In this document: positions 1 through 64,000 of the stretch, piece by piece
How positions within the stretch are numbered: position 1 is the stretch's first letter
Layout: each line of letters begins with the position of its first letter
NCBI RefSeq assembly: GCF_015732185.1
Contig: NZ_WIQM01000004.1
Coordinates: 372,001-436,000, forward strand
Length of the DNA: 64,000 nucleotides
From: Pectinatus haikarae
GTDB lineage: Bacteria > Bacillota > Negativicutes > Selenomonadales > Selenomonadaceae
Direction of reading: 5' to 3'
Position numbers and translations under genes: made by a program
The notes under the pieces: model-generated
The model's database searches: none
What the model saw: the letters and a program-made list of their open reading frames with translations, nothing else
Told to the model about the DNA's origin: nothing

Positions 1-664
1 ACAGCGTACTATCAAGAATATACCAAAATCAATGGCACGTGTTAACAATAAGCCTTTTCTTGAATATATAATAAAAAATCTGATTAATAATGGTATTGAT
101 AAAATAATTTTGGCAGTAGGATATAAAAAAGAGAATATTATGGGTTATTTTGGAACCTCATATCAAAATATTCCTATCGATTATTCGATGGAAGAAGAGC
201 CTCTTCTAACGGGGGGGGCTATAAAAAAAGCATTGAATATGACAACGGAAAAAGATGTGTTCATTGTAAATGGGGATACTTTTTTTGATATTGATTTCTC
301 TGCAATGATAGATCTGCATTCTAAAAAAAATGCAGATCTGACTATTGCTGTAAAGAAAATGAAAAATTTCGATAGATATGGAACTATTGAAATAAAGGAT
401 TATAGAATAATTAAATTTAATGAAAAAAAGTATTGCGAATTAGGAATTATTAATGGGGGAATATATTGCATGAAAAGAACTTGTCTTAATGAAATAGAAA
501 AGAAATCTTTTTCTATTGAAAGAGGATATATGGAGGGAAATTGTAAAAAGAAATATTTTTATGCCTTTGAAAGTGATAAATATTTTATAGATATAGGAAT
601 ACCAGAAGACTATTATAAAGCTCAAATTGATTTTAAAAGTATTTTTAAAGGGACTACTATATGA
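1..664 (+). CDS. hddC: D-glycero-D-manno-heptose 1-phosphate guanylyltransferase (5' end cut off)
   Basis: This is a nucleotidyltransferase of the RmlA/HddC type. It would join heptose 1-phosphate to GTP to give GDP-heptose for LPS or S-layer glycans. The reading frame is open to the left edge: bases 2-31 translate as part of the conserved N-terminal stretch (NIPKSMARVNNKPFLEY), so the ATG at 32 is internal and the glycine-rich NTP loop lies outside the window. VNGDTFFD (bases about 266-290) is the metal/sugar-phosphate motif. The stop overlaps the next gene by 4 bases, so the two are translationally coupled. The gmhB-like neighbour and hddA at 12.9 kb support GDP-heptose over other NDP-sugars. 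The exact substrate is inferred from this context. Confidence 0.8.
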   Translation, partial: QRTIKNIPKSMARVNNKPFLEYIIKNLINNGIDKIILAVGYKKENIMGYFGTSYQNIPIDYSMEEEPLLTGGAIKKALNMTTEKDVFIVNGDTFFDIDFSAMIDLHSKKNADLTIAVKKMKNFDRYGTIEIKDYRIIKFNEKKYCELGIINGGIYCMKRTCLNEIEKKSFSIERGYMEGNCKKKYFYAFESDKYFIDIGIPEDYYKAQIDFKSIFKGTTI

Positions 665-1137
665 ATAGGGCGTTGTTCCTTGACAGGGATGGAACTATTA
701 ATATAGATAAAGGACATGTTTATCGGATTGAGGATTTTGAATTTATAAGTGGGATACCAGAATTTATAAAACAGTATAATAATAAAGAATACAAAGTAAT
801 TGTTATAACTAACCAGGCTGGAATAGCAAAAGGATATTTTACGGCAGAAGATGTTAATAAATTACATAAACACATTAATGAAGAATTAAATAAGATTGGA
901 GCACATATAGATGCGTTCTATATGTGTCCACATCATCCCGATTATACAGGCGTTTGCAATTGCCGAAAGCCTAAGACAGGAATGATAGAACGGGCAATAA
1001 AAGAATTTAATATTAACGTATCACAGTCGATACTTTATGGAGATAAACCTTGGGATATAGAGTGCGGACTGAGGTGTGGAATAAAGTCGTATTATATAGA
1101 CACTGTATTGTCTGATTTTAAAAATAAAATTTCATAA
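661..1137 (+). CDS. gmhB: D-glycero-D-manno-heptose 1,7-bisphosphate 7-phosphatase (GmhB type)
   Basis: This 158-residue HAD-IIIA phosphatase has the catalytic signature FLDRDGTIN at residues 6-14, ITNQAGIAKG as motif II, and the GmhB zinc-site pattern CPHHPDYTGVCNCRKP (Cys-His and Cys-x-Cys). GmhB removes the C7 phosphate of heptose 1,7-bisphosphate. That step lies between the HddA kinase and the HddC guanylyltransferase, and both genes are in this island. The ATG overlaps the hddC stop (ATGA). A gap of 100 bases with no clear terminator follows. Length and motifs fit the family, and function is well supported. Confidence 0.88.
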   Translation: MNRALFLDRDGTINIDKGHVYRIEDFEFISGIPEFIKQYNNKEYKVIVITNQAGIAKGYFTAEDVNKLHKHINEELNKIGAHIDAFYMCPHHPDYTGVCNCRKPKTGMIERAIKEFNINVSQSILYGDKPWDIECGLRCGIKSYYIDTVLSDFKNKIS

Positions 1138-1237
1138 AAAATGGTACCTTTATCATTATAATGGTTTGTAATGTTAAATGATTTTTATTTTGTGTATGTA
1201 TATGATTTTAGACATAATTAATTTGGAGGATTTATAG

Positions 1238-4200
1238 TTGATTATACAATCGCAGGCAGGAGAAAAAGTATATTCAGATGGAGATATAACTGAACATGAA
1301 ATGTTGAAAATTGCTCAGAAGTATCCAGGTGAATTATCCCAAGATTATATCAGTAATAACAGTAAATACACAATAAATAATACTTTTTCGCCAGTAAGGC
1401 AAAATATTTTAAACTGGTATAATTTTAAAGAGGATGCAACTATATTGGAAGTTGGTGCGGGGATGGGGGCCTTAACAGGGCTTTTTTGTGATCGCTGTGC
1501 TAAAGTTACGGCGATAGAGATGAATGAAGTAAGGGCCGAAGTTATCCGCGAAAGATATAGAGATAGAAAAAATTTGACAGTGCTGTGTCAAAATATAAAT
1601 ACATGGGAGAATATAGAAAAATACGACTATGTTGTTTTTGTAGGAGTTTTGGAATATGCAGCTATTTTTCAAAATACTAAAACTCCACACTATGATTTTT
1701 TAGAAAACGTGAGAAGATTTTTAAAAAGTGATGGTGTTCTTTTATTTGCTATAGAAAATCGTTTCGGTTTGAAATATTGGAGTGGTGCAGCTGAAGATCA
1801 TTTATGCAAGCCTTATGTCGGGATAGAAGGATATAAAGAACATGGTACAGCAGTTACGTTTTCTAAACAGGAATTGATAAACCTTTTAAAATCTACTGGT
1901 TTAATATATAATCGATTCTATTATGTTTTACCGGATTATAAGTTTCCGCAACTGATTTTTTCTGATGATTATAAACCAAATGGGCACGAACTTAGTAATG
2001 TACATTTTACTTACGGGGCGAATAGCAATTTATTATTTGATGAACGGAAACTTTATGAGGATATTGTAGAAAATAATGTAGCAGATTTTTTTGCAAATTC
2101 TTATTTAGTTGAAGCTAGTCTAACAGAATTATCGCGAAATCACACAGTATATGTTTCAGCCAGAAGTGAATGCAAAAAAAAGTATCGAATTATAACTCAG
2201 ATCACTAGTTCAGGTATGGTAACTAAGAAGGCTGTAAATCGTGAGGCGTTAGGACATATACAGCAATTGTATAATAATACTTTGTTTTTAAAAAATAGAG
2301 GAATAAGAGTTTTAAGTCTTGATTTTAGAGACGATCATGTATCTTGCAAGGTATACAAAGGTATTAAAGCAGATGAAAAATTTGTTCATTATTTAAAGCA
2401 GAATGATTTTTTGTCAATGTGCAAAATGATTGATAGATTGAAAAATGCTATTTTAAAAAGTGCACCATATACAACAAAAGAAAATATTTTACTTAAATAC
2501 AATTTATGTTCAAAGGTTGATGCAACTGATATTGTCTTAGAAAAAGGATTTATAGATATGACTTTTTATAATGCTTTTATTGAAGACGATAATCTTATTT
2601 TTTTCGATCAAGAATGGTGTGTTGAAAATGTACCTGTATCATTTATTTTATATTATGCTATAAAAAATGTTTATAAATTTGGCAAAAATAATACAGATAT
2701 AAAGTTTAGTCAGTTATGCCAGTATGCAGGCATAAAAGTGCCTTATGAAATTTATGATAAGCTAGAAGTCATTATTTGGGATAGAGTACTTCAACGAACG
2801 GGTGATATATATGGTGCGGATGGATATTGTAATCAATATAAGAGAGAATTGACATTGGATTATAAATTAGATAAGTTAGATGATAAAATTAATAATTTGA
2901 ATGGTGAAATTGACAGATTAATGTCTGAGAAAGCAGAATCTGAACGTGCTATAAATGAAATAAGATCTTCACGTGCGTGGCGTTTAATGCAGAAAATATG
3001 GCTGGTTAGAGATAAAGTTATTCCGTTACATAGTAAAAGGCGCTTGTTATTAAAATTATTTTATTGTACAATGCATAATCCAAAGATAATATTATCAAAG
3101 TTTACGATTAATAATATGAGAAAATTATTGTATTATATACGTTATGATTCTTTAGAAAACCATATATATTTTAATAGTAGTGTTACTAATAAATATAAGA
3201 TAACTAAAGTGAATTTAAAACTTTTTCCCATTGCAGAATCTGATCGGTCAATATCTGTATATGAAAAATTGGAATTCCCAAAATTTGAGAATATAAAAGT
3301 TTCAATTATTATTCCTGTGTATAACCAATTTGGATATACATATAATTGTTTGCGATCTATATTACAAAATACAGGATTGGATATACCATATGAAGTTATT
3401 GTTGCTGATGATAATTCAACAGATTTAACTCAAATGATAGACAGTATATTGTTTAATGTACGAGTTATACATAATCATCCAAATTTGCAGTTTATAAGAA
3501 ATTGTAATCAAGCTGTTGATTTTGTACGGGGAGAAAAAATATTTTTTCTTAATAATGATACGCAAGTACAGCCTGGTTGGTTAGCAGGATTAATAGAACT
3601 GATGGACAGGGATAGACAAATAGGGATGGTTGGATCAAAACTGGTCTATCCAACTGGTGAATTGCAGGAGGCTGGTGGAATTGTTTGGAGAGATGGAACT
3701 GCATGGAACTATGGAAGGTATGAAGATAGTAATTTACCTCAGTTTAATTATGTAAAAGAAGTTGATTATATTTCAGGTGCTGCGATAATGATTAGGAGAA
3801 AACTTTGGCAAGAGATCGGTGGATTTGACGAGCAATTCATTCCGGCGTATTGTGAGGATACAGATTTGGCATTTGAAGTACGGAAACGTGGATTCAAGGT
3901 AGTATATCAACCTAAATCTGTGGTCGTTCACTTTGAAGGTATGTCGAATGGTAAAAATACTGATCAAGGAATAAAACATTATCAAATAGAAAACCAAAAA
4001 AAGTTTTATCAAAAATGGAAAGTGCAATTAAGAAATTTTCATCAAAGAAATGCAGTCAATGTATTTCAAGCAAGAGACAGAAGTATGGGAAAAAAAACTA
4101 TTTTACTTATGTGTCATGATAACACAATAGAAAAAGATACTTTGCAATTATTACCCCGACTGGGATATAATGTGAAACTTTGGATCAATGAGGGGCAAGC

Positions 4201-4504
4201 CAAGGATTGTATAAAAGACAATGTAAGACAAACTGGAATTGAAGTTTTAATTGGAAATAAAGATTATATTTATAATTGGCTGCAGAAAAATAAAAAATAT
4301 ATAGATGTTGTTTTTTGGATTGAAGAAAATGTTTCAAAAGAAAAACTGGCCTTTTTTAGAAAAAAAATACATGCGAAATTTATAGGTTATAGCGATAAAT
4401 CTGATGAATGCAATGATTGTTTTGACGACGTTGTAGTGTTGGACGAAATGAATAAAATATCAGAAGAACAAAAAGTGACTTTATGGGAAAAATATTTTAG
4501 CTGA
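1238..4504 (+). CDS. Fused methyltransferase / GT2 glycosyltransferase / truncated GT4-like protein
   Basis: A 1088-residue modular enzyme starting at TTG, chosen because GGAGG lies 8-12 bases upstream. Residues about 20-260 form an S-adenosylmethionine methyltransferase (motif I LEVGAGMGALTG). A region of unknown fold follows, then a coiled coil at about 540-590 ending in SSRAWRLMQKIW. A GT2 domain spans about 685-930 and is intact: metal motif FLNNDT (770-775) and acidic CEDTD (872-876). The last 130 residues resemble only the front half of a GT4 glycosyltransferase and lack its nucleotide-binding half. Such proteins assemble and cap O-chains in the cytoplasm before ABC export, and the wzm/wzt genes directly downstream fit. 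The protein is clearly paralogous to the one at 9796-11901. The sugar substrate is unknown. Confidence 0.8.
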   Translation: MIIQSQAGEKVYSDGDITEHEMLKIAQKYPGELSQDYISNNSKYTINNTFSPVRQNILNWYNFKEDATILEVGAGMGALTGLFCDRCAKVTAIEMNEVRAEVIRERYRDRKNLTVLCQNINTWENIEKYDYVVFVGVLEYAAIFQNTKTPHYDFLENVRRFLKSDGVLLFAIENRFGLKYWSGAAEDHLCKPYVGIEGYKEHGTAVTFSKQELINLLKSTGLIYNRFYYVLPDYKFPQLIFSDDYKPNGHELSNVHFTYGANSNLLFDERKLYEDIVENNVADFFANSYLVEASLTELSRNHTVYVSARSECKKKYRIITQITSSGMVTKKAVNREALGHIQQLYNNTLFLKNRGIRVLSLDFRDDHVSCKVYKGIKADEKFVHYLKQNDFLSMCKMIDRLKNAILKSAPYTTKENILLKYNLCSKVDATDIVLEKGFIDMTFYNAFIEDDNLIFFDQEWCVENVPVSFILYYAIKNVYKFGKNNTDIKFSQLCQYAGIKVPYEIYDKLEVIIWDRVLQRTGDIYGADGYCNQYKRELTLDYKLDKLDDKINNLNGEIDRLMSEKAESERAINEIRSSRAWRLMQKIWLVRDKVIPLHSKRRLLLKLFYCTMHNPKIILSKFTINNMRKLLYYIRYDSLENHIYFNSSVTNKYKITKVNLKLFPIAESDRSISVYEKLEFPKFENIKVSIIIPVYNQFGYTYNCLRSILQNTGLDIPYEVIVADDNSTDLTQMIDSILFNVRVIHNHPNLQFIRNCNQAVDFVRGEKIFFLNNDTQVQPGWLAGLIELMDRDRQIGMVGSKLVYPTGELQEAGGIVWRDGTAWNYGRYEDSNLPQFNYVKEVDYISGAAIMIRRKLWQEIGGFDEQFIPAYCEDTDLAFEVRKRGFKVVYQPKSVVVHFEGMSNGKNTDQGIKHYQIENQKKFYQKWKVQLRNFHQRNAVNVFQARDRSMGKKTILLMCHDNTIEKDTLQLLPRLGYNVKLWINEGQAKDCIKDNVRQTGIEVLIGNKDYIYNWLQKNKKYIDVVFWIEENVSKEKLAFFRKKIHAKFIGYSDKSDECNDCFDDVVVLDEMNKISEEQKVTLWEKYFS

Positions 4505-4616
4505 GGTATTTTATCATATGAATATATAAGGAATCAGATATAAAAAATATGGATATAGTTTGAGTTGAAATTACTTGCGAAATAGTTTAATCTATAAAAA
4601 TTTTTGAGGTGATTAT

Positions 4617-5399
4617 ATGCAGGTGGTAGCTTATTTAAAAAAGGGTTATAAATACAAATGGTTATTATATGAATTAGTAAATAGAGACTTGAAAATAAAA
4701 TATAGAAGATCAATCTTAGGTTATTTGTGGAGTTTATTAAATCCTTTATTGATGATGGCAATACTAACGATAGTATTCTCCAGTTTTTTTCGCTTTGATA
4801 TTCCTAATTATCCTGTATATCTCCTATGTGGGCAACTTATTTATGGATTTTTTAGTGAATCCAGTAATATAGCAATGAATTCAGTAATAAACAATAGCAG
4901 CCTTATAAAAAAAGTATATATGCCTAAATATATTTTTCCCGTTGCAACGATAGTGTCTGCTTTTGTAAATTATTTTTTTTCTCTTTTAGCGCTTATGATA
5001 GTAATGCTTGTGACAAAGGTAAAATTAACAATGGCGCTTTTTCTCGTACCGTTGCCTCTACTCTATATTTTATTTTTTTCTTTAGGTATTGGAATGTTAT
5101 TGTCAACATTAGCTGTTTTTTTTAGGGATATTGTTCATTTATATGGTGTGTTGCTGACTGGTTGGATGTATTTAACACCAATCTTTTATCCAATGAGCAT
5201 GGTACCAGAGTTTGTGAGGAAAATAATATATTTAAATCCGCTATATTATTTTATTGAGATTTTTCGAGAAATTGTACTTTATGGGCGAATCCCTTCTTTA
5301 TCTTTACATATAATTTGCATTGTTTTAATGTGCTGCAGTCTATTTTTGGGATTATATGTGTTTAAAAAGAATCAGGATCGGTTTATTTTATATTTCTAG
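4617..5399 (+). CDS. wzm: O-antigen ABC exporter, membrane subunit (Wzm)
   Basis: A 260-residue ABC-2 type permease. It opens with the family signature ELVNRDLKIKYRRSILGY, followed by about six hydrophobic segments; the conserved amphipathic N-terminal helix and a late LNPLYYF motif are present. Wzm forms the channel that exports undecaprenyl-linked O-polysaccharide across the inner membrane, driven by Wzt. GAGGTGATTAT precedes the ATG. The ATPase partner follows after 15 bases, so they form one operon. Length is normal for the family. Confidence 0.9.
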   Translation: MQVVAYLKKGYKYKWLLYELVNRDLKIKYRRSILGYLWSLLNPLLMMAILTIVFSSFFRFDIPNYPVYLLCGQLIYGFFSESSNIAMNSVINNSSLIKKVYMPKYIFPVATIVSAFVNYFFSLLALMIVMLVTKVKLTMALFLVPLPLLYILFFSLGIGMLLSTLAVFFRDIVHLYGVLLTGWMYLTPIFYPMSMVPEFVRKIIYLNPLYYFIEIFREIVLYGRIPSLSLHIICIVLMCCSLFLGLYVFKKNQDRFILYF

Positions 5400-5414
5400 A
5401 AATAAGGAGAATTT

Positions 5415-7208
5415 GTGGTGTCAGAATACGCAATTGAAGTAAATAATGTTTCCATGTGTTTTAATTTGGCAAAAGAAAAGGTGGATAATTTAAAAGAATT
5501 ATTCATAAAAAAACTTCATGGTAATTTGTCTTTTGACAAATTTTATGCAATAAATGATCTGTCCTTTAAGATAAGAAAAGGTGAGTCCTTTGCCATTGTG
5601 GGATCTAATGGCTCAGGAAAATCTACTATACTGAAAATTATATCCGGTATATTGAAACCAACAAGGGGAAACGTGGAAGTTCATGGCTCCATTGCTCCCA
5701 TGATTGAATTGGGTTCCGGATTCGACATGGATTTAACAGCAAGAGAGAATATCTTTTTAAATGGTGCCGTTTTAGGTTATTCACATGAATTTATGCAGGA
5801 TCATTTTAATGAAATTATAGAGTTTTCCGAGCTGGGGGATTTTATAGATGTGCCTGTAAAAAATTTTTCATCGGGAATGGTGGCACGACTTGGTTTTGCA
5901 ATTATGACTATTGTTAAACCTGACATCCTTATTGTAGATGAGATACTTTCCGTTGGGGACCAATACTTCAAACAAAAAAGTGAACGACGCATGCGTGAAC
6001 TTATGGCTGGAGGTACAACAATTGTACTCGTTTCACATTCCATGGAACAGGTATGTAAAATTTGCGATAAGGCTATTTGGCTGGAGAAGGGTATACTTCG
6101 TTGTTCTGGAAGTGTAGATGAAGTTTATGGACATTATTTAGGAGAACTGTACAAGAAGAGGCAAAGCACATCCGTCCGTGTCGGTGATAAAAAAACTTTC
6201 AGGCAGGCACAGATATTGTCAGAAGAGGAATACTTGACCCAAAATAAGGAAGTTACTTCCTGTAAATCCAAGAATGTAAAGGTGACCGGTGATGTAATGA
6301 TGGCAGATATGACAAGAGGTAATGATAAATATGAAACGAGACTATATTCTCCTACCTATATAACGAAAGTTTTTTGTGGGGGAGAATTTTATTATTTCAT
6401 TGTTGATTCACTCCATCACAGAGTTATTTTCAATCGAAGTATTGATGAGCCTATAGAAAAATGGAAGACTATAGCAGCTGATATTGCTACACCCGTGACA
6501 GTCGCTTGTGATGGTGATTTAATTATTTTAAATGAATCTGGATATGGAAATTTACGTGTATATAAATACATATATAAGGATATATTTAATTACTCGCAAT
6601 GTATCTCTGGCATTATTGGTGCGAGAAATGTGATTTTTGATAAGACAACTAAAACGTTTTATGAATTAAACATGCAAGGAAATATTTTATGGATGTTAAA
6701 AAATGATGATGGTTATGTATCAGTTAGAAAAAAATTTTCTATTGATACAATAAAAAACTTATATATTCGTTCGATTAGAATTTTGGATGGAGTTATGTGG
6801 ATAGTAGCAAATAATGGAATAATATTTTCCTTGAATTATATAGATAATACATTTGAATTGCTGGAGCGCCACGATGTATCAAATGTAATCTCGGATTTAA
6901 ATGATATATTTCAGTTTGATAATTATTTTTATTTGACCAGTGGTGATGGACGCTGTATTAGATTTCGTAATATGCGAGAATTAGTTGTAAAAAATTACGA
7001 AAATCTGACAAAAGCATTATTGATAGATGGTATTCCATATCGATTTGAGTTCTTTGACAATAGAATTTTTTTATCAATAATGCATCAATCATCAAAGATA
7101 ATTTCTTTTAAATTAAAAAATGATATTATCCAAGATGTAGAAAAAATATTTGATTTTGGACAAGCTAATAAGGCTGACATCCTGAGATTTTGCTGTTATC
7201 CTGGATAA
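5415..7208 (+). CDS. wzt: O-antigen ABC exporter ATPase (Wzt) with a propeller-like C-terminal domain
   Basis: A 597-residue protein starting at GTG after AAGGAG. The first 245 residues are a standard Wzt ATPase: Walker A GSNGSGKST (63-71), the SAPMIELG-like segment APMIELG (94-100), signature FSSGM (151-155), Walker B ILIVDE (171-176) and switch His208. The remaining 350 residues do not look like the usual Ig-like carbohydrate-binding Wzt-C domain. They show repeated 40-50 residue beta-rich units (YITKVFCGGEFYYFIVDS, then FLSIMHQSSKIISFK near the end), typical of an NHL/Kelch-like propeller. The extension probably recognises the O-chain end, or couples to a glycan partner; that is inference. 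The next gene starts 17 bases downstream. Confidence 0.85.
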   Translation: MVSEYAIEVNNVSMCFNLAKEKVDNLKELFIKKLHGNLSFDKFYAINDLSFKIRKGESFAIVGSNGSGKSTILKIISGILKPTRGNVEVHGSIAPMIELGSGFDMDLTARENIFLNGAVLGYSHEFMQDHFNEIIEFSELGDFIDVPVKNFSSGMVARLGFAIMTIVKPDILIVDEILSVGDQYFKQKSERRMRELMAGGTTIVLVSHSMEQVCKICDKAIWLEKGILRCSGSVDEVYGHYLGELYKKRQSTSVRVGDKKTFRQAQILSEEEYLTQNKEVTSCKSKNVKVTGDVMMADMTRGNDKYETRLYSPTYITKVFCGGEFYYFIVDSLHHRVIFNRSIDEPIEKWKTIAADIATPVTVACDGDLIILNESGYGNLRVYKYIYKDIFNYSQCISGIIGARNVIFDKTTKTFYELNMQGNILWMLKNDDGYVSVRKKFSIDTIKNLYIRSIRILDGVMWIVANNGIIFSLNYIDNTFELLERHDVSNVISDLNDIFQFDNYFYLTSGDGRCIRFRNMRELVVKNYENLTKALLIDGIPYRFEFFDNRIFLSIMHQSSKIISFKLKNDIIQDVEKIFDFGQANKADILRFCCYPG

Positions 7209-8050
7209 AAGGAGAGATACTTATAATGATAGATTCAGTGAAAAAATTTATAAAGCATAAGATTTTTCGTATGAAAAATTTTGAAAAAAATAAAGATGAA
7301 TTAGAAGCAGTTTTGTTGCGAGTTACACAGGAAAAAGAAAATCAAGCTAAAGAATTGGATCGTCTATATAAAGGGTGCATAAGTTTAAATGAAGAAATTA
7401 ATTTTCTTAAATTTAGAAATGGTACGCTGAAAGAATTGCATTACCAAACAACTGAAGAAAATTGGAATCATGATGGAAGTTTAAAAAAATATTGTTGTAT
7501 TTATCCATTTAACAGAATAGAAATTTTAGAAAATGGCGAGATTTATAATTGTTGTAGCGGATATATTATGCATGATTATTATATAGGTAACATTTATAAA
7601 GATTCATTAAAAGATGTATGGAACTCAGATAAAGTTAAAAAATTGCGTTTCTCTGTGGCTAGTGGAAACTTTGAATTTTGTAATCGCTTTTGCAGATGGA
7701 TTAATCATTTTAATGATAATTTTGGGGAGTTTCAAAAACAATATAGTAACTATTTTGATATGCCAATCGTATTAAGGGAATCTTTTAGAAATACGTATAA
7801 TTCATGGAAGGATTGTACAGTGAAAAAATTTCCAGAAATAATACAATTAACTTGTGATCCAACGTGTAACTTGAAATGTCCTTCATGCAGATCACATTAT
7901 AAAGCGTTAAGTAAAGAAAAAATTGATGATTTATATAATGTTTTAATAGAAAAAGTTTATCCATTATTGCAAGATTGTAAGCTTTTATGTGGATTAATGA
8001 GCGGAGAATTTTTTGCAAGCAGGGTAATGAAACGTTTTTATCAACATATA

Positions 8051-8063
8051 AATAAAAAAAATT
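8051..8063. repeat. 13-bp target-site duplication, left of IS30 copy A
   Basis: AATAAAAAAAATT occurs here and again at 9279-9291, on either side of the 1215-bp element. Deleting the element plus one copy restores the radical-SAM reading frame exactly, which fixes the borders. Confidence 0.9.
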
Positions 8064-9278
8064 GGTTGATTGTAAAATGAAAATGAACAGTTAGCAAAAA
8101 GTCCACAGTGACTTTTCTTTAAATGGTAAAATGGAGTTCTCACAGCACCATTAACCAAAGAGGAGACAATCACTATGGACTGCCATAATTATATCACAGT
8201 ATTCCCTGAACGAAAACGTGGTCAGCATTTGGGACGGGAAGAACGCGGAGCGATCCAGCAACTAAACAAGCAAGGATACTCTCTGCGGGCAATCGCCCGA
8301 GAAATCAATTGTTCGCCAAGTACTATCATGTATGAATTGCGCCGCGGTACACCGCTGCGCAAAAGCCATAGAGGACGTACACCGGAGTACAGCGCCAAAC
8401 GAGGTCTTGCAGTATATGAAATGAATCGAATGAAGTGCAAAAGGCCGCATTATATCACACATTGCTCAGATTTTGTTAAGTGGGTGGTTGCGCAAGTTAG
8501 GGCAAAAAAGTGGTCGTTAGACGCTTGCGTCGGTCATGCGCGCCTGCACCAGCTCTTTGCTGATAAAGAAATGGTATGCACGAAGACCCTATATAACGAA
8601 ATGGCTGCTGGTAATTTGCCGCTATCGCTGTTCGAGCTGCCTGAAATTCTAAAGCGAAAGCAAAACAAAAAAGGAACCCGAAAGCATAAACGTCTGAAAG
8701 GTCGCAGCATTGACGAACGTCCTGACATCGTAGATTTACGCACGGAATTCGGCCATTGGGAAGCTGACACGGTGATTGGCAGAAAAAAAGGCAGAGAAGC
8801 TGCTGTTTTAACTCTGATTGAGCGTGTTACAAACAATTACCTGGCTATTCGCATTCCTGGTAAAAACAGTGAGTCTGTCATGGCTGCGATGAAAGAACTA
8901 CACGCTGAATATGGTGAGCGTTTCAGTTCTGTTTTCAAAACCATTACAACCGATAATGGCTCTGAATTCGAGGAATTTTCCAAGATTGAAGCCTGGGGTT
9001 CCAGTGTTTATTATGCACATCCTTACTCCTCTTGGGAGCGACCAGTAAATGAACGGCACAACGGCTTCTTGCGTCAATATATTCCAAAGGGCGTTTCGAT
9101 TGAGAAATATACTTATGAAGATATATTACATTTTGCCGATGAATTGAATAGCCGTCCGCGCAAGCGACTTGCCTACCAGACACCGGAAGAATTGTTCGAC
9201 GCTTTTCTCGATAAACTTTATATTGCCTGAGATCATCGGCATTTTACCAAAGTGTTCAATTTGCTATTGCAATTTACG
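8064..9278 (+). mobile_element. IS30-family insertion sequence, copy A (1215 bp)
   Basis: The element begins GGTTGATTGTAAAATG and ends CAATTTACG. Its ends form an imperfect inverted repeat of about 26 bp: 18 of 26 positions match when the right end is reversed, including a shared TTGAACA/ATGAACA core. It carries one transposase gene, and its composition is more GC-rich than the island around it. Copy B at 15468-16682 has the same length and orientation and appears identical throughout by eye. The two copies therefore moved recently. It disrupts the radical-SAM gene. Confidence 0.93.
8175..9230 (+). CDS. IS30-family transposase, copy A
   Basis: A 351-residue DDE transposase. The N-terminal HTH (GREERGAIQQLNKQGYSLRAIA...STIMYELRRG) binds the IS ends. 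The catalytic core shows GHWEADTVIG (first D), TTDNGSEF (second D) and WERPVNERHNGFLRQYIPKG (E), the classic IS30 arrangement. AGAGGAGA lies 10 bases before the ATG. The gene is intact, with no frameshift, and its protein is identical to copy B, so it is probably active. Confidence 0.95.
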   Translation: MDCHNYITVFPERKRGQHLGREERGAIQQLNKQGYSLRAIAREINCSPSTIMYELRRGTPLRKSHRGRTPEYSAKRGLAVYEMNRMKCKRPHYITHCSDFVKWVVAQVRAKKWSLDACVGHARLHQLFADKEMVCTKTLYNEMAAGNLPLSLFELPEILKRKQNKKGTRKHKRLKGRSIDERPDIVDLRTEFGHWEADTVIGRKKGREAAVLTLIERVTNNYLAIRIPGKNSESVMAAMKELHAEYGERFSSVFKTITTDNGSEFEEFSKIEAWGSSVYYAHPYSSWERPVNERHNGFLRQYIPKGVSIEKYTYEDILHFADELNSRPRKRLAYQTPEELFDAFLDKLYIA

Positions 9279-9291
9279 AATAAAAAAAATT
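9279..9291. repeat. 13-bp target-site duplication, right of IS30 copy A
   Basis: Second copy of AATAAAAAAAATT. The coding sequence of the split radical-SAM gene resumes inside it (NKKN-FPNMKLFF). Confidence 0.9.
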
Positions 9292-9795
9292 TTCCAAATA
9301 TGAAGTTGTTTTTTAGAATAAATGGACAATTGATTAATGAACAAACATGGCAAGAACTTTCCAATTTGCATGGAATGCCAATATATTTTTCAATCTCAGT
9401 TGATGCTGCAAGATCAGAAACTTATGAAAAAATAAGACTCGGTGGTAAATGGGATGTACTGATAAAGAATCTTTCTTTTCTAATGATGCTGCGATTAAAA
9501 GGTGAGGTAAAATATATTCAGTTAAGTTTTGTGATACAAAAAGCGAATTATAATGAACTGATAGATTTTTTGAATTTAGCAGTGCGTTTGAAGGTAGATG
9601 CTATAGAGCTACAAAGAATAGGAAACTGGGGAACATATACAGAAACCGAATATTTCGAAATGGATGTGCTAAATAAAGAAAATCCTTGCTATAAAGAGGC
9701 GTGGAAAATGGTGCAAAATATATTGAGACAAAAGAAAATAACTGTTATCAATAATGTTGAATAAGAAATAATGTATTTAAAGGAGAAAGAATAGT

Positions 9796-11901
9796 GTGAG
9801 AATGCTTCTTACAATATTGAAAAATATAGATAGGTATAAGATAGAGAAATTTTTTCTTTATTGCCGTACAGAATCTATTTCTTCTGTAATTGGAAGAATA
9901 AAGAATTATATAAATCAATACGATGAAGAAAAATTACAAGAAACATTAATTTTAACACCACCCCAAAAATTAAAGAATTATGCAGTATTAGTTGCTGAGA
10001 GAGCGGATAATCCTTTAGTGTCAATTGTCATTTTTGTTGATAATCAATGGGAATACACATATAATTGTATAAAAAAAATTATAGAAAATACGATTGAAGT
10101 AGATTATGAAATTATTATTGCCGATAATTGTTCAATGGATAAGACGAAACAAATAGATAAATATGTTAAAAATGTAATTGTAAGTCGTAGCAATGAAAAA
10201 AAAGGTTTTTCATGTGTTTGCAATAAAGCGGTAGAAAAGGCAAAAGGGCAATATATACAGATTTTAAGCCAAAGAACAAGCGTACAAAAAAATTGGCTAG
10301 TACAACTTATAAAATTGGCAGGGCGTGATTTCCATGTTGGAATTATTGGACCAAAGATGATTTATCCAACAGGTAAAGTGGAAGCTGCAGGTGGTATTGT
10401 TTGGAAGGATGGAAGTTTATTAAAATATGGGAATTTAGGTGATCGAGAAAGGAGTGAATATAATTATGTAAAGGAATCAGATTATATTTCTTTTACGGCG
10501 TTATTAATGAAAAAGGATCTTTGGATACAGCTTAATGGCTTTGATGAACAATATAAATTAGATGAATATAGCAGCGCTGATCTAGCCTTTGAAGCTCGAA
10601 AAAAAGGATTTAAAGTAGTGTATCAACCTTTGTCAGAAGTGATTCGTTTTGACTTAAATAATGTTTTGAATGATAATATGGAGAAGATAAGTCGACAAAA
10701 ATTTTTCAGGAAATGGAGAGAGGTTTTACAAGTTAAATATTATCCATATAAACAAAATGAATTTCTTGCAAGGGATTGTAGTCGGAAGAAAGACACAATT
10801 TTAGTTATCGATCATTATGTGCCCACCTTTGATAAGGATGCAGGGAGTCGTACCGTTTATCAATATGTTAAATGTTTAGTGAAATTAGGCTATAATGTAA
10901 AATTTATGGGAGATAATTTTTATCGCTCAGAACCATATACAACCTGCTTTCAACAATTAGGAGTAGAAGTTTTATACGGTAGTTATTATTTTAAAAATTG
11001 GCGAAAATGGTTTTTAACTAATGTTAAAAATATAAATTATATATTTCTGAATCGGCCACATATTAGCATAAAGTATATTGATTTTGTTAAAAAAAATTCT
11101 AATGCAAAAGTAATTTATTATGGACACGATTTGCATTTTTTACGTGAATGGAGAGAATATTTAATTACTAAAAATGAAATGTTGAAGAGATCTTCAGAAC
11201 AGTGGCGCCGTCGTGAATTAGATATTATGAGAAAAACAGATGTGATATTTACTTTAAGTACTGATGAGCAAGTGATAATAAATAAAATGTTAAATAATAA
11301 GAAAGCTGTTATTATGCCAGTATTTTGTTTTAAATTTAAAAATAAAATGAAATATAAAATCAAGGAAAGAAAGGATATTTTATTTGTTGGGGGATTTAAC
11401 CATAGGCCAAATGAAAATGCAGTTGTTTGGTTTATGGAAAATATATGGCCACAGATTATTAAAGAAATACCAGAGTGTAGATTTATAATAGCTGGGTCTA
11501 ATCCTACAGATAAGATAAAAACATTTGCAAATGATCGACATGTAGTAGTAACCGGGTATATTTCAGATGAAAAGTTGATGGAATACTACCAACAATGTCG
11601 TATAAGTGTAATTCCATTGAGATATGGGGCTGGGGTAAAGGGTAAAATTATAGAAGCAATGTATTATCAAATTGCAGTTGTATCAACTTCAATAGGAACA
11701 GAAGGGCTTCCTGATATAGATGACTATATAAACAGTTATGATAAAGCAGAAGATTTTTCGAAAGCAGTTATAGACTTATATAAAGACGAAAATAAATTAC
11801 AGTGTTTAGAACATAAATATGCAGAATATATACAGAAATATTTTATGGAAGATCGATTGGCAAAATTGCTAAGTAAATATTTTTCAAAGGAGATAGAATA
11901 A
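9796..11901 (+). CDS. GT2-like (degenerate) / GT4 bidomain glycosyltransferase
   Basis: A 701-residue protein starting at GTG after AAAGGAGAAAG. Residues about 70-320 align closely with the GT2 domain of the 1238-4504 protein (shared YPTGK/E-EAAGGIVW and KGFKVVYQP). However, its metal motif reads ILSQRT (156-161) instead of FLNNDT, and the acidic CEDTD is replaced by SSAD (259-262), so catalysis is unlikely. Residues about 335-701 form a complete GT4 enzyme: an N-terminal DAGSRTVYQY segment, a mid-region LFVGGFNHRPN, and IPLRYGAGVKGKIIEAM, the nucleotide-sugar/EX7E region. It probably adds one sugar to the O-chain while the GT2 part serves as scaffold. The next gene starts 1 base after the stop. 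Confidence 0.8.
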   Translation: MRMLLTILKNIDRYKIEKFFLYCRTESISSVIGRIKNYINQYDEEKLQETLILTPPQKLKNYAVLVAERADNPLVSIVIFVDNQWEYTYNCIKKIIENTIEVDYEIIIADNCSMDKTKQIDKYVKNVIVSRSNEKKGFSCVCNKAVEKAKGQYIQILSQRTSVQKNWLVQLIKLAGRDFHVGIIGPKMIYPTGKVEAAGGIVWKDGSLLKYGNLGDRERSEYNYVKESDYISFTALLMKKDLWIQLNGFDEQYKLDEYSSADLAFEARKKGFKVVYQPLSEVIRFDLNNVLNDNMEKISRQKFFRKWREVLQVKYYPYKQNEFLARDCSRKKDTILVIDHYVPTFDKDAGSRTVYQYVKCLVKLGYNVKFMGDNFYRSEPYTTCFQQLGVEVLYGSYYFKNWRKWFLTNVKNINYIFLNRPHISIKYIDFVKKNSNAKVIYYGHDLHFLREWREYLITKNEMLKRSSEQWRRRELDIMRKTDVIFTLSTDEQVIINKMLNNKKAVIMPVFCFKFKNKMKYKIKERKDILFVGGFNHRPNENAVVWFMENIWPQIIKEIPECRFIIAGSNPTDKIKTFANDRHVVVTGYISDEKLMEYYQQCRISVIPLRYGAGVKGKIIEAMYYQIAVVSTSIGTEGLPDIDDYINSYDKAEDFSKAVIDLYKDENKLQCLEHKYAEYIQKYFMEDRLAKLLSKYFSKEIE

Positions 11902-11902
11902 T

Positions 11903-12871
11903 ATGGTAGTTATGATCACAGGCGCAGGTGGTATGGTAGGTTCACATATGGTAGATTATTTTTACAATGCAAATGTAGATAAGGTGGTTGGAACTTATTA
12001 TAGACCAACAACTGATATTATGGATATTCAAGGGAAAGCCGAGCTTTTAGAGTGCGATATTCGCTATTTTACAAATGTGTACGATATTGTAAAAAAATAT
12101 TTGCCAACTCAAATTTATCATTTAGCAGCACAAAGTTATCCAGCTATTTCGTGGGATAAACCGCAAGAAACAATGGAAATTAATATTACAGGTACAATAA
12201 ATCTTTTTGAAGCGATTCGGAGAATAAAAAAGGAAAATCAAGATTATGTTCCTACAGTCGTCGTTGCTTGTTCTAGTGCCGAATATGGTAATTCCCTGTT
12301 AAATTGTAATAAACCAGTGGATGAGAACGTGGCGTTGTTACCATTGCACCCATATGGTATTAGTAAAGTAGGACAAGATTTATTATCTTACCAATATTAC
12401 ATTAATTTTGGAATTCATACAGTTCGGGCAAGAATATTTAACACAACTGGTCCAAGAAAGGTAAATGATGTTTGTGCTGATTTTACAAAGAGAATTGTTT
12501 TGATGGAGAATACAAGTAATAATGTCACAAATAAATTACGTGTCGGGAATTTGGAGACCTTTAGGGCTATTACAGATGTTAGAGATCTTGTGAACGCGTT
12601 AATTCTTTTAGCAGAAAAAGGAAAAGCTGGAGAGGTATATAACATCAGTGGTAAAAGTATTTATAAAATAAGAGACATTATCGACATTATACGCAGACAT
12701 ACTGATATTCAATTTGATATTGAAATTGACAAGGCGTTGTTGCGTTTGACTGATGAAAAAGTAATTTGCGGAAATAGTGATAAATTGTATAAAGAAACTT
12801 CTTGGAAGCAAAAATATGATTTAGAAACGACGATCGTGGATATGCTTGACTATTGGCGAAAAAAATTATGA
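11903..12871 (+). CDS. NAD(P)-dependent GDP-sugar 4,6-dehydratase/reductase (SDR)
   Basis: A 322-residue extended SDR. The nucleotide-binding loop is GAGGMVGSH at residues 7-15; the catalytic Ser lies in VACSSAEYG and the Tyr/Lys pair in HPYGISKVGQ. It resembles GDP-mannose 4,6-dehydratase and RMD enzymes (NITGTINLFEA, TGPRKVNDVCADF). Placed between GDP-heptose genes and hddA, it could convert GDP-D-glycero-D-manno-heptose towards a 6-deoxy-heptose, as DmhA and WcbK do in other bacteria, or act on GDP-mannose. The substrate is inferred. It is tightly packed in the operon and 19 bases before hddA. Confidence 0.78.
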   Translation: MVVMITGAGGMVGSHMVDYFYNANVDKVVGTYYRPTTDIMDIQGKAELLECDIRYFTNVYDIVKKYLPTQIYHLAAQSYPAISWDKPQETMEINITGTINLFEAIRRIKKENQDYVPTVVVACSSAEYGNSLLNCNKPVDENVALLPLHPYGISKVGQDLLSYQYYINFGIHTVRARIFNTTGPRKVNDVCADFTKRIVLMENTSNNVTNKLRVGNLETFRAITDVRDLVNALILLAEKGKAGEVYNISGKSIYKIRDIIDIIRRHTDIQFDIEIDKALLRLTDEKVICGNSDKLYKETSWKQKYDLETTIVDMLDYWRKKL

Positions 12872-12890
12872 GAAAAGACGGTGAAGTAAT

Positions 12891-13886
12891 ATGATTATAA
12901 CAAGAACACCATTTAGAATGTCGTTTTTTGGTGGCGGAACCGATATAGCATCTTTTTACAAAATATATGGAGGTGCTGTCCTTTCTTCAAGCTTTGATAA
13001 ATATTGTTATGTAAATATACGCCATTTACCTAAATTTTTTAATTATAGGACACATTTGACTTATTCAAAAACAGAATCTGTAAATTCTTATGATGAAATA
13101 AACCATCCGCTGATTCGTGAAGCGATGAAATATCTTGATATGCATGATATTCGTCTGATGTACGATGCGGATTTGCCTGCACGCACAGGGTTGGGTACAA
13201 GTAGTTCTTTTGCAGTAGGTCTTTTGAACGCTTTTTATGCATTAAAAGGAAAGCGTGTTGATAAAAAACGCTTATCTGATGAAGCTATTTATTTGGAACG
13301 TGTACTTTGCAAAGAGGCTGGAGGAATTCAAGATCAGATTGCTGCTTCCTATGGTGGATTAAATAGGATTGATATTACTAGTAATGGATATATTGTCAGT
13401 CCTATTATTATATCCAATCAGCGTAAGAAGGAATTGAATGAAAATCTTATGTTGTTTTTCACCGGATTTACCAGATTTTCAGCAGATATACAAAAAAAGA
13501 CGGGGGAAAATATTAATAAAAAAATAGAACAGTTAAAAGAAATGAAGCAGATGGTAGATGAAGCAGAACATATTTTAACTTCTAAAATGAATCTAAATGA
13601 ATTTGGGAAGTTATTACATTATTCATGGACATTAAAACGTGATTTATCAGAAAGTATATCTACAGACGCAATTGATGATATTTATAAAAAAGCGAGAGAG
13701 GCCGGGGCTATAGGAGGAAAATTACTTGGTGCTGGAGGTGGTGGATTTTTACTGTTTTATGTAGAAAGGGAGTGTAAGAACAACGTATTGAATGTTCTAA
13801 AAAATTTATTGCATGTTCCGATTGAATTTGAAAATAATGGAACACAAGTTGTTTATTATACGGCGGAAGATTATAATTTGGAATAA
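12891..13886 (+). CDS. hddA: D-glycero-D-manno-heptose 7-phosphate kinase
   Basis: A 331-residue GHMP kinase. Residues 1-20 give the HddA signature ITRTPFRMSFFGGGTD. The phosphate loop is LPARTGLGTSSSFAVG (about 98-113), and a late GGKLLGAGGGGF is GHMP motif 3. HddA phosphorylates C1 of heptose 7-phosphate, making the bisphosphate used by the GmhB protein at the island's start. The isomerase gmhA is not in the window. AAGACGGTGAAG precedes the ATG. The match to the family is strong over full length. Confidence 0.9.
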   Translation: MIITRTPFRMSFFGGGTDIASFYKIYGGAVLSSSFDKYCYVNIRHLPKFFNYRTHLTYSKTESVNSYDEINHPLIREAMKYLDMHDIRLMYDADLPARTGLGTSSSFAVGLLNAFYALKGKRVDKKRLSDEAIYLERVLCKEAGGIQDQIAASYGGLNRIDITSNGYIVSPIIISNQRKKELNENLMLFFTGFTRFSADIQKKTGENINKKIEQLKEMKQMVDEAEHILTSKMNLNEFGKLLHYSWTLKRDLSESISTDAIDDIYKKAREAGAIGGKLLGAGGGGFLLFYVERECKNNVLNVLKNLLHVPIEFENNGTQVVYYTAEDYNLE

Positions 13887-15454
13887 ATAAGAAATAAATT
13901 TGTAAATTCAATATGTAAAGTAATGCCCTTTAACCATTATAGATAAGAGTGGTGTAATAAATGGAGGAACACATGATTGATTTTCATAAACTCTTTGATA
14001 AAAAGCAAATACCAATGATATTATTAATATTTATTATCTTATCAATGCATTCAATTCTTATACAGGGATGTGTAGTAAATGATGCATTATTACACTATAT
14101 TAATAGAGAACATGGATTATTAAATGTGATTTATCAACAATTTTTAATTGATCTTAATCAAGGAAGACCATTAAGGTTGGCGGTAATTAATTGGGCTTTT
14201 GATAATATAAGCAAAAATTTTTATATTTCTAGGTTTATCCAAATAGGAATATTAATAAGTAATTTGTTTTTATTTGGATATTTTCTAAAGAGAATATTTA
14301 ATAATATATATTTTTCTTATTTAGTAATATTTTTATTTTGCTTATTTTTACCAATTACTTTTGAACATGCGCTTCCAAATGTATATATTGGATTAGTTGG
14401 AATGCCAATAAATTATTTATTATTATCTCTAATTTTTTTTGATAAATATTTCGATAATAGAAAAAGATATCGATTATTCATTGTGTCAATGTTTTTTTGG
14501 TTCTTAGCGGTATTAAGTTTTGAATTTATGGTTACTTTTGTTTGTTTATTTCCGATCATAAATAAATATAAGACTGGTAGATGGATAGGAATAAATAAAA
14601 TAACAATAATTCCAGTGCTAATAGTATTCTGGTATATTACGACATGGATTATTTTAACTAAAATATATATATCTCATTATAGTGGAACGCAAATAGATAA
14701 TATTTGGTCAGCTAAAAATCATATAGATATTTTATATCAATTATTTAAAAGTTCTTTACCAGGATATTTTATTTTTAATGATAAATATGCATACATATAT
14801 AAATTATGTGGAGATATAATTCCTAGTAATGATGATTCATCTTTAGTGTCTAGAATCCAAAGCATCATTTTAAATATGGGAAATATAAAAATCATATTAG
14901 AAGCTATAGTTGCAATAATAATTTTTTTTAAATACTATTATTTTTTAAAAGACGATGAAAATAATAGTATGCGTTTTTCTCTTAAATATATAATAGTGGC
15001 AATCGTGTATTTATTTTTACCAGCATTGCCATATGCCATAGCTAGAATGTATCAAGGACGAGTAAACGCAACAGACTATATTTCATTGACAGCAAGTTAT
15101 CCAATATATTTTAGCATGATATTTTTATTTTCATATATTATTTGGCACATAATAAAAAAATTAAAAATAGGGTATATAAAAATAATATTAATGTTGTTGA
15201 TTTGCTTTTATGGAATGTTAATACAAACAATGAATAATACTTTCGCTATTGAGCAACAATCTATTTTTAGCAGAATTACTAATATAGAAAGTTTATTTGA
15301 AACACGCGCATTAAGAAATATTACAGAGAAAAGTATATGTTCTTTTGATTTATATCAAACGCAAATGTCCCTATCAGTTTCTCAAAAAAATTTAAATGAT
15401 TTAGTGAAGTTACATGGCTGTAATTTCACTATAGAAAATTATAATGATAATAAT

Positions 15455-15467
15455 AAAATAACTTTAT
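15455..15467. repeat. 13-bp target-site duplication, left of IS30 copy B
   Basis: AAAATAACTTTAT occurs here and at 16683-16695. The duplication length is identical to that of copy A although the sequences differ, as expected for true target duplications. Confidence 0.9.
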
Positions 15468-16682
15468 GGTTGATTGTAAAATGAAAATGAACAGTTAGCA
15501 AAAAGTCCACAGTGACTTTTCTTTAAATGGTAAAATGGAGTTCTCACAGCACCATTAACCAAAGAGGAGACAATCACTATGGACTGCCATAATTATATCA
15601 CAGTATTCCCTGAACGAAAACGTGGTCAGCATTTGGGACGGGAAGAACGCGGAGCGATCCAGCAACTAAACAAGCAAGGATACTCTCTGCGGGCAATCGC
15701 CCGAGAAATCAATTGTTCGCCAAGTACTATCATGTATGAATTGCGCCGCGGTACACCGCTGCGCAAAAGCCATAGAGGACGTACACCGGAGTACAGCGCC
15801 AAACGAGGTCTTGCAGTATATGAAATGAATCGAATGAAGTGCAAAAGGCCGCATTATATCACACATTGCTCAGATTTTGTTAAGTGGGTGGTTGCGCAAG
15901 TTAGGGCAAAAAAGTGGTCGTTAGACGCTTGCGTCGGTCATGCGCGCCTGCACCAGCTCTTTGCTGATAAAGAAATGGTATGCACGAAGACCCTATATAA
16001 CGAAATGGCTGCTGGTAATTTGCCGCTATCGCTGTTCGAGCTGCCTGAAATTCTAAAGCGAAAGCAAAACAAAAAAGGAACCCGAAAGCATAAACGTCTG
16101 AAAGGTCGCAGCATTGACGAACGTCCTGACATCGTAGATTTACGCACGGAATTCGGCCATTGGGAAGCTGACACGGTGATTGGCAGAAAAAAAGGCAGAG
16201 AAGCTGCTGTTTTAACTCTGATTGAGCGTGTTACAAACAATTACCTGGCTATTCGCATTCCTGGTAAAAACAGTGAGTCTGTCATGGCTGCGATGAAAGA
16301 ACTACACGCTGAATATGGTGAGCGTTTCAGTTCTGTTTTCAAAACCATTACAACCGATAATGGCTCTGAATTCGAGGAATTTTCCAAGATTGAAGCCTGG
16401 GGTTCCAGTGTTTATTATGCACATCCTTACTCCTCTTGGGAGCGACCAGTAAATGAACGGCACAACGGCTTCTTGCGTCAATATATTCCAAAGGGCGTTT
16501 CGATTGAGAAATATACTTATGAAGATATATTACATTTTGCCGATGAATTGAATAGCCGTCCGCGCAAGCGACTTGCCTACCAGACACCGGAAGAATTGTT
16601 CGACGCTTTTCTCGATAAACTTTATATTGCCTGAGATCATCGGCATTTTACCAAAGTGTTCAATTTGCTATTGCAATTTACG
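15468..16682 (+). mobile_element. IS30-family insertion sequence, copy B (1215 bp)
   Basis: Same borders, length and orientation as copy A, with the ends GGTTGATTGTAAAATG and CAATTTACG. The two directly repeated copies enclose 9279-15467, about 6.2 kb holding a glycosyltransferase, the SDR and hddA. Confidence 0.93.
15579..16634 (+). CDS. IS30-family transposase, copy B
   Basis: Identical in protein sequence to the copy A transposase (351 residues), with the full HTH and D-D-E core present. No decay is visible. It is carried inside the coding sequence of the membrane-protein gene, whose last part resumes just after the element. Confidence 0.95.
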   Translation: MDCHNYITVFPERKRGQHLGREERGAIQQLNKQGYSLRAIAREINCSPSTIMYELRRGTPLRKSHRGRTPEYSAKRGLAVYEMNRMKCKRPHYITHCSDFVKWVVAQVRAKKWSLDACVGHARLHQLFADKEMVCTKTLYNEMAAGNLPLSLFELPEILKRKQNKKGTRKHKRLKGRSIDERPDIVDLRTEFGHWEADTVIGRKKGREAAVLTLIERVTNNYLAIRIPGKNSESVMAAMKELHAEYGERFSSVFKTITTDNGSEFEEFSKIEAWGSSVYYAHPYSSWERPVNERHNGFLRQYIPKGVSIEKYTYEDILHFADELNSRPRKRLAYQTPEELFDAFLDKLYIA

Positions 16683-16695
16683 AAAATAACTTTAT
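16683..16695. repeat. 13-bp target-site duplication, right of IS30 copy B
   Basis: Second copy of AAAATAACTTTAT. The membrane-protein frame continues from here to the TAG at 16893-16895. Confidence 0.9.
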
Positions 16696-16896
16696 ATATA
16701 CTTGAAAATAATATTTTTATTGTAAGAAATAAAGATATAATAAAAGTTTTTTCAAAATATTATCTTGCAGGAGATCATTCAGTAAAAATATCAGCAAATA
16801 ATTATATCAATGGTGATTTTAAAAACTATATTATCGATGGTGAATTTTACTGTTATACTTTTAATTTTGAGGATGGAGTTCTAAATAATATGTAGT

Positions 16897-17165
<269 letters not shown>

Positions 17166-17230
17166 GAAAAACCATCGGTAACTCCGAAAAAGGTAAGTGA
17201 CCAAACAAACCCAAAAGGAGTTGAAAACAG

Positions 17231-18426
17231 ATGGCTTACTCCCATTCTACCTTACCTTTGAAAAAAATGCTATTACAATTCATGATCAAAGACGATCCAA
17301 TGCTCGCTATGCTCAAGTGGCTTTGTGAAAAACTCATGGAAGCCGAAGTGGATGCAAAACTTAATGCTGCCAAGTCGGAAGGAACCGATGAACGGTCTGG
17401 ATACCGTTCCGGCTATCGTGTGCGCCGCTATGATACTCGCATGGGAACCATGTATTTGTTCGTTCCGAAACTAAGGAAGGGCGGCTATATTCCTTTTTTC
17501 GTCACGGAGAAAAAGCGTTTAGAAATGGCGCTCCTGCAGATTATTCAGGAAGCCTATGTAAATGGCGTTTCCACCCACAAAATCGAAAAGCTGGCCAAAA
17601 GTTTAGGCATTGATTCGATCTCCCGCAGCCAAGTATCCCAGATCACTAAAGAGCTTAATGATCAGGTCAAGGCTTTTCGAAATAGATCGCTACAGAAGAC
17701 CTATCCCGTGTTATGGGTAGGTGCCTTGTATGAAAAAATTCGCTATGATCACCGGATACAAAATATGGCGGTAGCCGTCGTAAGCGGTCTGGATGAAACG
17801 GGCCACCGCGATGTATTAGCCGTTGAGCCGATGCAGGAAGAATCCACCGACACTTATAAAGCCGTCTTTAAAAAGCTCAAACAACGAGGTTTAGAAAATG
17901 TGTGGCTAGTCGTTTCCGATGCCCATAAGGGCTTGGTAAAAGCGATCAATGAATCTTTTTTGCAATGCGCCTGGCAGCGGTGTAAAGTCCATTTCATGCG
18001 AATATATTGGCTCATATTCCGGCAAAGAAAGAAGCATAGTTTGCTGGACGACTGAAGCAAATCTGGCTGCAGCCTGATTATGACAGTGCCAAAGAGTATG
18101 CTCATTCTTTTATAGAATCTGTTGACAAATCCTATCAGGAAGCGATAGCCGTTTTAGAAGATGGCCTGGAGGATTTACTGCAGTTTTATGATTTTACCCC
18201 AATAGACTTTCGTAAAATCGCTTCTACCAATATGTTGGAGCGACTCAATCGGGAAATTTGTCGCAGAACAACCGCCGTCGGAATTTTCCCCAGTATGGAT
18301 TCTTATATCCAGCTGGTTACAATATACCTGATCGAATACAGCGAAGACTGGTCAATGAGTCACTGCTATATTAAGCCGGATACACTGCAACAGGTTCAAG
18401 AAAAAAGACATAAATCCGTCGCTTAA
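17231..18426 (+). pseudogene. Broken IS256/mutator-type transposase
   Basis: The first frame (17231-18055) encodes a typical IS256-family N-terminus and core: ERSGYRSGYRVR, YVNGVSTHKIEKLAKSLG, VVSDAHKGLVKAI and CAWQRCKVHFMR. About base 18003 one A appears lost (family sequences continue MRNILAHIP), shifting the frame. The correct frame then meets an in-frame TAG at about 18043 and resumes as GRLKQIWLQPDYDSAKEYA and TNMLERLNREICRRT to the TAA at 18424-18426. The remaining sequence is close to full length. The right end after 18440 (GCTAACTACTATTGACAC) looks like an IS256-type terminus; the left terminus was not recognised. Confidence 0.85.
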
Positions 18427-18550
18427 TCTCTGGCGTTATCTTGAATTTTGCTAACTACTATTGACACTAACTTCGTCCGTCGGAGTTGAAATTAAGCATT
18501 GGCATCAATTAAAGTGCAATATTTTGAAACAAAGGCGCAAATTTCGTATA

Positions 18551-19034
18551 TCAGTTGCTGATGGTGGTGTGAGAAACCTGAATATTCATGACAGTCCGCA
18601 GAATCAGAGCAATATTGCGGAAAGAATCCTTGCTCAAGTGAAATGTTGACAACGCCGTCAGAATGACATGCACAAGATAACGCATCCGATTGAAATTGAT
18701 TTTCCCTGACAATTTTGACATTGAAGGTACTGTAGCGACAGTTGGTTCAGGGATAAAAATGGAATGGTCGCATTTCTTGTCGCAGCACTGGTGGTTTGAA
18801 TAGTACTTATGGTTATGATGAAGAAACCTGGCTTTTCCGCAGACAGAGCAAATCGGATAAAAAACGTATGCATGGCCTTCTGAGTTTGCCGACCGTATGA
18901 GTATCCGGCACAAATTGATGCCCGCATATACGGCAAAGATATTTCTGATTTCCATTTTTATCTTTGCCATAACGATAAAAGTTTTGATGATTGTTGCATT
19001 TCGGACAGTAAATCTGATATCATTTTATCATGAG
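18551..19034 (-). pseudogene. Decayed N-terminal fragment of a zinc-ribbon DDE-type transposase
   Basis: Read on the minus strand from about 19032, the frame encodes MIK, a stop, then the zinc-ribbon pattern YCPKCNN...KYLCRICGHQF. A frameshift near 18870 leads into VCGKARFLHHNHKYYSNHQCCDKKCDHSIF and then LVHVILTALSTFHLSKDSF...VSHTTISN. The paired Cys motifs and the last segment are typical of a transposase N-terminal region, but the catalytic domain is absent. The exact IS family is uncertain. The remainder up to 19232 shows no gene I can support. Confidence 0.65.
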
Positions 19035-19232
19035 AATTCATCTCCTTTCGGTAAGTACAGTGTTTGCGATAAAACTGTACCAGAAGGGCTGATGAGTTCT
19101 CAACTTTCATTTAACTTTATAATACGTGAATTTATTGCTGGAGTTAATATGAATGAAATAAAGTAGATAAATACCGTTAAGCATATAAATCATTGGGAAG
19201 ATAATAATTTTTATTGGAGTGATAATAGACAA

Positions 19233-20198
19233 GTGAAAAAAGTAATATCGGTCGTTGCACCAATGTATAATGAAGAAAAATTAGTACAAGAATATTGTAA
19301 AACTACATTAAATACTTTGGCTGCAATTTCAAATATATATAATGTAGAACTACTTCTAGTAAATGATGGATCTAAAGATAAAACTTATGAAAAAATGTTA
19401 TTAATGCAACAAAAATATATGGATAAAATAAGTATTATAAATCTATCGAGAAATTTTGGCCTGGAAGGAGCTGTTAGTGCTGGTTTAAAAAAAGCAAAAG
19501 GTGATGCTGTAGTGGTTATGGATGCTGATTTACAGGATCCACCTGCACTTATACTCGAAATGGTTAAAAAATGGGAAAATGGAATGGATATAGTTGTTGC
19601 TAGTAGAATAAAACGTAGTAATGATACACTATTTAAAAAATTGAGTGCAGGGTGTTATTATAAAGTTCTAAATTTTTTATCAGGAAAATTGAAATTAGAA
19701 AAAAGCGCTGCTAATTTTCGCTTATTATCAAGGAGAGCTGTTCAGCAGATATTAGAATTACCAGAGGTGAACAGGGTTTTTAGAGTTATAGTTCCATTTA
19801 TCGGAATGAAAACAGCTGTGGTAGAATATGATAGAGACAAAAGATTTGCAGGAAAGACGAAATATAAATTTGCTTCTATGTTAAGATATGCACTTGATAG
19901 TATCACAAGTATCTCAATTGAACCATTGAGAAAAATTGTTTTTATGGCAATGATTTCATTTGTAATTACAATAATTACGTTGTTGGGAGTTTTATTTACT
20001 CAATATCCTTGGAATATTGCTTGCTTTATAGTGACAATAGTTTCATTTTTATTTACATTGTTATTTATGGTTTTGACTATTATTGGTGAGTATATAGGGC
20101 AAATTATGATCGAAGTGAAAAAACGCCCTACGTCGATTATAAATGAATATTTACCATGGCAACACGAAAATAGTCTAGAAAGGAAAAATGACAAATGA
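19233..20198 (+). CDS. GtrB-like undecaprenyl-phosphate glycosyltransferase (GT2 with two TM helices)
   Basis: A 321-residue DPM-synthase/GtrB/ArnC-type enzyme starting at GTG. Residues 1-230 are the GT2 domain: VVAPMYNEE, nucleotide motif LVNDGSKDKT, metal motif VMDADLQDPP (about 94-103) and the acceptor-loop motif RFAGKTKYKF. Two C-terminal helices (about 235-290) anchor it in the inner membrane. Such enzymes load a sugar onto undecaprenyl phosphate on the cytoplasmic face. A GtrA-type flippase candidate lies at 24026. The stop overlaps the next start (ATGA), linking it with the reductase gene. Confidence 0.85.
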   Translation: MKKVISVVAPMYNEEKLVQEYCKTTLNTLAAISNIYNVELLLVNDGSKDKTYEKMLLMQQKYMDKISIINLSRNFGLEGAVSAGLKKAKGDAVVVMDADLQDPPALILEMVKKWENGMDIVVASRIKRSNDTLFKKLSAGCYYKVLNFLSGKLKLEKSAANFRLLSRRAVQQILELPEVNRVFRVIVPFIGMKTAVVEYDRDKRFAGKTKYKFASMLRYALDSITSISIEPLRKIVFMAMISFVITIITLLGVLFTQYPWNIACFIVTIVSFLFTLLFMVLTIIGEYIGQIMIEVKKRPTSIINEYLPWQHENSLERKNDK

Positions 20199-21124
20199 AA
20201 TACGTACGATTAGGAAATTCTGGATTGAAAATAACAGAAATTACTTTTGGAACAGCTTTAACAATAGGAACAGAAAATAAAAATATAAATTTTGCCCAAA
20301 CAATGATTGATACAGCGTGGGATTTGGGAATACGATCGTTTGATGTATCAAATAATTATGGAATGGGAAACGCTGAAACTTTGACAGGACAGGCTCTAAA
20401 GAAATATCCGCGGCAAGAATATGTTATATCGACAAAAGGCTCATGGCCGATAGGGGAAAGTACGTATCATCGGGGTCTTTCGCGCAAACATATTTTATGG
20501 GCTTTTGAAGAATCTTTAAGAAGATTGAATCTTGAATATGTTGATGTTTATTATGCACATCGATATGATGATGAAGTTTCTATGGAAGAGATTGTTAGAA
20601 CGTTCAATTATTTAATTAATGAAGGAAAAATACGATATTGGGCAACGTCAGAATGGCCAGAAAATGCATTGGAAGAATGTCACGAAATTTGCGATAAATT
20701 ACAAATGGAAAAACCTATTGCAGAACAATTTATATATTCATATGCACTTACTAAGGCTGAGCAAAATGGGGTAAAAATTTTTTGTGATAGTCATGGTGTT
20801 GGTACTTTAGGATTTTCTCCATTATGTCAAGGCTTATTGACAGGCAAATATAAGAATGGAGTGCCTAAAAATTCTCGTATAGAAAAAAGTGATAAAATAG
20901 GATATCATAAAACGGCGAACTTCTATGAACAAAATAAAAAACGTATAGATCATTTTGTTGATATTTGTGAAAAATTTAATATAAAAGGCAGTCATTTGGC
21001 TATTTTATGGTGTTTGCGCAAGCGAATTTATCCTGTGCTAGGGGCCAGTTCACTTCAACAGTTACAGGAAAATATAGCTGCATTAGATATTGAAGTACCC
21101 ACAGAAATCTGGAATAAATTATAA
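20195..21124 (+). CDS. Aldo/keto reductase
   Basis: A 309-residue NAD(P)H-dependent aldo/keto reductase of the voltage-gated-channel-beta type. The catalytic tetrad can be traced as Asp and Tyr in FDVSNNYGMGNAE, Lys in ISTKGSWP and His in YYAHRYDDE. Cofactor-binding residues sit near the C-terminus in YPVLGASSLQQLQEN. It sits in a tight run with a GtrB-like transferase, an isomerase-like protein and an FAD oxidoreductase, which suggests a step in making or modifying an unusual sugar rather than detoxification. The substrate is unknown. Confidence 0.85.
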   Translation: MKYVRLGNSGLKITEITFGTALTIGTENKNINFAQTMIDTAWDLGIRSFDVSNNYGMGNAETLTGQALKKYPRQEYVISTKGSWPIGESTYHRGLSRKHILWAFEESLRRLNLEYVDVYYAHRYDDEVSMEEIVRTFNYLINEGKIRYWATSEWPENALEECHEICDKLQMEKPIAEQFIYSYALTKAEQNGVKIFCDSHGVGTLGFSPLCQGLLTGKYKNGVPKNSRIEKSDKIGYHKTANFYEQNKKRIDHFVDICEKFNIKGSHLAILWCLRKRIYPVLGASSLQQLQENIAALDIEVPTEIWNKL

Positions 21125-21148
21125 GGTATAAATTAATGGGAGGATAAT

Positions 21149-21934
21149 ATGAATTTAGCCATATCTAATATTGCTTGGAGTAAAGAAGATGATAAAATAG
21201 TTCAGCCTTTTTTACAGAAAAATGGCTTTAGTGGTATGGAAATAGCACCTACTAGAGTGTTTCAAGAGGATCCGTATAATTATTTAGACAAAGCAATTCT
21301 TTTTGCACAAAAACTGAAAGAAGATTATAATCTGTCGATAGTTTCTATTCAGTCCATTTGGTATGGAAAAACAGAAAATATTTTTAATAGTACACAGGAG
21401 CGAGAAATTTTATATTCCTATACAAAAAAGGCTATTGATTTTGCGGTCAGTATGGGGTGTGATAATATCGTGTTTGGCTGCCCTAAAAACAGAATAATAA
21501 TAGATAAGAATCAATATGAAGTAGCAATTGATTTTTTTTCCAGACTTAGTGAATATGCTCATGCAAATGATGTAATTATAGCTATAGAGGCAAATCCCGA
21601 AATATATAATACAAACTTTTTGACTACTACTTCAGAAGTTTTAAATTTTGTAAGAGATGTCAATATGCCGGGACTTGCTGTGAACTATGATTTAGGGACA
21701 GTGATTTATAATAAAGAAAGGTTGATTACAGCAAAAGATATGAAATATGTGAATCATATTCATATAAGCGAACCTTTTTTGAATAAAATAAGCATAAGAG
21801 AGATACATAAGAAATTAAGATTATTAATTAATGATTCTAATTATAAAAAATATGTATCAATCGAGATGAAAAACTTAAATGATACTGATGTGGTAAAAAA
21901 GTGTGTAATAGATACTTTTAATTTATTTAAATAG
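21149..21934 (+). CDS. TIM-barrel sugar-phosphate isomerase/epimerase family protein
   Basis: A 261-residue member of the xylose isomerase-like/AP-endonuclease-2 superfamily. Likely metal ligands are the Glu in IAIEANPE, the His in NHIHISEP and the Glu near the end in VSIEMKN. GGGAGGATAAT precedes the ATG. Family members isomerise or epimerise free or phosphorylated sugars. Its neighbours suggest it works on the same small molecule as the reductase and the FAD enzyme. Fold assignment is confident, reaction is not. Confidence 0.78.
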   Translation: MNLAISNIAWSKEDDKIVQPFLQKNGFSGMEIAPTRVFQEDPYNYLDKAILFAQKLKEDYNLSIVSIQSIWYGKTENIFNSTQEREILYSYTKKAIDFAVSMGCDNIVFGCPKNRIIIDKNQYEVAIDFFSRLSEYAHANDVIIAIEANPEIYNTNFLTTTSEVLNFVRDVNMPGLAVNYDLGTVIYNKERLITAKDMKYVNHIHISEPFLNKISIREIHKKLRLLINDSNYKKYVSIEMKNLNDTDVVKKCVIDTFNLFK

Positions 21935-21943
21935 AGGGATTAC

Positions 21944-23083
21944 ATGTCATATGATAAAATTATTATAGGTGCAGGGTTATATGGCTTATATGCAGCAAAT
22001 TTTTGTGCAGAAAAAGGTGAAAAAGTTCTCGTATTAGAATATGATAAAGCACCTTTTATGCGAGCAACTTATATAAATCAAGCTAGAGTACATATGGGAT
22101 ATCATTATCCTCGGTCAATTTCTACAGCGACAAAGTCAGCACATTATTTTGATCGTTTTAATAAAGACTATGGTTTTTGTATTTATTCTAAATTTGATCA
22201 AATTTACGCCACATCAGCAGCTTTTTCGTGGACTGATGCGGAACAATTCAAAAGTTTTTGTGAAAATGCTGGGATATATTGCGAAGAAGTAAATACGGAC
22301 AGATATTTTAATAAAGGTATGTGCGATGGGGCCTTTTTAACTAAAGAATATACATATGATGCCCAATTGTTGAAACAATATTTTAGGGATAAACTAATAA
22401 AATATACTAATGTTACTGTTGAATATGGTATACGAATAAAATCAATAATACAGAAAACGAATTGTTTCGATATTCATTTAAATGATGGAAGAATGTATTC
22501 TACTGATTTTTTGGTTAATGCTACATATGCTTCTAGCAATCAGATCATTTCTATGATGCAGGATGAAAAATTGAAAAGTAAGCAGTATGAAGCTTTTAAG
22601 ATAAAGTATGAATTATGTGAAATTATTCTATGCGAAGTAAGTGAAAATTTAAAGGATACCGGTATTACGGTCATGGATGGCCCATTTTTTTCCATTATGC
22701 CTTTTGGTAAGACAGCGTATCATTCTTTGACAGCAGTTACATTTACACCGCATGTAACGAGCTATGATAACCTGCCAAAATTCGAATGCCAAGAGAAAGC
22801 TGGTGATTATTGCAGTAGCGTACAATTAGGAAACTGTAATGATTGTCCGGTAAAACCACAGTCAGCATGGTATTATATGTCACAGATGGCAAGAAAGTAT
22901 TTAAAAACCGAATACGGATTTAAATATAAAAAATCACTTTTTTCTGTGAAACCAATATTACAAGCATCAGAAATTGATGATTCAAGGCCGACTGTCGTAA
23001 GGAAACTATCGAATATGCCGGTATTTATAAGTGTTTTGTCAGGCAAAATAAATACGGTATATGATTTAGATGAGGTATTATGA
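21944..23083 (+). CDS. FAD-dependent oxidoreductase (DAO/GMC-like Rossmann)
   Basis: A 379-residue flavoprotein. The dinucleotide loop is IIGAGLYGLYAANFCAEKG (residues 6-24), with the ribose-binding acidic residue in VLVLEYD. A conserved MGYHYPRS segment lies near residue 50, and a cysteine-rich stretch (CQEKAGDYCSS, NCNDCPVKP) near residue 290 could bind metal. Similar proteins occur in polysaccharide loci, where their substrates are mostly unknown. AGAGGGATTAC precedes the ATG. The stop overlaps the next gene (ATGA). Confidence 0.78.
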   Translation: MSYDKIIIGAGLYGLYAANFCAEKGEKVLVLEYDKAPFMRATYINQARVHMGYHYPRSISTATKSAHYFDRFNKDYGFCIYSKFDQIYATSAAFSWTDAEQFKSFCENAGIYCEEVNTDRYFNKGMCDGAFLTKEYTYDAQLLKQYFRDKLIKYTNVTVEYGIRIKSIIQKTNCFDIHLNDGRMYSTDFLVNATYASSNQIISMMQDEKLKSKQYEAFKIKYELCEIILCEVSENLKDTGITVMDGPFFSIMPFGKTAYHSLTAVTFTPHVTSYDNLPKFECQEKAGDYCSSVQLGNCNDCPVKPQSAWYYMSQMARKYLKTEYGFKYKKSLFSVKPILQASEIDDSRPTVVRKLSNMPVFISVLSGKINTVYDLDEVL

Positions 23084-24024
23084 GAATGGAAAAAAATAAA
23101 GAAAAGAATTTTTTATCTGTTGTTGCCTATATCAGGAATAATGAAAAAAATATTGAAGGATTTATGGAACAGATAAATAGCATTTTGAAAAAAAATTTCG
23201 ATAAATATGAAATCATTTTAGTGGATGATGCATCAGATGATAATAGTGTTTCTATTATAAGAAAAATAGCAAAAGAAATAAAATCCTGCACTGTGCAGAT
23301 AATACATATGAGTCATTATCATGGTAATGAATTGGCGATGAATGCTGGTGTACAATTGTCTATAGGGGATTTTGTTTTTGAGTTTGATAATGTTATTATA
23401 GATTATGACAGTAATTTTATAATGGATACTTATAGGTGTTCATTAAAGGGGTATGACATAGTTAATGTATCTCCGGAAATTGTGAAAAGTAAAGGATCGC
23501 AGTTATTCTATAAGTTATATAATAATTTCTCTAATAATCAATATAAATTAAAAACAGAAAGCTTTAGGATTTTATCTAGGAGAGCAATCAACAGGATATT
23601 TTCTATGAGTAAAACTATTCCTTATAGAAAAGCACTCTATGTCAATTGTGGATTGAAGCAGGAGACATTATATTATGCTGCAAAAAATATGTCTGTAAAT
23701 ATTGATAATGAGATTAGACATTATAGATATAAAATGGCAGTAGATGCTTTGATTTTGTTTACTGATATTGGATATAAAACAGCGTTTTTATTAACCTTAA
23801 TAATGATGGTAATAAGTGTTTTTATAGCAGTATATACAGCATTTATATTTATTGCAGAAAAACCTGTTTCTGGCTGGACAAGTATGATGATTTTCCTGGC
23901 CATTGGTTTTACAGGAATTTTTGCAGTATCGGCAGTAATAATAAAATATTTAGACCTTTTAGTTGGATTGATTTTCAAAAGAAAAAATTATACTATTGAA
24001 TCTATAGAGAAATTAACAAAATAA
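23080..24024 (+). CDS. Divergent GtrB/DPMS-like GT2 protein lacking canonical motifs
   Basis: This 314-residue protein has the same layout as the 19233-20198 protein: a GT2 domain and two C-terminal helices. It keeps ILVDDASDDNS for nucleotide binding and FRILSRRAINRI after the core. The metal motif DADLQDPP is replaced by EFDNVIIDYD, and the RFAGKTKYKF acceptor loop has become RHYRYKMAVDA. It is either specialised to another donor or a non-catalytic partner of the canonical paralogue. It is transcribed with the FAD enzyme and the GtrA-type gene. Confidence 0.7.
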   Translation: MRMEKNKEKNFLSVVAYIRNNEKNIEGFMEQINSILKKNFDKYEIILVDDASDDNSVSIIRKIAKEIKSCTVQIIHMSHYHGNELAMNAGVQLSIGDFVFEFDNVIIDYDSNFIMDTYRCSLKGYDIVNVSPEIVKSKGSQLFYKLYNNFSNNQYKLKTESFRILSRRAINRIFSMSKTIPYRKALYVNCGLKQETLYYAAKNMSVNIDNEIRHYRYKMAVDALILFTDIGYKTAFLLTLIMMVISVFIAVYTAFIFIAEKPVSGWTSMMIFLAIGFTGIFAVSAVIIKYLDLLVGLIFKRKNYTIESIEKLTK

Positions 24025-24025
24025 T

Positions 24026-24448
24026 ATGGTGAATAAATATATCAAATCTTTTATAGAGCGATTTTCTAATATTTATTTTGAAATATTGCGATTTTTACTG
24101 GCGGGAGGTTTTTCCTTCGTAATAGACTATAGTGTGTTGTACATTCTAACGGAAATATTTGATGTAAACTATCTTATTTCAGCGGGAATATCATTTTCAT
24201 TGGCCACTATAGTAAATTATGGTTTATGCGTGAGATATGTTTTTAAAAATGCAGGAGATGTAGGTAGAAAGGGTAGAATTGTGTTTATTGGCTCAAGTGT
24301 GGCAGGACTAGGACTAAACCAAATTTGTATGTATTTCTTTGTTACAATAATGGGTGTGTATTATATGTTTGCAAAATTTGGGGCTACTGCAGTTGTAACG
24401 ATTTGGAATTATATTATGAAAAAAAAGGCAATAAAAAAAGAGGTTTAG
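24026..24448 (+). CDS. GtrA-like membrane protein
   Basis: A 140-residue protein with four hydrophobic helices and the GtrA signature FLLAGGFSFVIDYSVLYIL near the N-terminus plus TIWNYIMKKK at the end. GtrA proteins are thought to flip undecaprenyl-phosphate-linked sugars to the periplasmic face, working with GtrB-type transferases, two of which are encoded just upstream. It starts 2 bases after the preceding stop. Confidence 0.85.
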   Translation: MVNKYIKSFIERFSNIYFEILRFLLAGGFSFVIDYSVLYILTEIFDVNYLISAGISFSLATIVNYGLCVRYVFKNAGDVGRKGRIVFIGSSVAGLGLNQICMYFFVTIMGVYYMFAKFGATAVVTIWNYIMKKKAIKKEV

Positions 24449-24480
24449 TATTTGATGATAAAGGGAGTTTAAAATTTTAT

Positions 24481-25542
24481 ATGAAAAAACAACCTTTTTT
24501 CAGTATAACAATGCCAGTTTATAATAGTGAAGGATATCTTTCTAAAGCGATAGAGAGTATTCTAAATCAAACCTTTACCGATTTTGAATTGATTCTGGTA
24601 GAGGATGATTCAAATGATAATAGCTATGTAATTTGTGCGAAATATGCATCCAAAGATGATCGAATCATTTTAAAACGGACTGCGGAACATCTGGGAGTGG
24701 CTAATGTTCGTAATGAAGGATTAAAATGGATCTCTGGAAAATATTTGACATTTGTTGATTCTGATGATTTTATTGATAATGATTTATTGGAAATAGTACA
24801 AAAAAAACTATCGGAACATAAAGTACAGGTTTTAAAATATGGCTGTATTGAAGAATATTATACTTCTGAAGGAACTTTGGCAGGAAGTAAAGAGATCGCT
24901 CTGCGGGAACAATATATAACTAATATAACAGAAATTAGAAGACATATTTTAGAAATCGAACAAATGCCCTTGTTTGGGTATTTATGGAATTCTTTTTATG
25001 ATATTAAAGCGCTTAAAATCAAGGAACGCAGGTTTGATTTGGAATATGAAGTAAATGAAGATTTCATGTTTAATCTGAATATTTTTGACGATGTAGAGTA
25101 CCTATATTGCTTAAATAATTGCGGATATCATTATGCAAAAAGAGTAAGCAATAGTTTATCTACTAAGAAAAACAGCAAATATTATTCACTGCATATGGCA
25201 AAAATAAATAATTTAATAAAGAAATATGAAAAATGGTGCTTATTGAATAATATAGTTTTACAAAATATTTTTTGGTTATATACGCGCTATATTTATTCTG
25301 CAATTGCCAGAAGTATAAAAGAAAATACTGTTCGGAATATATTTTTATTCTTAGATGAAATTTTTGAGTCTGAATTGTTCTTACAGTATCGGACCGTTAA
25401 TTTTTCAGATGCGCTATTTAAGCAAAGGATATTGGTAAATGTTTTAAAAAGCAGGAAAAAATTTTTGATTATACTAATGTGTGGTTGTATAAGCTTTGTA
25501 AAAAATCATTTTAGATTAATGTTTGCACGGATAAAGAGATAA
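24481..25542 (+). CDS. GT2 family glycosyltransferase
   Basis: A 353-residue transferase. I place the start at ATG 24481 (MKKQPFFSITMPVYNSEGY) because AAAGGGAG lies upstream and the frame to the left only shadows the GtrA gene. The family motifs are clear: ITMPVYNSEGYLSKAIES, LVEDDSNDNS and the metal motif TFVDSDDFIDN (about residue 90-100). The C-terminal part is helical and basic. It resembles EpsJ/CpsI-type capsule transferases acting on the cytoplasmic face. Donor and linkage are unknown. Confidence 0.85.
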   Translation: MKKQPFFSITMPVYNSEGYLSKAIESILNQTFTDFELILVEDDSNDNSYVICAKYASKDDRIILKRTAEHLGVANVRNEGLKWISGKYLTFVDSDDFIDNDLLEIVQKKLSEHKVQVLKYGCIEEYYTSEGTLAGSKEIALREQYITNITEIRRHILEIEQMPLFGYLWNSFYDIKALKIKERRFDLEYEVNEDFMFNLNIFDDVEYLYCLNNCGYHYAKRVSNSLSTKKNSKYYSLHMAKINNLIKKYEKWCLLNNIVLQNIFWLYTRYIYSAIARSIKENTVRNIFLFLDEIFESELFLQYRTVNFSDALFKQRILVNVLKSRKKFLIILMCGCISFVKNHFRLMFARIKR

Positions 25543-25555
25543 GGATGCAGGGAAA

Positions 25556-26674
25556 ATGATAAATGTACTTCAGGTTGGAATGACCGCCAATATCGGCGGA
25601 ATGGAAACATATTTAATGAATCAGTACAGACATATCAATAAGACTTTGCTGCATTATGACTTTGTTAATATTACTGCAGATTCTTCCATCGCCTTTGAAA
25701 ATGAGATCTTAAATAATGGGAGTGAAATTTACAATATATGCCGGCGCAGTCGTAATCCTCTGAAACATTATTATCAATGGTGGAAGCTGCTGGCAAATAC
25801 AAGGGGAAAATATGATGTAATAGTTTTTAATACATGTCATCTCTATTATGTTTTTCCATTATTTATTGCAAAATTTTTTGGAATACGGAAGCGTATTGTT
25901 CATTCTCATAATAATGGTGATGAGATTAGATTAAGTGTCTGGAGAAAAAGTTTAATTGCAATCAATAAGAGGATACTTTTTTTCAGTGCTACGGATTATT
26001 GGGCGTGTTCCGCGTCGGCAGGAAAGTGGATGTTTGGTGTAAGGCCATTTGTAATAATCCATAATGCTATAGAGACGAGTAAATTTAAGTTTAACAAATT
26101 AATAAGAGATAAAAAGAGGCGGGAATTGTCTCTGCACGGAAAATTTGTCATAGGCCATGTCGGAAGATTTTCTTATCAAAAAAATCATAAATTCTTATTG
26201 GAAGTATTTGGAGAGGTCAGCAAAGCAATGAATAATGCAGTGTTGATGTTAGTGGGAGATGCTGCAAAGAGTGATAAATTAATATGGCAAGAAATTCACA
26301 GCATGATTGACAGAATGGGACTGCAGGATAAAGTATTGTTTATGGGGATGCGGGATGATGTGAATGAGCTTATGCAGGCTATGGATGTTTTTGTTTTTCC
26401 TTCCAGATTTGAAGGTTTAGGAATAGTGGGAATAGAAGCGCAGACGGCGGGACTGCCATGTTATTTTTCTCAATTTGTATCCAGAGAAATTAACTTAACG
26501 AATTTAGTAAAATATTTGCCGTTATGCTTAAATGAATGGATACACAATATTTTAGAGTGTAAAGTGCATAATCGGTGGGATATGTCCGATAGAATAAAAG
26601 AGATGGGATATTCTATTGAGCAGGAAATAAGCCAGATTGAAGAAAATTTTCGAGCAGAAGTCAGGAATCAGTGA
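25556..26674 (+). CDS. GT4 family glycosyltransferase
   Basis: A 372-residue retaining transferase of the EpsF type. The N-terminal domain has VLQVGMTANIGGMETYLMN and HSHNNGD, and the donor domain begins near VIGHVGRFSYQKNH. The catalytic/nucleotide motif FPSRFEGLGIVGIEAQTAGLP is an EX7E variant. It transfers an NDP-sugar, often a hexose, to the growing repeat unit. The stop overlaps the next ATG by 1 base. Confidence 0.87.
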   Translation: MINVLQVGMTANIGGMETYLMNQYRHINKTLLHYDFVNITADSSIAFENEILNNGSEIYNICRRSRNPLKHYYQWWKLLANTRGKYDVIVFNTCHLYYVFPLFIAKFFGIRKRIVHSHNNGDEIRLSVWRKSLIAINKRILFFSATDYWACSASAGKWMFGVRPFVIIHNAIETSKFKFNKLIRDKKRRELSLHGKFVIGHVGRFSYQKNHKFLLEVFGEVSKAMNNAVLMLVGDAAKSDKLIWQEIHSMIDRMGLQDKVLFMGMRDDVNELMQAMDVFVFPSRFEGLGIVGIEAQTAGLPCYFSQFVSREINLTNLVKYLPLCLNEWIHNILECKVHNRWDMSDRIKEMGYSIEQEISQIEENFRAEVRNQ

Positions 26675-27756
26675 TGAAAGATATTTCAAAATCCAATTAT
26701 AATCATGTCAAAAAGAACTGTATTGTCCTTATTGAACAAAATGGTGATCATTTTCATGCTGGTAGTAAAGCTCGAAATGATGTGGACACGATTTTCAATA
26801 AATTTGGGTTTAAAAAATTATTTAATTATTCATTAGACAATAATATTGATGGAACGGCTTCTAAAAGTATTATTTATTATATAAGCCGCATGATAAATTG
26901 TTTAAAAACATATTGTTCTTTCCATGGTGTGGAGGATAAGATTTTGTTTGTTCAGTTTCCGTCTTATTCACCATCAGTATTGAGGGGGGCAATGAGAAAA
27001 TTATATGAGAAGAATAATACTGTTTTTTTGGTTCATGATGTTGATCTTCTCAGAAACTTTGGGAAAGCAGAAGATGAAATAGAAATTTTAAATTCAGCTT
27101 CGGTAGTGATTGTGCATAATGAATTTATGGCATCTAAGCTGCAGCAATATGGACTGCTAAATGCACATATTGTAAATTTGGAGCTGTTTGATTATCTTGT
27201 TGAGAAATCGGTAAAAGAGAAAAATTTTGAAAAGGCAGTAGTCTTTGCCGGAAATCTAAAGAAATCACAGTTTTTATCTGAATGGGTTAAGACCAAAAAA
27301 AAATATGCTTTAAATTTATATGGCAATGGGTTAAATGAGGATTGGGTATTATCTGATACCGTGAATTATTGCGGGGCATATCCGCCAGAAGTTCTTCCAC
27401 ATAAAATTTCTGGAGGATTTGGGTTGATCTGGGATGGAGTTGGTACAAAAACCTGCGATGGAGATTATGGAGAATATTTAAAATATAATAATCCCCACAA
27501 ACTCTCTCTGTATATTGCAGCCGGTATACCAGTAATTGTCTGGAATAAGGCTGCAGTGGCAGCTCTGGTGAAAAAGTATAATATAGGGTATTGTATTGAA
27601 ACTTTGGATGAAATAAATAATATTATGGATAAGATTGACTTTGACAGATATGAATTATTAAAAACCAATATAAAAATTTTGCAAAAAAAAGTGCTGAATG
27701 GAGAATTTTTATCTAATGCAGTTAATCGAACACTGGAGTGGATTGTCAACACATAG
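26674..27756 (+). CDS. Galactofuranosyltransferase-like protein
   Basis: A 360-residue protein resembling bacterial beta-1,6-galactofuranosyltransferases. Features are FVQFPSYSP, FLVHDVDLLR, the donor-site segment FGLIWDG, the YLKYNNPHKLSLYIAAGIP block shared by this family, and a closing PVIVWNKAA. UDP-galactofuranose would come from the mutase encoded next. ATG 26674 overlaps the previous stop; a GTG at 26671 is also possible. The substrate call rests on family resemblance plus glf adjacency. Confidence 0.8.
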   Translation: MKDISKSNYNHVKKNCIVLIEQNGDHFHAGSKARNDVDTIFNKFGFKKLFNYSLDNNIDGTASKSIIYYISRMINCLKTYCSFHGVEDKILFVQFPSYSPSVLRGAMRKLYEKNNTVFLVHDVDLLRNFGKAEDEIEILNSASVVIVHNEFMASKLQQYGLLNAHIVNLELFDYLVEKSVKEKNFEKAVVFAGNLKKSQFLSEWVKTKKKYALNLYGNGLNEDWVLSDTVNYCGAYPPEVLPHKISGGFGLIWDGVGTKTCDGDYGEYLKYNNPHKLSLYIAAGIPVIVWNKAAVAALVKKYNIGYCIETLDEINNIMDKIDFDRYELLKTNIKILQKKVLNGEFLSNAVNRTLEWIVNT

Positions 27757-27819
27757 TCTATAATGGTCCCATAAATTAAGACATTTTTCGAACACGTTTA
27801 TAATGAACCTGATATATAG

Positions 27820-27876
27820 AAAATGAGGCTGCTGCAGAAAGTGATTTTATTCATTCACTGCCAGTCTCATTTTTTG
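27820..27876 (+). terminator. Rho-independent terminator after the glycosyltransferase run
   Basis: The arms AAAATGAGGCTG (27820-27831) and CAGTCTCATTTT (27862-27873) pair over 12 positions with one G-T wobble. AGTGA/TCACT pairs inside the loop, and a run of T follows. Confidence 0.8.
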
Positions 27877-27887
27877 CCTTTAAAATA

Positions 27888-27896
27888 TGATATAAT
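27888..27896 (+). promoter_or_regulatory. Extended -10 promoter element for glf
   Basis: TGATATAAT matches the extended -10 consensus TGnTATAAT and sits directly after the terminator, about 50 bases before the glf ATG. No good -35 box is visible, which is usual for extended -10 promoters. It marks a new transcription unit: glf, flippase and perhaps rfbA. Confidence 0.6.
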
Positions 27897-27945
27897 AATG
27901 TCATAAATCAAGATGGTTACTTTGTTGAATGGGGTTTGTGATATT

Positions 27946-29046
27946 ATGAAATATGATTATTTGGTTGTTGGGACAGGCTTATTTGGTGCGGTATTTGCGC
28001 ATGAGATGACAAGAAACGGTAAAAAATGTCTTGTTATAGATAAGAGATCACATAAGGGCGGCAATGTATATTGCAGAGAAAAGGACGGAATTAATCTGCA
28101 TGAATATGGCGCGCATATTTTTCATACCAGTGATAAAAAAGTTTGGAATTTCGTCAATCAGTTTGCGGAGTTCAATAATTATATAAATTCTCCGATAGCA
28201 AATTATAAGGGAGAGTTTTATAATTTACCGTTTAATATGAATACTTTTCATAAAATGTGGGGCGTAAATACGCCTGCTGAAGCCGCGGCTAAAATAAACG
28301 CTCAGAAGGCTTCCGTACGCGGTAAGCCTCAAAATTTAGCTGAACAGGCAGTGAGCCTTGTAGGAACAGATGTTTTTGAGAAGCTTATAAGGGGGTATAC
28401 GGAAAAACAGTGGGGCAGAAAGTGTGAAGAACTTCCTGCTTTTATTATAAAACGGCTTCCGGTAAGATATATTTACGATAATAATTATTATAATGACAGA
28501 TTTCAGGGAATACCTATGGGCGGCTATAATAAAATAATCAATCATCTTTTATCCGGAAGTGATGTGGAATTAAACAGGGATTACAGCGAACATCGCGGCG
28601 ATTTTGCCGGGCTTGCCGAAAAAATAGTCTATACAGGCGCAATTGATGAATATTTTGGTTATGTATTGGGAGAACTTGAGTATAGAGGGCTGCGTTTTGA
28701 AACAACGCGTCTGGAAATAGAAAATTATCAGGGCGTGGCAGTAATGAATTTTACAGATAGTGATACTCCATATACGAGGATAATTGAGCATAAGCATTTT
28801 GAGTTCGGCAATCAGACTGTAACCTATGTGACAAAAGAATATCCAAGCAGCTGGCAAAGGGGCGGTGAGGCATATTATCCCGTCAATGATTTGAGTAATC
28901 AGGAACTATATATAAAATACAGGGCTTTGGTGGATAGGGAGAAAAATGTGATTTTCGGCGGACGTTTGGCAGAGTATAAATATTATGATATGGACAAAGT
29001 TATTGCATCTGCACTAACTGCTGCGTCAATTGAAAATAACGGGTAA
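27946..29046 (+). CDS. glf: UDP-galactopyranose mutase
   Basis: A 366-residue flavoenzyme that converts UDP-galactopyranose to UDP-galactofuranose. The start at 27946 gives the usual N-terminus MKYDYLVVGTGLFGAVFAHE with the FAD loop; an upstream ATG at 27913 in the same frame is less likely. Typical family segments are GGNVYCRE, HEYGAHIFHTS, the substrate-loop region GYTEKQWGRKCEELP, and the closing GGRLAEYKYYDMDKVI, which contacts flavin. The galactofuranosyltransferase gene upstream supplies the consumer. Confidence 0.95.
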   Translation: MKYDYLVVGTGLFGAVFAHEMTRNGKKCLVIDKRSHKGGNVYCREKDGINLHEYGAHIFHTSDKKVWNFVNQFAEFNNYINSPIANYKGEFYNLPFNMNTFHKMWGVNTPAEAAAKINAQKASVRGKPQNLAEQAVSLVGTDVFEKLIRGYTEKQWGRKCEELPAFIIKRLPVRYIYDNNYYNDRFQGIPMGGYNKIINHLLSGSDVELNRDYSEHRGDFAGLAEKIVYTGAIDEYFGYVLGELEYRGLRFETTRLEIENYQGVAVMNFTDSDTPYTRIIEHKHFEFGNQTVTYVTKEYPSSWQRGGEAYYPVNDLSNQELYIKYRALVDREKNVIFGGRLAEYKYYDMDKVIASALTAASIENNG

Positions 29047-29055
29047 GCAGATTAA

Positions 29056-30510
29056 ATGGCAAAAAGTGTAACGCGTAATTATTTATATAATGTCATATAT
29101 CAGGTTCTGGCATTGATTACACCTTTTATAACAACACCGTATATATCAAGAGTATTAGGCGCCTCAGGCATAGGTATATACAGCTACACGTTTTCCATAG
29201 TTACATATTTTGTTATATTGGGTTCGCTGGGGATTGCGGATTATGCGCAGAGAGAGATAGCGTATAATCGTGATAATCCGAAAAGACAGAGCAAAGTATT
29301 TTTTGAAATGTTTCTTTTACGTATTATTACTACGGCAGTGAGCCTGATTTTATATTATTGGTTCGTATCTGTGAAATTTGATGATAAGAGTATGTATTAT
29401 TTGCAGGCATTAAATATTGTATCATTGCTGTTTGATATTTCTTGGTTTTTTCAGGGACTTGAAGAATTCGGGAAAATTATTTTGAGAAATATTATAGTCA
29501 GGATATTTAATGTTGTGCTTATATTATCCTTTATAAGAAGAGCTGACGATTTATATCTCTATATTTTTTTGATGGGAATAATGAATATAATCGGCGGCAT
29601 ATCCATGTTTCCTTATTTACGGAGACATCTTTGCGGCTTCGATATAAGGGGATTTAAACCATTCCATGATTTTCGTGTGATTATACAAATGTTCTTACCG
29701 CAAATAGCTATACAGATGTATACTGTTCTTGATAAGACAATGCTGGGTGTCATAACCGGTTCATCTTTAGAGAATGGCTATTATGAGCAGGCGGAAAAGA
29801 TTGCTAAGATTCCGCTTACCATTGTGACTGCGCTGGGTATAGTTATGTTGCCGCGCATTTCATATTTATATGCCAATCATGATTATGAAAAACTGAAGTG
29901 GTATATGATGCGCTCATATCGGTTTGTCTGGTTTTTAGGAATTCCATTGATGTTTGGCATTATGGGTATAGCTGAAAATGCACTGCCATGGTTCTTGGGA
30001 CAGGGATTTGACGAATCGGTAATTTTGCTGCAGGTGTTTAGTGTGCTGATAATTGCAATAGGGTTAAGTAATGTCACAGGCATACAATACATGGTTCCGA
30101 CAAACCAGCAAAATAAGCTTTCAATAACTCTGCTGGCAGGAGCTGCCTTTAATTTTGTGATGAATTTGTTTATGATTCAACATTATATGGCGCTTGGGGC
30201 AGCGATAACTTCTGTTATTACAGAAGTGTTGATTACAGTGATGCAGTTCATTTTTGTTAGAAAATTTTTTAGCATAGAGGACATTATAAAAATGTCTGCA
30301 AAATATTTTGCCGCGGGAGTGATAATGTTTGTGGGGATATATATGATGGGCAGGAGTTTACTGCCGGTATTCAGGAATACAGTTTTTCTGGTTATGTTTG
30401 GAGCTGTATTATATTTGGGAATTCTGTATTGGATGAAGGATAAATTTTTTCTTGGTATGTGCTGTAAAATAAGAGATAAATACAGAATATTCATCTGCAA
30501 ACGGTTCTGA
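29056..30510 (+). CDS. wzx: Wzx-type O-antigen/polysaccharide flippase
   Basis: A 484-residue MATE/Wzx-superfamily protein with about twelve to fourteen hydrophobic helices and the family opening NYLYNVIYQVLALITPFITT and PYISRVLGASGIGIYSY. FLPQIAIQMYTVLDKTMLG is the conserved mid-region. It would flip undecaprenyl-linked repeat units for Wzy-dependent assembly, a route different from the Wzm/Wzt exporter earlier in the island. No recognisable Wzy lies beside it. It starts 9 bases after glf. Confidence 0.85.
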   Translation: MAKSVTRNYLYNVIYQVLALITPFITTPYISRVLGASGIGIYSYTFSIVTYFVILGSLGIADYAQREIAYNRDNPKRQSKVFFEMFLLRIITTAVSLILYYWFVSVKFDDKSMYYLQALNIVSLLFDISWFFQGLEEFGKIILRNIIVRIFNVVLILSFIRRADDLYLYIFLMGIMNIIGGISMFPYLRRHLCGFDIRGFKPFHDFRVIIQMFLPQIAIQMYTVLDKTMLGVITGSSLENGYYEQAEKIAKIPLTIVTALGIVMLPRISYLYANHDYEKLKWYMMRSYRFVWFLGIPLMFGIMGIAENALPWFLGQGFDESVILLQVFSVLIIAIGLSNVTGIQYMVPTNQQNKLSITLLAGAAFNFVMNLFMIQHYMALGAAITSVITEVLITVMQFIFVRKFFSIEDIIKMSAKYFAAGVIMFVGIYMMGRSLLPVFRNTVFLVMFGAVLYLGILYWMKDKFFLGMCCKIRDKYRIFICKRF

Positions 30511-30556
30511 TTGAAGTATCAATTATGTCATTTTGCTTTTTCAGGGGGTAATGTTT

Positions 30557-31426
30557 TTGAAAAAAGGAATAATTTTAGCGGGCGGCTCGGGAACGAGACT
30601 TTATCCGCTGACAGGAGCGATCAGCAAGCAGCTGATGCCCATATACGACAAGCTGATGATTTACTATCCATTGAGTACGCTGATGCTGGCGGGGATAAAG
30701 GATATTCTTATTATCACCACGCCGCATGATAATGAGCTTTTCCGGATTGTGCTCGGTGACGGCAGTCAATGGGGGATAAACATTTCTTTTGCTGTGCAGC
30801 CCAGTCCTGACGGATTGGCGCAGGCATTTATCATCGGTGAGGATTTTATCGGCAGTGACGGCTGTGTGCTGGTACTCGGCGATAATATATTTTATGGAGC
30901 GGATTTTGCTGCGCTGCTGCAGAGAGCGATCGCATATGAGGATGGGGCAACAGTTTTTGCTTACTATGTGAGCGATCCGGAACGTTATGGAGTGGTCGAA
31001 TTTGACGCGGAGGGAAATGCCGTCAGTCTGGAGGAAAAGCCCGCACAACCAAGATCCAATTATGCCGTTACGGGGCTTTATTTTTACGATAATCGGATCG
31101 TCGATATAGCGAAACAAATCAAGCCTTCAAAACGCGGTGAGCTGGAAATAACGGATGTCAATAAAATATATTTGACTGACAGAAAGCTGCGTGTGGAAAA
31201 AATGAGGCGCGGTTATGCATGGCTTGATACTGGCACGCATGATTCACTTTTACAGGCGGCCAATTTTGTGCAGACTGTTCAGGTGCGTCAGGGTTTAAAA
31301 ATAGCCTGCCCGGAAGAGATCGCCTATCGCATGGGGTATATCAGCGCGGAACAGGTGCTCAGGCTCGCACAGCCCTTGTGTAAGAGTGAATACGGAAAAT
31401 ATCTGCTGCAGCTTGTGTGTGAATAA
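30557..31426 (+). CDS. rfbA: Glucose-1-phosphate thymidylyltransferase
   Basis: A 289-residue enzyme making dTDP-glucose from glucose 1-phosphate and dTTP, the first step to dTDP-rhamnose. I choose TTG at 30557 because GGGGG ends 8 bases before it and it gives the family N-terminus [16 protein letters not shown]; an ATG at 30551 lies too close to that site. Sugar and metal motifs [19 protein letters not shown] and LGDNIFYG are intact, as are EEKP and [13 protein letters not shown]. Partner genes rfbB, rfbC and rfbD are absent from this window. Its base composition matches the backbone, not the AT-rich island. Confidence 0.93.
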
Positions 31427-31500
31427 TACATGAAATAAAGAGACCAGGCAGAGGAAAGATGCCGGGTTTTGTAAAAGTCAGATTATTTTGTTTACTGAAA

Positions 31501-31542
31501 AATATTATCATGCTATAATATGAGCTATAGCATGATAATATT
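31501..31542. repeat. Perfect 17-bp inverted repeat
   Basis: AATATTATCATGCTATA (31501-31517) and its exact reverse complement (31526-31542) surround an 8-base loop, followed by GGATTTTT. It lies between rfbA and the ComK-like gene. It could be a terminator for rfbA or an operator; the AT-rich stem argues against a strong terminator. Confidence 0.7.
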
Positions 31543-31627
31543 GGATTTTTCTGTACTATTGTGGATATGCGGCAACTGGATACTATTTTGATATTATCAG
31601 CTAAATTTAGAGAAAGTTGGTAATAAT

Positions 31628-32149
31628 ATGGAAATTATCCGGGATAGGGATATCGCAGCCATTTTACCGCGCTATACTTCTTATGGCGACAGGACGGTTG
31701 TTATTGATGCTGCAGGGCGGGAATTCACATATTCTTTCAAGCCAAATACTATTTTAACAAAGATAGGTTCAAGGCGCTGCAAGGATGTGCATCTGCTGCG
31801 AACCTGGGCACGGGGATTTACCTATCAGCAGCTGTGGCTGCCGCTGGGCTTCAGCTGGGAGCTGGTGCTTATTCCTCTGCGCACCAGAGCGGCCAAGATA
31901 AACGGCGATGCTACTGTCAGTTATTTTAATTTTATCTATATAAATCATCTGGAGCAGAAGAACGGACAGGTCTGTATTGTCATGGAAAACGGTATGAGTT
32001 TTCCTGTACTTTGGGGACTCGGTACTGTGCGGAAGCATTTAAAGGATGCGATGCTGCTGCATTCTATGCTCACGCATGAACTGGATGACATGCTCTGGCT
32101 CAGGCTGCATCGGGCGGCAGGGCTTCATTCTGCGTGCAGAAACAGGTGA
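31628..32149 (+). CDS. ComK-like regulator, distant (tentative)
   Basis: A 173-residue cytoplasmic protein without signal or membrane segments. Its layout can be laid over Bacillus ComK: an opening IAAILPRY, a central WARGFTYQQLWLPLGFSWE basic/aromatic block, VLIPLRTRAAKINGDATVSY, IYINHL in place of the ComK HVHV strand, and a closing ENGMSFPVLWGLGTVRKHL. ComK is the competence transcription factor; whether this relative controls competence here is unknown. The resemblance is weak and by eye only. It stands alone between hairpins, with its own promoter region not obvious. Confidence 0.4.
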   Translation: MEIIRDRDIAAILPRYTSYGDRTVVIDAAGREFTYSFKPNTILTKIGSRRCKDVHLLRTWARGFTYQQLWLPLGFSWELVLIPLRTRAAKINGDATVSYFNFIYINHLEQKNGQVCIVMENGMSFPVLWGLGTVRKHLKDAMLLHSMLTHELDDMLWLRLHRAAGLHSACRNR

Positions 32150-32168
32150 ACAGGATTTTTGCATAATA

Positions 32169-32200
32169 TGAAACAAAAATGCTGAGGCTTGTATTTTTTC
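32169..32200 (+). terminator. Hairpin after the ComK-like gene
   Basis: AAAAATGC and GTATTTTT pair over eight positions with one wobble around TGAGGCTT, followed by TTTTTC. It probably ends the preceding gene. Confidence 0.55.
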
Positions 32201-32245
32201 GGGAAATCGTTTATCATATAATTTATATTTCAATTCGGCAATGGG

Positions 32246-32285
32246 GCCTGAGCAATAAGTGTATTTTGCTCAGGCTCTATATTTT
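32246..32285 (+). terminator. Terminator-like hairpin in the leader of the sensor-kinase gene
   Basis: GCCTGAGCAA (32246-32255) and TTGCTCAGGC (32266-32275) pair perfectly and are followed by TCTATATTTTT. It ends only about 15 bases before the kinase start codon, so it may act as an attenuator. The operon encodes an ANTAR antiterminator, which makes feedback plausible; the standard ANTAR hexaloop pattern is not evident. Confidence 0.6.
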
Positions 32286-32300
32286 TGGACAGGTGATTAT

Positions 32301-33785
32301 ATGAACAGCAGGCTGCGCGGGCTTTGCCTGCAATTTACCGGCTTGACAGATAAAGACATAGAACAGCTGGAACAGGTGGAGGGACAGCTTCCCCTGTGGG
32401 CTGCTCTGGTGGATACGGATCTTTTTATAGATGCGCCTTTATCTTCGGGAAACGACAGCATTGTTCTGGCGTGGGCATGTGAAAATAAGAAAAAATCTCT
32501 TTATCGCAAGAGCGTAGTGGGGGAGATAGCTACTGCCGGACATGAGCCGGCTGTTTATCAGGCTCTTTTTGCGGATGCGCGTGTAGTTGACACAAGAGGC
32601 GTGAGCCAGGAGGGTGTGCCTATTTCCCAGACCGTAACGCCGATAAAAAACAGGACTGGGAAAAATATAGGTGTGCTCATCATGGAAAAAGATATTTCGC
32701 GTGAGCTGCGCCAGCAAAAGCAAGTGTTGTTTTTGACTCAGACCGCCGATCATTTGAGTCAGACGCTGATGTCGCTCACGACAACAGGCTGCGGCTGGGA
32801 TGAATGGCTCGGCAGCGGTATTTTTGTACTTGATCCGCTGGGGCAGATAACGTATGCGAATAAGCAGGCTATGACTCTGGGGGAAAATCTCTGGCAGAAA
32901 AAAGAAGTGATGGGAGAAAATCTGCGGGAGTTTTTAAAATATGCCTCTCTGCAGGATATGGTGACTGCGCTCAAGACACCGCAGAATTTTCAATACGCGG
33001 CCGCGAGTTTTCTGCTGCGGGCGCATCCTTTGGTGGCGCACAGTGATCTGAGCGGCTGTGTAGTATCCATACAGGATATTACGGAGCTCCGCCGCAAGGA
33101 AAAACAGCTTGATATGCAAAGCATAATGATAGCTGAGATAAATCACCGGGTAAAAAATACGCTGCAAAATGTTATTTCGCTGCTGCATATGCAGATACGG
33201 CGCACGAAGGAAAAAGGGGTCAGAGAGGAATTTCTGAGCTGTATCAACAGGATATTAGCCATAGCCAAGGTGTATGAAGTATTTACCTATCAATCGCGGG
33301 ATCTGGTGAATCTGCGAGAGCTCGCGGCATATATTATGGAGAAAATTATTGAGAGCAGCACTTTGCCGCAAAATACAATGCGCGGCACTGTCGACGGACC
33401 GGAGGTTTTTATACATGCCAGACAGGCCGTGCCGGTGGCTTTGGTGCTTAATGAACTTATATCAAATGCGGTAAAGCATGGTTTCTGCGGACAGGAGAAA
33501 GCTGCCCAGATAAATATATGTTTGGGCAAAAATGGTGATCTGGCACATATAAAGGTCCGGAACAGCGGCAAACTGCTTACGGCTGTTCCGGCTGTGCCAG
33601 CGGGCAGAAGAGAAAGTCTGGGGCTTTATCTGGTAAGGCTTTTTGTTTGTGAGCAGTTGAAGGGATCATTTTCTTTATATAATAAGGATGAATGCGTAGT
33701 TGCGGATATTTCTTTTCCGCTGTGGGGATTAAGCAGTGCTGAGGGGGAGAATACGGATGAAATCGTTGTCCATTTTGGTGGCTGA
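32301..33785 (+). CDS. HisKA_2-type sensor histidine kinase (EutW-like)
   Basis: A 494-residue soluble kinase. Residues 1-135 look like the H_kinase_N sensor domain, then a PAS-like domain (GSGIFVLDPLGQITYANKQA). The HisKA_2 phosphoacceptor is INHRVKNTLQN with His282, and the ATPase domain has LVLNELISNAVKHGF as N-box and RESLGLYLVR as G-box. No membrane helix is seen, so it senses a cytoplasmic signal. Kinases of this layout pair with ANTAR response regulators, as EutW with EutV in ethanolamine use. ATG 32301 follows GGACAGGTGATT. Its end overlaps the regulator gene by 29 bases. The ligand is unknown; no eut genes are present. Confidence 0.85.
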   Translation: MNSRLRGLCLQFTGLTDKDIEQLEQVEGQLPLWAALVDTDLFIDAPLSSGNDSIVLAWACENKKKSLYRKSVVGEIATAGHEPAVYQALFADARVVDTRGVSQEGVPISQTVTPIKNRTGKNIGVLIMEKDISRELRQQKQVLFLTQTADHLSQTLMSLTTTGCGWDEWLGSGIFVLDPLGQITYANKQAMTLGENLWQKKEVMGENLREFLKYASLQDMVTALKTPQNFQYAAASFLLRAHPLVAHSDLSGCVVSIQDITELRRKEKQLDMQSIMIAEINHRVKNTLQNVISLLHMQIRRTKEKGVREEFLSCINRILAIAKVYEVFTYQSRDLVNLRELAAYIMEKIIESSTLPQNTMRGTVDGPEVFIHARQAVPVALVLNELISNAVKHGFCGQEKAAQINICLGKNGDLAHIKVRNSGKLLTAVPAVPAGRRESLGLYLVRLFVCEQLKGSFSLYNKDECVVADISFPLWGLSSAEGENTDEIVVHFGG

Positions 33786-34326
33786 GGATGAAGTAATGAT
33801 TCGCACGGATATAGAAGAAGCACTTGAGGACAGCGGACATGTGATCTGCGGCAGCTGCGGTGACGGAAAAACGGCGGTTGATCTTGCCAGACAGTTTCAG
33901 CCGCAGCTTGCAGTGATGGATATAGCCATGCCGGGCATAGATGGTCTGGAAGCTGCAAGTGCCATGCACTCCATGGGGATACCCGTGGTTATCGTTACGG
34001 CAAACAGTCAGGCCGGGTTTTTGCAGAGAGCCGAAAATGTGCATGTTTACGGTTATATAATCAAACCGATTTCTGAGCAGAATCTTTTGGCAACTGTACA
34101 GATTGCCTACGCCCGCTGGCAGGAATTTGTGAAAACGATATCTGAACTAAAGCAGACAAGACAAATATTGCAAGATCAGAAAACGATAGGCAGAGCCAGA
34201 TCAATAATACAGGATCGTTTCGGCATTTCTGCACAGGAAGCGCACAGACGCCTTGTCCAAATGGCGATGAAAAAGCAGATGACTTTGGCGGTTGCAGCGG
34301 AAAAAGTGATCACACAGGCAAAATAA
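33757..34326 (+). CDS. ANTAR-domain response regulator (RNA antiterminator)
   Basis: A 189-residue regulator. The receiver domain (1-120) has the acidic pair in LVAEDE, phosphoacceptor Asp55 in VMDIAMPG and the Lys of GYIIKPIS. A helical linker leads to the ANTAR RNA-binding domain (about 130-185: RARSIIQDRFGISAQEAHRRLVQMAM). Phosphorylated ANTAR proteins bind paired RNA hairpins and prevent termination. ATG 33757 is preferred because GGGGGAGA ends 8 bases upstream; a longer in-frame start exists at 33736. The gene overlaps the kinase end, so they are co-translated partners. Confidence 0.9.
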   Translation: MKSLSILVAEDEVMIRTDIEEALEDSGHVICGSCGDGKTAVDLARQFQPQLAVMDIAMPGIDGLEAASAMHSMGIPVVIVTANSQAGFLQRAENVHVYGYIIKPISEQNLLATVQIAYARWQEFVKTISELKQTRQILQDQKTIGRARSIIQDRFGISAQEAHRRLVQMAMKKQMTLAVAAEKVITQAK

Positions 34327-34363
34327 GAGGGGTGCTGTGGCTTATATACAGGGGAAAATAACG

Positions 34364-34993
34364 GTGACAAAAATAATACTTGTCCGTCATGGACAAACAG
34401 AATGGAATGCGCAAAAACGGTTTTATGGCTGGACGGATATCGGTCTGTCGGCAAAAGGAGGAAAGCAGGCCCGTCTGTTGGCCGAGAATTTTCCCGAACG
34501 GCAGGTGGATCTCATATACTCCAGTGATCTGACGCGTGCCAGTGATACGGCTGCATATATAGGAAAGCAGTTCAGCTGTGAGGTGAGGACCGATCGGCAG
34601 CTGCGCGAAATCAATTTTGGTAAGTGGGAAGGACTGCTCTATGATGAGATATTGGCGAAATGGCCCGAGGAGATGCGGTTTTTTTTGTCACGCCCGGATA
34701 TGCTGAAAATACCTGATGGAGAAACTTTCTCTCAGGTGCAGAAGAGGGCTGTTGCAAGAATAAGTGAGATCGCCGATGCCAATGCGGGAAAAAATATAGT
34801 GGCGGTCACACATGGCGCATTTATAAATGTGTTGCTTGCAGCATCACTGCGTATACCGCTGCGGCATCTTTGGTCCTTACAGCAGGAAAATACTTCTGTC
34901 AATATTCTTTACTACCGTGAGGGCAGCTGGCAGGTCGAACTGGTGAACGGAACAGCGCATCTTGGAATTGATGAAATGGCAAATACACATTGA
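34364..34993 (+). CDS. Histidine phosphatase, alpha-ribazole phosphatase/CobC type
   Basis: A 209-residue histidine phosphatase. LVRHGQTEWN supplies the catalytic His, REINFGKWEG the family-specific motif and VTHGAFINVLL the second His. CobC removes the 5'-phosphate of alpha-ribazole phosphate in cobamide assembly; phosphoglycerate-mutase-like enzymes share the fold, so the substrate is not certain. GTG 34364 is chosen because CAGGGGAAAA precedes it and it gives the family N-terminus; GTG at 34337 would add nine residues. No other cobalamin gene is nearby. Confidence 0.78.
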   Translation: MTKIILVRHGQTEWNAQKRFYGWTDIGLSAKGGKQARLLAENFPERQVDLIYSSDLTRASDTAAYIGKQFSCEVRTDRQLREINFGKWEGLLYDEILAKWPEEMRFFLSRPDMLKIPDGETFSQVQKRAVARISEIADANAGKNIVAVTHGAFINVLLAASLRIPLRHLWSLQQENTSVNILYYREGSWQVELVNGTAHLGIDEMANTH

Positions 34994-35138
34994 GGATATG
35001 CCTTCTCAAGGCCTGATTTGAAAATAATAAGCACTGTCATGAATAAGTTATATTTTTGACTTACTTTTGTCAAACTTCTTTTGTATTATAAAAATTGTTA
35101 AAACGAACGATTGATTTTATGGAGGAAGGATGATAATA

Positions 35139-35822
35139 ATGATTAATTTTTCAAAGAAAAAAATGGGTGCATTGGCTATAGGGACTCTTATGACTTTTGG
35201 GGCTGCTTTTCCGGCATTGACGGAGGCGGCAAGCTATAATTCTAATTGCGGGGGCAGCGGTGACGGCGGCAGACCGCCTATGATGGAAGGCTGGGGCGGA
35301 CATCAGGGCGGACCGGGTCAGCATTGGCTGTCACCGGAAATGGAAAAGGAACTGAATATAAGCAAAAGCGATCTTGACAGTTACAAGGAAAAAGGCTACA
35401 GGCGCGGTGATGTTGTACAGGCAGCCTTTATAGCTAAGGCAAGCGGGAAATCGCTGGATAAAGTGCTGAGCTACAAGACAGATGACACCACCTGGCAATA
35501 TGTTATGAAGAAAGCAGGAGTTACCGAGGATCAATTAAGGCAGGTTCATGAAGATTTGTTTGCGGACACTGTTTCACAGCAGACAGGCACGGATAAGGGG
35601 ACCGTGCAGGCGCTGCAGCAGCAGGGCTATCACGGAAGGGATATCATGATGGCTGCACAGCTGGCAAAAGCCTCTTCCAAGCCGATCAATGATGTTCTGG
35701 GCATGAAAAAAATTAATAACAGCTGGAAGGATGTCGCCGATAGTCTTGGGGTAAACTGGGACAGCTTCAGACAAGATATGATGGCCGGTCATCATGGCTG
35801 GGGCGGCAATGATAAAAAGTAA
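35139..35822 (+). CDS. Secreted protein with two tandem helical repeats, function unknown
   Basis: A 227-residue exported protein. GGAGGAAGG ends 9 bases before ATG 35139, so the ATG at 35130 is unlikely. Residues 1-31 form a signal peptide ending near LTEAAS. A Gly-rich stretch follows, then two related units of about 65 residues: LDSYKEKGYRRGDVVQAAFI...ASGKSLDKVL and VQALQQQGYHGRDIMMAAQL...ASSKPINDVL. Each ends in a W-containing helix, and the C-terminus is rich in His and Gly. An upstream dyad TTTGAC(N8)GTCAAA at 35055-35074 may be an operator. The family is not recognised by name; metal binding or an envelope role is possible but unproven. Confidence 0.75.
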   Translation: MINFSKKKMGALAIGTLMTFGAAFPALTEAASYNSNCGGSGDGGRPPMMEGWGGHQGGPGQHWLSPEMEKELNISKSDLDSYKEKGYRRGDVVQAAFIAKASGKSLDKVLSYKTDDTTWQYVMKKAGVTEDQLRQVHEDLFADTVSQQTGTDKGTVQALQQQGYHGRDIMMAAQLAKASSKPINDVLGMKKINNSWKDVADSLGVNWDSFRQDMMAGHHGWGGNDKK

Positions 35823-35865
35823 ACGGATCTGAGTAATATTTTATAAATTGAGAATATATGTACGG

Positions 35866-35910
35866 CAAACCGCGGCAGAATAATTTTATTCTGCCGCGGT
35901 TTGTTGTTTT
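35866..35910. terminator. Bidirectional terminator between convergent genes
   Basis: CAAACCGCGGCAGAATAA (35866-35883) pairs perfectly with 35886-35903, and TTGTTTTT follows. The hairpin ends both the secreted-protein gene and the amidase gene. Confidence 0.9.
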
Positions 35911-35919
35911 TGCAGTAAT

Positions 35920-36480
35920 TTAAAGCAGACACCAATAATCTGTAATACCGCGTGCGATAGCTGATGTAATGGTATCCTGCCGGTCGATCAGCAGTACGGC
36001 ATCTTTATCATTATCGATAAATGCCGTTTCTACAAGTACGGCAGGCATCTCTGTACAGCGCAGTACGGCAAGATCGGGACGTTCTTTGATACCTCTGTCT
36101 GGAAAAGATGCATCGAATTTTTGCAGTGTATCGGCAAGCTGTTTTTGAATAAGCCACGCTAAAGTTCCGGCGGAACTGCTTTCGGCGCAGCAGAGTGTTT
36201 CCGCACCGCGGACGGCAGTGTTGAAGCTGTTGCAATGCAGAGAAATAAATATATCGGCCGGCCAGTTATTGGCCGCGGCGCAGATGTTCGGCGCGGGCGG
36301 TTCTTCACCGCATAAATTGCAGCTTTGCAGCAGACGGACGGAGCAGCCGGCGCTGCGCAGTTTTTTTGCAAGTAATTCACCAAAGGATAATGCAATGTCG
36401 CATTCCCGCAGGAGCAGCGATCGATTTATGGCACCGCTGTCGATGCCCGGCATATGGCCGGGATTAATAAATACCTTCAT
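35920..36480 (-). CDS. N-acetylmuramoyl-L-alanine amidase (Amidase_3)
   Basis: A 186-residue zinc amidase. The first His is in FINPGHMPGID, the Glu in LLLRECDIAL, the second His in FISLHCNSF and the catalytic Glu in AVLVETAFID, all in Amidase_3 order. The start at 36480 follows TGAGGAGGATTG. No signal peptide is present, as expected for an enzyme released by a holin, whose gene lies divergently at 36728. It cuts the MurNAc-Ala bond of peptidoglycan. A 127-bp structured element occupies its leader. Confidence 0.85.
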   Translation of the reverse strand: MKVFINPGHMPGIDSGAINRSLLLRECDIALSFGELLAKKLRSAGCSVRLLQSCNLCGEEPPAPNICAAANNWPADIFISLHCNSFNTAVRGAETLCCAESSSAGTLAWLIQKQLADTLQKFDASFPDRGIKERPDLAVLRCTEMPAVLVETAFIDNDKDAVLLIDRQDTITSAIARGITDYWCLL

Positions 36481-36514
36481 GATTACAATCCTCCTCAATT
36501 ATATTTTCATATTA

Positions 36515-36641
36515 ATCCGATGACTAACCCGCTCTAATATTCCAGCTTCTGCAAGCGGAGAGTAAAGAGCGGCTAAGTCCCTGGATAATTTCGACTACTA
36601 TTCAGGCGGCATCAAAATGCCGTCTGAATTAAGTCTCCATT
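36515..36641 (-). ncRNA. Structured 127-nt element, copy 1, in the amidase leader
   Basis: This element matches 50577-50703 at about 112 of 127 positions without gaps. Read on the minus strand it begins GGAGACTTAATTCAG and forms two hairpins, each closed by GACT/AGTC. The second is enclosed by TTATCC/GGAT(T)AA. The element ends about 35 bases before the amidase ATG, just ahead of its ribosome site. A TATTAAT -10-like sequence precedes GGAGAC. I do not recognise it as a known riboswitch class; it may be a cis-acting leader or a repeat element. Confidence 0.65.
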
Positions 36642-36727
36642 AATACATGCCGTAAACAGGAAAATTTACCAGCAGTTATGGTATTTTTTTACTCTGGAAG
36701 CATATATATATTGAGGAGGTGAAAAAA

Positions 36728-37180
36728 ATGGAGGATGCAAACAGAACTCTTTGGCTGACCGATTTCTTTAAAACATTTTTACCGGAAAGGACAGCTGTGG
36801 CGATAAATGCAGCAGTGTCTGCCGCAGGCATGGTTTTTTCCTATATGACAGGGCAGGCCGACAAAGCTATGGAAGCATTGCTGATAATGATGGTGCTGGA
36901 TTACCTGAGCGGAATCATTGCAGCATGCATAGCACCGGGCTGCGGTTTGAGCAGCTGCAGAGGTTTTAAAGGAATAGTCAAAAAAATACTGATGCTGCTT
37001 ATGGTCGCAGCGGCACATTTTGTTGATTATGCGGTCGGCAGGGAGGTTGTGCGGGAGATGGTGATTTTTTTCTTCATCAGCAATGAAGGGCTGTCAATTT
37101 TAGAAAACGCTGCCAGGGCAGGGCTGCCTGTACCGGAAAAATTTAAAAGAAAGCTTGGTCAGCTGGGCGGGAAAAAATAA
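36728..37180 (+). CDS. Phage-type holin (holin_4/TcdE-like family)
   Basis: A 150-residue membrane protein of the Bacteriophage_holin_4 (TcdE/UtxA) group. After a short polar start come hydrophobic segments AVSAAGMVFSYMTG and ALLIMMVLDYLSGIIAACIAPG, followed by KGIVKKILMLLMVAAAHFVDYAVG, the family's most conserved block, and FFFISNEGLSILENAARAGLP. Holins open the inner membrane for muralytic enzymes. The amidase gene lies 247 bases away on the other strand. GAGGAGGTG ends 6 bases before the ATG at 36728. Confidence 0.88.
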   Translation: MEDANRTLWLTDFFKTFLPERTAVAINAAVSAAGMVFSYMTGQADKAMEALLIMMVLDYLSGIIAACIAPGCGLSSCRGFKGIVKKILMLLMVAAAHFVDYAVGREVVREMVIFFFISNEGLSILENAARAGLPVPEKFKRKLGQLGGKK

Positions 37181-37242
37181 AAAAATTACTTGTATTTTTT
37201 GCGAGTTGAGGCATGTATAAGAGTGAAAGGAGGGGGAAAAGA

Positions 37243-37467
37243 ATGGCAGCGATAAAAAAAGATCAAAGCACAAGTCTTATAGTAAAAGTGCAAAACGGTG
37301 TGACCGAGAGCGGACAGGCAAAATACGCACAGCGCAGCTTTGCCTCGATCAATCCGGCCGCAAGTGATGACAATCTGCTGGCAGCCGGTACAGCTATCGG
37401 TGCGTTGCAGTCACATGCTGTTGGTATGGTCATGCGTCAGGATGTGTGTACGCTCGGAGAAGAATGA
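37243..37467 (+). CDS. DUF1659 family protein
   Basis: A 74-residue small soluble protein with the DUF1659 pattern: SLIVKVQNGVTESGQAKYAQRSFASINPAA and LLAAGTAIGALQSHAVG. AAAGGAGGGGGAAAAG precedes the ATG at 37243. Function is unknown. It is nearly always followed by a DUF2922 gene in Firmicutes, as here, and this pair sits between holin and sigma genes. Confidence 0.85.
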   Translation: MAAIKKDQSTSLIVKVQNGVTESGQAKYAQRSFASINPAASDDNLLAAGTAIGALQSHAVGMVMRQDVCTLGEE

Positions 37468-37499
37468 AAATGCGGGCTGATAAATGAGGAGGTGAAAAT

Positions 37500-37715
37500 A
37501 TGGCTGTAACAAAAAATCTGCAGATGGTATTTGCTCTTGCCGACGGCAAAAAGCTTACCTATAATCTGACAGATCCGAAAGATGATGTGACAAAGGCTCA
37601 GGTGGAAACGGTGATGAACGGGATGATAACAAATAGTGTTGTCATGAAGGATAATGTTGCCGCGGCAAAAATAGACGGTATATATGTAAGAACCGTCGAA
37701 AGCACCGAGTTGTAA
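37500..37715 (+). CDS. DUF2922 family protein
   Basis: A 71-residue protein matching DUF2922: NLQMVFALADGKKLTYNLTDPKDDVT followed by VETVMNGMITNSVVMKDN. GAGGAGGTGAAA precedes the ATG. It starts 32 bases after DUF1659 and ends the four-gene run. Function is unknown. Confidence 0.85.
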   Translation: MAVTKNLQMVFALADGKKLTYNLTDPKDDVTKAQVETVMNGMITNSVVMKDNVAAAKIDGIYVRTVESTEL

Positions 37716-37733
37716 AAAAAGGGTTTTATTGAC

Positions 37734-37772
37734 AGACAGCCGGTCTCTTATGAGGAGACCGGCTGTTTTTTT
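37734..37772 (+). terminator. Terminator after DUF2922
   Basis: ACAGCCGGTCTC and GAGACCGGCTGT form a strong GC-rich stem followed by TTTTTTT. Confidence 0.92.
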
Positions 37773-37783
37773 GCGTCAGAAAT

Positions 37784-37812
37784 AAAAAAATCCTGCACGA
37801 TTTTGTGCAGGA
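37784..37812 (-). terminator. Minus-strand terminator for the glycine-zipper gene
   Basis: TCCTGCAC and GTGCAGGA pair around GATTTT. Read on the minus strand the stem is followed by ATTTTTTTATT. Confidence 0.85.
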
Positions 37813-37858
37813 CTGAGCGGGTTTAAAAAAACTCACTTGATGCATTCAAAAGATCCTG

Positions 37859-38152
37859 TCAGGTATTATGGCCGATGGCACCGCCAACAACAGCGCCGAT
37901 AGCCGCGTCAGTAATAATATGCTGGGTATGTCCTTTTTTAGTGTTGTGCCCCATAATAGCACCGGCAATACCGCCGGCAACAGCACCTGTTGTTGCTTTA
38001 CTGTAAGCGGGTGTAGTTTCTGCCGCACTGCTCAGAGCTTTTATACCGGGAAGAGGTTGAGCCGAAGAAGCCTGTGTCGTGCCGCCGATGCCGAGTGTAC
38101 CGATGGCCAGCAGGCAGGAAAAAGCAACGGGGAATATTTTCTTTAAATTCAT
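37859..38152 (-). CDS. Small exported glycine-zipper protein
   Basis: A 97-residue protein with a signal peptide (residues 1-28, ending near TTQASS) and a C-terminal glycine-zipper hairpin. That hairpin holds the repeats TGAVAGGIAGAIMGHNT and AAIGAVVGGAIGHNT, a pattern that inserts into or packs against membranes. AAAGGTG precedes ATG 38152. Proteins like this occur widely at the outer membrane or periplasm. Its role here is unknown, though it may belong to the neighbouring holin/amidase set. Confidence 0.72.
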   Translation of the reverse strand: MNLKKIFPVAFSCLLAIGTLGIGGTTQASSAQPLPGIKALSSAAETTPAYSKATTGAVAGGIAGAIMGHNTKKGHTQHIITDAAIGAVVGGAIGHNT

Positions 38153-38237
38153 CCTAATCACACCTTTTATTCATTTTTAACAAAAAATTTTTCATGTTAA
38201 TACATCAAGTGAACCCAACTCTATATAAGGCAGTATA

Positions 38238-38777
38238 TCACGTCAAAAATATCTTGGCAAATTCTTCTGAAAACATTTTCTTCAGACCGGCAAGTGCCTG
38301 TTTTTGATTTGCCGCGACAGCCTGCTGAGAGATACGCAGCATAGCTGCTGTTTCCTTCTGCGTGTATTTTTGGAGAATAGTGTATTCTATTATCTGACGC
38401 TGGCGCAGCGGGAGCTTTTGCAGCATCTGCGCTATGAAAATTTTTTCGGCGGTACTGTTTTCAGGAGAAGGAGCAGACAGGCGGGGCGAAAGAATTTCCG
38501 CGGTACTGCCGTCGGCTGATATCTCTCTGAGCCAGTTGCGGCGGTGCCTTTTAAAAAGAGTGTAAAGATCACCGTGTATCTTTGCTTTGACATAGCCTGC
38601 GAAGGGTACACCGGCTTTTTCGTCAAATTTGTATACAGCTTCGCAGAAACTTAAGGAGGCCTGTGCATAGGCTTCATCTTTCAGTGAACGAAGATAGTGC
38701 TGTGAGGATGCTTTGCGTAAAAGTCCCTGATAGCTTTGGAAGAGGTTTTCAAAGTTCTTTTTGTCTGTTTTATGCAT
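38238..38777 (-). CDS. Sigma-70 family alternative sigma factor
   Basis: A 179-residue sigma factor. The first 85 residues form region 2 (FENLFQSYQGLLRKAS, then SFCEAVYKFDEKAGVPFAGYVKAKIHGDLY). A variable linker leads to region 4 at about 115-170 (LQKLPLRQRQIIEYTILQKYTQKETAAMLRIS). ATG 38777 is chosen because AAGGTGAG lies just upstream; an in-frame ATG at 38840 has no ribosome site. It probably directs RNA polymerase to a small regulon, perhaps the adjoining holin/amidase genes. No anti-sigma gene is evident. Confidence 0.82.
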   Translation of the reverse strand: MHKTDKKNFENLFQSYQGLLRKASSQHYLRSLKDEAYAQASLSFCEAVYKFDEKAGVPFAGYVKAKIHGDLYTLFKRHRRNWLREISADGSTAEILSPRLSAPSPENSTAEKIFIAQMLQKLPLRQRQIIEYTILQKYTQKETAAMLRISQQAVAANQKQALAGLKKMFSEEFAKIFLT

Positions 38778-38780
38778 TTT

Positions 38781-38810
38781 TCTCACCTTGTGGTGAGAAG
38801 CCGGCTTCTC
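38781..38810 (-). promoter_or_regulatory. Two mutually exclusive hairpins over the sigma-gene ribosome site
   Basis: On the minus strand GAGAAGCCGGCTTCTC is a perfect palindrome, and TCTCACCACAAGGTGAGA is a 7-bp stem with loop ACAA. They share TCTC, so only one can form. The second buries AAGGTGAG, the sigma gene's ribosome binding site. This suggests translational control. Confidence 0.6.
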
Positions 38811-38910
38811 GTATTTTGCGCTGAACTCAGCATAATGCATAAAATATTTTGTTACAAAAATGCTCTTATAATTTGAAAATACGAAAAATTTTATTTCGTT
38901 TAAAAAAATT

Positions 38911-38992
38911 AATCCACCATTATATGAATCGGTCTCAAAAGCTTAAGTCTTAAAATCTGGCTTATTGAGAATATTTCATATAACGGTGGATT
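38911..38992. repeat. Compound inverted repeat between sigma gene and yhcH
   Basis: AATCCACCATTATATGAA (38911-38928) pairs with 38975-38992 at 17 of 18 positions. Inside, TCTCAA/TTGAGA and AAGC/GCTT continue the stem. Read on the minus strand it is followed by AATTTTTTTAAA. It could be a long terminator of the yhcH transcript or a miniature mobile element. Confidence 0.6.
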
Positions 38993-39015
38993 TTCAGCAG
39001 CAGGCAGAGAAAAGC

Positions 39016-39471
39016 TCAATAGTCTGTTTTTATTTTGAAGATGCATTTTTTGACTTTGTTTTTCAGATCAGCGTGAACCGCCGTCCTATGTGCGTCCTGT
39101 GGGGAGCAGATAAGGAAATCGCCGGCATTTAGCATACTTATCATGGCTTGTGCCTGGCCTTCGAGAATAAGCATGTCCTTGTCGGCATCATATGGTTTCT
39201 CCCGCATGTTTTCGATAAAAGCGGTATCAATACGTTCCTGTCCTTTCATAAGTACATGTATGTCTATATACTTGCGGTGTGCTTCCCAAAAACGTTCTTC
39301 TTCCGTTTCGGTTTCATATTCGGCTATGTTGACAAAAATATTTTTGCCATCGATGGGATAGGAGCCGGGTTTTCTGGCCGCAAGATCATTTTCTTCATAA
39401 TATTTAAAACAGATTTCAGCGGCCTCGGACAGATTTATTTTTCCTTTTCCGGCAATATTGCCAAAGATCAT
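39016..39471 (-). CDS. YhcH/YjgK/YiaL family protein
   Basis: A 151-residue cupin-like protein of the YhcH family (DUF386). Metal-binding residues are suggested by WEAHRKYIDIHVLMKGQERI (the His and Glu pattern) and SPQDAHRTAVH. Relatives in sialic-acid and sugar-acid loci are thought to be sugar anomerases or lyase helpers. Its place opposite murQ-murP hints at amino-sugar metabolism. It starts 18 bases after thiM on the same strand, so the two may be co-transcribed. Confidence 0.8.
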   Translation of the reverse strand: MIFGNIAGKGKINLSEAAEICFKYYEENDLAARKPGSYPIDGKNIFVNIAEYETETEEERFWEAHRKYIDIHVLMKGQERIDTAFIENMREKPYDADKDMLILEGQAQAMISMLNAGDFLICSPQDAHRTAVHADLKNKVKKCIFKIKTDY

Positions 39472-39489
39472 TATATTTTCCTCCAGTAG

Positions 39490-40335
39490 TCAATCGTCTG
39501 TGTATGAGACAAGTTCATATTTTGCTTTTGTATCAAGTTCTTCTTCTGTCATATTGAAGACGGCGTCTAACAGGTAATTGCGGAAGGATGCGCTGCCGTC
39601 AAGGCTGCCCATGCGGTCAGCAGCATTTTCTCCTGCTATGCCCATTGTGCAGAAAGCCGCGGCCACAGCTTCCAGCATGCTTGTTTCTGTTTTTTTCGCG
39701 GCGGTGACATATGCGGTTGTGAGTGCGGAAAGCATACAGCCGCTGCCTGTTATTTTGCTCATCAGTGCGCTGCCGTTTTTAATGGCAAAAGCTTTGTTTT
39801 CATCGGCGACGATATCGGTTTCACCGCTGATAGCGATGACAGTATTCCAGGCCTTCGCCAGTTTTCTGGCAAAAGTGAAGTGCTGCCACAGATTATCATC
39901 GGTCACTTTGTCGGAGGCATTGGCATCTACACCGTGGGTCAGGCTGCTGCTGCCGCTGAGTGCCTTTATTTCTGATATGTTGCCGCGTACAGCGGCAAGA
40001 GGCAGCTGACTGATAAGCTCGTCGGCTGTATGCGTACGCAGCGGGGAAGCACCCGCACCAACAGGATCAAGGACTATAGGATGACCGAGCTGGGCAGCTT
40101 TTTTGCCGGCAAGCAGCATAGAGACAATAGTCCTGCTGTTAAGTGTACCTATATTGATAGTCAGACCGCCGCAGATGGCAGTTATGGCTTCGGCTTCCGC
40201 CTGGTCATCCGCCATGACCGGTGAAGCTCCGCATGCCAGTAAAATATTGGCGCAGTCGTTGACTGTGACATAATTGGTGATGTTATGAATAAGAGGCGCT
40301 GTCTCACGTACATTTTTCAGATATCGACCTAGCAA
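39490..40335 (-). CDS. thiM: Hydroxyethylthiazole kinase
   Basis: A 281-residue ribokinase-like enzyme that phosphorylates 4-methyl-5-(2-hydroxyethyl)thiazole for thiamine salvage. Typical segments are PLIHNITNYVTVNDCAN at the N-terminus, ASPVMADD, IVLDPVGAGAS, ISGETDIV and the catalytic ITGSGCMLSALTTAY. Length matches the family. Other thi genes are not in this window, and no TPP riboswitch is seen in the 100 bases upstream. Confidence 0.93.
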   Translation of the reverse strand: MLGRYLKNVRETAPLIHNITNYVTVNDCANILLACGASPVMADDQAEAEAITAICGGLTINIGTLNSRTIVSMLLAGKKAAQLGHPIVLDPVGAGASPLRTHTADELISQLPLAAVRGNISEIKALSGSSSLTHGVDANASDKVTDDNLWQHFTFARKLAKAWNTVIAISGETDIVADENKAFAIKNGSALMSKITGSGCMLSALTTAYVTAAKKTETSMLEAVAAAFCTMGIAGENAADRMGSLDGSASFRNYLLDAVFNMTEEELDTKAKYELVSYTDD

Positions 40336-40425
40336 AAATATCCCTCATTCCTGAAATTTCTAAATTTATCACAATTATAGCATATAAGATCAAAAAATCA
40401 ATTATCTGTAAACACAGGCAAAACA

Positions 40426-40439
40426 TATAATGTTATAAT
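40426..40439 (+). promoter_or_regulatory. Extended -10 promoter for murQ-murP
   Basis: TATAATGTTATAAT holds two overlapping -10 boxes; TGTTATAAT fits the extended -10 consensus. It lies about 45 bases before the murQ ATG, and no clear -35 box is seen. Confidence 0.6.
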
Positions 40440-40482
40440 AGTGCAGACAATATTTTTAATAAAGAAAAATGGGCGGATAAAA

Positions 40483-41406
40483 ATGATTGATCTAAGAAAA
40501 ATAACGACGGAAAAAAGAAACGTACGCACTTTTGATATAGATAATATGGAGACGTTGGATGTCTGCCGCGCCATCAATGAGGAGGACAAGAGTGTGCCGT
40601 CGGCTGTGGAAAAGGTTCTGCCGCAGATTGCAAAAGCTGTCGATGCAGTCGCGGCAAGACTGCAACATGGAGGAAGAATGTTTTATGCCGGTGCGGGCAC
40701 TTCGGGCAGGCTGGGAGTCCTGGACGCAGCTGAATGTCCGCCGACTTACGGTGTGCCGGCGGACATGGTGCAGGGAATCATAGCGGGCGGAAGGCAGGCC
40801 ATGTTCGTTTCGCAGGAAGGTGCCGAAGACAGTGAAGAAGCCGCTGCTGCCGATCTGGCAGAAAGAGGCCTTACTGCCAAAGACGCGGTAGTCGCGCTTG
40901 CTGCCAGCGGGCGGACTCCATATGCGGCAGGGGCTTTGCGATATGCGAAAAAACAGGGTGCGCTGACGGTCAGTGTGACTTGCAGCGCCGATTCCCTGCT
41001 GAGCAGCTATGCAGAAATTGCTGTCGAGGCCGTGACAGGGCCGGAGGTAATTACGGGGAGCACGCGAATGAAGGCAGGAACGGCGCAGAAGCTTATTTTG
41101 AATATGCTTTCCACCGCTGTGATGATAAAGCTGGGCAAGGTTTATCAGAATTTGATGGTGGATGTGCGCGCTTCAAATGCAAAGCTTAGAGAAAGAGCGC
41201 GCCGCATTGTCATGGAAGCGGCTGAGGTGGATGCCGAGAGAGCGGATCTTCTTTTAGCGGCGGCGGGCGGCAGAGCTAAACCTGCTATCGTGATGCAGCT
41301 GCTGCATGTAGAGCTTGCGGCAGCTGAAGAGCTGCTCCGGAGCAACGGCGGTTCTGTGCGCAGGATTTCGTCTGTAAAGCAGCAGAATAACACAGTATAT
41401 GAATAA
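40483..41406 (+). CDS. murQ: N-acetylmuramic acid 6-phosphate etherase
   Basis: A 307-residue SIS-domain lyase that splits MurNAc 6-phosphate into GlcNAc 6-phosphate and D-lactate during cell-wall recycling. The core motif GAGTSGRLGVLDAAECPP (about residues 65-82) and GSTRMKAGTAQKLILNM are intact. ATG 40483 gives the family N-terminus IDLRKITTEKRN; an upstream ATG at 40441 overlaps the promoter. The gene overlaps murP by 8 bases, so they are coupled. Confidence 0.95.
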   Translation: MIDLRKITTEKRNVRTFDIDNMETLDVCRAINEEDKSVPSAVEKVLPQIAKAVDAVAARLQHGGRMFYAGAGTSGRLGVLDAAECPPTYGVPADMVQGIIAGGRQAMFVSQEGAEDSEEAAAADLAERGLTAKDAVVALAASGRTPYAAGALRYAKKQGALTVSVTCSADSLLSSYAEIAVEAVTGPEVITGSTRMKAGTAQKLILNMLSTAVMIKLGKVYQNLMVDVRASNAKLRERARRIVMEAAEVDAERADLLLAAAGGRAKPAIVMQLLHVELAAAEELLRSNGGSVRRISSVKQQNNTVYE

Positions 41407-42769
41407 GCAGGGAGGGGCTTTTTTGGAGCAGATAGTGCAGCAGATATATGAGCTGCTGTTTTCTTATAAAATAATAAAGGCTTATAATTGTATGACACGG
41501 CTGAGAATCCTGCTCGGTTCGACTGACGGGCTGCCCCTTGAAAAAATAAAGGCATTCGATAATGTACTGGGAACGGCAGTAAATGGCAGTGAGCTGCAGA
41601 TAATACTGGGACCGGGCAAGGCAGAGAAAGCGGCGGTGCTCATGCAGAAATTGCTTGAAAAATCGGCTGAACGGTCTGAAGCACAAAATAATGATGCCTT
41701 CGGTGAAGCGGAAAAGGTGCATGCGGCGGTAAAGGCCAAGAATGCGACACCCTTCAAGCTTCTTTTAAGGACTATAGCAAATATTTTTCTGCCGTTGATA
41801 CCGGCATTTATAGCCTGCGGACTTATAACGGGACTGCTTAATATTATTTTAAAGGTCGATCCAGCTTTATCAGCACAACCGCTGCTGAAGGTATTGCAGG
41901 TGGCCGGAACGAGTGTATTCTGGGGAATGAATATTTTTGTCGGCGTTAATGCCGCCAGAGAATTTGGTGCGTCACCGATGCTCGGCGGAACTATGGCAGT
42001 GATCATTACACATCCCATGCTCGCAGGCATAACTGTGTTCGGCGAGGAGCTTTCTCCCGGGCGCGGCGGCATAATAGCGGTTTTGCTGGTCGTGGCATTT
42101 TCATCGTGGCTGGAGAAAAGACTGCATGGTCTGATACCGCAGATGTTTGATTTGTTTCTTACGCCGCTTCTTGTAATATTGCTTTCTGCTCTTCCGGCAC
42201 TGCTCATTTTGCAGCCGATCGGCGGAATGGCTGCCGATGCTGTCGGTACGGCGGTAACAGGTGCCATAGATTCGGGCGGGATGTTTACCGGTTTTATATT
42301 GGGCGGAATATTTCTGCCGCTTGTGATAACCGGACTGCATCAGGGACTGACACCGATTCACGCGCAGCTGCTGTCCCAATACGGAGTCACGGTGCTGCTG
42401 CCTATACTGGCTATGGCCGGAGCGGGACAGGTAGGGGCGGCTTGTGCCGTCTACGTAAAGACAAAAAATCAGCGTTTGAAAAAAACGATACTGGCAGCTC
42501 TTCCTGTCGGTATCATGGGAGTGGGTGAACCGCTCATTTACGGAGTAACGATGCCTTTGGGAAGACCGTTTTTCACGGCGTGCATAGGAGGCGCGTTCGG
42601 CGGGAGCGTACAGGCGGCATATCATGTCGGGGCGTCTGCGCTCGGTATATCAGGACTGCCGCTTTTTGCAGCGACGGATAATATTGCCGGATATCTGGCA
42701 GGTCTTCTCACTGCTTATGGAGTCGGTTTTGCAGCTACATATTTGGCGGGTTTTGACGATCCTGCCTGA
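41399..42769 (+). CDS. murP: PTS transporter subunit IIBC specific for N-acetylmuramic acid
   Basis: A 456-residue PTS permease. The IIB domain has the phosphorylated Cys31 in KAYNCMTRLRI; a linker leads to the IIC domain (about 115-450) with roughly ten helices and the substrate-site segments GLHQGLTPIHAQL and GVGEPLIYGVTMPLG. It imports and phosphorylates MurNAc, feeding MurQ. No IIA domain is attached, so a separate EIIA-Glc-type protein must donate phosphate. The last 35 bases overlap the convergent phosphatase gene; a small CCTGCC/GGCAGG hairpin sits at its end. Confidence 0.9.
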   Translation: MNKQGGAFLEQIVQQIYELLFSYKIIKAYNCMTRLRILLGSTDGLPLEKIKAFDNVLGTAVNGSELQIILGPGKAEKAAVLMQKLLEKSAERSEAQNNDAFGEAEKVHAAVKAKNATPFKLLLRTIANIFLPLIPAFIACGLITGLLNIILKVDPALSAQPLLKVLQVAGTSVFWGMNIFVGVNAAREFGASPMLGGTMAVIITHPMLAGITVFGEELSPGRGGIIAVLLVVAFSSWLEKRLHGLIPQMFDLFLTPLLVILLSALPALLILQPIGGMAADAVGTAVTGAIDSGGMFTGFILGGIFLPLVITGLHQGLTPIHAQLLSQYGVTVLLPILAMAGAGQVGAACAVYVKTKNQRLKKTILAALPVGIMGVGEPLIYGVTMPLGRPFFTACIGGAFGGSVQAAYHVGASALGISGLPLFAATDNIAGYLAGLLTAYGVGFAATYLAGFDDPA

Positions 42770-44078
42770 ACGGCAGGTATTTTGTCACGGCAGCCGTATC
42801 AATTTTTTCTCCGGTCGGTAAAAATGATGAGAAAGTCAATGTATTTTGATCGGCAGTCATGATCATGTAATTATCGGTTTCCGGCTGCGGAGCTATTGTT
42901 TGATCCAGTGCGTGGCGCTTCCAGAGATCCGGATAGCGGACATCTCCGGCAACGCCTGTGATGATGTATAACGGTCCTGACCCATCACGGCGAAAATTCC
43001 GGATGTGTCCGCGATTGCGATAGGTATGCAAATGGCCGGTAAGAACGACATCAACATTATATTGATCAAAGAGGGGCATGAATACCTTTCCTTCGTCAGA
43101 AAAGCCTTCCTGCCTTGGTTCAGGCCGTTTTTGGAAGCCATATTGGAGAACATCCTTATGCATGAGGATCACTTTCCATTTTTGTTTTGTATCAGCCATA
43201 TCACTTTTCAGCCAGGCAAGTTCATCTTCCAGTAAATCGGGCTGGAATTGGGCCAGCTCTGCTATCTGAGTATTAAGCACGGTGAAATGAACATTTCCGT
43301 AGTCAAAGGAATAATATTGGTTTTGATATTGGGGTGAGGCGACTCCGGGCAGAGAAAACAGCTGCAAATATGCCGCGGGCATCCGCACCTTCCATTCCAG
43401 ATTGTATGTCTCGTGATTTCCCATGATAGGCGCCGCGGGGATAGTCTGTATGATATCACCGACAGCATCGAACCAGGCATTCCATTGATTGTGGTCTTCT
43501 CCGTTATCGACCAGATCACCCATGTTGATAAAAAATTGCGCGTCCGGATTCGATTTCCAGGCAGCTTGCGCAGTGTCACCCCAGACGGTGTAATCACTTG
43601 ACTGCGAATCGGGGAAAATCATGGCTTTGAAGCTGTCTGCTCCTGCCGTGGAAAAATCATGCCAGTCACTGCGTTTTTCATTATAACCGACACGGTATTC
43701 ATATATTTTTCCGGGCTGCAGATCTGTGATCGAGGCTGTATGGATATAAGTAGTCGTTCTATCGTCTGTAAATTCTTTATTCTCTGTTTTGATATCATGT
43801 GTATCGGATGTATTTTTCAGCCTGTATTCAAGCACAGCATCCTTTTCATCAGCTTCTGACTGCCACATAATAGTGCGTGCCGCCGTACTGTCGGCGGTAA
43901 TGATCTGCCGCAGGTTGAATACTTCAGCTTTGTCGGCAAGACGGTATAAAACTGCTGCTTTTACTCTGCGGAACAAACTTGTCAGTGTTTGTCTTGTGCC
44001 TGGCACAAATGTGTATAATCCAGCTCCCGTCAAGACAAAACCGGCACTGAGCCATTTTAAAAAATCACGGCGTTTCAT
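42735..44078 (-). CDS. Tat-exported metallophosphoesterase, purple acid phosphatase-like
   Basis: A 447-residue secreted enzyme. The N-terminus KRRDFLKWLSAGFVLTGAG is a twin-arginine signal. Residues about 60-145 form a fibronectin-like N-domain, with the calcineurin-like phosphatase domain after it: FINMGDLVDNGED, IMGNHETYN, VILMHKDVL and VLTGHLHTY supply the metal-binding Asp, Asn and His residues. Tat export suits a protein folded around metal in the cytoplasm; tatA/tatC genes lie at 55 kb. It may release phosphate or dephosphorylate wall fragments, given its place between murP and mupG, which is inference. Confidence 0.85.
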   Translation of the reverse strand: MKRRDFLKWLSAGFVLTGAGLYTFVPGTRQTLTSLFRRVKAAVLYRLADKAEVFNLRQIITADSTAARTIMWQSEADEKDAVLEYRLKNTSDTHDIKTENKEFTDDRTTTYIHTASITDLQPGKIYEYRVGYNEKRSDWHDFSTAGADSFKAMIFPDSQSSDYTVWGDTAQAAWKSNPDAQFFINMGDLVDNGEDHNQWNAWFDAVGDIIQTIPAAPIMGNHETYNLEWKVRMPAAYLQLFSLPGVASPQYQNQYYSFDYGNVHFTVLNTQIAELAQFQPDLLEDELAWLKSDMADTKQKWKVILMHKDVLQYGFQKRPEPRQEGFSDEGKVFMPLFDQYNVDVVLTGHLHTYRNRGHIRNFRRDGSGPLYIITGVAGDVRYPDLWKRHALDQTIAPQPETDNYMIMTADQNTLTFSSFLPTGEKIDTAAVTKYLPFRQDRQNPPNM

Positions 44079-44276
44079 ATTTATAAGCTCCTTTACTCAA
44101 ATATACCGGATTATGAAGAATGTCACCGATGGTATATTTATCAGTTGTTTCCCGCAAACTTTAATTGAATCTATAATACCACCTGGAGTGAACTCCATTG
44201 CAAGCATTTTAAAGAGATATTTTTGGATAAGGCAGATCTGCTAAATTAATTCAGAGCCAATGAGAAAGGAAATTAT

Positions 44277-45350
44277 ATGGATAACGGTATTTCACTTTAC
44301 CCCGGACTGGAGAATACTTTTGAAGAAAATCTGCGGCTTTTGAATGTTGCAGCCGAAAATAAAGTAAAAAGAATATTCACTTCTTTTCATGTACCAGAGA
44401 CAAATTTCAATGAATTTCAGAATCAATTCAATCAGCTTATGAAGGCTGCGGCACAGAACGAGATGGAGGTCATAAGTGATGTTTCTCCTGCGGCCCTTGC
44501 TCTGCTCGGAGCGAAGAAGCTTAATTTATCGCTTTTCCGCATAAGGGGGATAAGGCGGCTTCGGCTTGATTACGGGTATGACAGTGATGTTGTCAGCGAG
44601 CTGAGCCGCAATACATGCGGTATCGGACTGCAGCTGAATGCTTCTGCCGTTACGGCGGATTTTTTGAGTGAGCTTGAGCAAAAAGGTGCTGATTTTTCGA
44701 GAATGGATGCGCTGCACAATTTTTATCCGCGGCCGGGAACGGGATTGTCGGAAGGTTTTTTTAAGGAGCAGACAAAGCTTTTTCAAAAAAAGGGTATTAA
44801 GGTCGGCGCCTTTGTGCCGAGTTTTGCAGGTCCCCGGCTGCCCTTGAGAAAGGGGCTTCCCACTATGGAAGAACATCGCAGGCTGTCTTTGGAGCTTGCC
44901 GCGCGTCATCTTTGCGCACTGGGAGCCGATTCAGTATTTATAGGGGACGGACGTCCGTCGGAGCAGGAAATAAAGACCGTGGCATTCCTGCAAAAAGATA
45001 CAGTCATTTTGAAGGTCAAGGCAGAAGTGCAGAATACTCAGATAAAAAATTTGCTGCAGGGGGTGTTCACTGCCCGGTTGGATGAGGCACGCGACGCAGT
45101 ACGTGCACAAGAGGGACGCGATGTTTTTCGTGATGTTTCTGTTGAAGCGGAAAATACGTCGGGGCGTTCCTTCGGTACAGTGACACTGGATAATAATAAT
45201 TATCTTCGCTATAAAGGTGAAGTACAGCTGATAAAAAATCCTCAGCCGGCTGATGAAAAGGTAAATGTTGTCGGCAAAATAATCCCTGAGGAGCTTTTTA
45301 TGCTGAAATACATAACACCGGGGAAAAAATTCTCTCTGGAATTTATTTGA
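44277..45350 (+). CDS. mupG: 6-phospho-N-acetylmuramidase (MupG, DUF871)
   Basis: A 357-residue enzyme of the DUF871/MupG family, which hydrolyses MurNAc 6-phosphate-GlcNAc disaccharide inside the cell. Visible features are GISLYPGLENTFEENLRLL at the start, FTSFHVPE, ISDVSPAALALLG, LHNFYPRPGTGLS and GAFVPSF in the TIM barrel (1-240), then the C-terminal small barrel ending near NVVGKI. GAAAGGAAAT precedes the ATG. It completes the MurP-MurQ recycling route, although the phosphatase gene separates it from them. Confidence 0.88.
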   Translation: MDNGISLYPGLENTFEENLRLLNVAAENKVKRIFTSFHVPETNFNEFQNQFNQLMKAAAQNEMEVISDVSPAALALLGAKKLNLSLFRIRGIRRLRLDYGYDSDVVSELSRNTCGIGLQLNASAVTADFLSELEQKGADFSRMDALHNFYPRPGTGLSEGFFKEQTKLFQKKGIKVGAFVPSFAGPRLPLRKGLPTMEEHRRLSLELAARHLCALGADSVFIGDGRPSEQEIKTVAFLQKDTVILKVKAEVQNTQIKNLLQGVFTARLDEARDAVRAQEGRDVFRDVSVEAENTSGRSFGTVTLDNNNYLRYKGEVQLIKNPQPADEKVNVVGKIIPEELFMLKYITPGKKFSLEFI

Positions 45351-45400
45351 TGGATAATGCATGGGTGTGCCTGGTGGCTGACATGACTTTGGTCTTCTGC

Positions 45401-45429
45401 TTTACAGGTTATGTGATTAGTTATATAAT
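45401..45429 (+). promoter_or_regulatory. Sigma-A-type promoter for RNase J
   Basis: TTTACA (45401-45406) and TATAAT (45424-45429) are separated by 17 bases. This leaves a leader of about 90 bases before the start codon. Confidence 0.75.
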
Positions 45430-45526
45430 GTAGTAGATAATTATTGTGCGGACATTGTTTTTCATATTTTAAAACGTATCACAGATAATTAAAATTTATA
45501 TATATATTTTTTGGAGGTGCTATTTT

Positions 45527-47191
45527 TTGGCAAAGGAACTGCAGAAATTGCAGATCATTCCCCTAGGGGGACTGGGAGAGATTGGAAAGAACATGACGGT
45601 GGTCCGTTATGGTGATGAGATAATTCTCATTGATGCAGGACTTATGTTTCCGGATGAGGATATGCCGGGGATAGATCTTGTAATTCCCGATATTTCATAT
45701 CTGCTCGAAAATAAGAATTGCATAAAGGCAATCGTTCTGACTCACGGACATGAAGATCATATTGGTGCGCTGCCATACATTCTTCGGCAGTTAAGCGTGC
45801 CTATTTATGGAACGAGGCTTACGCTGGGAATTTTGGAAGGCCGTTTGAAGGAAAATAATGTTGATTCCAGCAACCTTCATCCGGTTAATCCCGGTGATAT
45901 CATCAATGCCGGCTGTTTCAGCGTCGGCTTTATCCGCGTCAATCACAGTATTGCGGATGCGACCGGTTTATCAATACGCACGCCGCTCGGGATGATCGTT
46001 CATACAGGAGATTTTAAGTTCGACTATACGCCTGTTGATGGTAAAATGACGGATTTCCGTGCTTTTTCGGATTTAGGCAATCGCGGTGTGCTTGTCATGA
46101 TGGCGGACAGCACCAATGCCGAACGTGAGGGACACACACCGAGTGAAAAAACGGTCGGGCTGGCGTTTGACAAAACTTTTCGAACTGCCCGCGGACGTAT
46201 TATCATTGCTACGTTCTCTTCTAATGTCCACCGGATTCAGCAGGTGCTGGATACGGCGGTGACATACCGCCGCCATGTGGCCATTTTGGGACGCAGTATG
46301 ATAAATGTCGTTACGATTTCTTTGAAGCTCGGTTATTTGAACGCACCGGAAGGGCTTATCATTGACATAGACGAAATCAATAATTATCCTGCCGATCAGG
46401 TAGCGATAATTACCACCGGCAGTCAGGGGGAACCCATGTCGGCGCTTACACGCATGTCTATGTCTGATCACAGAAAAGTCGGAATAGTACCCGGCGATAC
46501 GATCGTTCTTTCGGCTACGCCTATTCCGGGCAATGAGAAGCTTGTCGGCCGCACAATCGACAATCTCCTTAAGCTTGGTGCCAATGTTATTTATGGCAGG
46601 GATCAGGGAATCCATGTATCAGGACATGCCAGCCGTGAAGAATTAAAGCTCATGCATAATCTTGTTCGTCCTAAGTTTTTTATTCCTGTACACGGCGAGT
46701 ACCGTCATCTGGTGAAGCATGCGCAGCTGGCTGAAGAGGTTGGGATGGACCGTGACCATATATTTATTGCGGAAAATGGCAATATTCTTGAATTTACGCG
46801 TGATAAGGGTGCTATTAACGGCAGAGTACAGGCCGGCAAGGTATTGATTGACGGACTGGGGATCGGCGATGTCGGCAATATAGTGCTGCGTGACCGCAGA
46901 CAGCTTTCCCAGGACGGCATCATCATTGTCGTTTTAACTATGGATAAAGGAAATTCCTGTGTCGTATCAGGCCCCGATATTGTTTCGCGTGGTTTTGTAT
47001 ATGTACGCGAATCAGAAGAGTTGATGAATGAATCTAAGGACAGGGTCGCTGCCGGCATAAATAAATGCCTTGAAAATAAAGTTACGGAATGGTCGGCATT
47101 GAAGGCAAATGTCCGTGAGACACTCGGACGCTTTCTTTATGAACAGACCAGACGCAGACCGATGATATTGCCGATTATAATGGAAATATGA
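45527..47191 (+). CDS. rnj: Ribonuclease J
   Basis: A 554-residue metallo-beta-lactamase/beta-CASP ribonuclease for mRNA turnover and rRNA maturation, with both endo- and 5'-exonuclease activity known in the family. Metal ligands are seen in LTHGHEDHIGALP and VNHSIADATG, HTGDFKFD, and SGHASREELK; FIPVHGEYRHL lies in the CASP region. It starts at TTG, with GGAGGTG upstream. The C-terminal domain is complete. The promoter at 45401 and the terminator at 47216 make it a single-gene unit. Confidence 0.93.
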   Translation: MAKELQKLQIIPLGGLGEIGKNMTVVRYGDEIILIDAGLMFPDEDMPGIDLVIPDISYLLENKNCIKAIVLTHGHEDHIGALPYILRQLSVPIYGTRLTLGILEGRLKENNVDSSNLHPVNPGDIINAGCFSVGFIRVNHSIADATGLSIRTPLGMIVHTGDFKFDYTPVDGKMTDFRAFSDLGNRGVLVMMADSTNAEREGHTPSEKTVGLAFDKTFRTARGRIIIATFSSNVHRIQQVLDTAVTYRRHVAILGRSMINVVTISLKLGYLNAPEGLIIDIDEINNYPADQVAIITTGSQGEPMSALTRMSMSDHRKVGIVPGDTIVLSATPIPGNEKLVGRTIDNLLKLGANVIYGRDQGIHVSGHASREELKLMHNLVRPKFFIPVHGEYRHLVKHAQLAEEVGMDRDHIFIAENGNILEFTRDKGAINGRVQAGKVLIDGLGIGDVGNIVLRDRRQLSQDGIIIVVLTMDKGNSCVVSGPDIVSRGFVYVRESEELMNESKDRVAAGINKCLENKVTEWSALKANVRETLGRFLYEQTRRRPMILPIIMEI

Positions 47192-47215
47192 TGTAATTGC
47201 GCTTAAGCTTTTAGT

Positions 47216-47255
47216 AAATATCCCCCCGCAGAATCTGCGGGGGGATATTTTTACC
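47216..47255. terminator. Bidirectional terminator after RNase J
   Basis: AAATATCCCCCCGCAG (47216-47231) pairs perfectly with 47235-47250, and TTTTTA follows. It separates two convergent genes. Confidence 0.93.
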
Positions 47256-47258
47256 GTT

Positions 47259-47990
47259 TTAGGATATCGTCTGGCAAAACTCCATAAGACTTTTGCCGTT
47301 TGCGGACAAGGTCTTTCTGTTGATAAGTGCAGAATTGCTGTCAAGAGAGGGCAGATAGTTTTCCTGCAATGCCCTGATCATTTCCGCCGGTTTTATGCTG
47401 CCGAGAGGAGATACTTTTATTGTTACGGTTATAGTGTTTTCTTCGTTGTCACAATTCAATTCTGACAATAGAAAATCTTTTATATTTATTTCTTTTTTTA
47501 CGATATGTCCTTTTTTTGCGCCCTTACCCAGTTTTTCCCGCATAAAGATGATGGACGGAGCCGTGTTGAACTTATCCACAGCAATCTGCAGTTCACTGCT
47601 GTCTGCGATATCAGGAAGTTTTATTTCATAGAATGCCGCATCAGCCAGTGCGTTCATGGATTGGTGCCTGCCGTCGCCTATTTGCTTTGCGCTGATCAGC
47701 TGCATGCCATCGGGCAGGACATTTTTCAATCGGTCAAAAAAATCGGGCTGGCATATGTTTTTGGTGAGCTCTATATCGGCGTATTCTCCGTCGGCTGTGA
47801 CGCCGACAGCCAGAGCCGAAGCGAAGGAGACTTTCATATGCGGGTTGAAGCCTTCTGAATATGCGGCCGGCAGCCCGGCTCTGCGGATAGCGCGCTGCAA
47901 TAAATTTGCGTAATCCAGATGGGAAATGTAGCGAAGAGGATCTTCTTTTGTTATTTCAATGCGAAATATGTTCATTTGCCTTCCTCCCAA
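47259..47990 (-). CDS. DUF2344 (TIGR03936) radical-SAM-linked protein
   Basis: A 243-residue protein of the DUF2344 family: FRIEITKEDPLRYISHLDYANLLQRAIRRA at the start, then YSEGFNPHMKVSFASALAVGV. It is regularly encoded next to, or fused with, the TIGR03960 radical-SAM protein. Here the two genes overlap by 19 bases. The function is unknown, though the pair often precedes Rne/Rng RNases and a role in RNA modification has been suggested; that is unproven here. Confidence 0.88.
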   Translation of the reverse strand: MGGRQMNIFRIEITKEDPLRYISHLDYANLLQRAIRRAGLPAAYSEGFNPHMKVSFASALAVGVTADGEYADIELTKNICQPDFFDRLKNVLPDGMQLISAKQIGDGRHQSMNALADAAFYEIKLPDIADSSELQIAVDKFNTAPSIIFMREKLGKGAKKGHIVKKEINIKDFLLSELNCDNEENTITVTIKVSPLGSIKPAEMIRALQENYLPSLDSNSALINRKTLSANGKSLMEFCQTIS

Positions 47991-49825
47991 TCTATTACTC
48001 CGGCATCGAGTGCCTGGCAGATACCGCAGCCTGTACAGGAAGAGCGGCGGCAGTCAGAGGTAAGTTCCTGACTCAGTGCTTTTTTCCATTCATTTAAAAG
48101 AAATTGTTTGCTTACGCCGGGGGTGGTATGTTCCCATGGCAGTTTTTCATTGAAATCGCGGGTGCGCAGATTGTAAACAGCAGTATCTATACCCTCATCG
48201 GCAAATGCTTCCTGCCATATGGAAAAGTTGAACATTTCGCTCCAGCCGTCAAATTTGGCGCCCTTTTTATAGGCTCTGTAAATAACTTTTGACAGACGTC
48301 TGTCGCCGCGGGAAATAATGCCTTCCAAAATGCTGGTTGAAGAATCGTGATAGTTGAATTGGATGGCACGGTCCTTGATATGTGTCTTAAGCAGCTGCTG
48401 CTTGCGTTCAAACTCTGCCTTTGAGTTTTGACCAAACCATTGGAACGGAGTGAACGGTTTAGGAACAAAACAGGATACACTGACGGTTACTTTGATATCA
48501 CGTCTGCCTTTTATCTCCTTATAAAGTGCGACCACTTTTTCAGCAAGTGAAGCAATACCCTTTATGTCTTCATCCGTTTCTGTGGGCAGTCCGATCATAA
48601 AATAGAGTTTCACGGTTTTCCAGCCATGACTGAAAGCGGCGGAACAAGCTTTCAGCAGATCCGCTTCGGTTACTCCTTTATTTATGACATCGCGCAGCCG
48701 CTGCGTGCCGGCTTCAGGGGCGAAGGTAAGACCGCTCTTTCGTGCAGTCTGAAGCTTGCGGGCAATATCAATGGAAAAGCTGTCTATACGCAGTGAAGGA
48801 AGGGAAAAACTCATTTTTTCATCGGCATGGTCTGTCCCCAGTTCGTCTATAAGCGCAGGAAGACATGAGTAGTCGGCAGAACTCAAAGAGGTAAGAGACA
48901 TTTCATCATAACCGGTGCTGTCGATCATCTTTTTTGCCAAGAGGCGTAAGGTTTCTTTCCTGCGTTCGCGTACGGGGCGGTAGGCAATGCCGGCCTGGCA
49001 GAAACGGCAGCCGCGGCTGCAGCCGCGAAACAGTTCCAGCATAAGTCTGTCATGTACGATATTTATATAAGGCACTATCGGTTTTTCTATTGAGGGAATA
49101 GTATCCATATCCTTGACTACACGTTTATTTATCGTTGCGGGGATATTATCATAAATGGGCGTCAGATCTTTGAAAAGTCCATTCTCATCATATTCTTCGC
49201 GGTAAAATGACGGCACATATATACCGTTGATAGCGGCGGCACATTGTAAAAATTCTTTTCTGTCATGTGTCGTTGTCTGCGAGCACCATTTTATATAAGC
49301 GTCAGCTACCTCAATGATTATTTCTTCACCCTCGCCGATAATAAAAAAATCAAAAAAATCGGCGATCGGTTCTACGTTATATACACAAGGACCGCCGCCG
49401 ATGATAAAAGGCATGTCGTTCGTGCGTTTTTCAGATAACAGCGGTATGCCTGCCAGATCAAGCATGTTGAGTATATTGGTGTAAATGAGTTCGTATTGAA
49501 GCGAAAAACCGACAAAATCAAACTTTGCCAGTTCGGTAAAGGATTCGAGCGCATAAAGAGGAATGTTGTTTTCTCTCATCTTTGCTTCCATATCAGGCCA
49601 GGGGGTATATACTCTTTCCGCAGCGATATCATCACGCTTATTCAATATTTCATAAAGAATTTTAAGACCGAGGTTGGACATACCCACTTCATAAACATCA
49701 GGCATGGACAGGGCAAAACTGCAGGCAATTTTACTGCGGTCTTTGTGAACGGCATTTACTTCGCCGCCTGTATAACGGGCTGGTTTATTGACGGCCTGTA
49801 AAACAGCCGGTGAAAGTTTAATCAT
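47972..49825 (-). CDS. TIGR03960-family radical-SAM protein with B12-binding-like domain
   Basis: A 617-residue protein. The N-terminal part (about 30-200) resembles a cobalamin-binding/Rossmann region (MSNLGLKILYEILN, IGGGPCVYNVEP). The radical-SAM cluster motif is CSRGCRFCQAG (C-x3-C-x2-C, about residue 270). The barrel continues through LTFAPEAGTQRLRD and KLYFMIGLPTETDEDI. The C-terminal tail carries CRRSSCTGCGICQ, a likely extra Fe-S site. Its reaction is unknown. The overlap with the DUF2344 gene implies joint function. Confidence 0.9.
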   Translation of the reverse strand: MIKLSPAVLQAVNKPARYTGGEVNAVHKDRSKIACSFALSMPDVYEVGMSNLGLKILYEILNKRDDIAAERVYTPWPDMEAKMRENNIPLYALESFTELAKFDFVGFSLQYELIYTNILNMLDLAGIPLLSEKRTNDMPFIIGGGPCVYNVEPIADFFDFFIIGEGEEIIIEVADAYIKWCSQTTTHDRKEFLQCAAAINGIYVPSFYREEYDENGLFKDLTPIYDNIPATINKRVVKDMDTIPSIEKPIVPYINIVHDRLMLELFRGCSRGCRFCQAGIAYRPVRERRKETLRLLAKKMIDSTGYDEMSLTSLSSADYSCLPALIDELGTDHADEKMSFSLPSLRIDSFSIDIARKLQTARKSGLTFAPEAGTQRLRDVINKGVTEADLLKACSAAFSHGWKTVKLYFMIGLPTETDEDIKGIASLAEKVVALYKEIKGRRDIKVTVSVSCFVPKPFTPFQWFGQNSKAEFERKQQLLKTHIKDRAIQFNYHDSSTSILEGIISRGDRRLSKVIYRAYKKGAKFDGWSEMFNFSIWQEAFADEGIDTAVYNLRTRDFNEKLPWEHTTPGVSKQFLLNEWKKALSQELTSDCRRSSCTGCGICQALDAGVIDWEEGK

Positions 49826-50052
49826 TTTTATATTCTCTTCCTATCTCTCAAATATATCTGTCTAAATAAATCGAGTAGCCGCATTCTGGCTGCCGGCATA
49901 TACAAAACTATTATCGCGGCAGAAAAGTATACCATAGCAGCCGACTAAAAAAATAAAATCGGAAACTATGGTATATTATAAACATATATTTATTGTCTAA
50001 GCTAAAAGTCATGCCAGCAGAGTATCGCAGCAGAAAAATGTAATAGCGAATG

Positions 50053-50547
50053 TCATTTTTTGTCCTGCTTTGCCGCTGTTGCAGAAGACGGAGCAGCGGC
50101 AGGGGTTCCTTCATTAAGACCGCCCTTAGCCTGATGCACTACCTGCAAAATATCATCAAGACTGCCAATGAGATGATCAAATACCTGATTGGCATAATTT
50201 ATGGAATCGTTTTTCAAATCATTGGAGTGGTCAAGAGTTTTATCCATTATTTCCTTGGCCTGCATACGTGCCTGACCGACAATTTCACTTTCGGCAGTCA
50301 TCTTTGTGCCATATTCCTTTGCCTGCTCAACAAGCCTTGCTGCCTCACTTCTTGCGTCATCAAGAATAGTCTGTTTTGTATTTATAACATCTTCCGCACT
50401 TTTTATAGTCTGCGGTAATTCCTTGCGCAGTCCGTCGATAAGACGCATCAGGTCGTCTTCTTCAATAATGCACTTGTTGGTGAAAACAAGACGGCGGGCA
50501 TCGACTACCAAGTTTTCCAATTCGTCAAGTAGTTCGTTAATAGCCAT
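50053..50547 (-). CDS. Coiled-coil protein, DivIVA/ATPase-like
   Basis: A 164-residue protein that is mostly a long coiled coil: LLDELENLVVDARRLVFTNKCIIEEDDLMRLIDGLRKELP, then a stretch rich in Ala, Glu and Arg (SEAARLVEQAKEYGTKM). The C-terminus is a short Ala/Pro tail. Genes like this sit beside coaD in many Firmicutes and are often labelled ATPase or DivIVA-like; I see no Walker motif. It may be a scaffold at the membrane or divisome. A 127-bp structured element fills its leader. Confidence 0.75.
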   Translation of the reverse strand: MAINELLDELENLVVDARRLVFTNKCIIEEDDLMRLIDGLRKELPQTIKSAEDVINTKQTILDDARSEAARLVEQAKEYGTKMTAESEIVGQARMQAKEIMDKTLDHSNDLKNDSINYANQVFDHLIGSLDDILQVVHQAKGGLNEGTPAAAPSSATAAKQDKK

Positions 50548-50576
50548 TTAAAAATCGTACCTCCACTAATAGTTTT

Positions 50577-50703
50577 ATCCGATGACTAACCCGCGCTAAT
50601 ACTCCCGCTTCTTCAAGCAGTGAGTAAAGAGCGGCTGAGTCCCTGGATAATTTTGACTACTGTTCAAGCGGCGTCAAGGCACCGTCTGAATTAAGTCTCC
50701 ATT
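50577..50703 (-). ncRNA. Structured 127-nt element, copy 2, in the leader of the coiled-coil gene
   Basis: Gap-free match to copy 1 at 36515-36641. On the minus strand GGAGACTTAATTCAG opens the first hairpin. In it, two bases that differ from copy 1 turn Watson-Crick pairs into G-U wobbles, so pairing is kept; on the plus strand the same changes break pairs. UUAUCC/GGAUAA encloses the second hairpin. It ends about 30 bases before the ATG at 50547, with the ribosome site between. TATAAAT precedes GGAGAC. Its class is not recognised. Confidence 0.65.
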
Positions 50704-50724
50704 TATAAATCAAGGGGATGCTGA

Positions 50725-51201
50725 TTAAATAAATTTTGCTTTTACAGCATCGGCCACGCAGTCAGGAACAAGTCCCCGGATATCGCCGTGAAAAGCTACA
50801 AGCTCACGTATAGCTGAGGAGCTCACATATGAGTACCGATGTTCGCTCATCAGATAAACAGATTCAACTTGCGGAGCCATTCGCTTGAGCATCAGCATTT
50901 GTGACGTTTCATAAAAAAAGTCGTTTTGGTCGCGCAGCCCCCGGACCACAATACCGGCATTTTTAGCGGTGGCATAGTCGGCTAAAAGACCGTCAAAAGC
51001 GTCAATAGTTATATTTTCTATATGAGCGGTCGAAACGCGCAAAAGTTCCAAACGTTCCTGTATGGATAAAAAAGATTGTTTTTTAATATTGTTGAATACG
51101 GCGACAATGACCTGATCAAAGATTCCGGACGCACGTTCAAAAATGTTTATATGTCCGTTAGTCACAGGATCGAAGCTGCCGGGACATAAAGCGATTGTCA
51201 A
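50725..51201 (-). CDS. coaD: Phosphopantetheine adenylyltransferase
   Basis: A 158-residue nucleotidyltransferase for the fourth step of coenzyme A synthesis, joining ATP and 4'-phosphopantetheine. Motifs are CPGSFDPVTNGHINIFERA with the HxGH-type TNGH, VVRGLRDQNDFFYE, and the ISSSxxR-like site YVSSSAIRELV. Length is standard. It overlaps rsmD by 4 bases; this pair is a conserved Firmicute arrangement. Confidence 0.95.
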   Translation of the reverse strand: MTIALCPGSFDPVTNGHINIFERASGIFDQVIVAVFNNIKKQSFLSIQERLELLRVSTAHIENITIDAFDGLLADYATAKNAGIVVRGLRDQNDFFYETSQMLMLKRMAPQVESVYLMSEHRYSYVSSSAIRELVAFHGDIRGLVPDCVADAVKAKFI

Positions 51202-51782
51202 AATATCTCCCCCTCCGGCATAGCCTCTGCCGTCATATATTGGTAAATATTTATTTTTGTTGTCGCACCGTATGCACGGCTGCGCAGCAACACAAAATCA
51301 GTATGATCTGTGTCCGGTGTTTCATCGGCACCGGTTTCGGCAATAAAAAGGCCGCCGTTTTTCAATATAGAGCTGTCAACTGCGTTCAGAAGCTTTTGGC
51401 AAAGACCCAGATGATAAGGAGGATCGCAAAAAATCACATCAAAAAGGATCGCTTCCCTGCCAAGGCTTTTGAGCAATGTGAAAGCATCACCGCGGCGTAT
51501 ATCCGCTTTGTTTTCAAGATGAGTGTGCAGGGCATTTGCCCGGATAACATTTATACTATCCGTATTTTTATCAATGAAAACCGCACTTTCAGCGCCTCGG
51601 CTGAGCGATTCAAGTCCCAGGGCACCGCTGCCCGCAAAAGCATCCAAAACAACAGCGCCCTGTATTTTCGCGCCCAGGATGTTGAATAAAGATTCCTTGA
51701 TCCTGTCTGCTGTAGGCCGTGTGCTGTTTCCCTGAGGAGTTCTGAGTCGGGCACCGCGCGCGCTGCCGGTTATTATTCTCAT
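51198..51782 (-). CDS. rsmD: 16S rRNA (guanine966-N2)-methyltransferase
   Basis: A 194-residue SAM-dependent methyltransferase modifying G966 of 16S rRNA. Features are RIITGSARGARL at the start, TRPTADRIKESLFNIL, the SAM-binding VLDAFAGSGALGLE, and the catalytic DPPY in FDVIFCDPPYHLG. Located directly upstream of coaD on the same strand, with overlap. Confidence 0.95.
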   Translation of the reverse strand: MRIITGSARGARLRTPQGNSTRPTADRIKESLFNILGAKIQGAVVLDAFAGSGALGLESLSRGAESAVFIDKNTDSINVIRANALHTHLENKADIRRGDAFTLLKSLGREAILFDVIFCDPPYHLGLCQKLLNAVDSSILKNGGLFIAETGADETPDTDHTDFVLLRSRAYGATTKINIYQYMTAEAMPEGEIF

Positions 51783-51849
51783 AATTCATCCTTGCAAACT
51801 TATTTTCTTAACTATATAGTATACCAGAAAACATGTTCCAATGCCAAAA

Positions 51850-53748
51850 TTATTTGCCGATAAAATGTTGTCTGACTTCTCTGTAACGTCTGGTATAATA
51901 AGGCGTATTTTGGGCTTCACGCTGGTCAAAGCCATATGCTCTGCGGCTGACTGCCATTATGGGGGGAGCCTGAATCCTCTTTGCGACGGCCATGCCGGAA
52001 AATAAATTCCACCAGTGCTCCAGGTCATTGATAAAATCAGTCGGATCGGTAAAATATTCTTTTACCAGTCCGGGTCTGCAGCCCAGCTTTTCTTCCAGTG
52101 AACCATTTTCATACCATAAGAGTATATCTTCGGGGGTCGCTTTATCCCAGCGTTCAACAAATGAACGGAACAGATAATCATGATAAGGATATTTGATGGG
52201 GTCTCCCCTGCCTTCGTCGACGTTTTGATCGGCTGATAGCTCGGCGCTGGGAACAATATCGATTACGGCCTGGGGTATGACGTCCTTTTTGTAAATTTCC
52301 TTGTTGAGATAAAGTGCCAGTCCGTAAATCTGGTATTTCCATAAATCGGCCAGAGCCGCCAGAAAGCCGGACTGGTCACCGTATAATGTAGAATAGCCAA
52401 CGGAAGTCTCAGCCTTGTTGGCATTGCAGGTGAAGCCTGCGCCTATGGCCGCGGCAAGACCTGCGAGCACCCTGGCTGAACGGTCGCGCGCCTGAATATT
52501 TTCGGCAGTGAAGGAAGTGATTTTTAGCTGCTCCGGTATATCAGATGAAGCATGATGTATTTTTGTTTCGGTGAATTGTCTGATCGTATAATCGACTGAT
52601 TCCTGAATAGGTACGACGGCATAGGCGCAGCCAAGATTTTCTGCAAGTTCGCGGGCGAGATCTTTGGTGGTGGAGGAATTATAGACACTGGGCATATTGA
52701 CGAGCAGGATGTTTTCAGGGCTGATGATCCTGCTGTACAGAGCCGCTGCGACAGCTGAATCAATGCCGCCGGAAATGCCGATAACAACTTTTTTCATATG
52801 TATTTTCTGCAGAAATTTGCCGATGCCATAAGTCAGAGCTTTATATATGCAGGCAATATCATCTTTTTCTATATCACTGGCGAGATTCTGGGCGACCTCT
52901 TTCTTTAACGGAAATTCAATGTAACGGGCTGTTTCCTGGTAGGGCATGGCGTAATCGGCTATAGAACCGTCAGCGGCATAAACTGTGCTTGATCCGTCGA
53001 AAGTATATATTGTTTTGCCGTTATTTTGAATGCCCACCTTGTTGACGTAGACGAGAGGTACATTGTTCATTTGAGCGTGACGGGAAAATACGCGGTGACG
53101 TTTATGATTTTTGCCTAAAGTGTAGGGTGACGCCGATATATTGAAAATAATGTCGGTTTTTTTATCGGCACAAAGTATATCTATCGGTGAGATGGGATAA
53201 TCGTCGTTCCATCCGTCTTCGCATAAAATACAGCCGATGACAAGAGGCTTTCCTTTTATAAACAAGGTGAATGGTTTGATGAGTTCACGCACATCTTTTT
53301 TCAGTTCTGTTGCCAGCATAGCCGTGCTGTAAAAATAGCGGGAATCGTCGAATTCTCTGTAATTGGGGTGGAGGGTTTTTATCGCAAAAGGATAAACGGA
53401 ATTTTCCGCAGATAAAAGCTGTTTGTTCTGCGCGACGAAGAGGGCATTGTATTTGCGCTGGCGGCCGTCACGGTTCCTTTTATGCCAGTCCACGGCTACA
53501 TTGCCGAAGATGATGGCAATTCCGTCAGCAGCAGCAATAATTTTTTGACCGCAATATTCGCAGTCACGCAAAAAAGAAGAGGAATCCCATGTATCTCCTA
53601 TAAAATAGCCGGGAACTGCCATTTCCGGAAAAATTATTATATCGGCATTATTTTTTTTTGCTTCCTTTATAAAGGATAGTATTTTTTCCAGATTTTTAGC
53701 CGGTTGTCCGGCCTCCACTTCAAATTGACAGGAACAAATTTTCATCAT
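51850..53748 (-). CDS. nadE: Glutamine-dependent NAD synthetase
   Basis: A 632-residue two-domain enzyme. Residues 1-270 form a nitrilase-like glutaminase: IIFPEMAVPGY has the catalytic Glu, and IGCILCEDGWND the Cys. Residues 300-630 form the NAD synthase with ATP P-loop VIGISGGIDSAVAAAL and TCNANKAETSVGYSTLYGD. It makes NAD from deamido-NAD with ammonia from glutamine. Length matches the long bacterial class. It appears to be a single-gene unit. Confidence 0.94.
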   Translation of the reverse strand: MMKICSCQFEVEAGQPAKNLEKILSFIKEAKKNNADIIIFPEMAVPGYFIGDTWDSSSFLRDCEYCGQKIIAAADGIAIIFGNVAVDWHKRNRDGRQRKYNALFVAQNKQLLSAENSVYPFAIKTLHPNYREFDDSRYFYSTAMLATELKKDVRELIKPFTLFIKGKPLVIGCILCEDGWNDDYPISPIDILCADKKTDIIFNISASPYTLGKNHKRHRVFSRHAQMNNVPLVYVNKVGIQNNGKTIYTFDGSSTVYAADGSIADYAMPYQETARYIEFPLKKEVAQNLASDIEKDDIACIYKALTYGIGKFLQKIHMKKVVIGISGGIDSAVAAALYSRIISPENILLVNMPSVYNSSTTKDLARELAENLGCAYAVVPIQESVDYTIRQFTETKIHHASSDIPEQLKITSFTAENIQARDRSARVLAGLAAAIGAGFTCNANKAETSVGYSTLYGDQSGFLAALADLWKYQIYGLALYLNKEIYKKDVIPQAVIDIVPSAELSADQNVDEGRGDPIKYPYHDYLFRSFVERWDKATPEDILLWYENGSLEEKLGCRPGLVKEYFTDPTDFINDLEHWWNLFSGMAVAKRIQAPPIMAVSRRAYGFDQREAQNTPYYTRRYREVRQHFIGK

Positions 53749-54084
53749 AATAATCCGCCTTTTTCGTATGCAGAAAACTCCTTCTGCAAAAGAGCAACTG
53801 CTTTTGTATCATTCACGGCAAAATTTTTGCATCTGCCTGCGTCGAAGTAAAATGAGAACTGTGAGTATTTTTATGTCGGCAGAAAAAAATCAGCGTGTTC
53901 ATTAATCATTGCTTTCTTAAACAAGTACTAAAATAGCATGAAATATCTCTATTGACAAGCAAAATATCTCTCTTGGCAAACGAAGATAGGATTTTTTACA
54001 GCTTTTTTTCATATATGCGGTTTACTAAAGAGCGTATTTTGTAGTAAACTTAATTAGTTATGAATTTACTTGTAGGTGATTTAT
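53749..54084. promoter_or_regulatory. Divergent intergenic region with repeats (nadE / polyprenyl synthase)
   Basis: These 336 bases hold no gene. AAATATCTCT occurs at 53941 and 53962, each followed by a TTG-containing segment (ATTGACAAGC, CTTGGCAAAC), giving a 21-bp direct repeat. GTTTACTA (54020-54027) and TAGTAAAC (54042-54049) form a perfect 8-bp dyad 14 bases apart. Both precede the polyprenyl synthase start and could bind a regulator; TTTACT...TAAACT may itself be part of a promoter. Confidence 0.5.
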
Positions 54085-55056
54085 TTGCTGATAAACAAAA
54101 TGCTTTATGTGATAAAAAACGATTTGAATGCTCTTGAAAAGGGTCTTTCCTGCCAGGTATATTCAGATGCCGCTTTGATAACCGAAATAGGCAGACACCT
54201 TGTTAAAGCCGGGGGCAAAAGACTTAGGCCCGCACTTTATTTTTTGGCGGCGCACAGCCGCAGCCAGTATGATATAAATTATGTTCTTCCGCTGGCTATT
54301 ACTATTGAACTTATTCATATGGCTTCTCTTGTGCATGACGATGTTCTTGACAATGCGTCAACAAGACGGGGCGCAATTACCGCCAACGCAAAATGGGGAA
54401 ATAATATTTCTATATTGAGCGGTGACTTTCTTTTTGCCAGAGCTTTTGGTCTGATAGCCAATAAGGATTATGACAAACGTGTGCTGCTGCGGCTGGCAGA
54501 TGTTATCTGCGGGCTCAGTGAAGGAGAAATACATCAGAACGAAAAGCATTATAAACTGCGTTCGGAAGAGGAATATTATGAGGCTATTTCAAAGAAAACA
54601 GCCGATTTTATAGCGGCGAGCTGTGAAATCGGCGGAGTGGTTGCAGGTCTGTCCAAAGATGATACGGATAAACTGCATACATACGGACTGTGTCTGGGGA
54701 TGGCTTTTCAGATCACAGACGATATCCTTGATCTTACTTCAAGTGATAAAAAAATAGGAAAGCCTGCGGGCAATGATATTTTGCAGGGAATCATAACGCT
54801 GCCTGTTATCAGGGCTGTACATACCGGTCCCGACCGTGAAGAATTGGTCAGTATAATAACTGATAAGGAGCTTGATGCAGAAATGGTGAAAAGAGCTGTG
54901 GAAATAACAAAAAACAGCAGCGGGCTTGATTATGCGCGGGAAAAAGTTTATGATTATCTTGACAGGGCCAGACAGGCGCTGCCGGACGGGCTGCCGCCGT
55001 CAATAAAGAAATCTTTTATTGATGTGGCGGATTTTGTCGGTAAGCGTGATTTTTAA
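54085..55056 (+). CDS. Polyprenyl diphosphate synthase (heptaprenyl-type)
   Basis: A 323-residue trans-isoprenyl synthase. GGKRLRPALYFLAA binds the starter, LVHDDVLDNASTRRG is the first Asp-rich motif (DDxxD), and FQITDDILDLTSSDKKIGKPAGNDILQG the second. It extends farnesyl diphosphate for menaquinone side chains; the UbiD/UbiA pair downstream supports this. TTG 54085 is chosen with AGGTGA five bases before it; a GTG at 54076 is the other option. Chain length is not determinable. Confidence 0.87.
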   Translation: MLINKMLYVIKNDLNALEKGLSCQVYSDAALITEIGRHLVKAGGKRLRPALYFLAAHSRSQYDINYVLPLAITIELIHMASLVHDDVLDNASTRRGAITANAKWGNNISILSGDFLFARAFGLIANKDYDKRVLLRLADVICGLSEGEIHQNEKHYKLRSEEEYYEAISKKTADFIAASCEIGGVVAGLSKDDTDKLHTYGLCLGMAFQITDDILDLTSSDKKIGKPAGNDILQGIITLPVIRAVHTGPDREELVSIITDKELDAEMVKRAVEITKNSSGLDYAREKVYDYLDRARQALPDGLPPSIKKSFIDVADFVGKRDF

Positions 55057-55226
55057 AATTAACTGTGATATAATACAACTGAATTTATAATTATTGTATA
55101 AGTTATAAATTATATTTATAATTTTACTGATGTGGCTGCCTGTGCTGTTTCCTGCATGGGTACCGGACTGGGTCTTTCGTCGGGGAATATGGTTCGTATC
55201 ATTATTTGTCAAAAGGAGCGATGAAG

Positions 55227-55487
55227 ATGTTTGGTATTGGTGTTCCGGAACTTATCGTGATCTTGATTATCGGTTTGGTTTTATTTGGTCCCGGCAAACT
55301 GCCGGAGGTAGGTCGTGCGGTCGGCAAAAGCATCAATGAGCTGAAGAAGGCTACTGCGGGGATAAGCGATACTACCACAGTTCAGCAGACTCCTCCTGCT
55401 GCTAAGGCTGAACCGGCAGCAGCTGCCGCGCAAAACGTACAGGCTGCTGAGGTAAAAACAGAGGAAACAAAAATAGCGGATAAATAA
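55227..55487 (+). CDS. tatA: TatA/E-type twin-arginine translocase subunit, first copy
   Basis: An 86-residue protein with one N-terminal helix (IGVPELIVILIIGLVLFGPG) and the conserved FGPGKLPEVGRAVGKS hinge and amphipathic helix. An Ala/Glu-rich tail follows. ATG 55227 is preferred since AAAGGAG lies 8 bases before it. TatA forms the protein-conducting pore. A terminator follows, separating it from the second tatA gene. Confidence 0.9.
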   Translation: MFGIGVPELIVILIIGLVLFGPGKLPEVGRAVGKSINELKKATAGISDTTTVQQTPPAAKAEPAAAAAQNVQAAEVKTEETKIADK

Positions 55488-55489
55488 CT

Positions 55490-55522
55490 AAAAAGCGTCT
55501 TTGCTGGTTGAAGACGCTTTTT
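55490..55522 (+). terminator. Terminator between the two tatA genes
   Basis: AAAAAGCGTCTT (55490-55501) and AAGACGCTTTTT (55511-55522) pair perfectly around a 9-base loop. Only partial read-through to the second tatA would be expected. Confidence 0.9.
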
Positions 55523-55608
55523 GATATAGAAAGCTGTCTGCAAAATCAAAGTGTGCTGCTGAGGCGGTTCTTTTATCGTAAAATATTGATGAATACAGGA
55601 GGAGAAAG

Positions 55609-55827
55609 ATGTTTGATATAGGTGTACCGGAACTGTTGCTGATCCTTGTTATCGGGCTCGTTTTTTTTGGACCCGGAAAGCTGCCGGAGCTTGGTAAGGC
55701 TATAGGAAAAAGTCTGCGGGAATTTAAAAACGCGTCAGAGGAAGATCAGAAGGCTGCGGGCGGTAAAGAGATAAACGGCAATGAAGAACAGAAAATAATA
55801 GATGTAAAAGAAGAGCAGAAAAAGTGA
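55609..55827 (+). CDS. tatA: TatA/E-type twin-arginine translocase subunit, second copy
   Basis: A 72-residue paralogue: IGVPELLLILVIGLVFFGPG, then KLPELGKAIGKSLREFKNA. Its tail is short and charged. CAGGAGGAGAAAG precedes the ATG. The stop overlaps the tatC GTG, so this copy is translationally coupled to tatC; the first copy is not. It may serve the TatB-like role or be interchangeable with copy 1. Confidence 0.9.
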   Translation: MFDIGVPELLLILVIGLVFFGPGKLPELGKAIGKSLREFKNASEEDQKAAGGKEINGNEEQKIIDVKEEQKK

Positions 55828-56603
55828 GCGATATTATGCAAGAAAAAACTCCTGCTGAATTATCTGCCGTCGATCAGTCTCTGCCCGTACAGGCAGATGA
55901 AGAAAAACCGGCGGGCAATATGTCTTTGATAGAGCACCTTGAAGAGCTGCGCAAGCGGATCATCAGGAGCCTTATTGCTGTATGCATAGGCAGCGGCATA
56001 TGTTATTATTTCATTGAGGATATTATGCATTATCTGGTCCTTCCAGCCGGAAAGCTTTATTATATGCAGCCTACGGAGGCTTTTTTCACGTATATAAAGG
56101 TGGCTGTTTTTTCTGGATTTCTGCTGGTTCTGCCGATAGTGCTCTATCAGATATGGTGTTTTGTTCTGCCGGCACTGACAATAAGAGAGCGTAAGGTACT
56201 GCTGATCGTGGTACCTTCATCTTTTTTTCTTTTTTTCGGCGGTCTGGTTTTTTCCTTTTTTCTGGTCCTGCCGGCTGCTGTGAAATTTTTCATCGGCTTC
56301 GGCACGGACAGTCTGATGCCCCTTTTTTCTGTCGGTAAATATTTCGATTTTGTTATTTCCTTCGTGCTCCCCTTTGGTGCGGTTTTTGAGTTGCCGCTTG
56401 TTATTGTAATTCTGGCTAAGATAGGTTTTGTCACTTCAAAATTTCTTGTGCGAAAATGGCGGCTTGTTGTTTTCCTGGCATTCGTAATCGCCGCGGTCAT
56501 TTCTCCGACTCCGGATATTTTTACGCAGTGCACCATAGCGCTGCCGATGATCATTTTATATTTTTCAAGCTACTTGATAGTACGGTTTGTTCTGAGAAAA
56601 TAA
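55824..56603 (+). CDS. tatC: Twin-arginine translocase subunit TatC
   Basis: A 259-residue membrane protein with six helices. A 30-residue acidic N-terminal extension precedes the TatC signature SLIEHLEELRKRIIRSL. Later motifs are PTEAFFTYIKVAVFSGFLL, the conserved FELPLVIVILAKIG and FVIAAVISPTPDIFTQ. It binds the RR signal peptide of Tat substrates, such as the metallophosphatase at 42735-44078. It starts at GTG overlapping tatA. Confidence 0.94.
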   Translation: MSDIMQEKTPAELSAVDQSLPVQADEEKPAGNMSLIEHLEELRKRIIRSLIAVCIGSGICYYFIEDIMHYLVLPAGKLYYMQPTEAFFTYIKVAVFSGFLLVLPIVLYQIWCFVLPALTIRERKVLLIVVPSSFFLFFGGLVFSFFLVLPAAVKFFIGFGTDSLMPLFSVGKYFDFVISFVLPFGAVFELPLVIVILAKIGFVTSKFLVRKWRLVVFLAFVIAAVISPTPDIFTQCTIALPMIILYFSSYLIVRFVLRK

Positions 56604-56652
56604 TCGAAGCATTTGGTTATTCTTTATGCATATTGTGAAGAGAGGTTATATA

Positions 56653-58113
56653 ATGGCTTTTGCTGATTTACGAGAATTCATCGCCGAACTTGAAAAACGG
56701 AATTTGTTAAAAAGAATACAGACTCCTGTTGATTGTTATCTGGAAATAACAGAGATAACAGATCGTGTATGCAAGATGGAGGGCAGTAAAAATGTCGCTT
56801 TGCTTTTTGAAAATGTAAAGGGGTATGATATACCTGTACTTATAAATGCTTTTGGCTCCATGGAACGCATGGCTATAGCTCTCGGCGTCGAAAAACTTGA
56901 GGAGGTTCCCGATGAGCTTCGTGAAATATTGAAGCTGCCCTATATATCGCTGCAGAGGAAGATGGATCTTATACATATTATTCCTATGGCGAGGAGAGCG
57001 ATAAATTTCCCCAAATATGTAAAGAAGGCTCCCTGCAAGGAAATTATCATCAAGGACAGTCCTTCACTTGACAAGTTTCCTATACTGACCTGCTGGCCGC
57101 AGGACGGCGGACCTTTCATAACGCTGCCGCTTGTTTTTACGAAAAATCCCGTAACGGGTAAAAGAAATGTGGGCATGTATCGCCTGCAGAAGTACGACGG
57201 CAATACCACGGGGATGCACTGGCATATTCACAAGAACGGGGCCGAAAATTTTCGTGAATATAAGCGCTTGGGACATAATAAATTGGAAGCGGCAGTGGCC
57301 ATAGGCACTGATCCGGTACTCACCTATGCGGCCACAGCACCTTTGCCGCGTGATGTGGATGAAATGGTTTTCGCCGGTTTTCTGCGCAAAAAATCCGTGG
57401 AAATGGTAAAATGTGAAACTGTTGACGTTGAAGTTCCCGCTTCAAGCGAAATTGTTCTGGAAGGTTATGTCAATATCGATGAGTTTCGCCGTGAAGGGCC
57501 TTTCGGTGATCATACCGGTTATTATTCGCTGGCAGATGATTATCCCGTATTTCATATAACGTGCATCACTCACCGCAAAGATCCTGTTTATGCCGCCACT
57601 ATAGTGGGCAAGCCGCCTATGGAGGATTGTTATATAGCCAAAGCTACAGAACGTATATTCCTGCCTCTTATGCAGCAGATGATGCCTGAAATAGTTGATA
57701 TCAATTGCCCTCTGGAAGGTGTGTTTCACAATTGCATGATGATATCCATCAAAAAAACTTATCCGCAGCAGGCAAAAAAGGTAATGCAGGCTATCTGGGG
57801 TATGGGGCAGGCGATGTTCACAAAAATGATCATCGTTGTAGATGAACATGTCAATGTGCAGGACGCCAAGGAAGTCTGGTGGCGCGTGTATAATAATATT
57901 GACGCCAAACAGGATATCGTGATGGTGGAAGGACCGTTGGACGTGCTCGATCATTCTTCGCCTATGCCGAAGTGGGGGACAAAAATAGGTATCGATGCTA
58001 CGAAGACATGGCCTGAGGAAGGACATACGCGTGAGTGGCCGGATGAAATAACAATGTCGGACGAAGTCAAAAATGCGGTAGATCAAAAATGGAAGGATCT
58101 TGGTCTTGAGTAA
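56653..58113 (+). CDS. UbiD-family decarboxylase (menaquinone pathway)
   Basis: A 486-residue prenyl-FMN-dependent decarboxylase of the UbiD family. Segments seen are FADLREFIAELEKRNLLKRI, NVGMYRLQKYDGNTTGMHWHIHKNGA for the cofactor site, PLPRDVDEM, and EGPFGDHTGYY, holding the catalytic Glu. ATG 56653 follows AGAGAGG. It overlaps the UbiA gene. With the prenyl synthase and UbiA-like gene it suggests menaquinone biosynthesis, probably the futalosine variant. Confidence 0.88.
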   Translation: MAFADLREFIAELEKRNLLKRIQTPVDCYLEITEITDRVCKMEGSKNVALLFENVKGYDIPVLINAFGSMERMAIALGVEKLEEVPDELREILKLPYISLQRKMDLIHIIPMARRAINFPKYVKKAPCKEIIIKDSPSLDKFPILTCWPQDGGPFITLPLVFTKNPVTGKRNVGMYRLQKYDGNTTGMHWHIHKNGAENFREYKRLGHNKLEAAVAIGTDPVLTYAATAPLPRDVDEMVFAGFLRKKSVEMVKCETVDVEVPASSEIVLEGYVNIDEFRREGPFGDHTGYYSLADDYPVFHITCITHRKDPVYAATIVGKPPMEDCYIAKATERIFLPLMQQMMPEIVDINCPLEGVFHNCMMISIKKTYPQQAKKVMQAIWGMGQAMFTKMIIVVDEHVNVQDAKEVWWRVYNNIDAKQDIVMVEGPLDVLDHSSPMPKWGTKIGIDATKTWPEEGHTREWPDEITMSDEVKNAVDQKWKDLGLE

Positions 58114-58957
58114 AATATCCGCCCATATTAATAATATCGCGCTTCATCATACTATCTTTGCGCTGCCGTTTGCTTATATGGGGGCTTTTCTGGCAGCCGG
58201 CGGTCTGCCGTCGCTGCATGATTTTATTTTTATAACGCTTGCGATGGTAGGGGCCAGAAGCTGCGCCATGGTTCTTGATAATATGATTGATTTGAAATAT
58301 GATCGTCTGCAGCCGCGCCTGGCAAAAAGACCTATGGTTACAGGTGAGGTGAAACCGCGGGAGGCTGTGCTGCTTTTATTTGCAAGCATGGCGGTTTTTT
58401 TGTTTGCCGCACTGCAGCTGGCTCCGATATGCATATATCTGGCACCGCCTGCTGTCATAGTTTTGCTGTTATATCCTTATACGAAAAGATTTACGTTCCT
58501 GTGCCACTTTGTGCTGGGCGGGGCGCTGGTAATGGCTCCTATCGGCAGCTACATAGCTATAACAAATACCTTGTCGCTGCCCGTTATTTTCCTCGGGCTG
58601 GGTGTTTGTCTTTGGATAGGCGGATTTGATGCCATCTATGGCAGTCAGGACGAAGCTTTTGATAAAGCGCATGGACTGTATTCATTGGCAACGAGGTTCA
58701 CTGCCCGCAGAGTGTTTTCTATAATTTCTTTTGTACATGCCGCCAGTGTAGGCTGTTTCATTCTGGTCGGTGTGCTGTATAAGCTCTCCTTTATCTATTA
58801 TATAGGCATTATAATGGCGGTTCTGACACTTTTTTATCAGCATTCGATAGTTTCTTCTGCTGATTACAGCCGTCTTACACAGGTCTATTTTATGCGCAAT
58901 GGTATAGTTTCTATTGTCATTTTTATTTTTACGGCAATCAGCATACTGGCGGGTTAA
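58106..58957 (+). CDS. UbiA-family prenyltransferase
   Basis: A 283-residue membrane prenyltransferase with about eight helices. The Asp-rich motif is DNMIDLKYDRLQPRLAKRP (about residues 53-71), and the second is DAIYGSQDEAFDKAHG. It attaches a polyprenyl chain to an aromatic ring. TTG 58106 is preferred because GGAAGGA ends 8 bases before it; a TTG at 58100 is the alternative. Adjacent UbiD and the prenyl diphosphate synthase point to menaquinone. Confidence 0.87.
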   Translation: MSKISAHINNIALHHTIFALPFAYMGAFLAAGGLPSLHDFIFITLAMVGARSCAMVLDNMIDLKYDRLQPRLAKRPMVTGEVKPREAVLLLFASMAVFLFAALQLAPICIYLAPPAVIVLLLYPYTKRFTFLCHFVLGGALVMAPIGSYIAITNTLSLPVIFLGLGVCLWIGGFDAIYGSQDEAFDKAHGLYSLATRFTARRVFSIISFVHAASVGCFILVGVLYKLSFIYYIGIIMAVLTLFYQHSIVSSADYSRLTQVYFMRNGIVSIVIFIFTAISILAG

Positions 58958-59042
58958 GACATATGAAAGATTATAATTATACCGGAAAAAGCCAGACAAT
59001 ATTACATTATTGATAAATTTAATCAGCTTATGGAGGTAATCA

Positions 59043-59906
59043 ATGTCCGCCACTATTTTATGGGGCAAGTTATATGCCGAAAAACTTAAGAGCGAAGCCA
59101 GAGCGAAGATAATTGAACTGTCCGAAAAAACGGGTATAGCTCCCGGCTTGGCTGTAATAATAGTCGGAGGTAATCCGGCATCACAAGTTTATGTGAGAAA
59201 TAAGCACAAAACGTGCGAAGAGATGGGGATAAATTCGCAGATAGTAGCGCTTGCCGAAAATACAGGACGGCAGGAGCTTATAGATAATATAGAAAAGTTG
59301 AACAATGACAAAGGTATTCATGGTATTTTATTGCAGCTGCCCTTGCCAAAAGGTTTGCAAAAATATGAAAATGAATTTCTTTATAAGATTTCTCCTGTAA
59401 AGGATGTGGACGGTTTTCATCCGATAAATGCCGGACGTTTATCCATCGGTGAGAAATGCATGGTTCCGTGTACACCGCTTGGCTGTATCAAAATGATGGA
59501 ATTGGCTGATATTCCCATAGAAGGGAAAAAGGCAGTGATTATCGGCAGAAGCAATATTGTCGGCAAACCGATGGCAAATCTGCTTTTGGCAAGGAACGCA
59601 ACAGTTACGGTTTGCCATTCACATACGGCTGATTTGGCAAAAATAGCTGCTGAGGCTGATATATTGGTAGCAGCTGTGGGCCGGCCGAATTTTGTCACTG
59701 CGGATATGGTAAAATCAGGCGCGGTAGTTATTGATGTCGGAATAAACCGCATTGCGCCGAAAAAAATAACGGGCGATGTCGATTTCGATAATGTGAAGGA
59801 AAAGGCCGGTTTTATAACGCCTGTTCCGGGCGGCGTGGGGCTTTTAACTATAGCTATGCTCATGCATAACACTGTAGAAGCAGCAAAAATGCAGCTTTTG
59901 CCTTGA
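59043..59906 (+). CDS. folD: Methylenetetrahydrofolate dehydrogenase/cyclohydrolase
   Basis: A 287-residue bifunctional enzyme interconverting methylene- and formyl-tetrahydrofolate. Features are PGLAVIIVGGNPASQVYVRNK with the catalytic Lys, GILLQLPLP, KDVDGFHPINAG, the NADP site IIGRSNIVGKPMANLLL, and PVPGGVGLLTIAML. TATGGAGGTAAT precedes the ATG. It pairs with fhs downstream for one-carbon metabolism. Confidence 0.96.
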   Translation: MSATILWGKLYAEKLKSEARAKIIELSEKTGIAPGLAVIIVGGNPASQVYVRNKHKTCEEMGINSQIVALAENTGRQELIDNIEKLNNDKGIHGILLQLPLPKGLQKYENEFLYKISPVKDVDGFHPINAGRLSIGEKCMVPCTPLGCIKMMELADIPIEGKKAVIIGRSNIVGKPMANLLLARNATVTVCHSHTADLAKIAAEADILVAAVGRPNFVTADMVKSGAVVIDVGINRIAPKKITGDVDFDNVKEKAGFITPVPGGVGLLTIAMLMHNTVEAAKMQLLP

Positions 59907-59949
59907 ATGACGGTAAAGGCAGCAGTAATAAACGGGAGGTAGACAGCTG

Positions 59950-61617
59950 GTGAAAACTGATGTAGAAATTGCTCAGGAAACAAAAATGGACAATATAAAG
60001 AATATTGCCGCTCAGCTTGATCTGGATGAAGATGATCTTGAGCTGTACGGGAAATACAAGGCGAAAATCTCTATAAATACATGGAAAAAAATAAAAAATA
60101 AGAAGAACGGCAAACTTATATTGGTGACAGCCATCAATCCGACTCCGGCGGGAGAAGGAAAGACAACCACCAGTATAGGACTTGGCGATGCACTGCATTC
60201 TTTAGGGAAAAAAACAGCGATGGCACTGCGGGAGCCTTCGCTTGGACCGTGCTTTGGAATAAAAGGCGGTGCTGCGGGAGGCGGTTATGCGCAGGTAGTT
60301 CCTATGGAAGATATCAATCTGCATTTTACGGGCGATTTTCATGCACTGACCTCAGCGCATAATCTTTTGGCGGCTGTTCTTGATAATCATCTTCAGCAGG
60401 GAAATGCGCTGGATATAGACGTAAGGACCATAACCTGGCGGCGCGTGGTCGATCTGAACGACCGAGCCCTGAGAAATATTATTTGTGGTTTGGGCGGCAA
60501 GGCTCATGGTGTGCCGAGAGAAACCGGTTTTGATATTACGGTAGCCTCTGAATTGATGGCTATTTTATGTCTGGCTGATGATCTGCAGGATGTGAAAAAA
60601 CGTATAGGCAGCATCGTCGTTGCATATAATCATGCAGGCGAGCCTGTCCGTGCGGATGATCTTAAGGTCACCGGTGCGCTGGCATTGCTCCTGAAAGATG
60701 CCATCAAGCCAAATCTTGTCCAGTCTCTGGAAAAAACACCGGCATTTATTCATGGCGGGCCGTTTGCCAATATAGCGCACGGCTGCAACAGTGTACTGGC
60801 GACAAAGTATGCACTGAAACTGGCTGATTATGTAGTAACGGAAGCAGGTTTTGGTGCTGATCTGGGAGCAGAAAAATTTATTGATATAAAATGCCGTGCG
60901 GCAGGTTTGAAGCCGGATGCTGTGGTGATAGTCGCCACTGTCAGAGCATTGAAGATGCATGGCGGGCTGCCCAAGCAGGAGCTTGCAAAACCTGATCTGA
61001 AGGCTCTTGAGGCCGGCATGGAAAATTTATGCAAACATATTGAAAATATCAAGATGTTCGGTCTGCCTGCTGTGGTGGCTATAAATAGATTTCCCACCGA
61101 TACGGGAGAAGAAATTGCTTTTTTGGAAAATAGTTGTAAGAAACTCGGCGCGGAATTTTCCTTATCTACAGTATTTACCGACGGCAGCAAGGGAGCGGTT
61201 GATTTAGCGGGGAAGGTCATGCGGGCAGCTGATAGAGAATCTTCACTGCAATTTCCCTATACTGTCGAAATGTCGATAAGGGAAAAAATAAATGCTGTAG
61301 CAGAAAAAATATATGGGGCAGATGGTGTAGATTATACGGCAGCTGCAGATAAAATGATTGCTCAAATGGAAAAGCTGAATTTTGCGCATCTTCCTGTATG
61401 TATGGCAAAAACTCAGTATTCCCTCAGTGATGATATGACGAAATTGGGAAGACCTAAAGGTTTTAGGATAACTGTCAGAGAAATGCGTCTTTGTGCGGGG
61501 GCCGGGTTTATTGTTGCACTTGCCGGCAATATTCTTACCATGCCGGGGCTGCCAAAGAAGCCGGCTGCGGAAAATATGGATATAGACGGCAGCGGGAAAA
61601 TAACGGGATTGTTCTGA
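59950..61617 (+). CDS. fhs: Formate-tetrahydrofolate ligase
   Basis: A 555-residue ATP-dependent ligase producing 10-formyltetrahydrofolate from formate. The nucleotide loop is [18 protein letters not shown], followed by [28 protein letters not shown] and [15 protein letters not shown] 59950 has GGGAGGT 9 bases upstream. Length matches family. It follows folD by 43 bases. Confidence 0.96.
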
Positions 61618-61662
61618 GCACGGAGTTTTTTAAAACCGAATAACTCAAAAAGAAAAATTATG

Positions 61663-61698
61663 AAAGCCGGACAATATACGTCTGGCTTTTATTTATGA
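61663..61698 (+). terminator. Terminator after fhs
   Basis: AAAGCCGGAC and GTCTGGCTTT pair with one wobble, followed by TATTTAT. Confidence 0.75.
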
Positions 61699-61872
61699 TA
61701 CATGGTAATATTTTTGTATGACCTCCTGGAGAGGCAGGATGCGAAAGCATAAAAAAGGACTTTGGAGGAATGATTGATCATATTGAACAGGCACATGGGG
61801 AAAGATAGTTTATCCGTGCGGTTTGACTGATCGTTATTCCTTAATATCGAGCGACAGGATAGAGGCTATATT

Positions 61873-63141
61873 ATGAAAATATATCATGGTAACTCATTGA
61901 ATCTTATGAGAGCGTTATCCATGGCACTGGAACTTTTATCAGTAAATCTGTCATTTCATCATTGGCGTGTGGCTATTATTGCAATGGCGATTGCCGAAGA
62001 AATGAAACTTCCTTATAAAATGAGTGCGACTCTTTTGCAGGCATCCCTCTTACATGATATAGGAGCGGCACCGAATTGGAATACGCGCGTGAAACTGCGT
62101 TCAGGCAAAAATTATGAAGAAAAGAAAATAGGACAGCGCTATGCTTTACATGCCTATGACGGTTATGCCTGTCTGAAAAATTCTCATTATTTTGGAGAAC
62201 TGGCCGGGATAATACTGCATCATCATGAAAATTGGCAGGATACTATCGGAAAAACTGATGTACCGCTTCAATCAAGAATATTGCGCCTGGCCGATTATGT
62301 GGAGGTGCATATAGACCCTAAAAAGCATATACTATTGCAAGTTAGGGATATTACAGAATGTATCAAAAAGGGGAACGGGATCTTATTTTCACCGGAAGTA
62401 GTGCAATGCTTCCTAAGTGTTTCCCGCACGGAAAATTTTTGGCTCAACATAACCGATAGAGCCTATGCGGACTTTTTCTTTAAAAAAAATGAAGCATATG
62501 GTATGGCTAATACCTACACAGAAAATGATGTAATTGATATAGCGGAAACTTTTGCGGCAATTATCGATCAGACGAGTGAATTTACCTACAATCATTCTTG
62601 CAGTGTGGCTAAAATAGCCGTATTTTTGGCTGCCAAGAAGGGATTCAGCGACAATGAACTTAAGGATATGATGGTTGCGGGACTTCTGCATGATATAGGC
62701 AAGCTTTCCATTCCAAATGAGGTGCTGGAAAAACCCGGCAAGCTCAGTGATGCTGAATTTGCCCTGATACATCAGCATACATATTACACTTACTGGATAT
62801 TGAGGCAGATCGATGGTTTTGAACAGATAGCAGAATGGGCCGCCTATCATCATGAGTGTCTTGATGGTTCCGGTTATCCATTTCATCTTCAGGCTGAGGC
62901 GTTGACACTGGGGTCAAGGATAATGGCTGTGGCGGATATATTCGTCGCTCTTCGTGAAGACAGGCCCTATAGACCGGGGCTGCCGCAGGGAGAAATATTG
63001 TGTATAATAAAAAAAATGGCGGAAAATTTTAAGTTGGACAAAAATTTGGTGGAACTTTTGGCAGATAATTATAAAACGGCCACTTTTTTGGTCAGCGGCA
63101 GTGAAACGGGTATTGATCTGCGGAAAGAAAATATTATCTGA
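61873..63141 (+). CDS. HD-GYP-type phosphodiesterase with two HD domains
   Basis: A 422-residue soluble protein. The N-terminal HD domain has LSFHHWRVAIIAMAIAEEM, LLHDIGAAP and ILHHHENW. The C-terminal HD-GYP domain has NHSCSVAKIAVFL, LLHDIGKLSIPNEVL, HHECLDGSGYPFHLQ (the GYP motif) and IMAVADIFVALREDRPYRPG. HD-GYP domains hydrolyse cyclic-di-GMP; two fused HD units suggest one could be regulatory. No sensory domain is seen. GATAGAGGC precedes the ATG, a weak ribosome site. Confidence 0.85.
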   Translation: MKIYHGNSLNLMRALSMALELLSVNLSFHHWRVAIIAMAIAEEMKLPYKMSATLLQASLLHDIGAAPNWNTRVKLRSGKNYEEKKIGQRYALHAYDGYACLKNSHYFGELAGIILHHHENWQDTIGKTDVPLQSRILRLADYVEVHIDPKKHILLQVRDITECIKKGNGILFSPEVVQCFLSVSRTENFWLNITDRAYADFFFKKNEAYGMANTYTENDVIDIAETFAAIIDQTSEFTYNHSCSVAKIAVFLAAKKGFSDNELKDMMVAGLLHDIGKLSIPNEVLEKPGKLSDAEFALIHQHTYYTYWILRQIDGFEQIAEWAAYHHECLDGSGYPFHLQAEALTLGSRIMAVADIFVALREDRPYRPGLPQGEILCIIKKMAENFKLDKNLVELLADNYKTATFLVSGSETGIDLRKENII

Positions 63142-63168
63142 GCAAGTAGAAAACTGATTGCAGATAAG

Positions 63169-63226
63169 AAAGAGCTGTTTTTCATAAGCTGGACTTGAAA
63201 ATCCAGTTGATGAAGAACAGCTCTTT
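63169..63226. terminator. Long hairpin between convergent HD-domain genes
   Basis: AAAGAGCTGTT and AACAGCTCTTT pair, with TTCAT/ATGAA and CTGGA/TCCAG inside. Probably a shared, bidirectional terminator, though its poly-T tracts are weak. Confidence 0.65.
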
Positions 63227-63242
63227 GTGCAATAAGAATTTT

Positions 63243-63731
63243 TTAAAAAACAAACATGTCACGGCATATTTTGCGGCCGCATTCCGTGCAAAATAATTTA
63301 TTATAAACTGATTTTATGGCATTTGCCGGCAATGAATCTTCGTAGCTGTTGACGAGAAAATCGGCCTCTACCAGTATCTGATAGTCTTTGCCATCAATTT
63401 TATCATAAGTATGGTGATGAGCGATAAGATAGACAACACGCTCTATTATATCCTCATCGGCATTCAGAGATTGAAGAAGCTCTTTAGCAGGGGCAGGACC
63501 CTCCTGCTCTTGCAGTGTTCCGTTGCAGGAACCGTATTTTTCCTCTGCCGGTTTGATACCTATATCATGCATCAGAGCGGCTACTTCCAAAATGTACTGC
63601 TGTTTTTGGGAAAGTCTCTCAGCATTGCCTATCAGAGAGGCATACGCATAAACTTTCGTAAAATGCTGTATCCGTTTAGGGTCGCCCTGAAAATATTCTA
63701 TCATTTTCTGAAAAACTTGGTCCTTAGTCAT
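63243..63731 (-). CDS. HD-domain phosphohydrolase
   Basis: A 162-residue metal-dependent phosphohydrolase. Ligands are visible in RIQHFTKVYAYA, AALMHDIGIKPA, LIAHHHTYDKIDGKDYQILVEADFLVN. The C-terminus carries FCTECGRKICRD, which may bind metal. It is shorter than known HD enzymes of defined function; its substrate is unknown. Confidence 0.82.
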   Translation of the reverse strand: MTKDQVFQKMIEYFQGDPKRIQHFTKVYAYASLIGNAERLSQKQQYILEVAALMHDIGIKPAEEKYGSCNGTLQEQEGPAPAKELLQSLNADEDIIERVVYLIAHHHTYDKIDGKDYQILVEADFLVNSYEDSLPANAIKSVYNKLFCTECGRKICRDMFVF

Positions 63732-63761
63732 TGAACGAAAATCCTCTCTGACTTAAGCATC

Positions 63762-64000
63762 TTATACAGAAATGCGCAGAGCCTTAACGGTAATATTCAC
63801 ATTCTGTACAATCATGCCTGTCATATACTCTATAGTAGTTTTAATTTTTCGCTGTAATTCTTTTAATAAGGTAGGTATATGCTTGCCGTAAAGCAAAATA
63901 ACTTTGAATGAGACACTTATTCCCTGATCTTCCGCATCCTTGAAAATATGATCGATGTGAATGCCGAATAATTTGTCAACGGATTGTTTATTGGCGGCAA
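63762..64000 (-). CDS. Asp23/Gls24 (DUF322) family protein, N-terminus off the edge
   Basis: The minus strand is open from the window's right edge to TAA at 63762. The visible part includes FKVILLYGKHIPTLLKELQ, then KIKTTIEYMTGM and VQNVNITVKALRISV at the end, the C-terminal strand/helix arrangement of Asp23/Gls24 proteins, which are alkaline-shock or envelope-associated in Firmicutes. About 79 residues are seen; the start lies outside. Confidence 0.8.
   Translation of the reverse strand, partial: AANKQSVDKLFGIHIDHIFKDAEDQGISVSFKVILLYGKHIPTLLKELQRKIKTTIEYMTGMIVQNVNITVKALRISV

Follow-up and report, generated by a model that had tools for sequence, protein, structure and literature searches.

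The window analysed here is a 64,000-nt stretch of the Pectinatus haikarae contig NZ_WIQM01000004.1 (positions 372,001-436,000, forward strand), and it contains a gene cluster that codes for Wzm/Wzt export and GDP-heptose synthesis (Table 1). The host is a gut-type bacterium. Two multidomain glycosyltransferases of the cluster, referred to here as P1 and P2, are the sole pair of their kind within the genome, and more glycosyltransferases (GTs) are encoded alongside them.

Table 1. Features of the glycosyltransferase cluster, in window coordinates
Feature	Position	Strand	Evidence and remarks
hddC	32..664 (start just upstream of window)	+	NCBIfam HddC best match, 190 bits, under cut-off 300
gmhB heptose-bisphosphate phosphatase	661..1137	+	NCBIfam TIGR00213, 156 bits, over cut-off
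P1, 1088 aa	1238..4504	+	Methyltransferase, unannotated (probably kinase-like) domain, helical linker, live GT2, GT4 front-half remnant
P1 SAM methyltransferase domain, aa 50-222	1385..1903	+	Pfam Methyltransf_11/12/25; model pLDDT ~85-95 over most
P1 unannotated folded domain, aa ~296-520	2123..2797	+	Conserved DMTFYNA...DQEW; kept in full-length kin; pLDDT mostly ~85-95
P1 long helices, candidate coiled-coil ruler, aa 540-594	2855..3019	+	Model helices pLDDT ~50-57; weak Pfam coil matches
P1 live GT2, aa 687-910	3296..3967	+	Pfam 87 bits; GT-A fold Z 21.6; 77/80 near-invariant columns kept
P1 FLNNDT, aa 770-775	3545..3562	+	Metal/donor motif intact (NND)
P1 CEDTD, aa 872-876	3851..3865	+	Catalytic acidic motif intact (EDTD)
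P1 GT4 front-half remnant, aa 953-1088	4094..4501	+	Decayed, ends at domain boundary; pLDDT ~50-73
wzm-type ABC-2 permease	4617..5399	+	Pfam ABC2_membrane
wzt-type ATPase, long C-terminal extension	5415..7208	+	
Radical SAM/SPASM gene	7190..9764	+	Split by IS30-type element at 8063-9280
P2, 701 aa	9796..11901	+	N-terminal helices, decayed GT2 shell, complete GT4
P2 N-terminal helical segment, aa 1-45	9796..9930	+	Helices in model; inside N-terminal 72 aa most like G194 decayed protein
P2 decayed GT2 shell, aa 73-290	10012..10665	+	25/80 near-invariant columns lost; fold retained, pLDDT mostly >90
P2 ILSQRT, aa 156-161	10261..10278	+	In place of FLNNDT (SQR for NND)
P2 SSAD, aa 259-262	10570..10581	+	In place of EDxD
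P2 complete GT4, GT-B fold, aa 331-701	10786..11898	+	Pfam 90 bits; Z 30.2 over 347 residues; 62/65 near-invariant columns kept
NDP-sugar 4,6-dehydratase-like gene, directly 3' of P2	11903..12871	+	Pfam GDP_Man_Dehyd
hddA-type GHMP kinase	12891..13886	+	NCBIfam HddA best match, 143 bits, under cut-off 600

Both reading frames lie where the initial annotation placed them. It proposed that P1 and P2 share a GT2 domain and a GT4-like part, and BLASTP bears this out, with 36% identity over 464 aa (E=2e-73) spanning the GT2 domain and the GT4 front half; the two GT2 domains are homologous. Neither protein yielded a close relative, and P2 as a single-protein query against genome contigs returned no relative; relatives were found by an alignment-based scan of genome contigs. 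Loss was gauged on near-invariant columns (87 in the GT2 domain and linker, 80 of them in GT2, and 65 in GT4, 36 of them in its front half), with 81 intact relatives for comparison. P2 misses 28 of the 87 GT2 and linker positions, compared with three for P1 and six at most for any intact relative, while in the GT4 front half P1 misses 25 of 36 positions against one for P2 and no more than three for the intact relatives. The GT4 back half is missing entirely from P1, and the intact relatives miss at most one near-invariant position there; over the whole GT4 domain P2 misses 3 of 65. Branch lengths are also strongly asymmetric, at 3.57 for the P2 GT2 domain (median 0.37, approximately 10-fold) and 5.71 for the front half of GT4 (GT4N) in P1 (median 0.33, approximately 17-fold), and those of the retained domains are near normal (0.85 for P1 GT2 and 0.39 for P2 GT4N). 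Column counts and rates therefore agree with the earlier suggestion of reciprocal loss.

P1 carries an N-terminal SAM methyltransferase, as do fused terminator-polymerases of the O7 ORF6/WsaE type. This domain and the conserved unannotated domain that follows were both absent from the initial description of the protein. By analogy with Klebsiella O7 ORF6 (PMC11231755) the second domain is probably kinase-like; neither PDB sequences nor Pfam gave a kinase match for it, and a structure search with P1 was filled by GT2 matches. The two GT2 motifs are present at the residues first reported. The fused enzymes have two catalytic GT modules at the C-terminal end of a single protein, whereas in P1 the GT2 is intact but the GT4 half is decayed and has no Pfam match. 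This GT4 part had been described as merely truncated, which is correct as far as it goes but understates the decay, as its front half is also scrambled and retains only 11 of 36 near-invariant columns. No GT4 coding sequence was found in the 112 bp between P1 and the next gene.

P2 shows the converse arrangement. Pfam still recognizes its GT2 domain (58 bits, against 87 for P1) along with Glycos_transf_1/Glyco_trans_1_4, and both Rossmann halves of its GT4 are present with the near-invariant residues of the family. The GT2 domain lacks both the metal/donor NxD and the catalytic acidic motif despite its predicted GT-A-like fold, and D111, H284, E286, G287 and more are among the 28 GT2 and linker residues lost. 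The view that P2 pairs a complete GT4 with a dead GT2 site accordingly stands, and no arguably active relative with the ILSQRT/SSAD site was found.

A survey for an undivided form with both motifs intact showed that such proteins are common and that in most relatives the enzyme is one polypeptide, in which the methyltransferase and second N-terminal domain are followed by the linker, the GT2 and the GT4. One from Butyricicoccus (L066, 1401 aa, both sites intact) shares 45% identity with P1 across 1139 aa, and its gene order is wzm-wzt-SPASM-fused gene-dehydratase-hddA-gmhA/hddC/gmhB. The order in the window is wzm-wzt-SPASM-P2-dehydratase-hddA, with P1 preceding wzm, so that P2 occupies the slot where relatives carry the fused gene. 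The exporter (4617-7208) is encoded together with P1, as in fused terminator-polymerase loci. The idea that GT2 decay goes specifically with heptose genes was weighed and abandoned, because many intact relatives also adjoin hddA/gmhA/hddC/gmhB.

We believe, with a probability of roughly 60%, that P1 and P2 correspond to a fused terminator-polymerase for ABC-transporter-exported glycans split over two chains, and that the two probably work jointly as a single polymerase. P1 would terminate the chain, contribute the linker and carry out the GT2 step, and P2 would carry out the GT4 step, with a donor probably derived from GDP-heptose. The P1 GT2 and P2 GT4 would alternate on one growing chain, to be exported by the neighboring Wzm/Wzt, and each protein would keep its partner's domain as a catalytically dead shell for structure or docking. 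This division of labor is well supported by the reciprocal column losses and branch lengths, the conservation of complementary domains, the operon context of Wzm/Wzt and GDP-heptose genes, and the undivided relatives, in whose fused-gene slot P2 lies. Structure predictions are consistent with it, showing for P2 a GT-A-like shell of good confidence together with a complete GT-B fold, and for P1 a GT-A fold with intact motifs. Against the split, P1 and P2 do not pair in the phylogeny, two other genomes encode P2-like proteins at loci that lack P1, a neighboring gene is split by the IS30-type element, and the further GTs of the cluster could supply missing steps. Docking of the dead domains in a P1-P2 complex is plausible, but support within the same chain would be an equally good reason to keep the P2 dead GT2, because the predicted structure packs it onto its own GT4 (pTM 0.84).

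Literature searches found nothing on heptose/S-layer clusters and nothing useful on inactive glycosyltransferase domains. The closest known systems are the fused terminator-polymerases Klebsiella pneumoniae O7 ORF6 and WsaE. The single chain of O7 ORF6 contains a methyltransferase-kinase terminator, a coiled coil and a pair of GT modules, and when a protein mutated in one GT module was mixed with a protein mutated in the other, the full product was made again (PMC11231755), a complementation in trans that the P1/P2 split would parallel. The module order and the ABC-transporter-exported glycan are alike, as is, judged by position, an unannotated N-terminal domain that lies between the methyltransferase and the linker. 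O7 ORF6 differs in that both of its modules are live GT2s on the same chain, whereas the pair here is a GT2 and a GT4 on two chains, each with a dead counterpart. WsaE of Geobacillus stearothermophilus is trifunctional, with a methyltransferase and two rhamnosyltransferases (PMC2943079); by its description it resembles P1/P2 in the N-terminal methyltransferase, the two GT domains and the adjoining wzm and wzt genes, but it is undivided, uses other sugars and has all three domains active. E. coli O9a has two proteins as well, a terminator with a coiled coil, WbdD, and WbdA, which contains polymerase modules; there, however, both polymerase modules are live within WbdA, and WbdD has no GT module (PMC11231755). 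As an analogy only, since the enzymes are unrelated, the human heparan sulfate polymerase EXT1-EXT2 is a heterodimer of two paralogous two-domain transferases with one dead pseudo-domain (PMC9675754); with one of four domains reported dead and the other activity shared, it is not fully reciprocal.

The pair may have come about by mosaic assembly, in which an older GT2-dead/GT4-live lineage associated with heptose genes gave P2, P1 was truncated separately, and the reciprocity arose as a horizontally acquired cluster was put together, rather than through the splitting of one duplicated gene. This is a serious though tentative possibility that concerns origin and is compatible with a functional split. 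P2 groups with L032, the decayed protein of a genome from another Negativicutes family (G194), at 99/98 support in the GT2+GT4N tree, and its N-terminal 72 aa are 38% identical to L032 compared with a median of 17% to all relatives. No close P1-like protein was found in the G194 genome, and together with the likeness to L032 this suggests that the decay of P2 may predate the pair. G194 and Paradesulfitobacterium (L104) each encode, next to heptose genes, a protein with a decayed GT2 and a live GT4 at a locus that lacks P1, the HddA proteins of the P2 cluster and G194 are 62% identical, and cluster GC is approximately 30%, compared with 40-49% beyond about 30 kb. However, L032 has a very long branch (3.72), the GT4 tree places it apart from P2, P2 sits in the fused-gene slot, and a P1+P2 clade, while not recovered, was not rejected either (AU p 0.185 and 0.352), the tree backbone being unresolved. 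Rare residues did not help: P1 and P2 have six in common within GT2, no more than P1 has with several intact relatives and fewer than the eight it has with L104, and we dropped them as an argument for sisterhood.

Those AU values also bear on the initial proposal of a subfunctionalized duplicate, of which the reciprocal loss and division of labor hold up while duplication in the pair's own lineage is neither proven nor rejected. In its stronger form, a duplicated bifunctional polymerase lost opposite domains and kept them as docking shells, yielding an obligate heterodimeric polymerase, which we consider unlikely. Such a split possibly recurred in Paradesulfitobacterium, where a separate locus encodes a live-GT2 protein ending at the P1 GT4 boundary; no GT4 remains were found downstream of it. 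It is more doubtful still that the P2 dead GT2 has taken on a new role, such as binding carbohydrate, threading the acceptor or regulating the live GT4: the shell folds confidently, is 47% identical (median) to its kin and is retained in decayed form in three genomes, but the losses strike donor, metal and base positions, no new conserved site is obvious, and L032 has deletions within the domain. Least probable is that the cluster is degenerating and P1 and/or P2 no longer function, as although the IS30-type insertion between them is recent, because an identical copy exists, and may impair the operon, and although the P2 GT2 and P1 GT4 evolve very fast, neither reading frame is interrupted, almost every near-invariant position is preserved in the retained catalytic domains, and random decay is not expected to spare exactly complementary domains.

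Polymerase modules are known to occur both fused and separate, and what dictates their distribution has been described as unclear (PMC11231755). The P1/P2 pair, with its reciprocally dead domains, shows a possible route between the two. It also warns that P2-like proteins should not be annotated as bifunctional, and it offers a testable case, with EXT1-EXT2 as an analogue, for why dead domains persist.

The open reading frames of the paired glycosyltransferases P1 (1088 aa) and P2 (701 aa) lie where the initial annotation placed them, and the GT2 domain (GT-A fold) that it considered common to both is recognized by Pfam in each. The two proteins show 36% identity across an alignment of 464 amino acids that takes in the GT2 and the front half of the GT4. 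Pfam also detects a methyltransferase in P1 and a full GT4 (GT-B fold) in P2, and no equally close match to either was found elsewhere among the genome's proteins. Positions conserved in at least 95% of 81 intact relatives were treated as near-invariant, giving 87 in the GT2 and linker; the front half of the GT4 (GT4N) has 36 and its back half 29. The intact relatives miss no more than 6, 3 and 1 of these, respectively. P1 misses 3 of 87 and 25 of 36, and its GT4 back half is absent; P2 misses 28, 1 and 2. The losses in P2 include N158S, N159Q and D160R in the metal/donor motif, E259S and D260S in the catalytic acid motif, and H284R. The proposed reciprocal loss of one domain per protein is therefore borne out, and its symmetry is far outside the spread of the family. 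In single-domain trees, the end branches are 3.57 for P2 and 0.85 for P1 in GT2 (median 0.37), and 5.71 for P1 and 0.39 for P2 in GT4N (median 0.33). Judged from sequence against established knowledge of these folds, it appears very unlikely that P2 performs a canonical metal-dependent GT2 reaction, or P1 any GT4 reaction.

P2-like proteins were present in 2/189 genomes of the family (E<=1e-40), and at E<=1e-60 in 3/380 of the class and 9/398 sampled from the phylum. Scanning 84,980 species genomes with an alignment yielded 318 relatives; the best 80 were analysed, a set biased towards the query's close kin that may under-represent rarer decayed forms. Among these best 80 of 318, GT2 and GT4 normally form one chain with both sites intact, often with a methyltransferase and long linker on the N-terminal side. 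This undivided form, of the kind to be sought as a possible ancestor, is exemplified by a 1401-aa protein of Butyricicoccus faecihominis (L066), which has a complete GT4 and shares 45% identity with P1 across 1139 aa; L071 and L075 resemble it, while L093 matches the N-terminal part of P1.

The gene order is hddC-gmhB-P1-wzm-wzt-SPASM-P2-dehydratase-hddA; gmhA lies slightly further upstream. Judged by their best NCBIfam matches, hddC, gmhB, hddA and gmhA look like GDP-D-glycero-D-manno-heptose genes, hddC and hddA scoring below the curated cut-offs. Many relatives show wzm-wzt-[SPASM]-fused gene-[dehydratase]-hddA-gmhA-hddC-gmhB, which places P2 in the slot of the fused gene and P1 in an extra slot before wzm. 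GC content across this polysaccharide island (1-28000) is mostly ~30% (29-40%) versus 40-49% beyond ~30 kb, suggesting horizontal acquisition.

Features of the polysaccharide island and of one comparison locus
Feature	Position	Strand	Remarks
P1	1238-4504	+	
Wzt-type ATPase	5415-7208		~350-aa C-terminal extension without Pfam match
IS30-type element	8063-9280		1218 bp, 10-bp target duplication; interrupts the radical SAM/SPASM gene that lies between wzt and P2
P2	9796-11901	+	
507-aa predicted membrane protein	13961-15484		no family assignment; 24-32% identical relatives near several of the related clusters (L054, L058, L066)
IS30-type element, second copy	15467-16684		1218 bp, identical to first copy; 10-bp target duplication
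Mutator-family transposase	17231-18055		apparently shortened
Paradesulfitobacterium ferrireducens live-GT2 protein, 480 aa	L133 5482-6924	-	GT4 front half only; ends at P1's GT4 boundary

The pair had been read as a subfunctionalised duplicate. Reciprocal loss makes the division of labour likely, but a P1+P2 clade was neither recovered nor rejected: the two are not sisters in trees whose backbone does not resolve, and their union gave p 0.185 and p 0.352. In the GT2+GT4N tree, P2 groups with a decayed protein (L032) from another Negativicutes family (support 99/98, though long-branch attraction is a real risk), and the GT4 tree places them apart. Over the N-terminal 72 aa, P2 and L032 share 38% identity, versus a median of 17% between P2 and all relatives. 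Besides the P2-like protein, that genome's only match to P1 is a separate, adjoining 297-aa GT2 gene. A third decayed-GT2/live-GT4 protein (FLRHDT, MEEAD) occurs in P. ferrireducens in a compact unit with hddA-gmhA-hddC-gmhB (L104 9935-15169), with no wzm/wzt within its 22-kb locus. The 480-aa live-GT2 protein of this species is encoded on a separate contig, where an undivided 1376-aa protein shares its wzm-wzt cluster. Both half-forms thus recur, not always adjoining, and the pattern can be accounted for without a simple local duplication.

The P2 model (mean pLDDT 87, pTM 0.84) shows the GT2 shell at pLDDT mostly >90, together with a GT-B fold that matched sucrose-phosphate synthase (Z 30.2) in a structure search; the high pTM suggests that the dead GT2 is packed against its own live GT4. 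The P1 model runs from the methyltransferase through a second folded domain and long helices to a GT-A domain, which matched GalNAc-T2 at Z 21.6, and ends in a GT4 remnant modelled with low confidence (pLDDT 50-73). The second domain had no sequence match in PDB sequences or Pfam, and the matches listed by the structure search with P1 were taken up by its GT2. Together with the methyltransferase, it matches apparently free-standing open frames of ~550-650 aa in many Selenomonadaceae (e.g., L136, L138-L140), reminiscent of WbdD.

We consider a division of labour between P1 and P2 likely, in which a polymerase would be divided over two chains, P1 performing chain termination and the GT2 step and P2 the GT4 step. 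Mixing first- and second-GT-module mutants of Klebsiella O7 ORF6 restored full product (PMC11231755), so an arrangement in trans is chemically feasible. WsaE is a trifunctional enzyme with a methyltransferase and two glycosyltransferases (PMC2943079). In human EXT1-EXT2, one partner retains a dead pseudo-domain (PMC9675754), only a partial analogue of the dead shells here, which may serve in docking, aid folding of the live neighbour, or merely not yet be lost.
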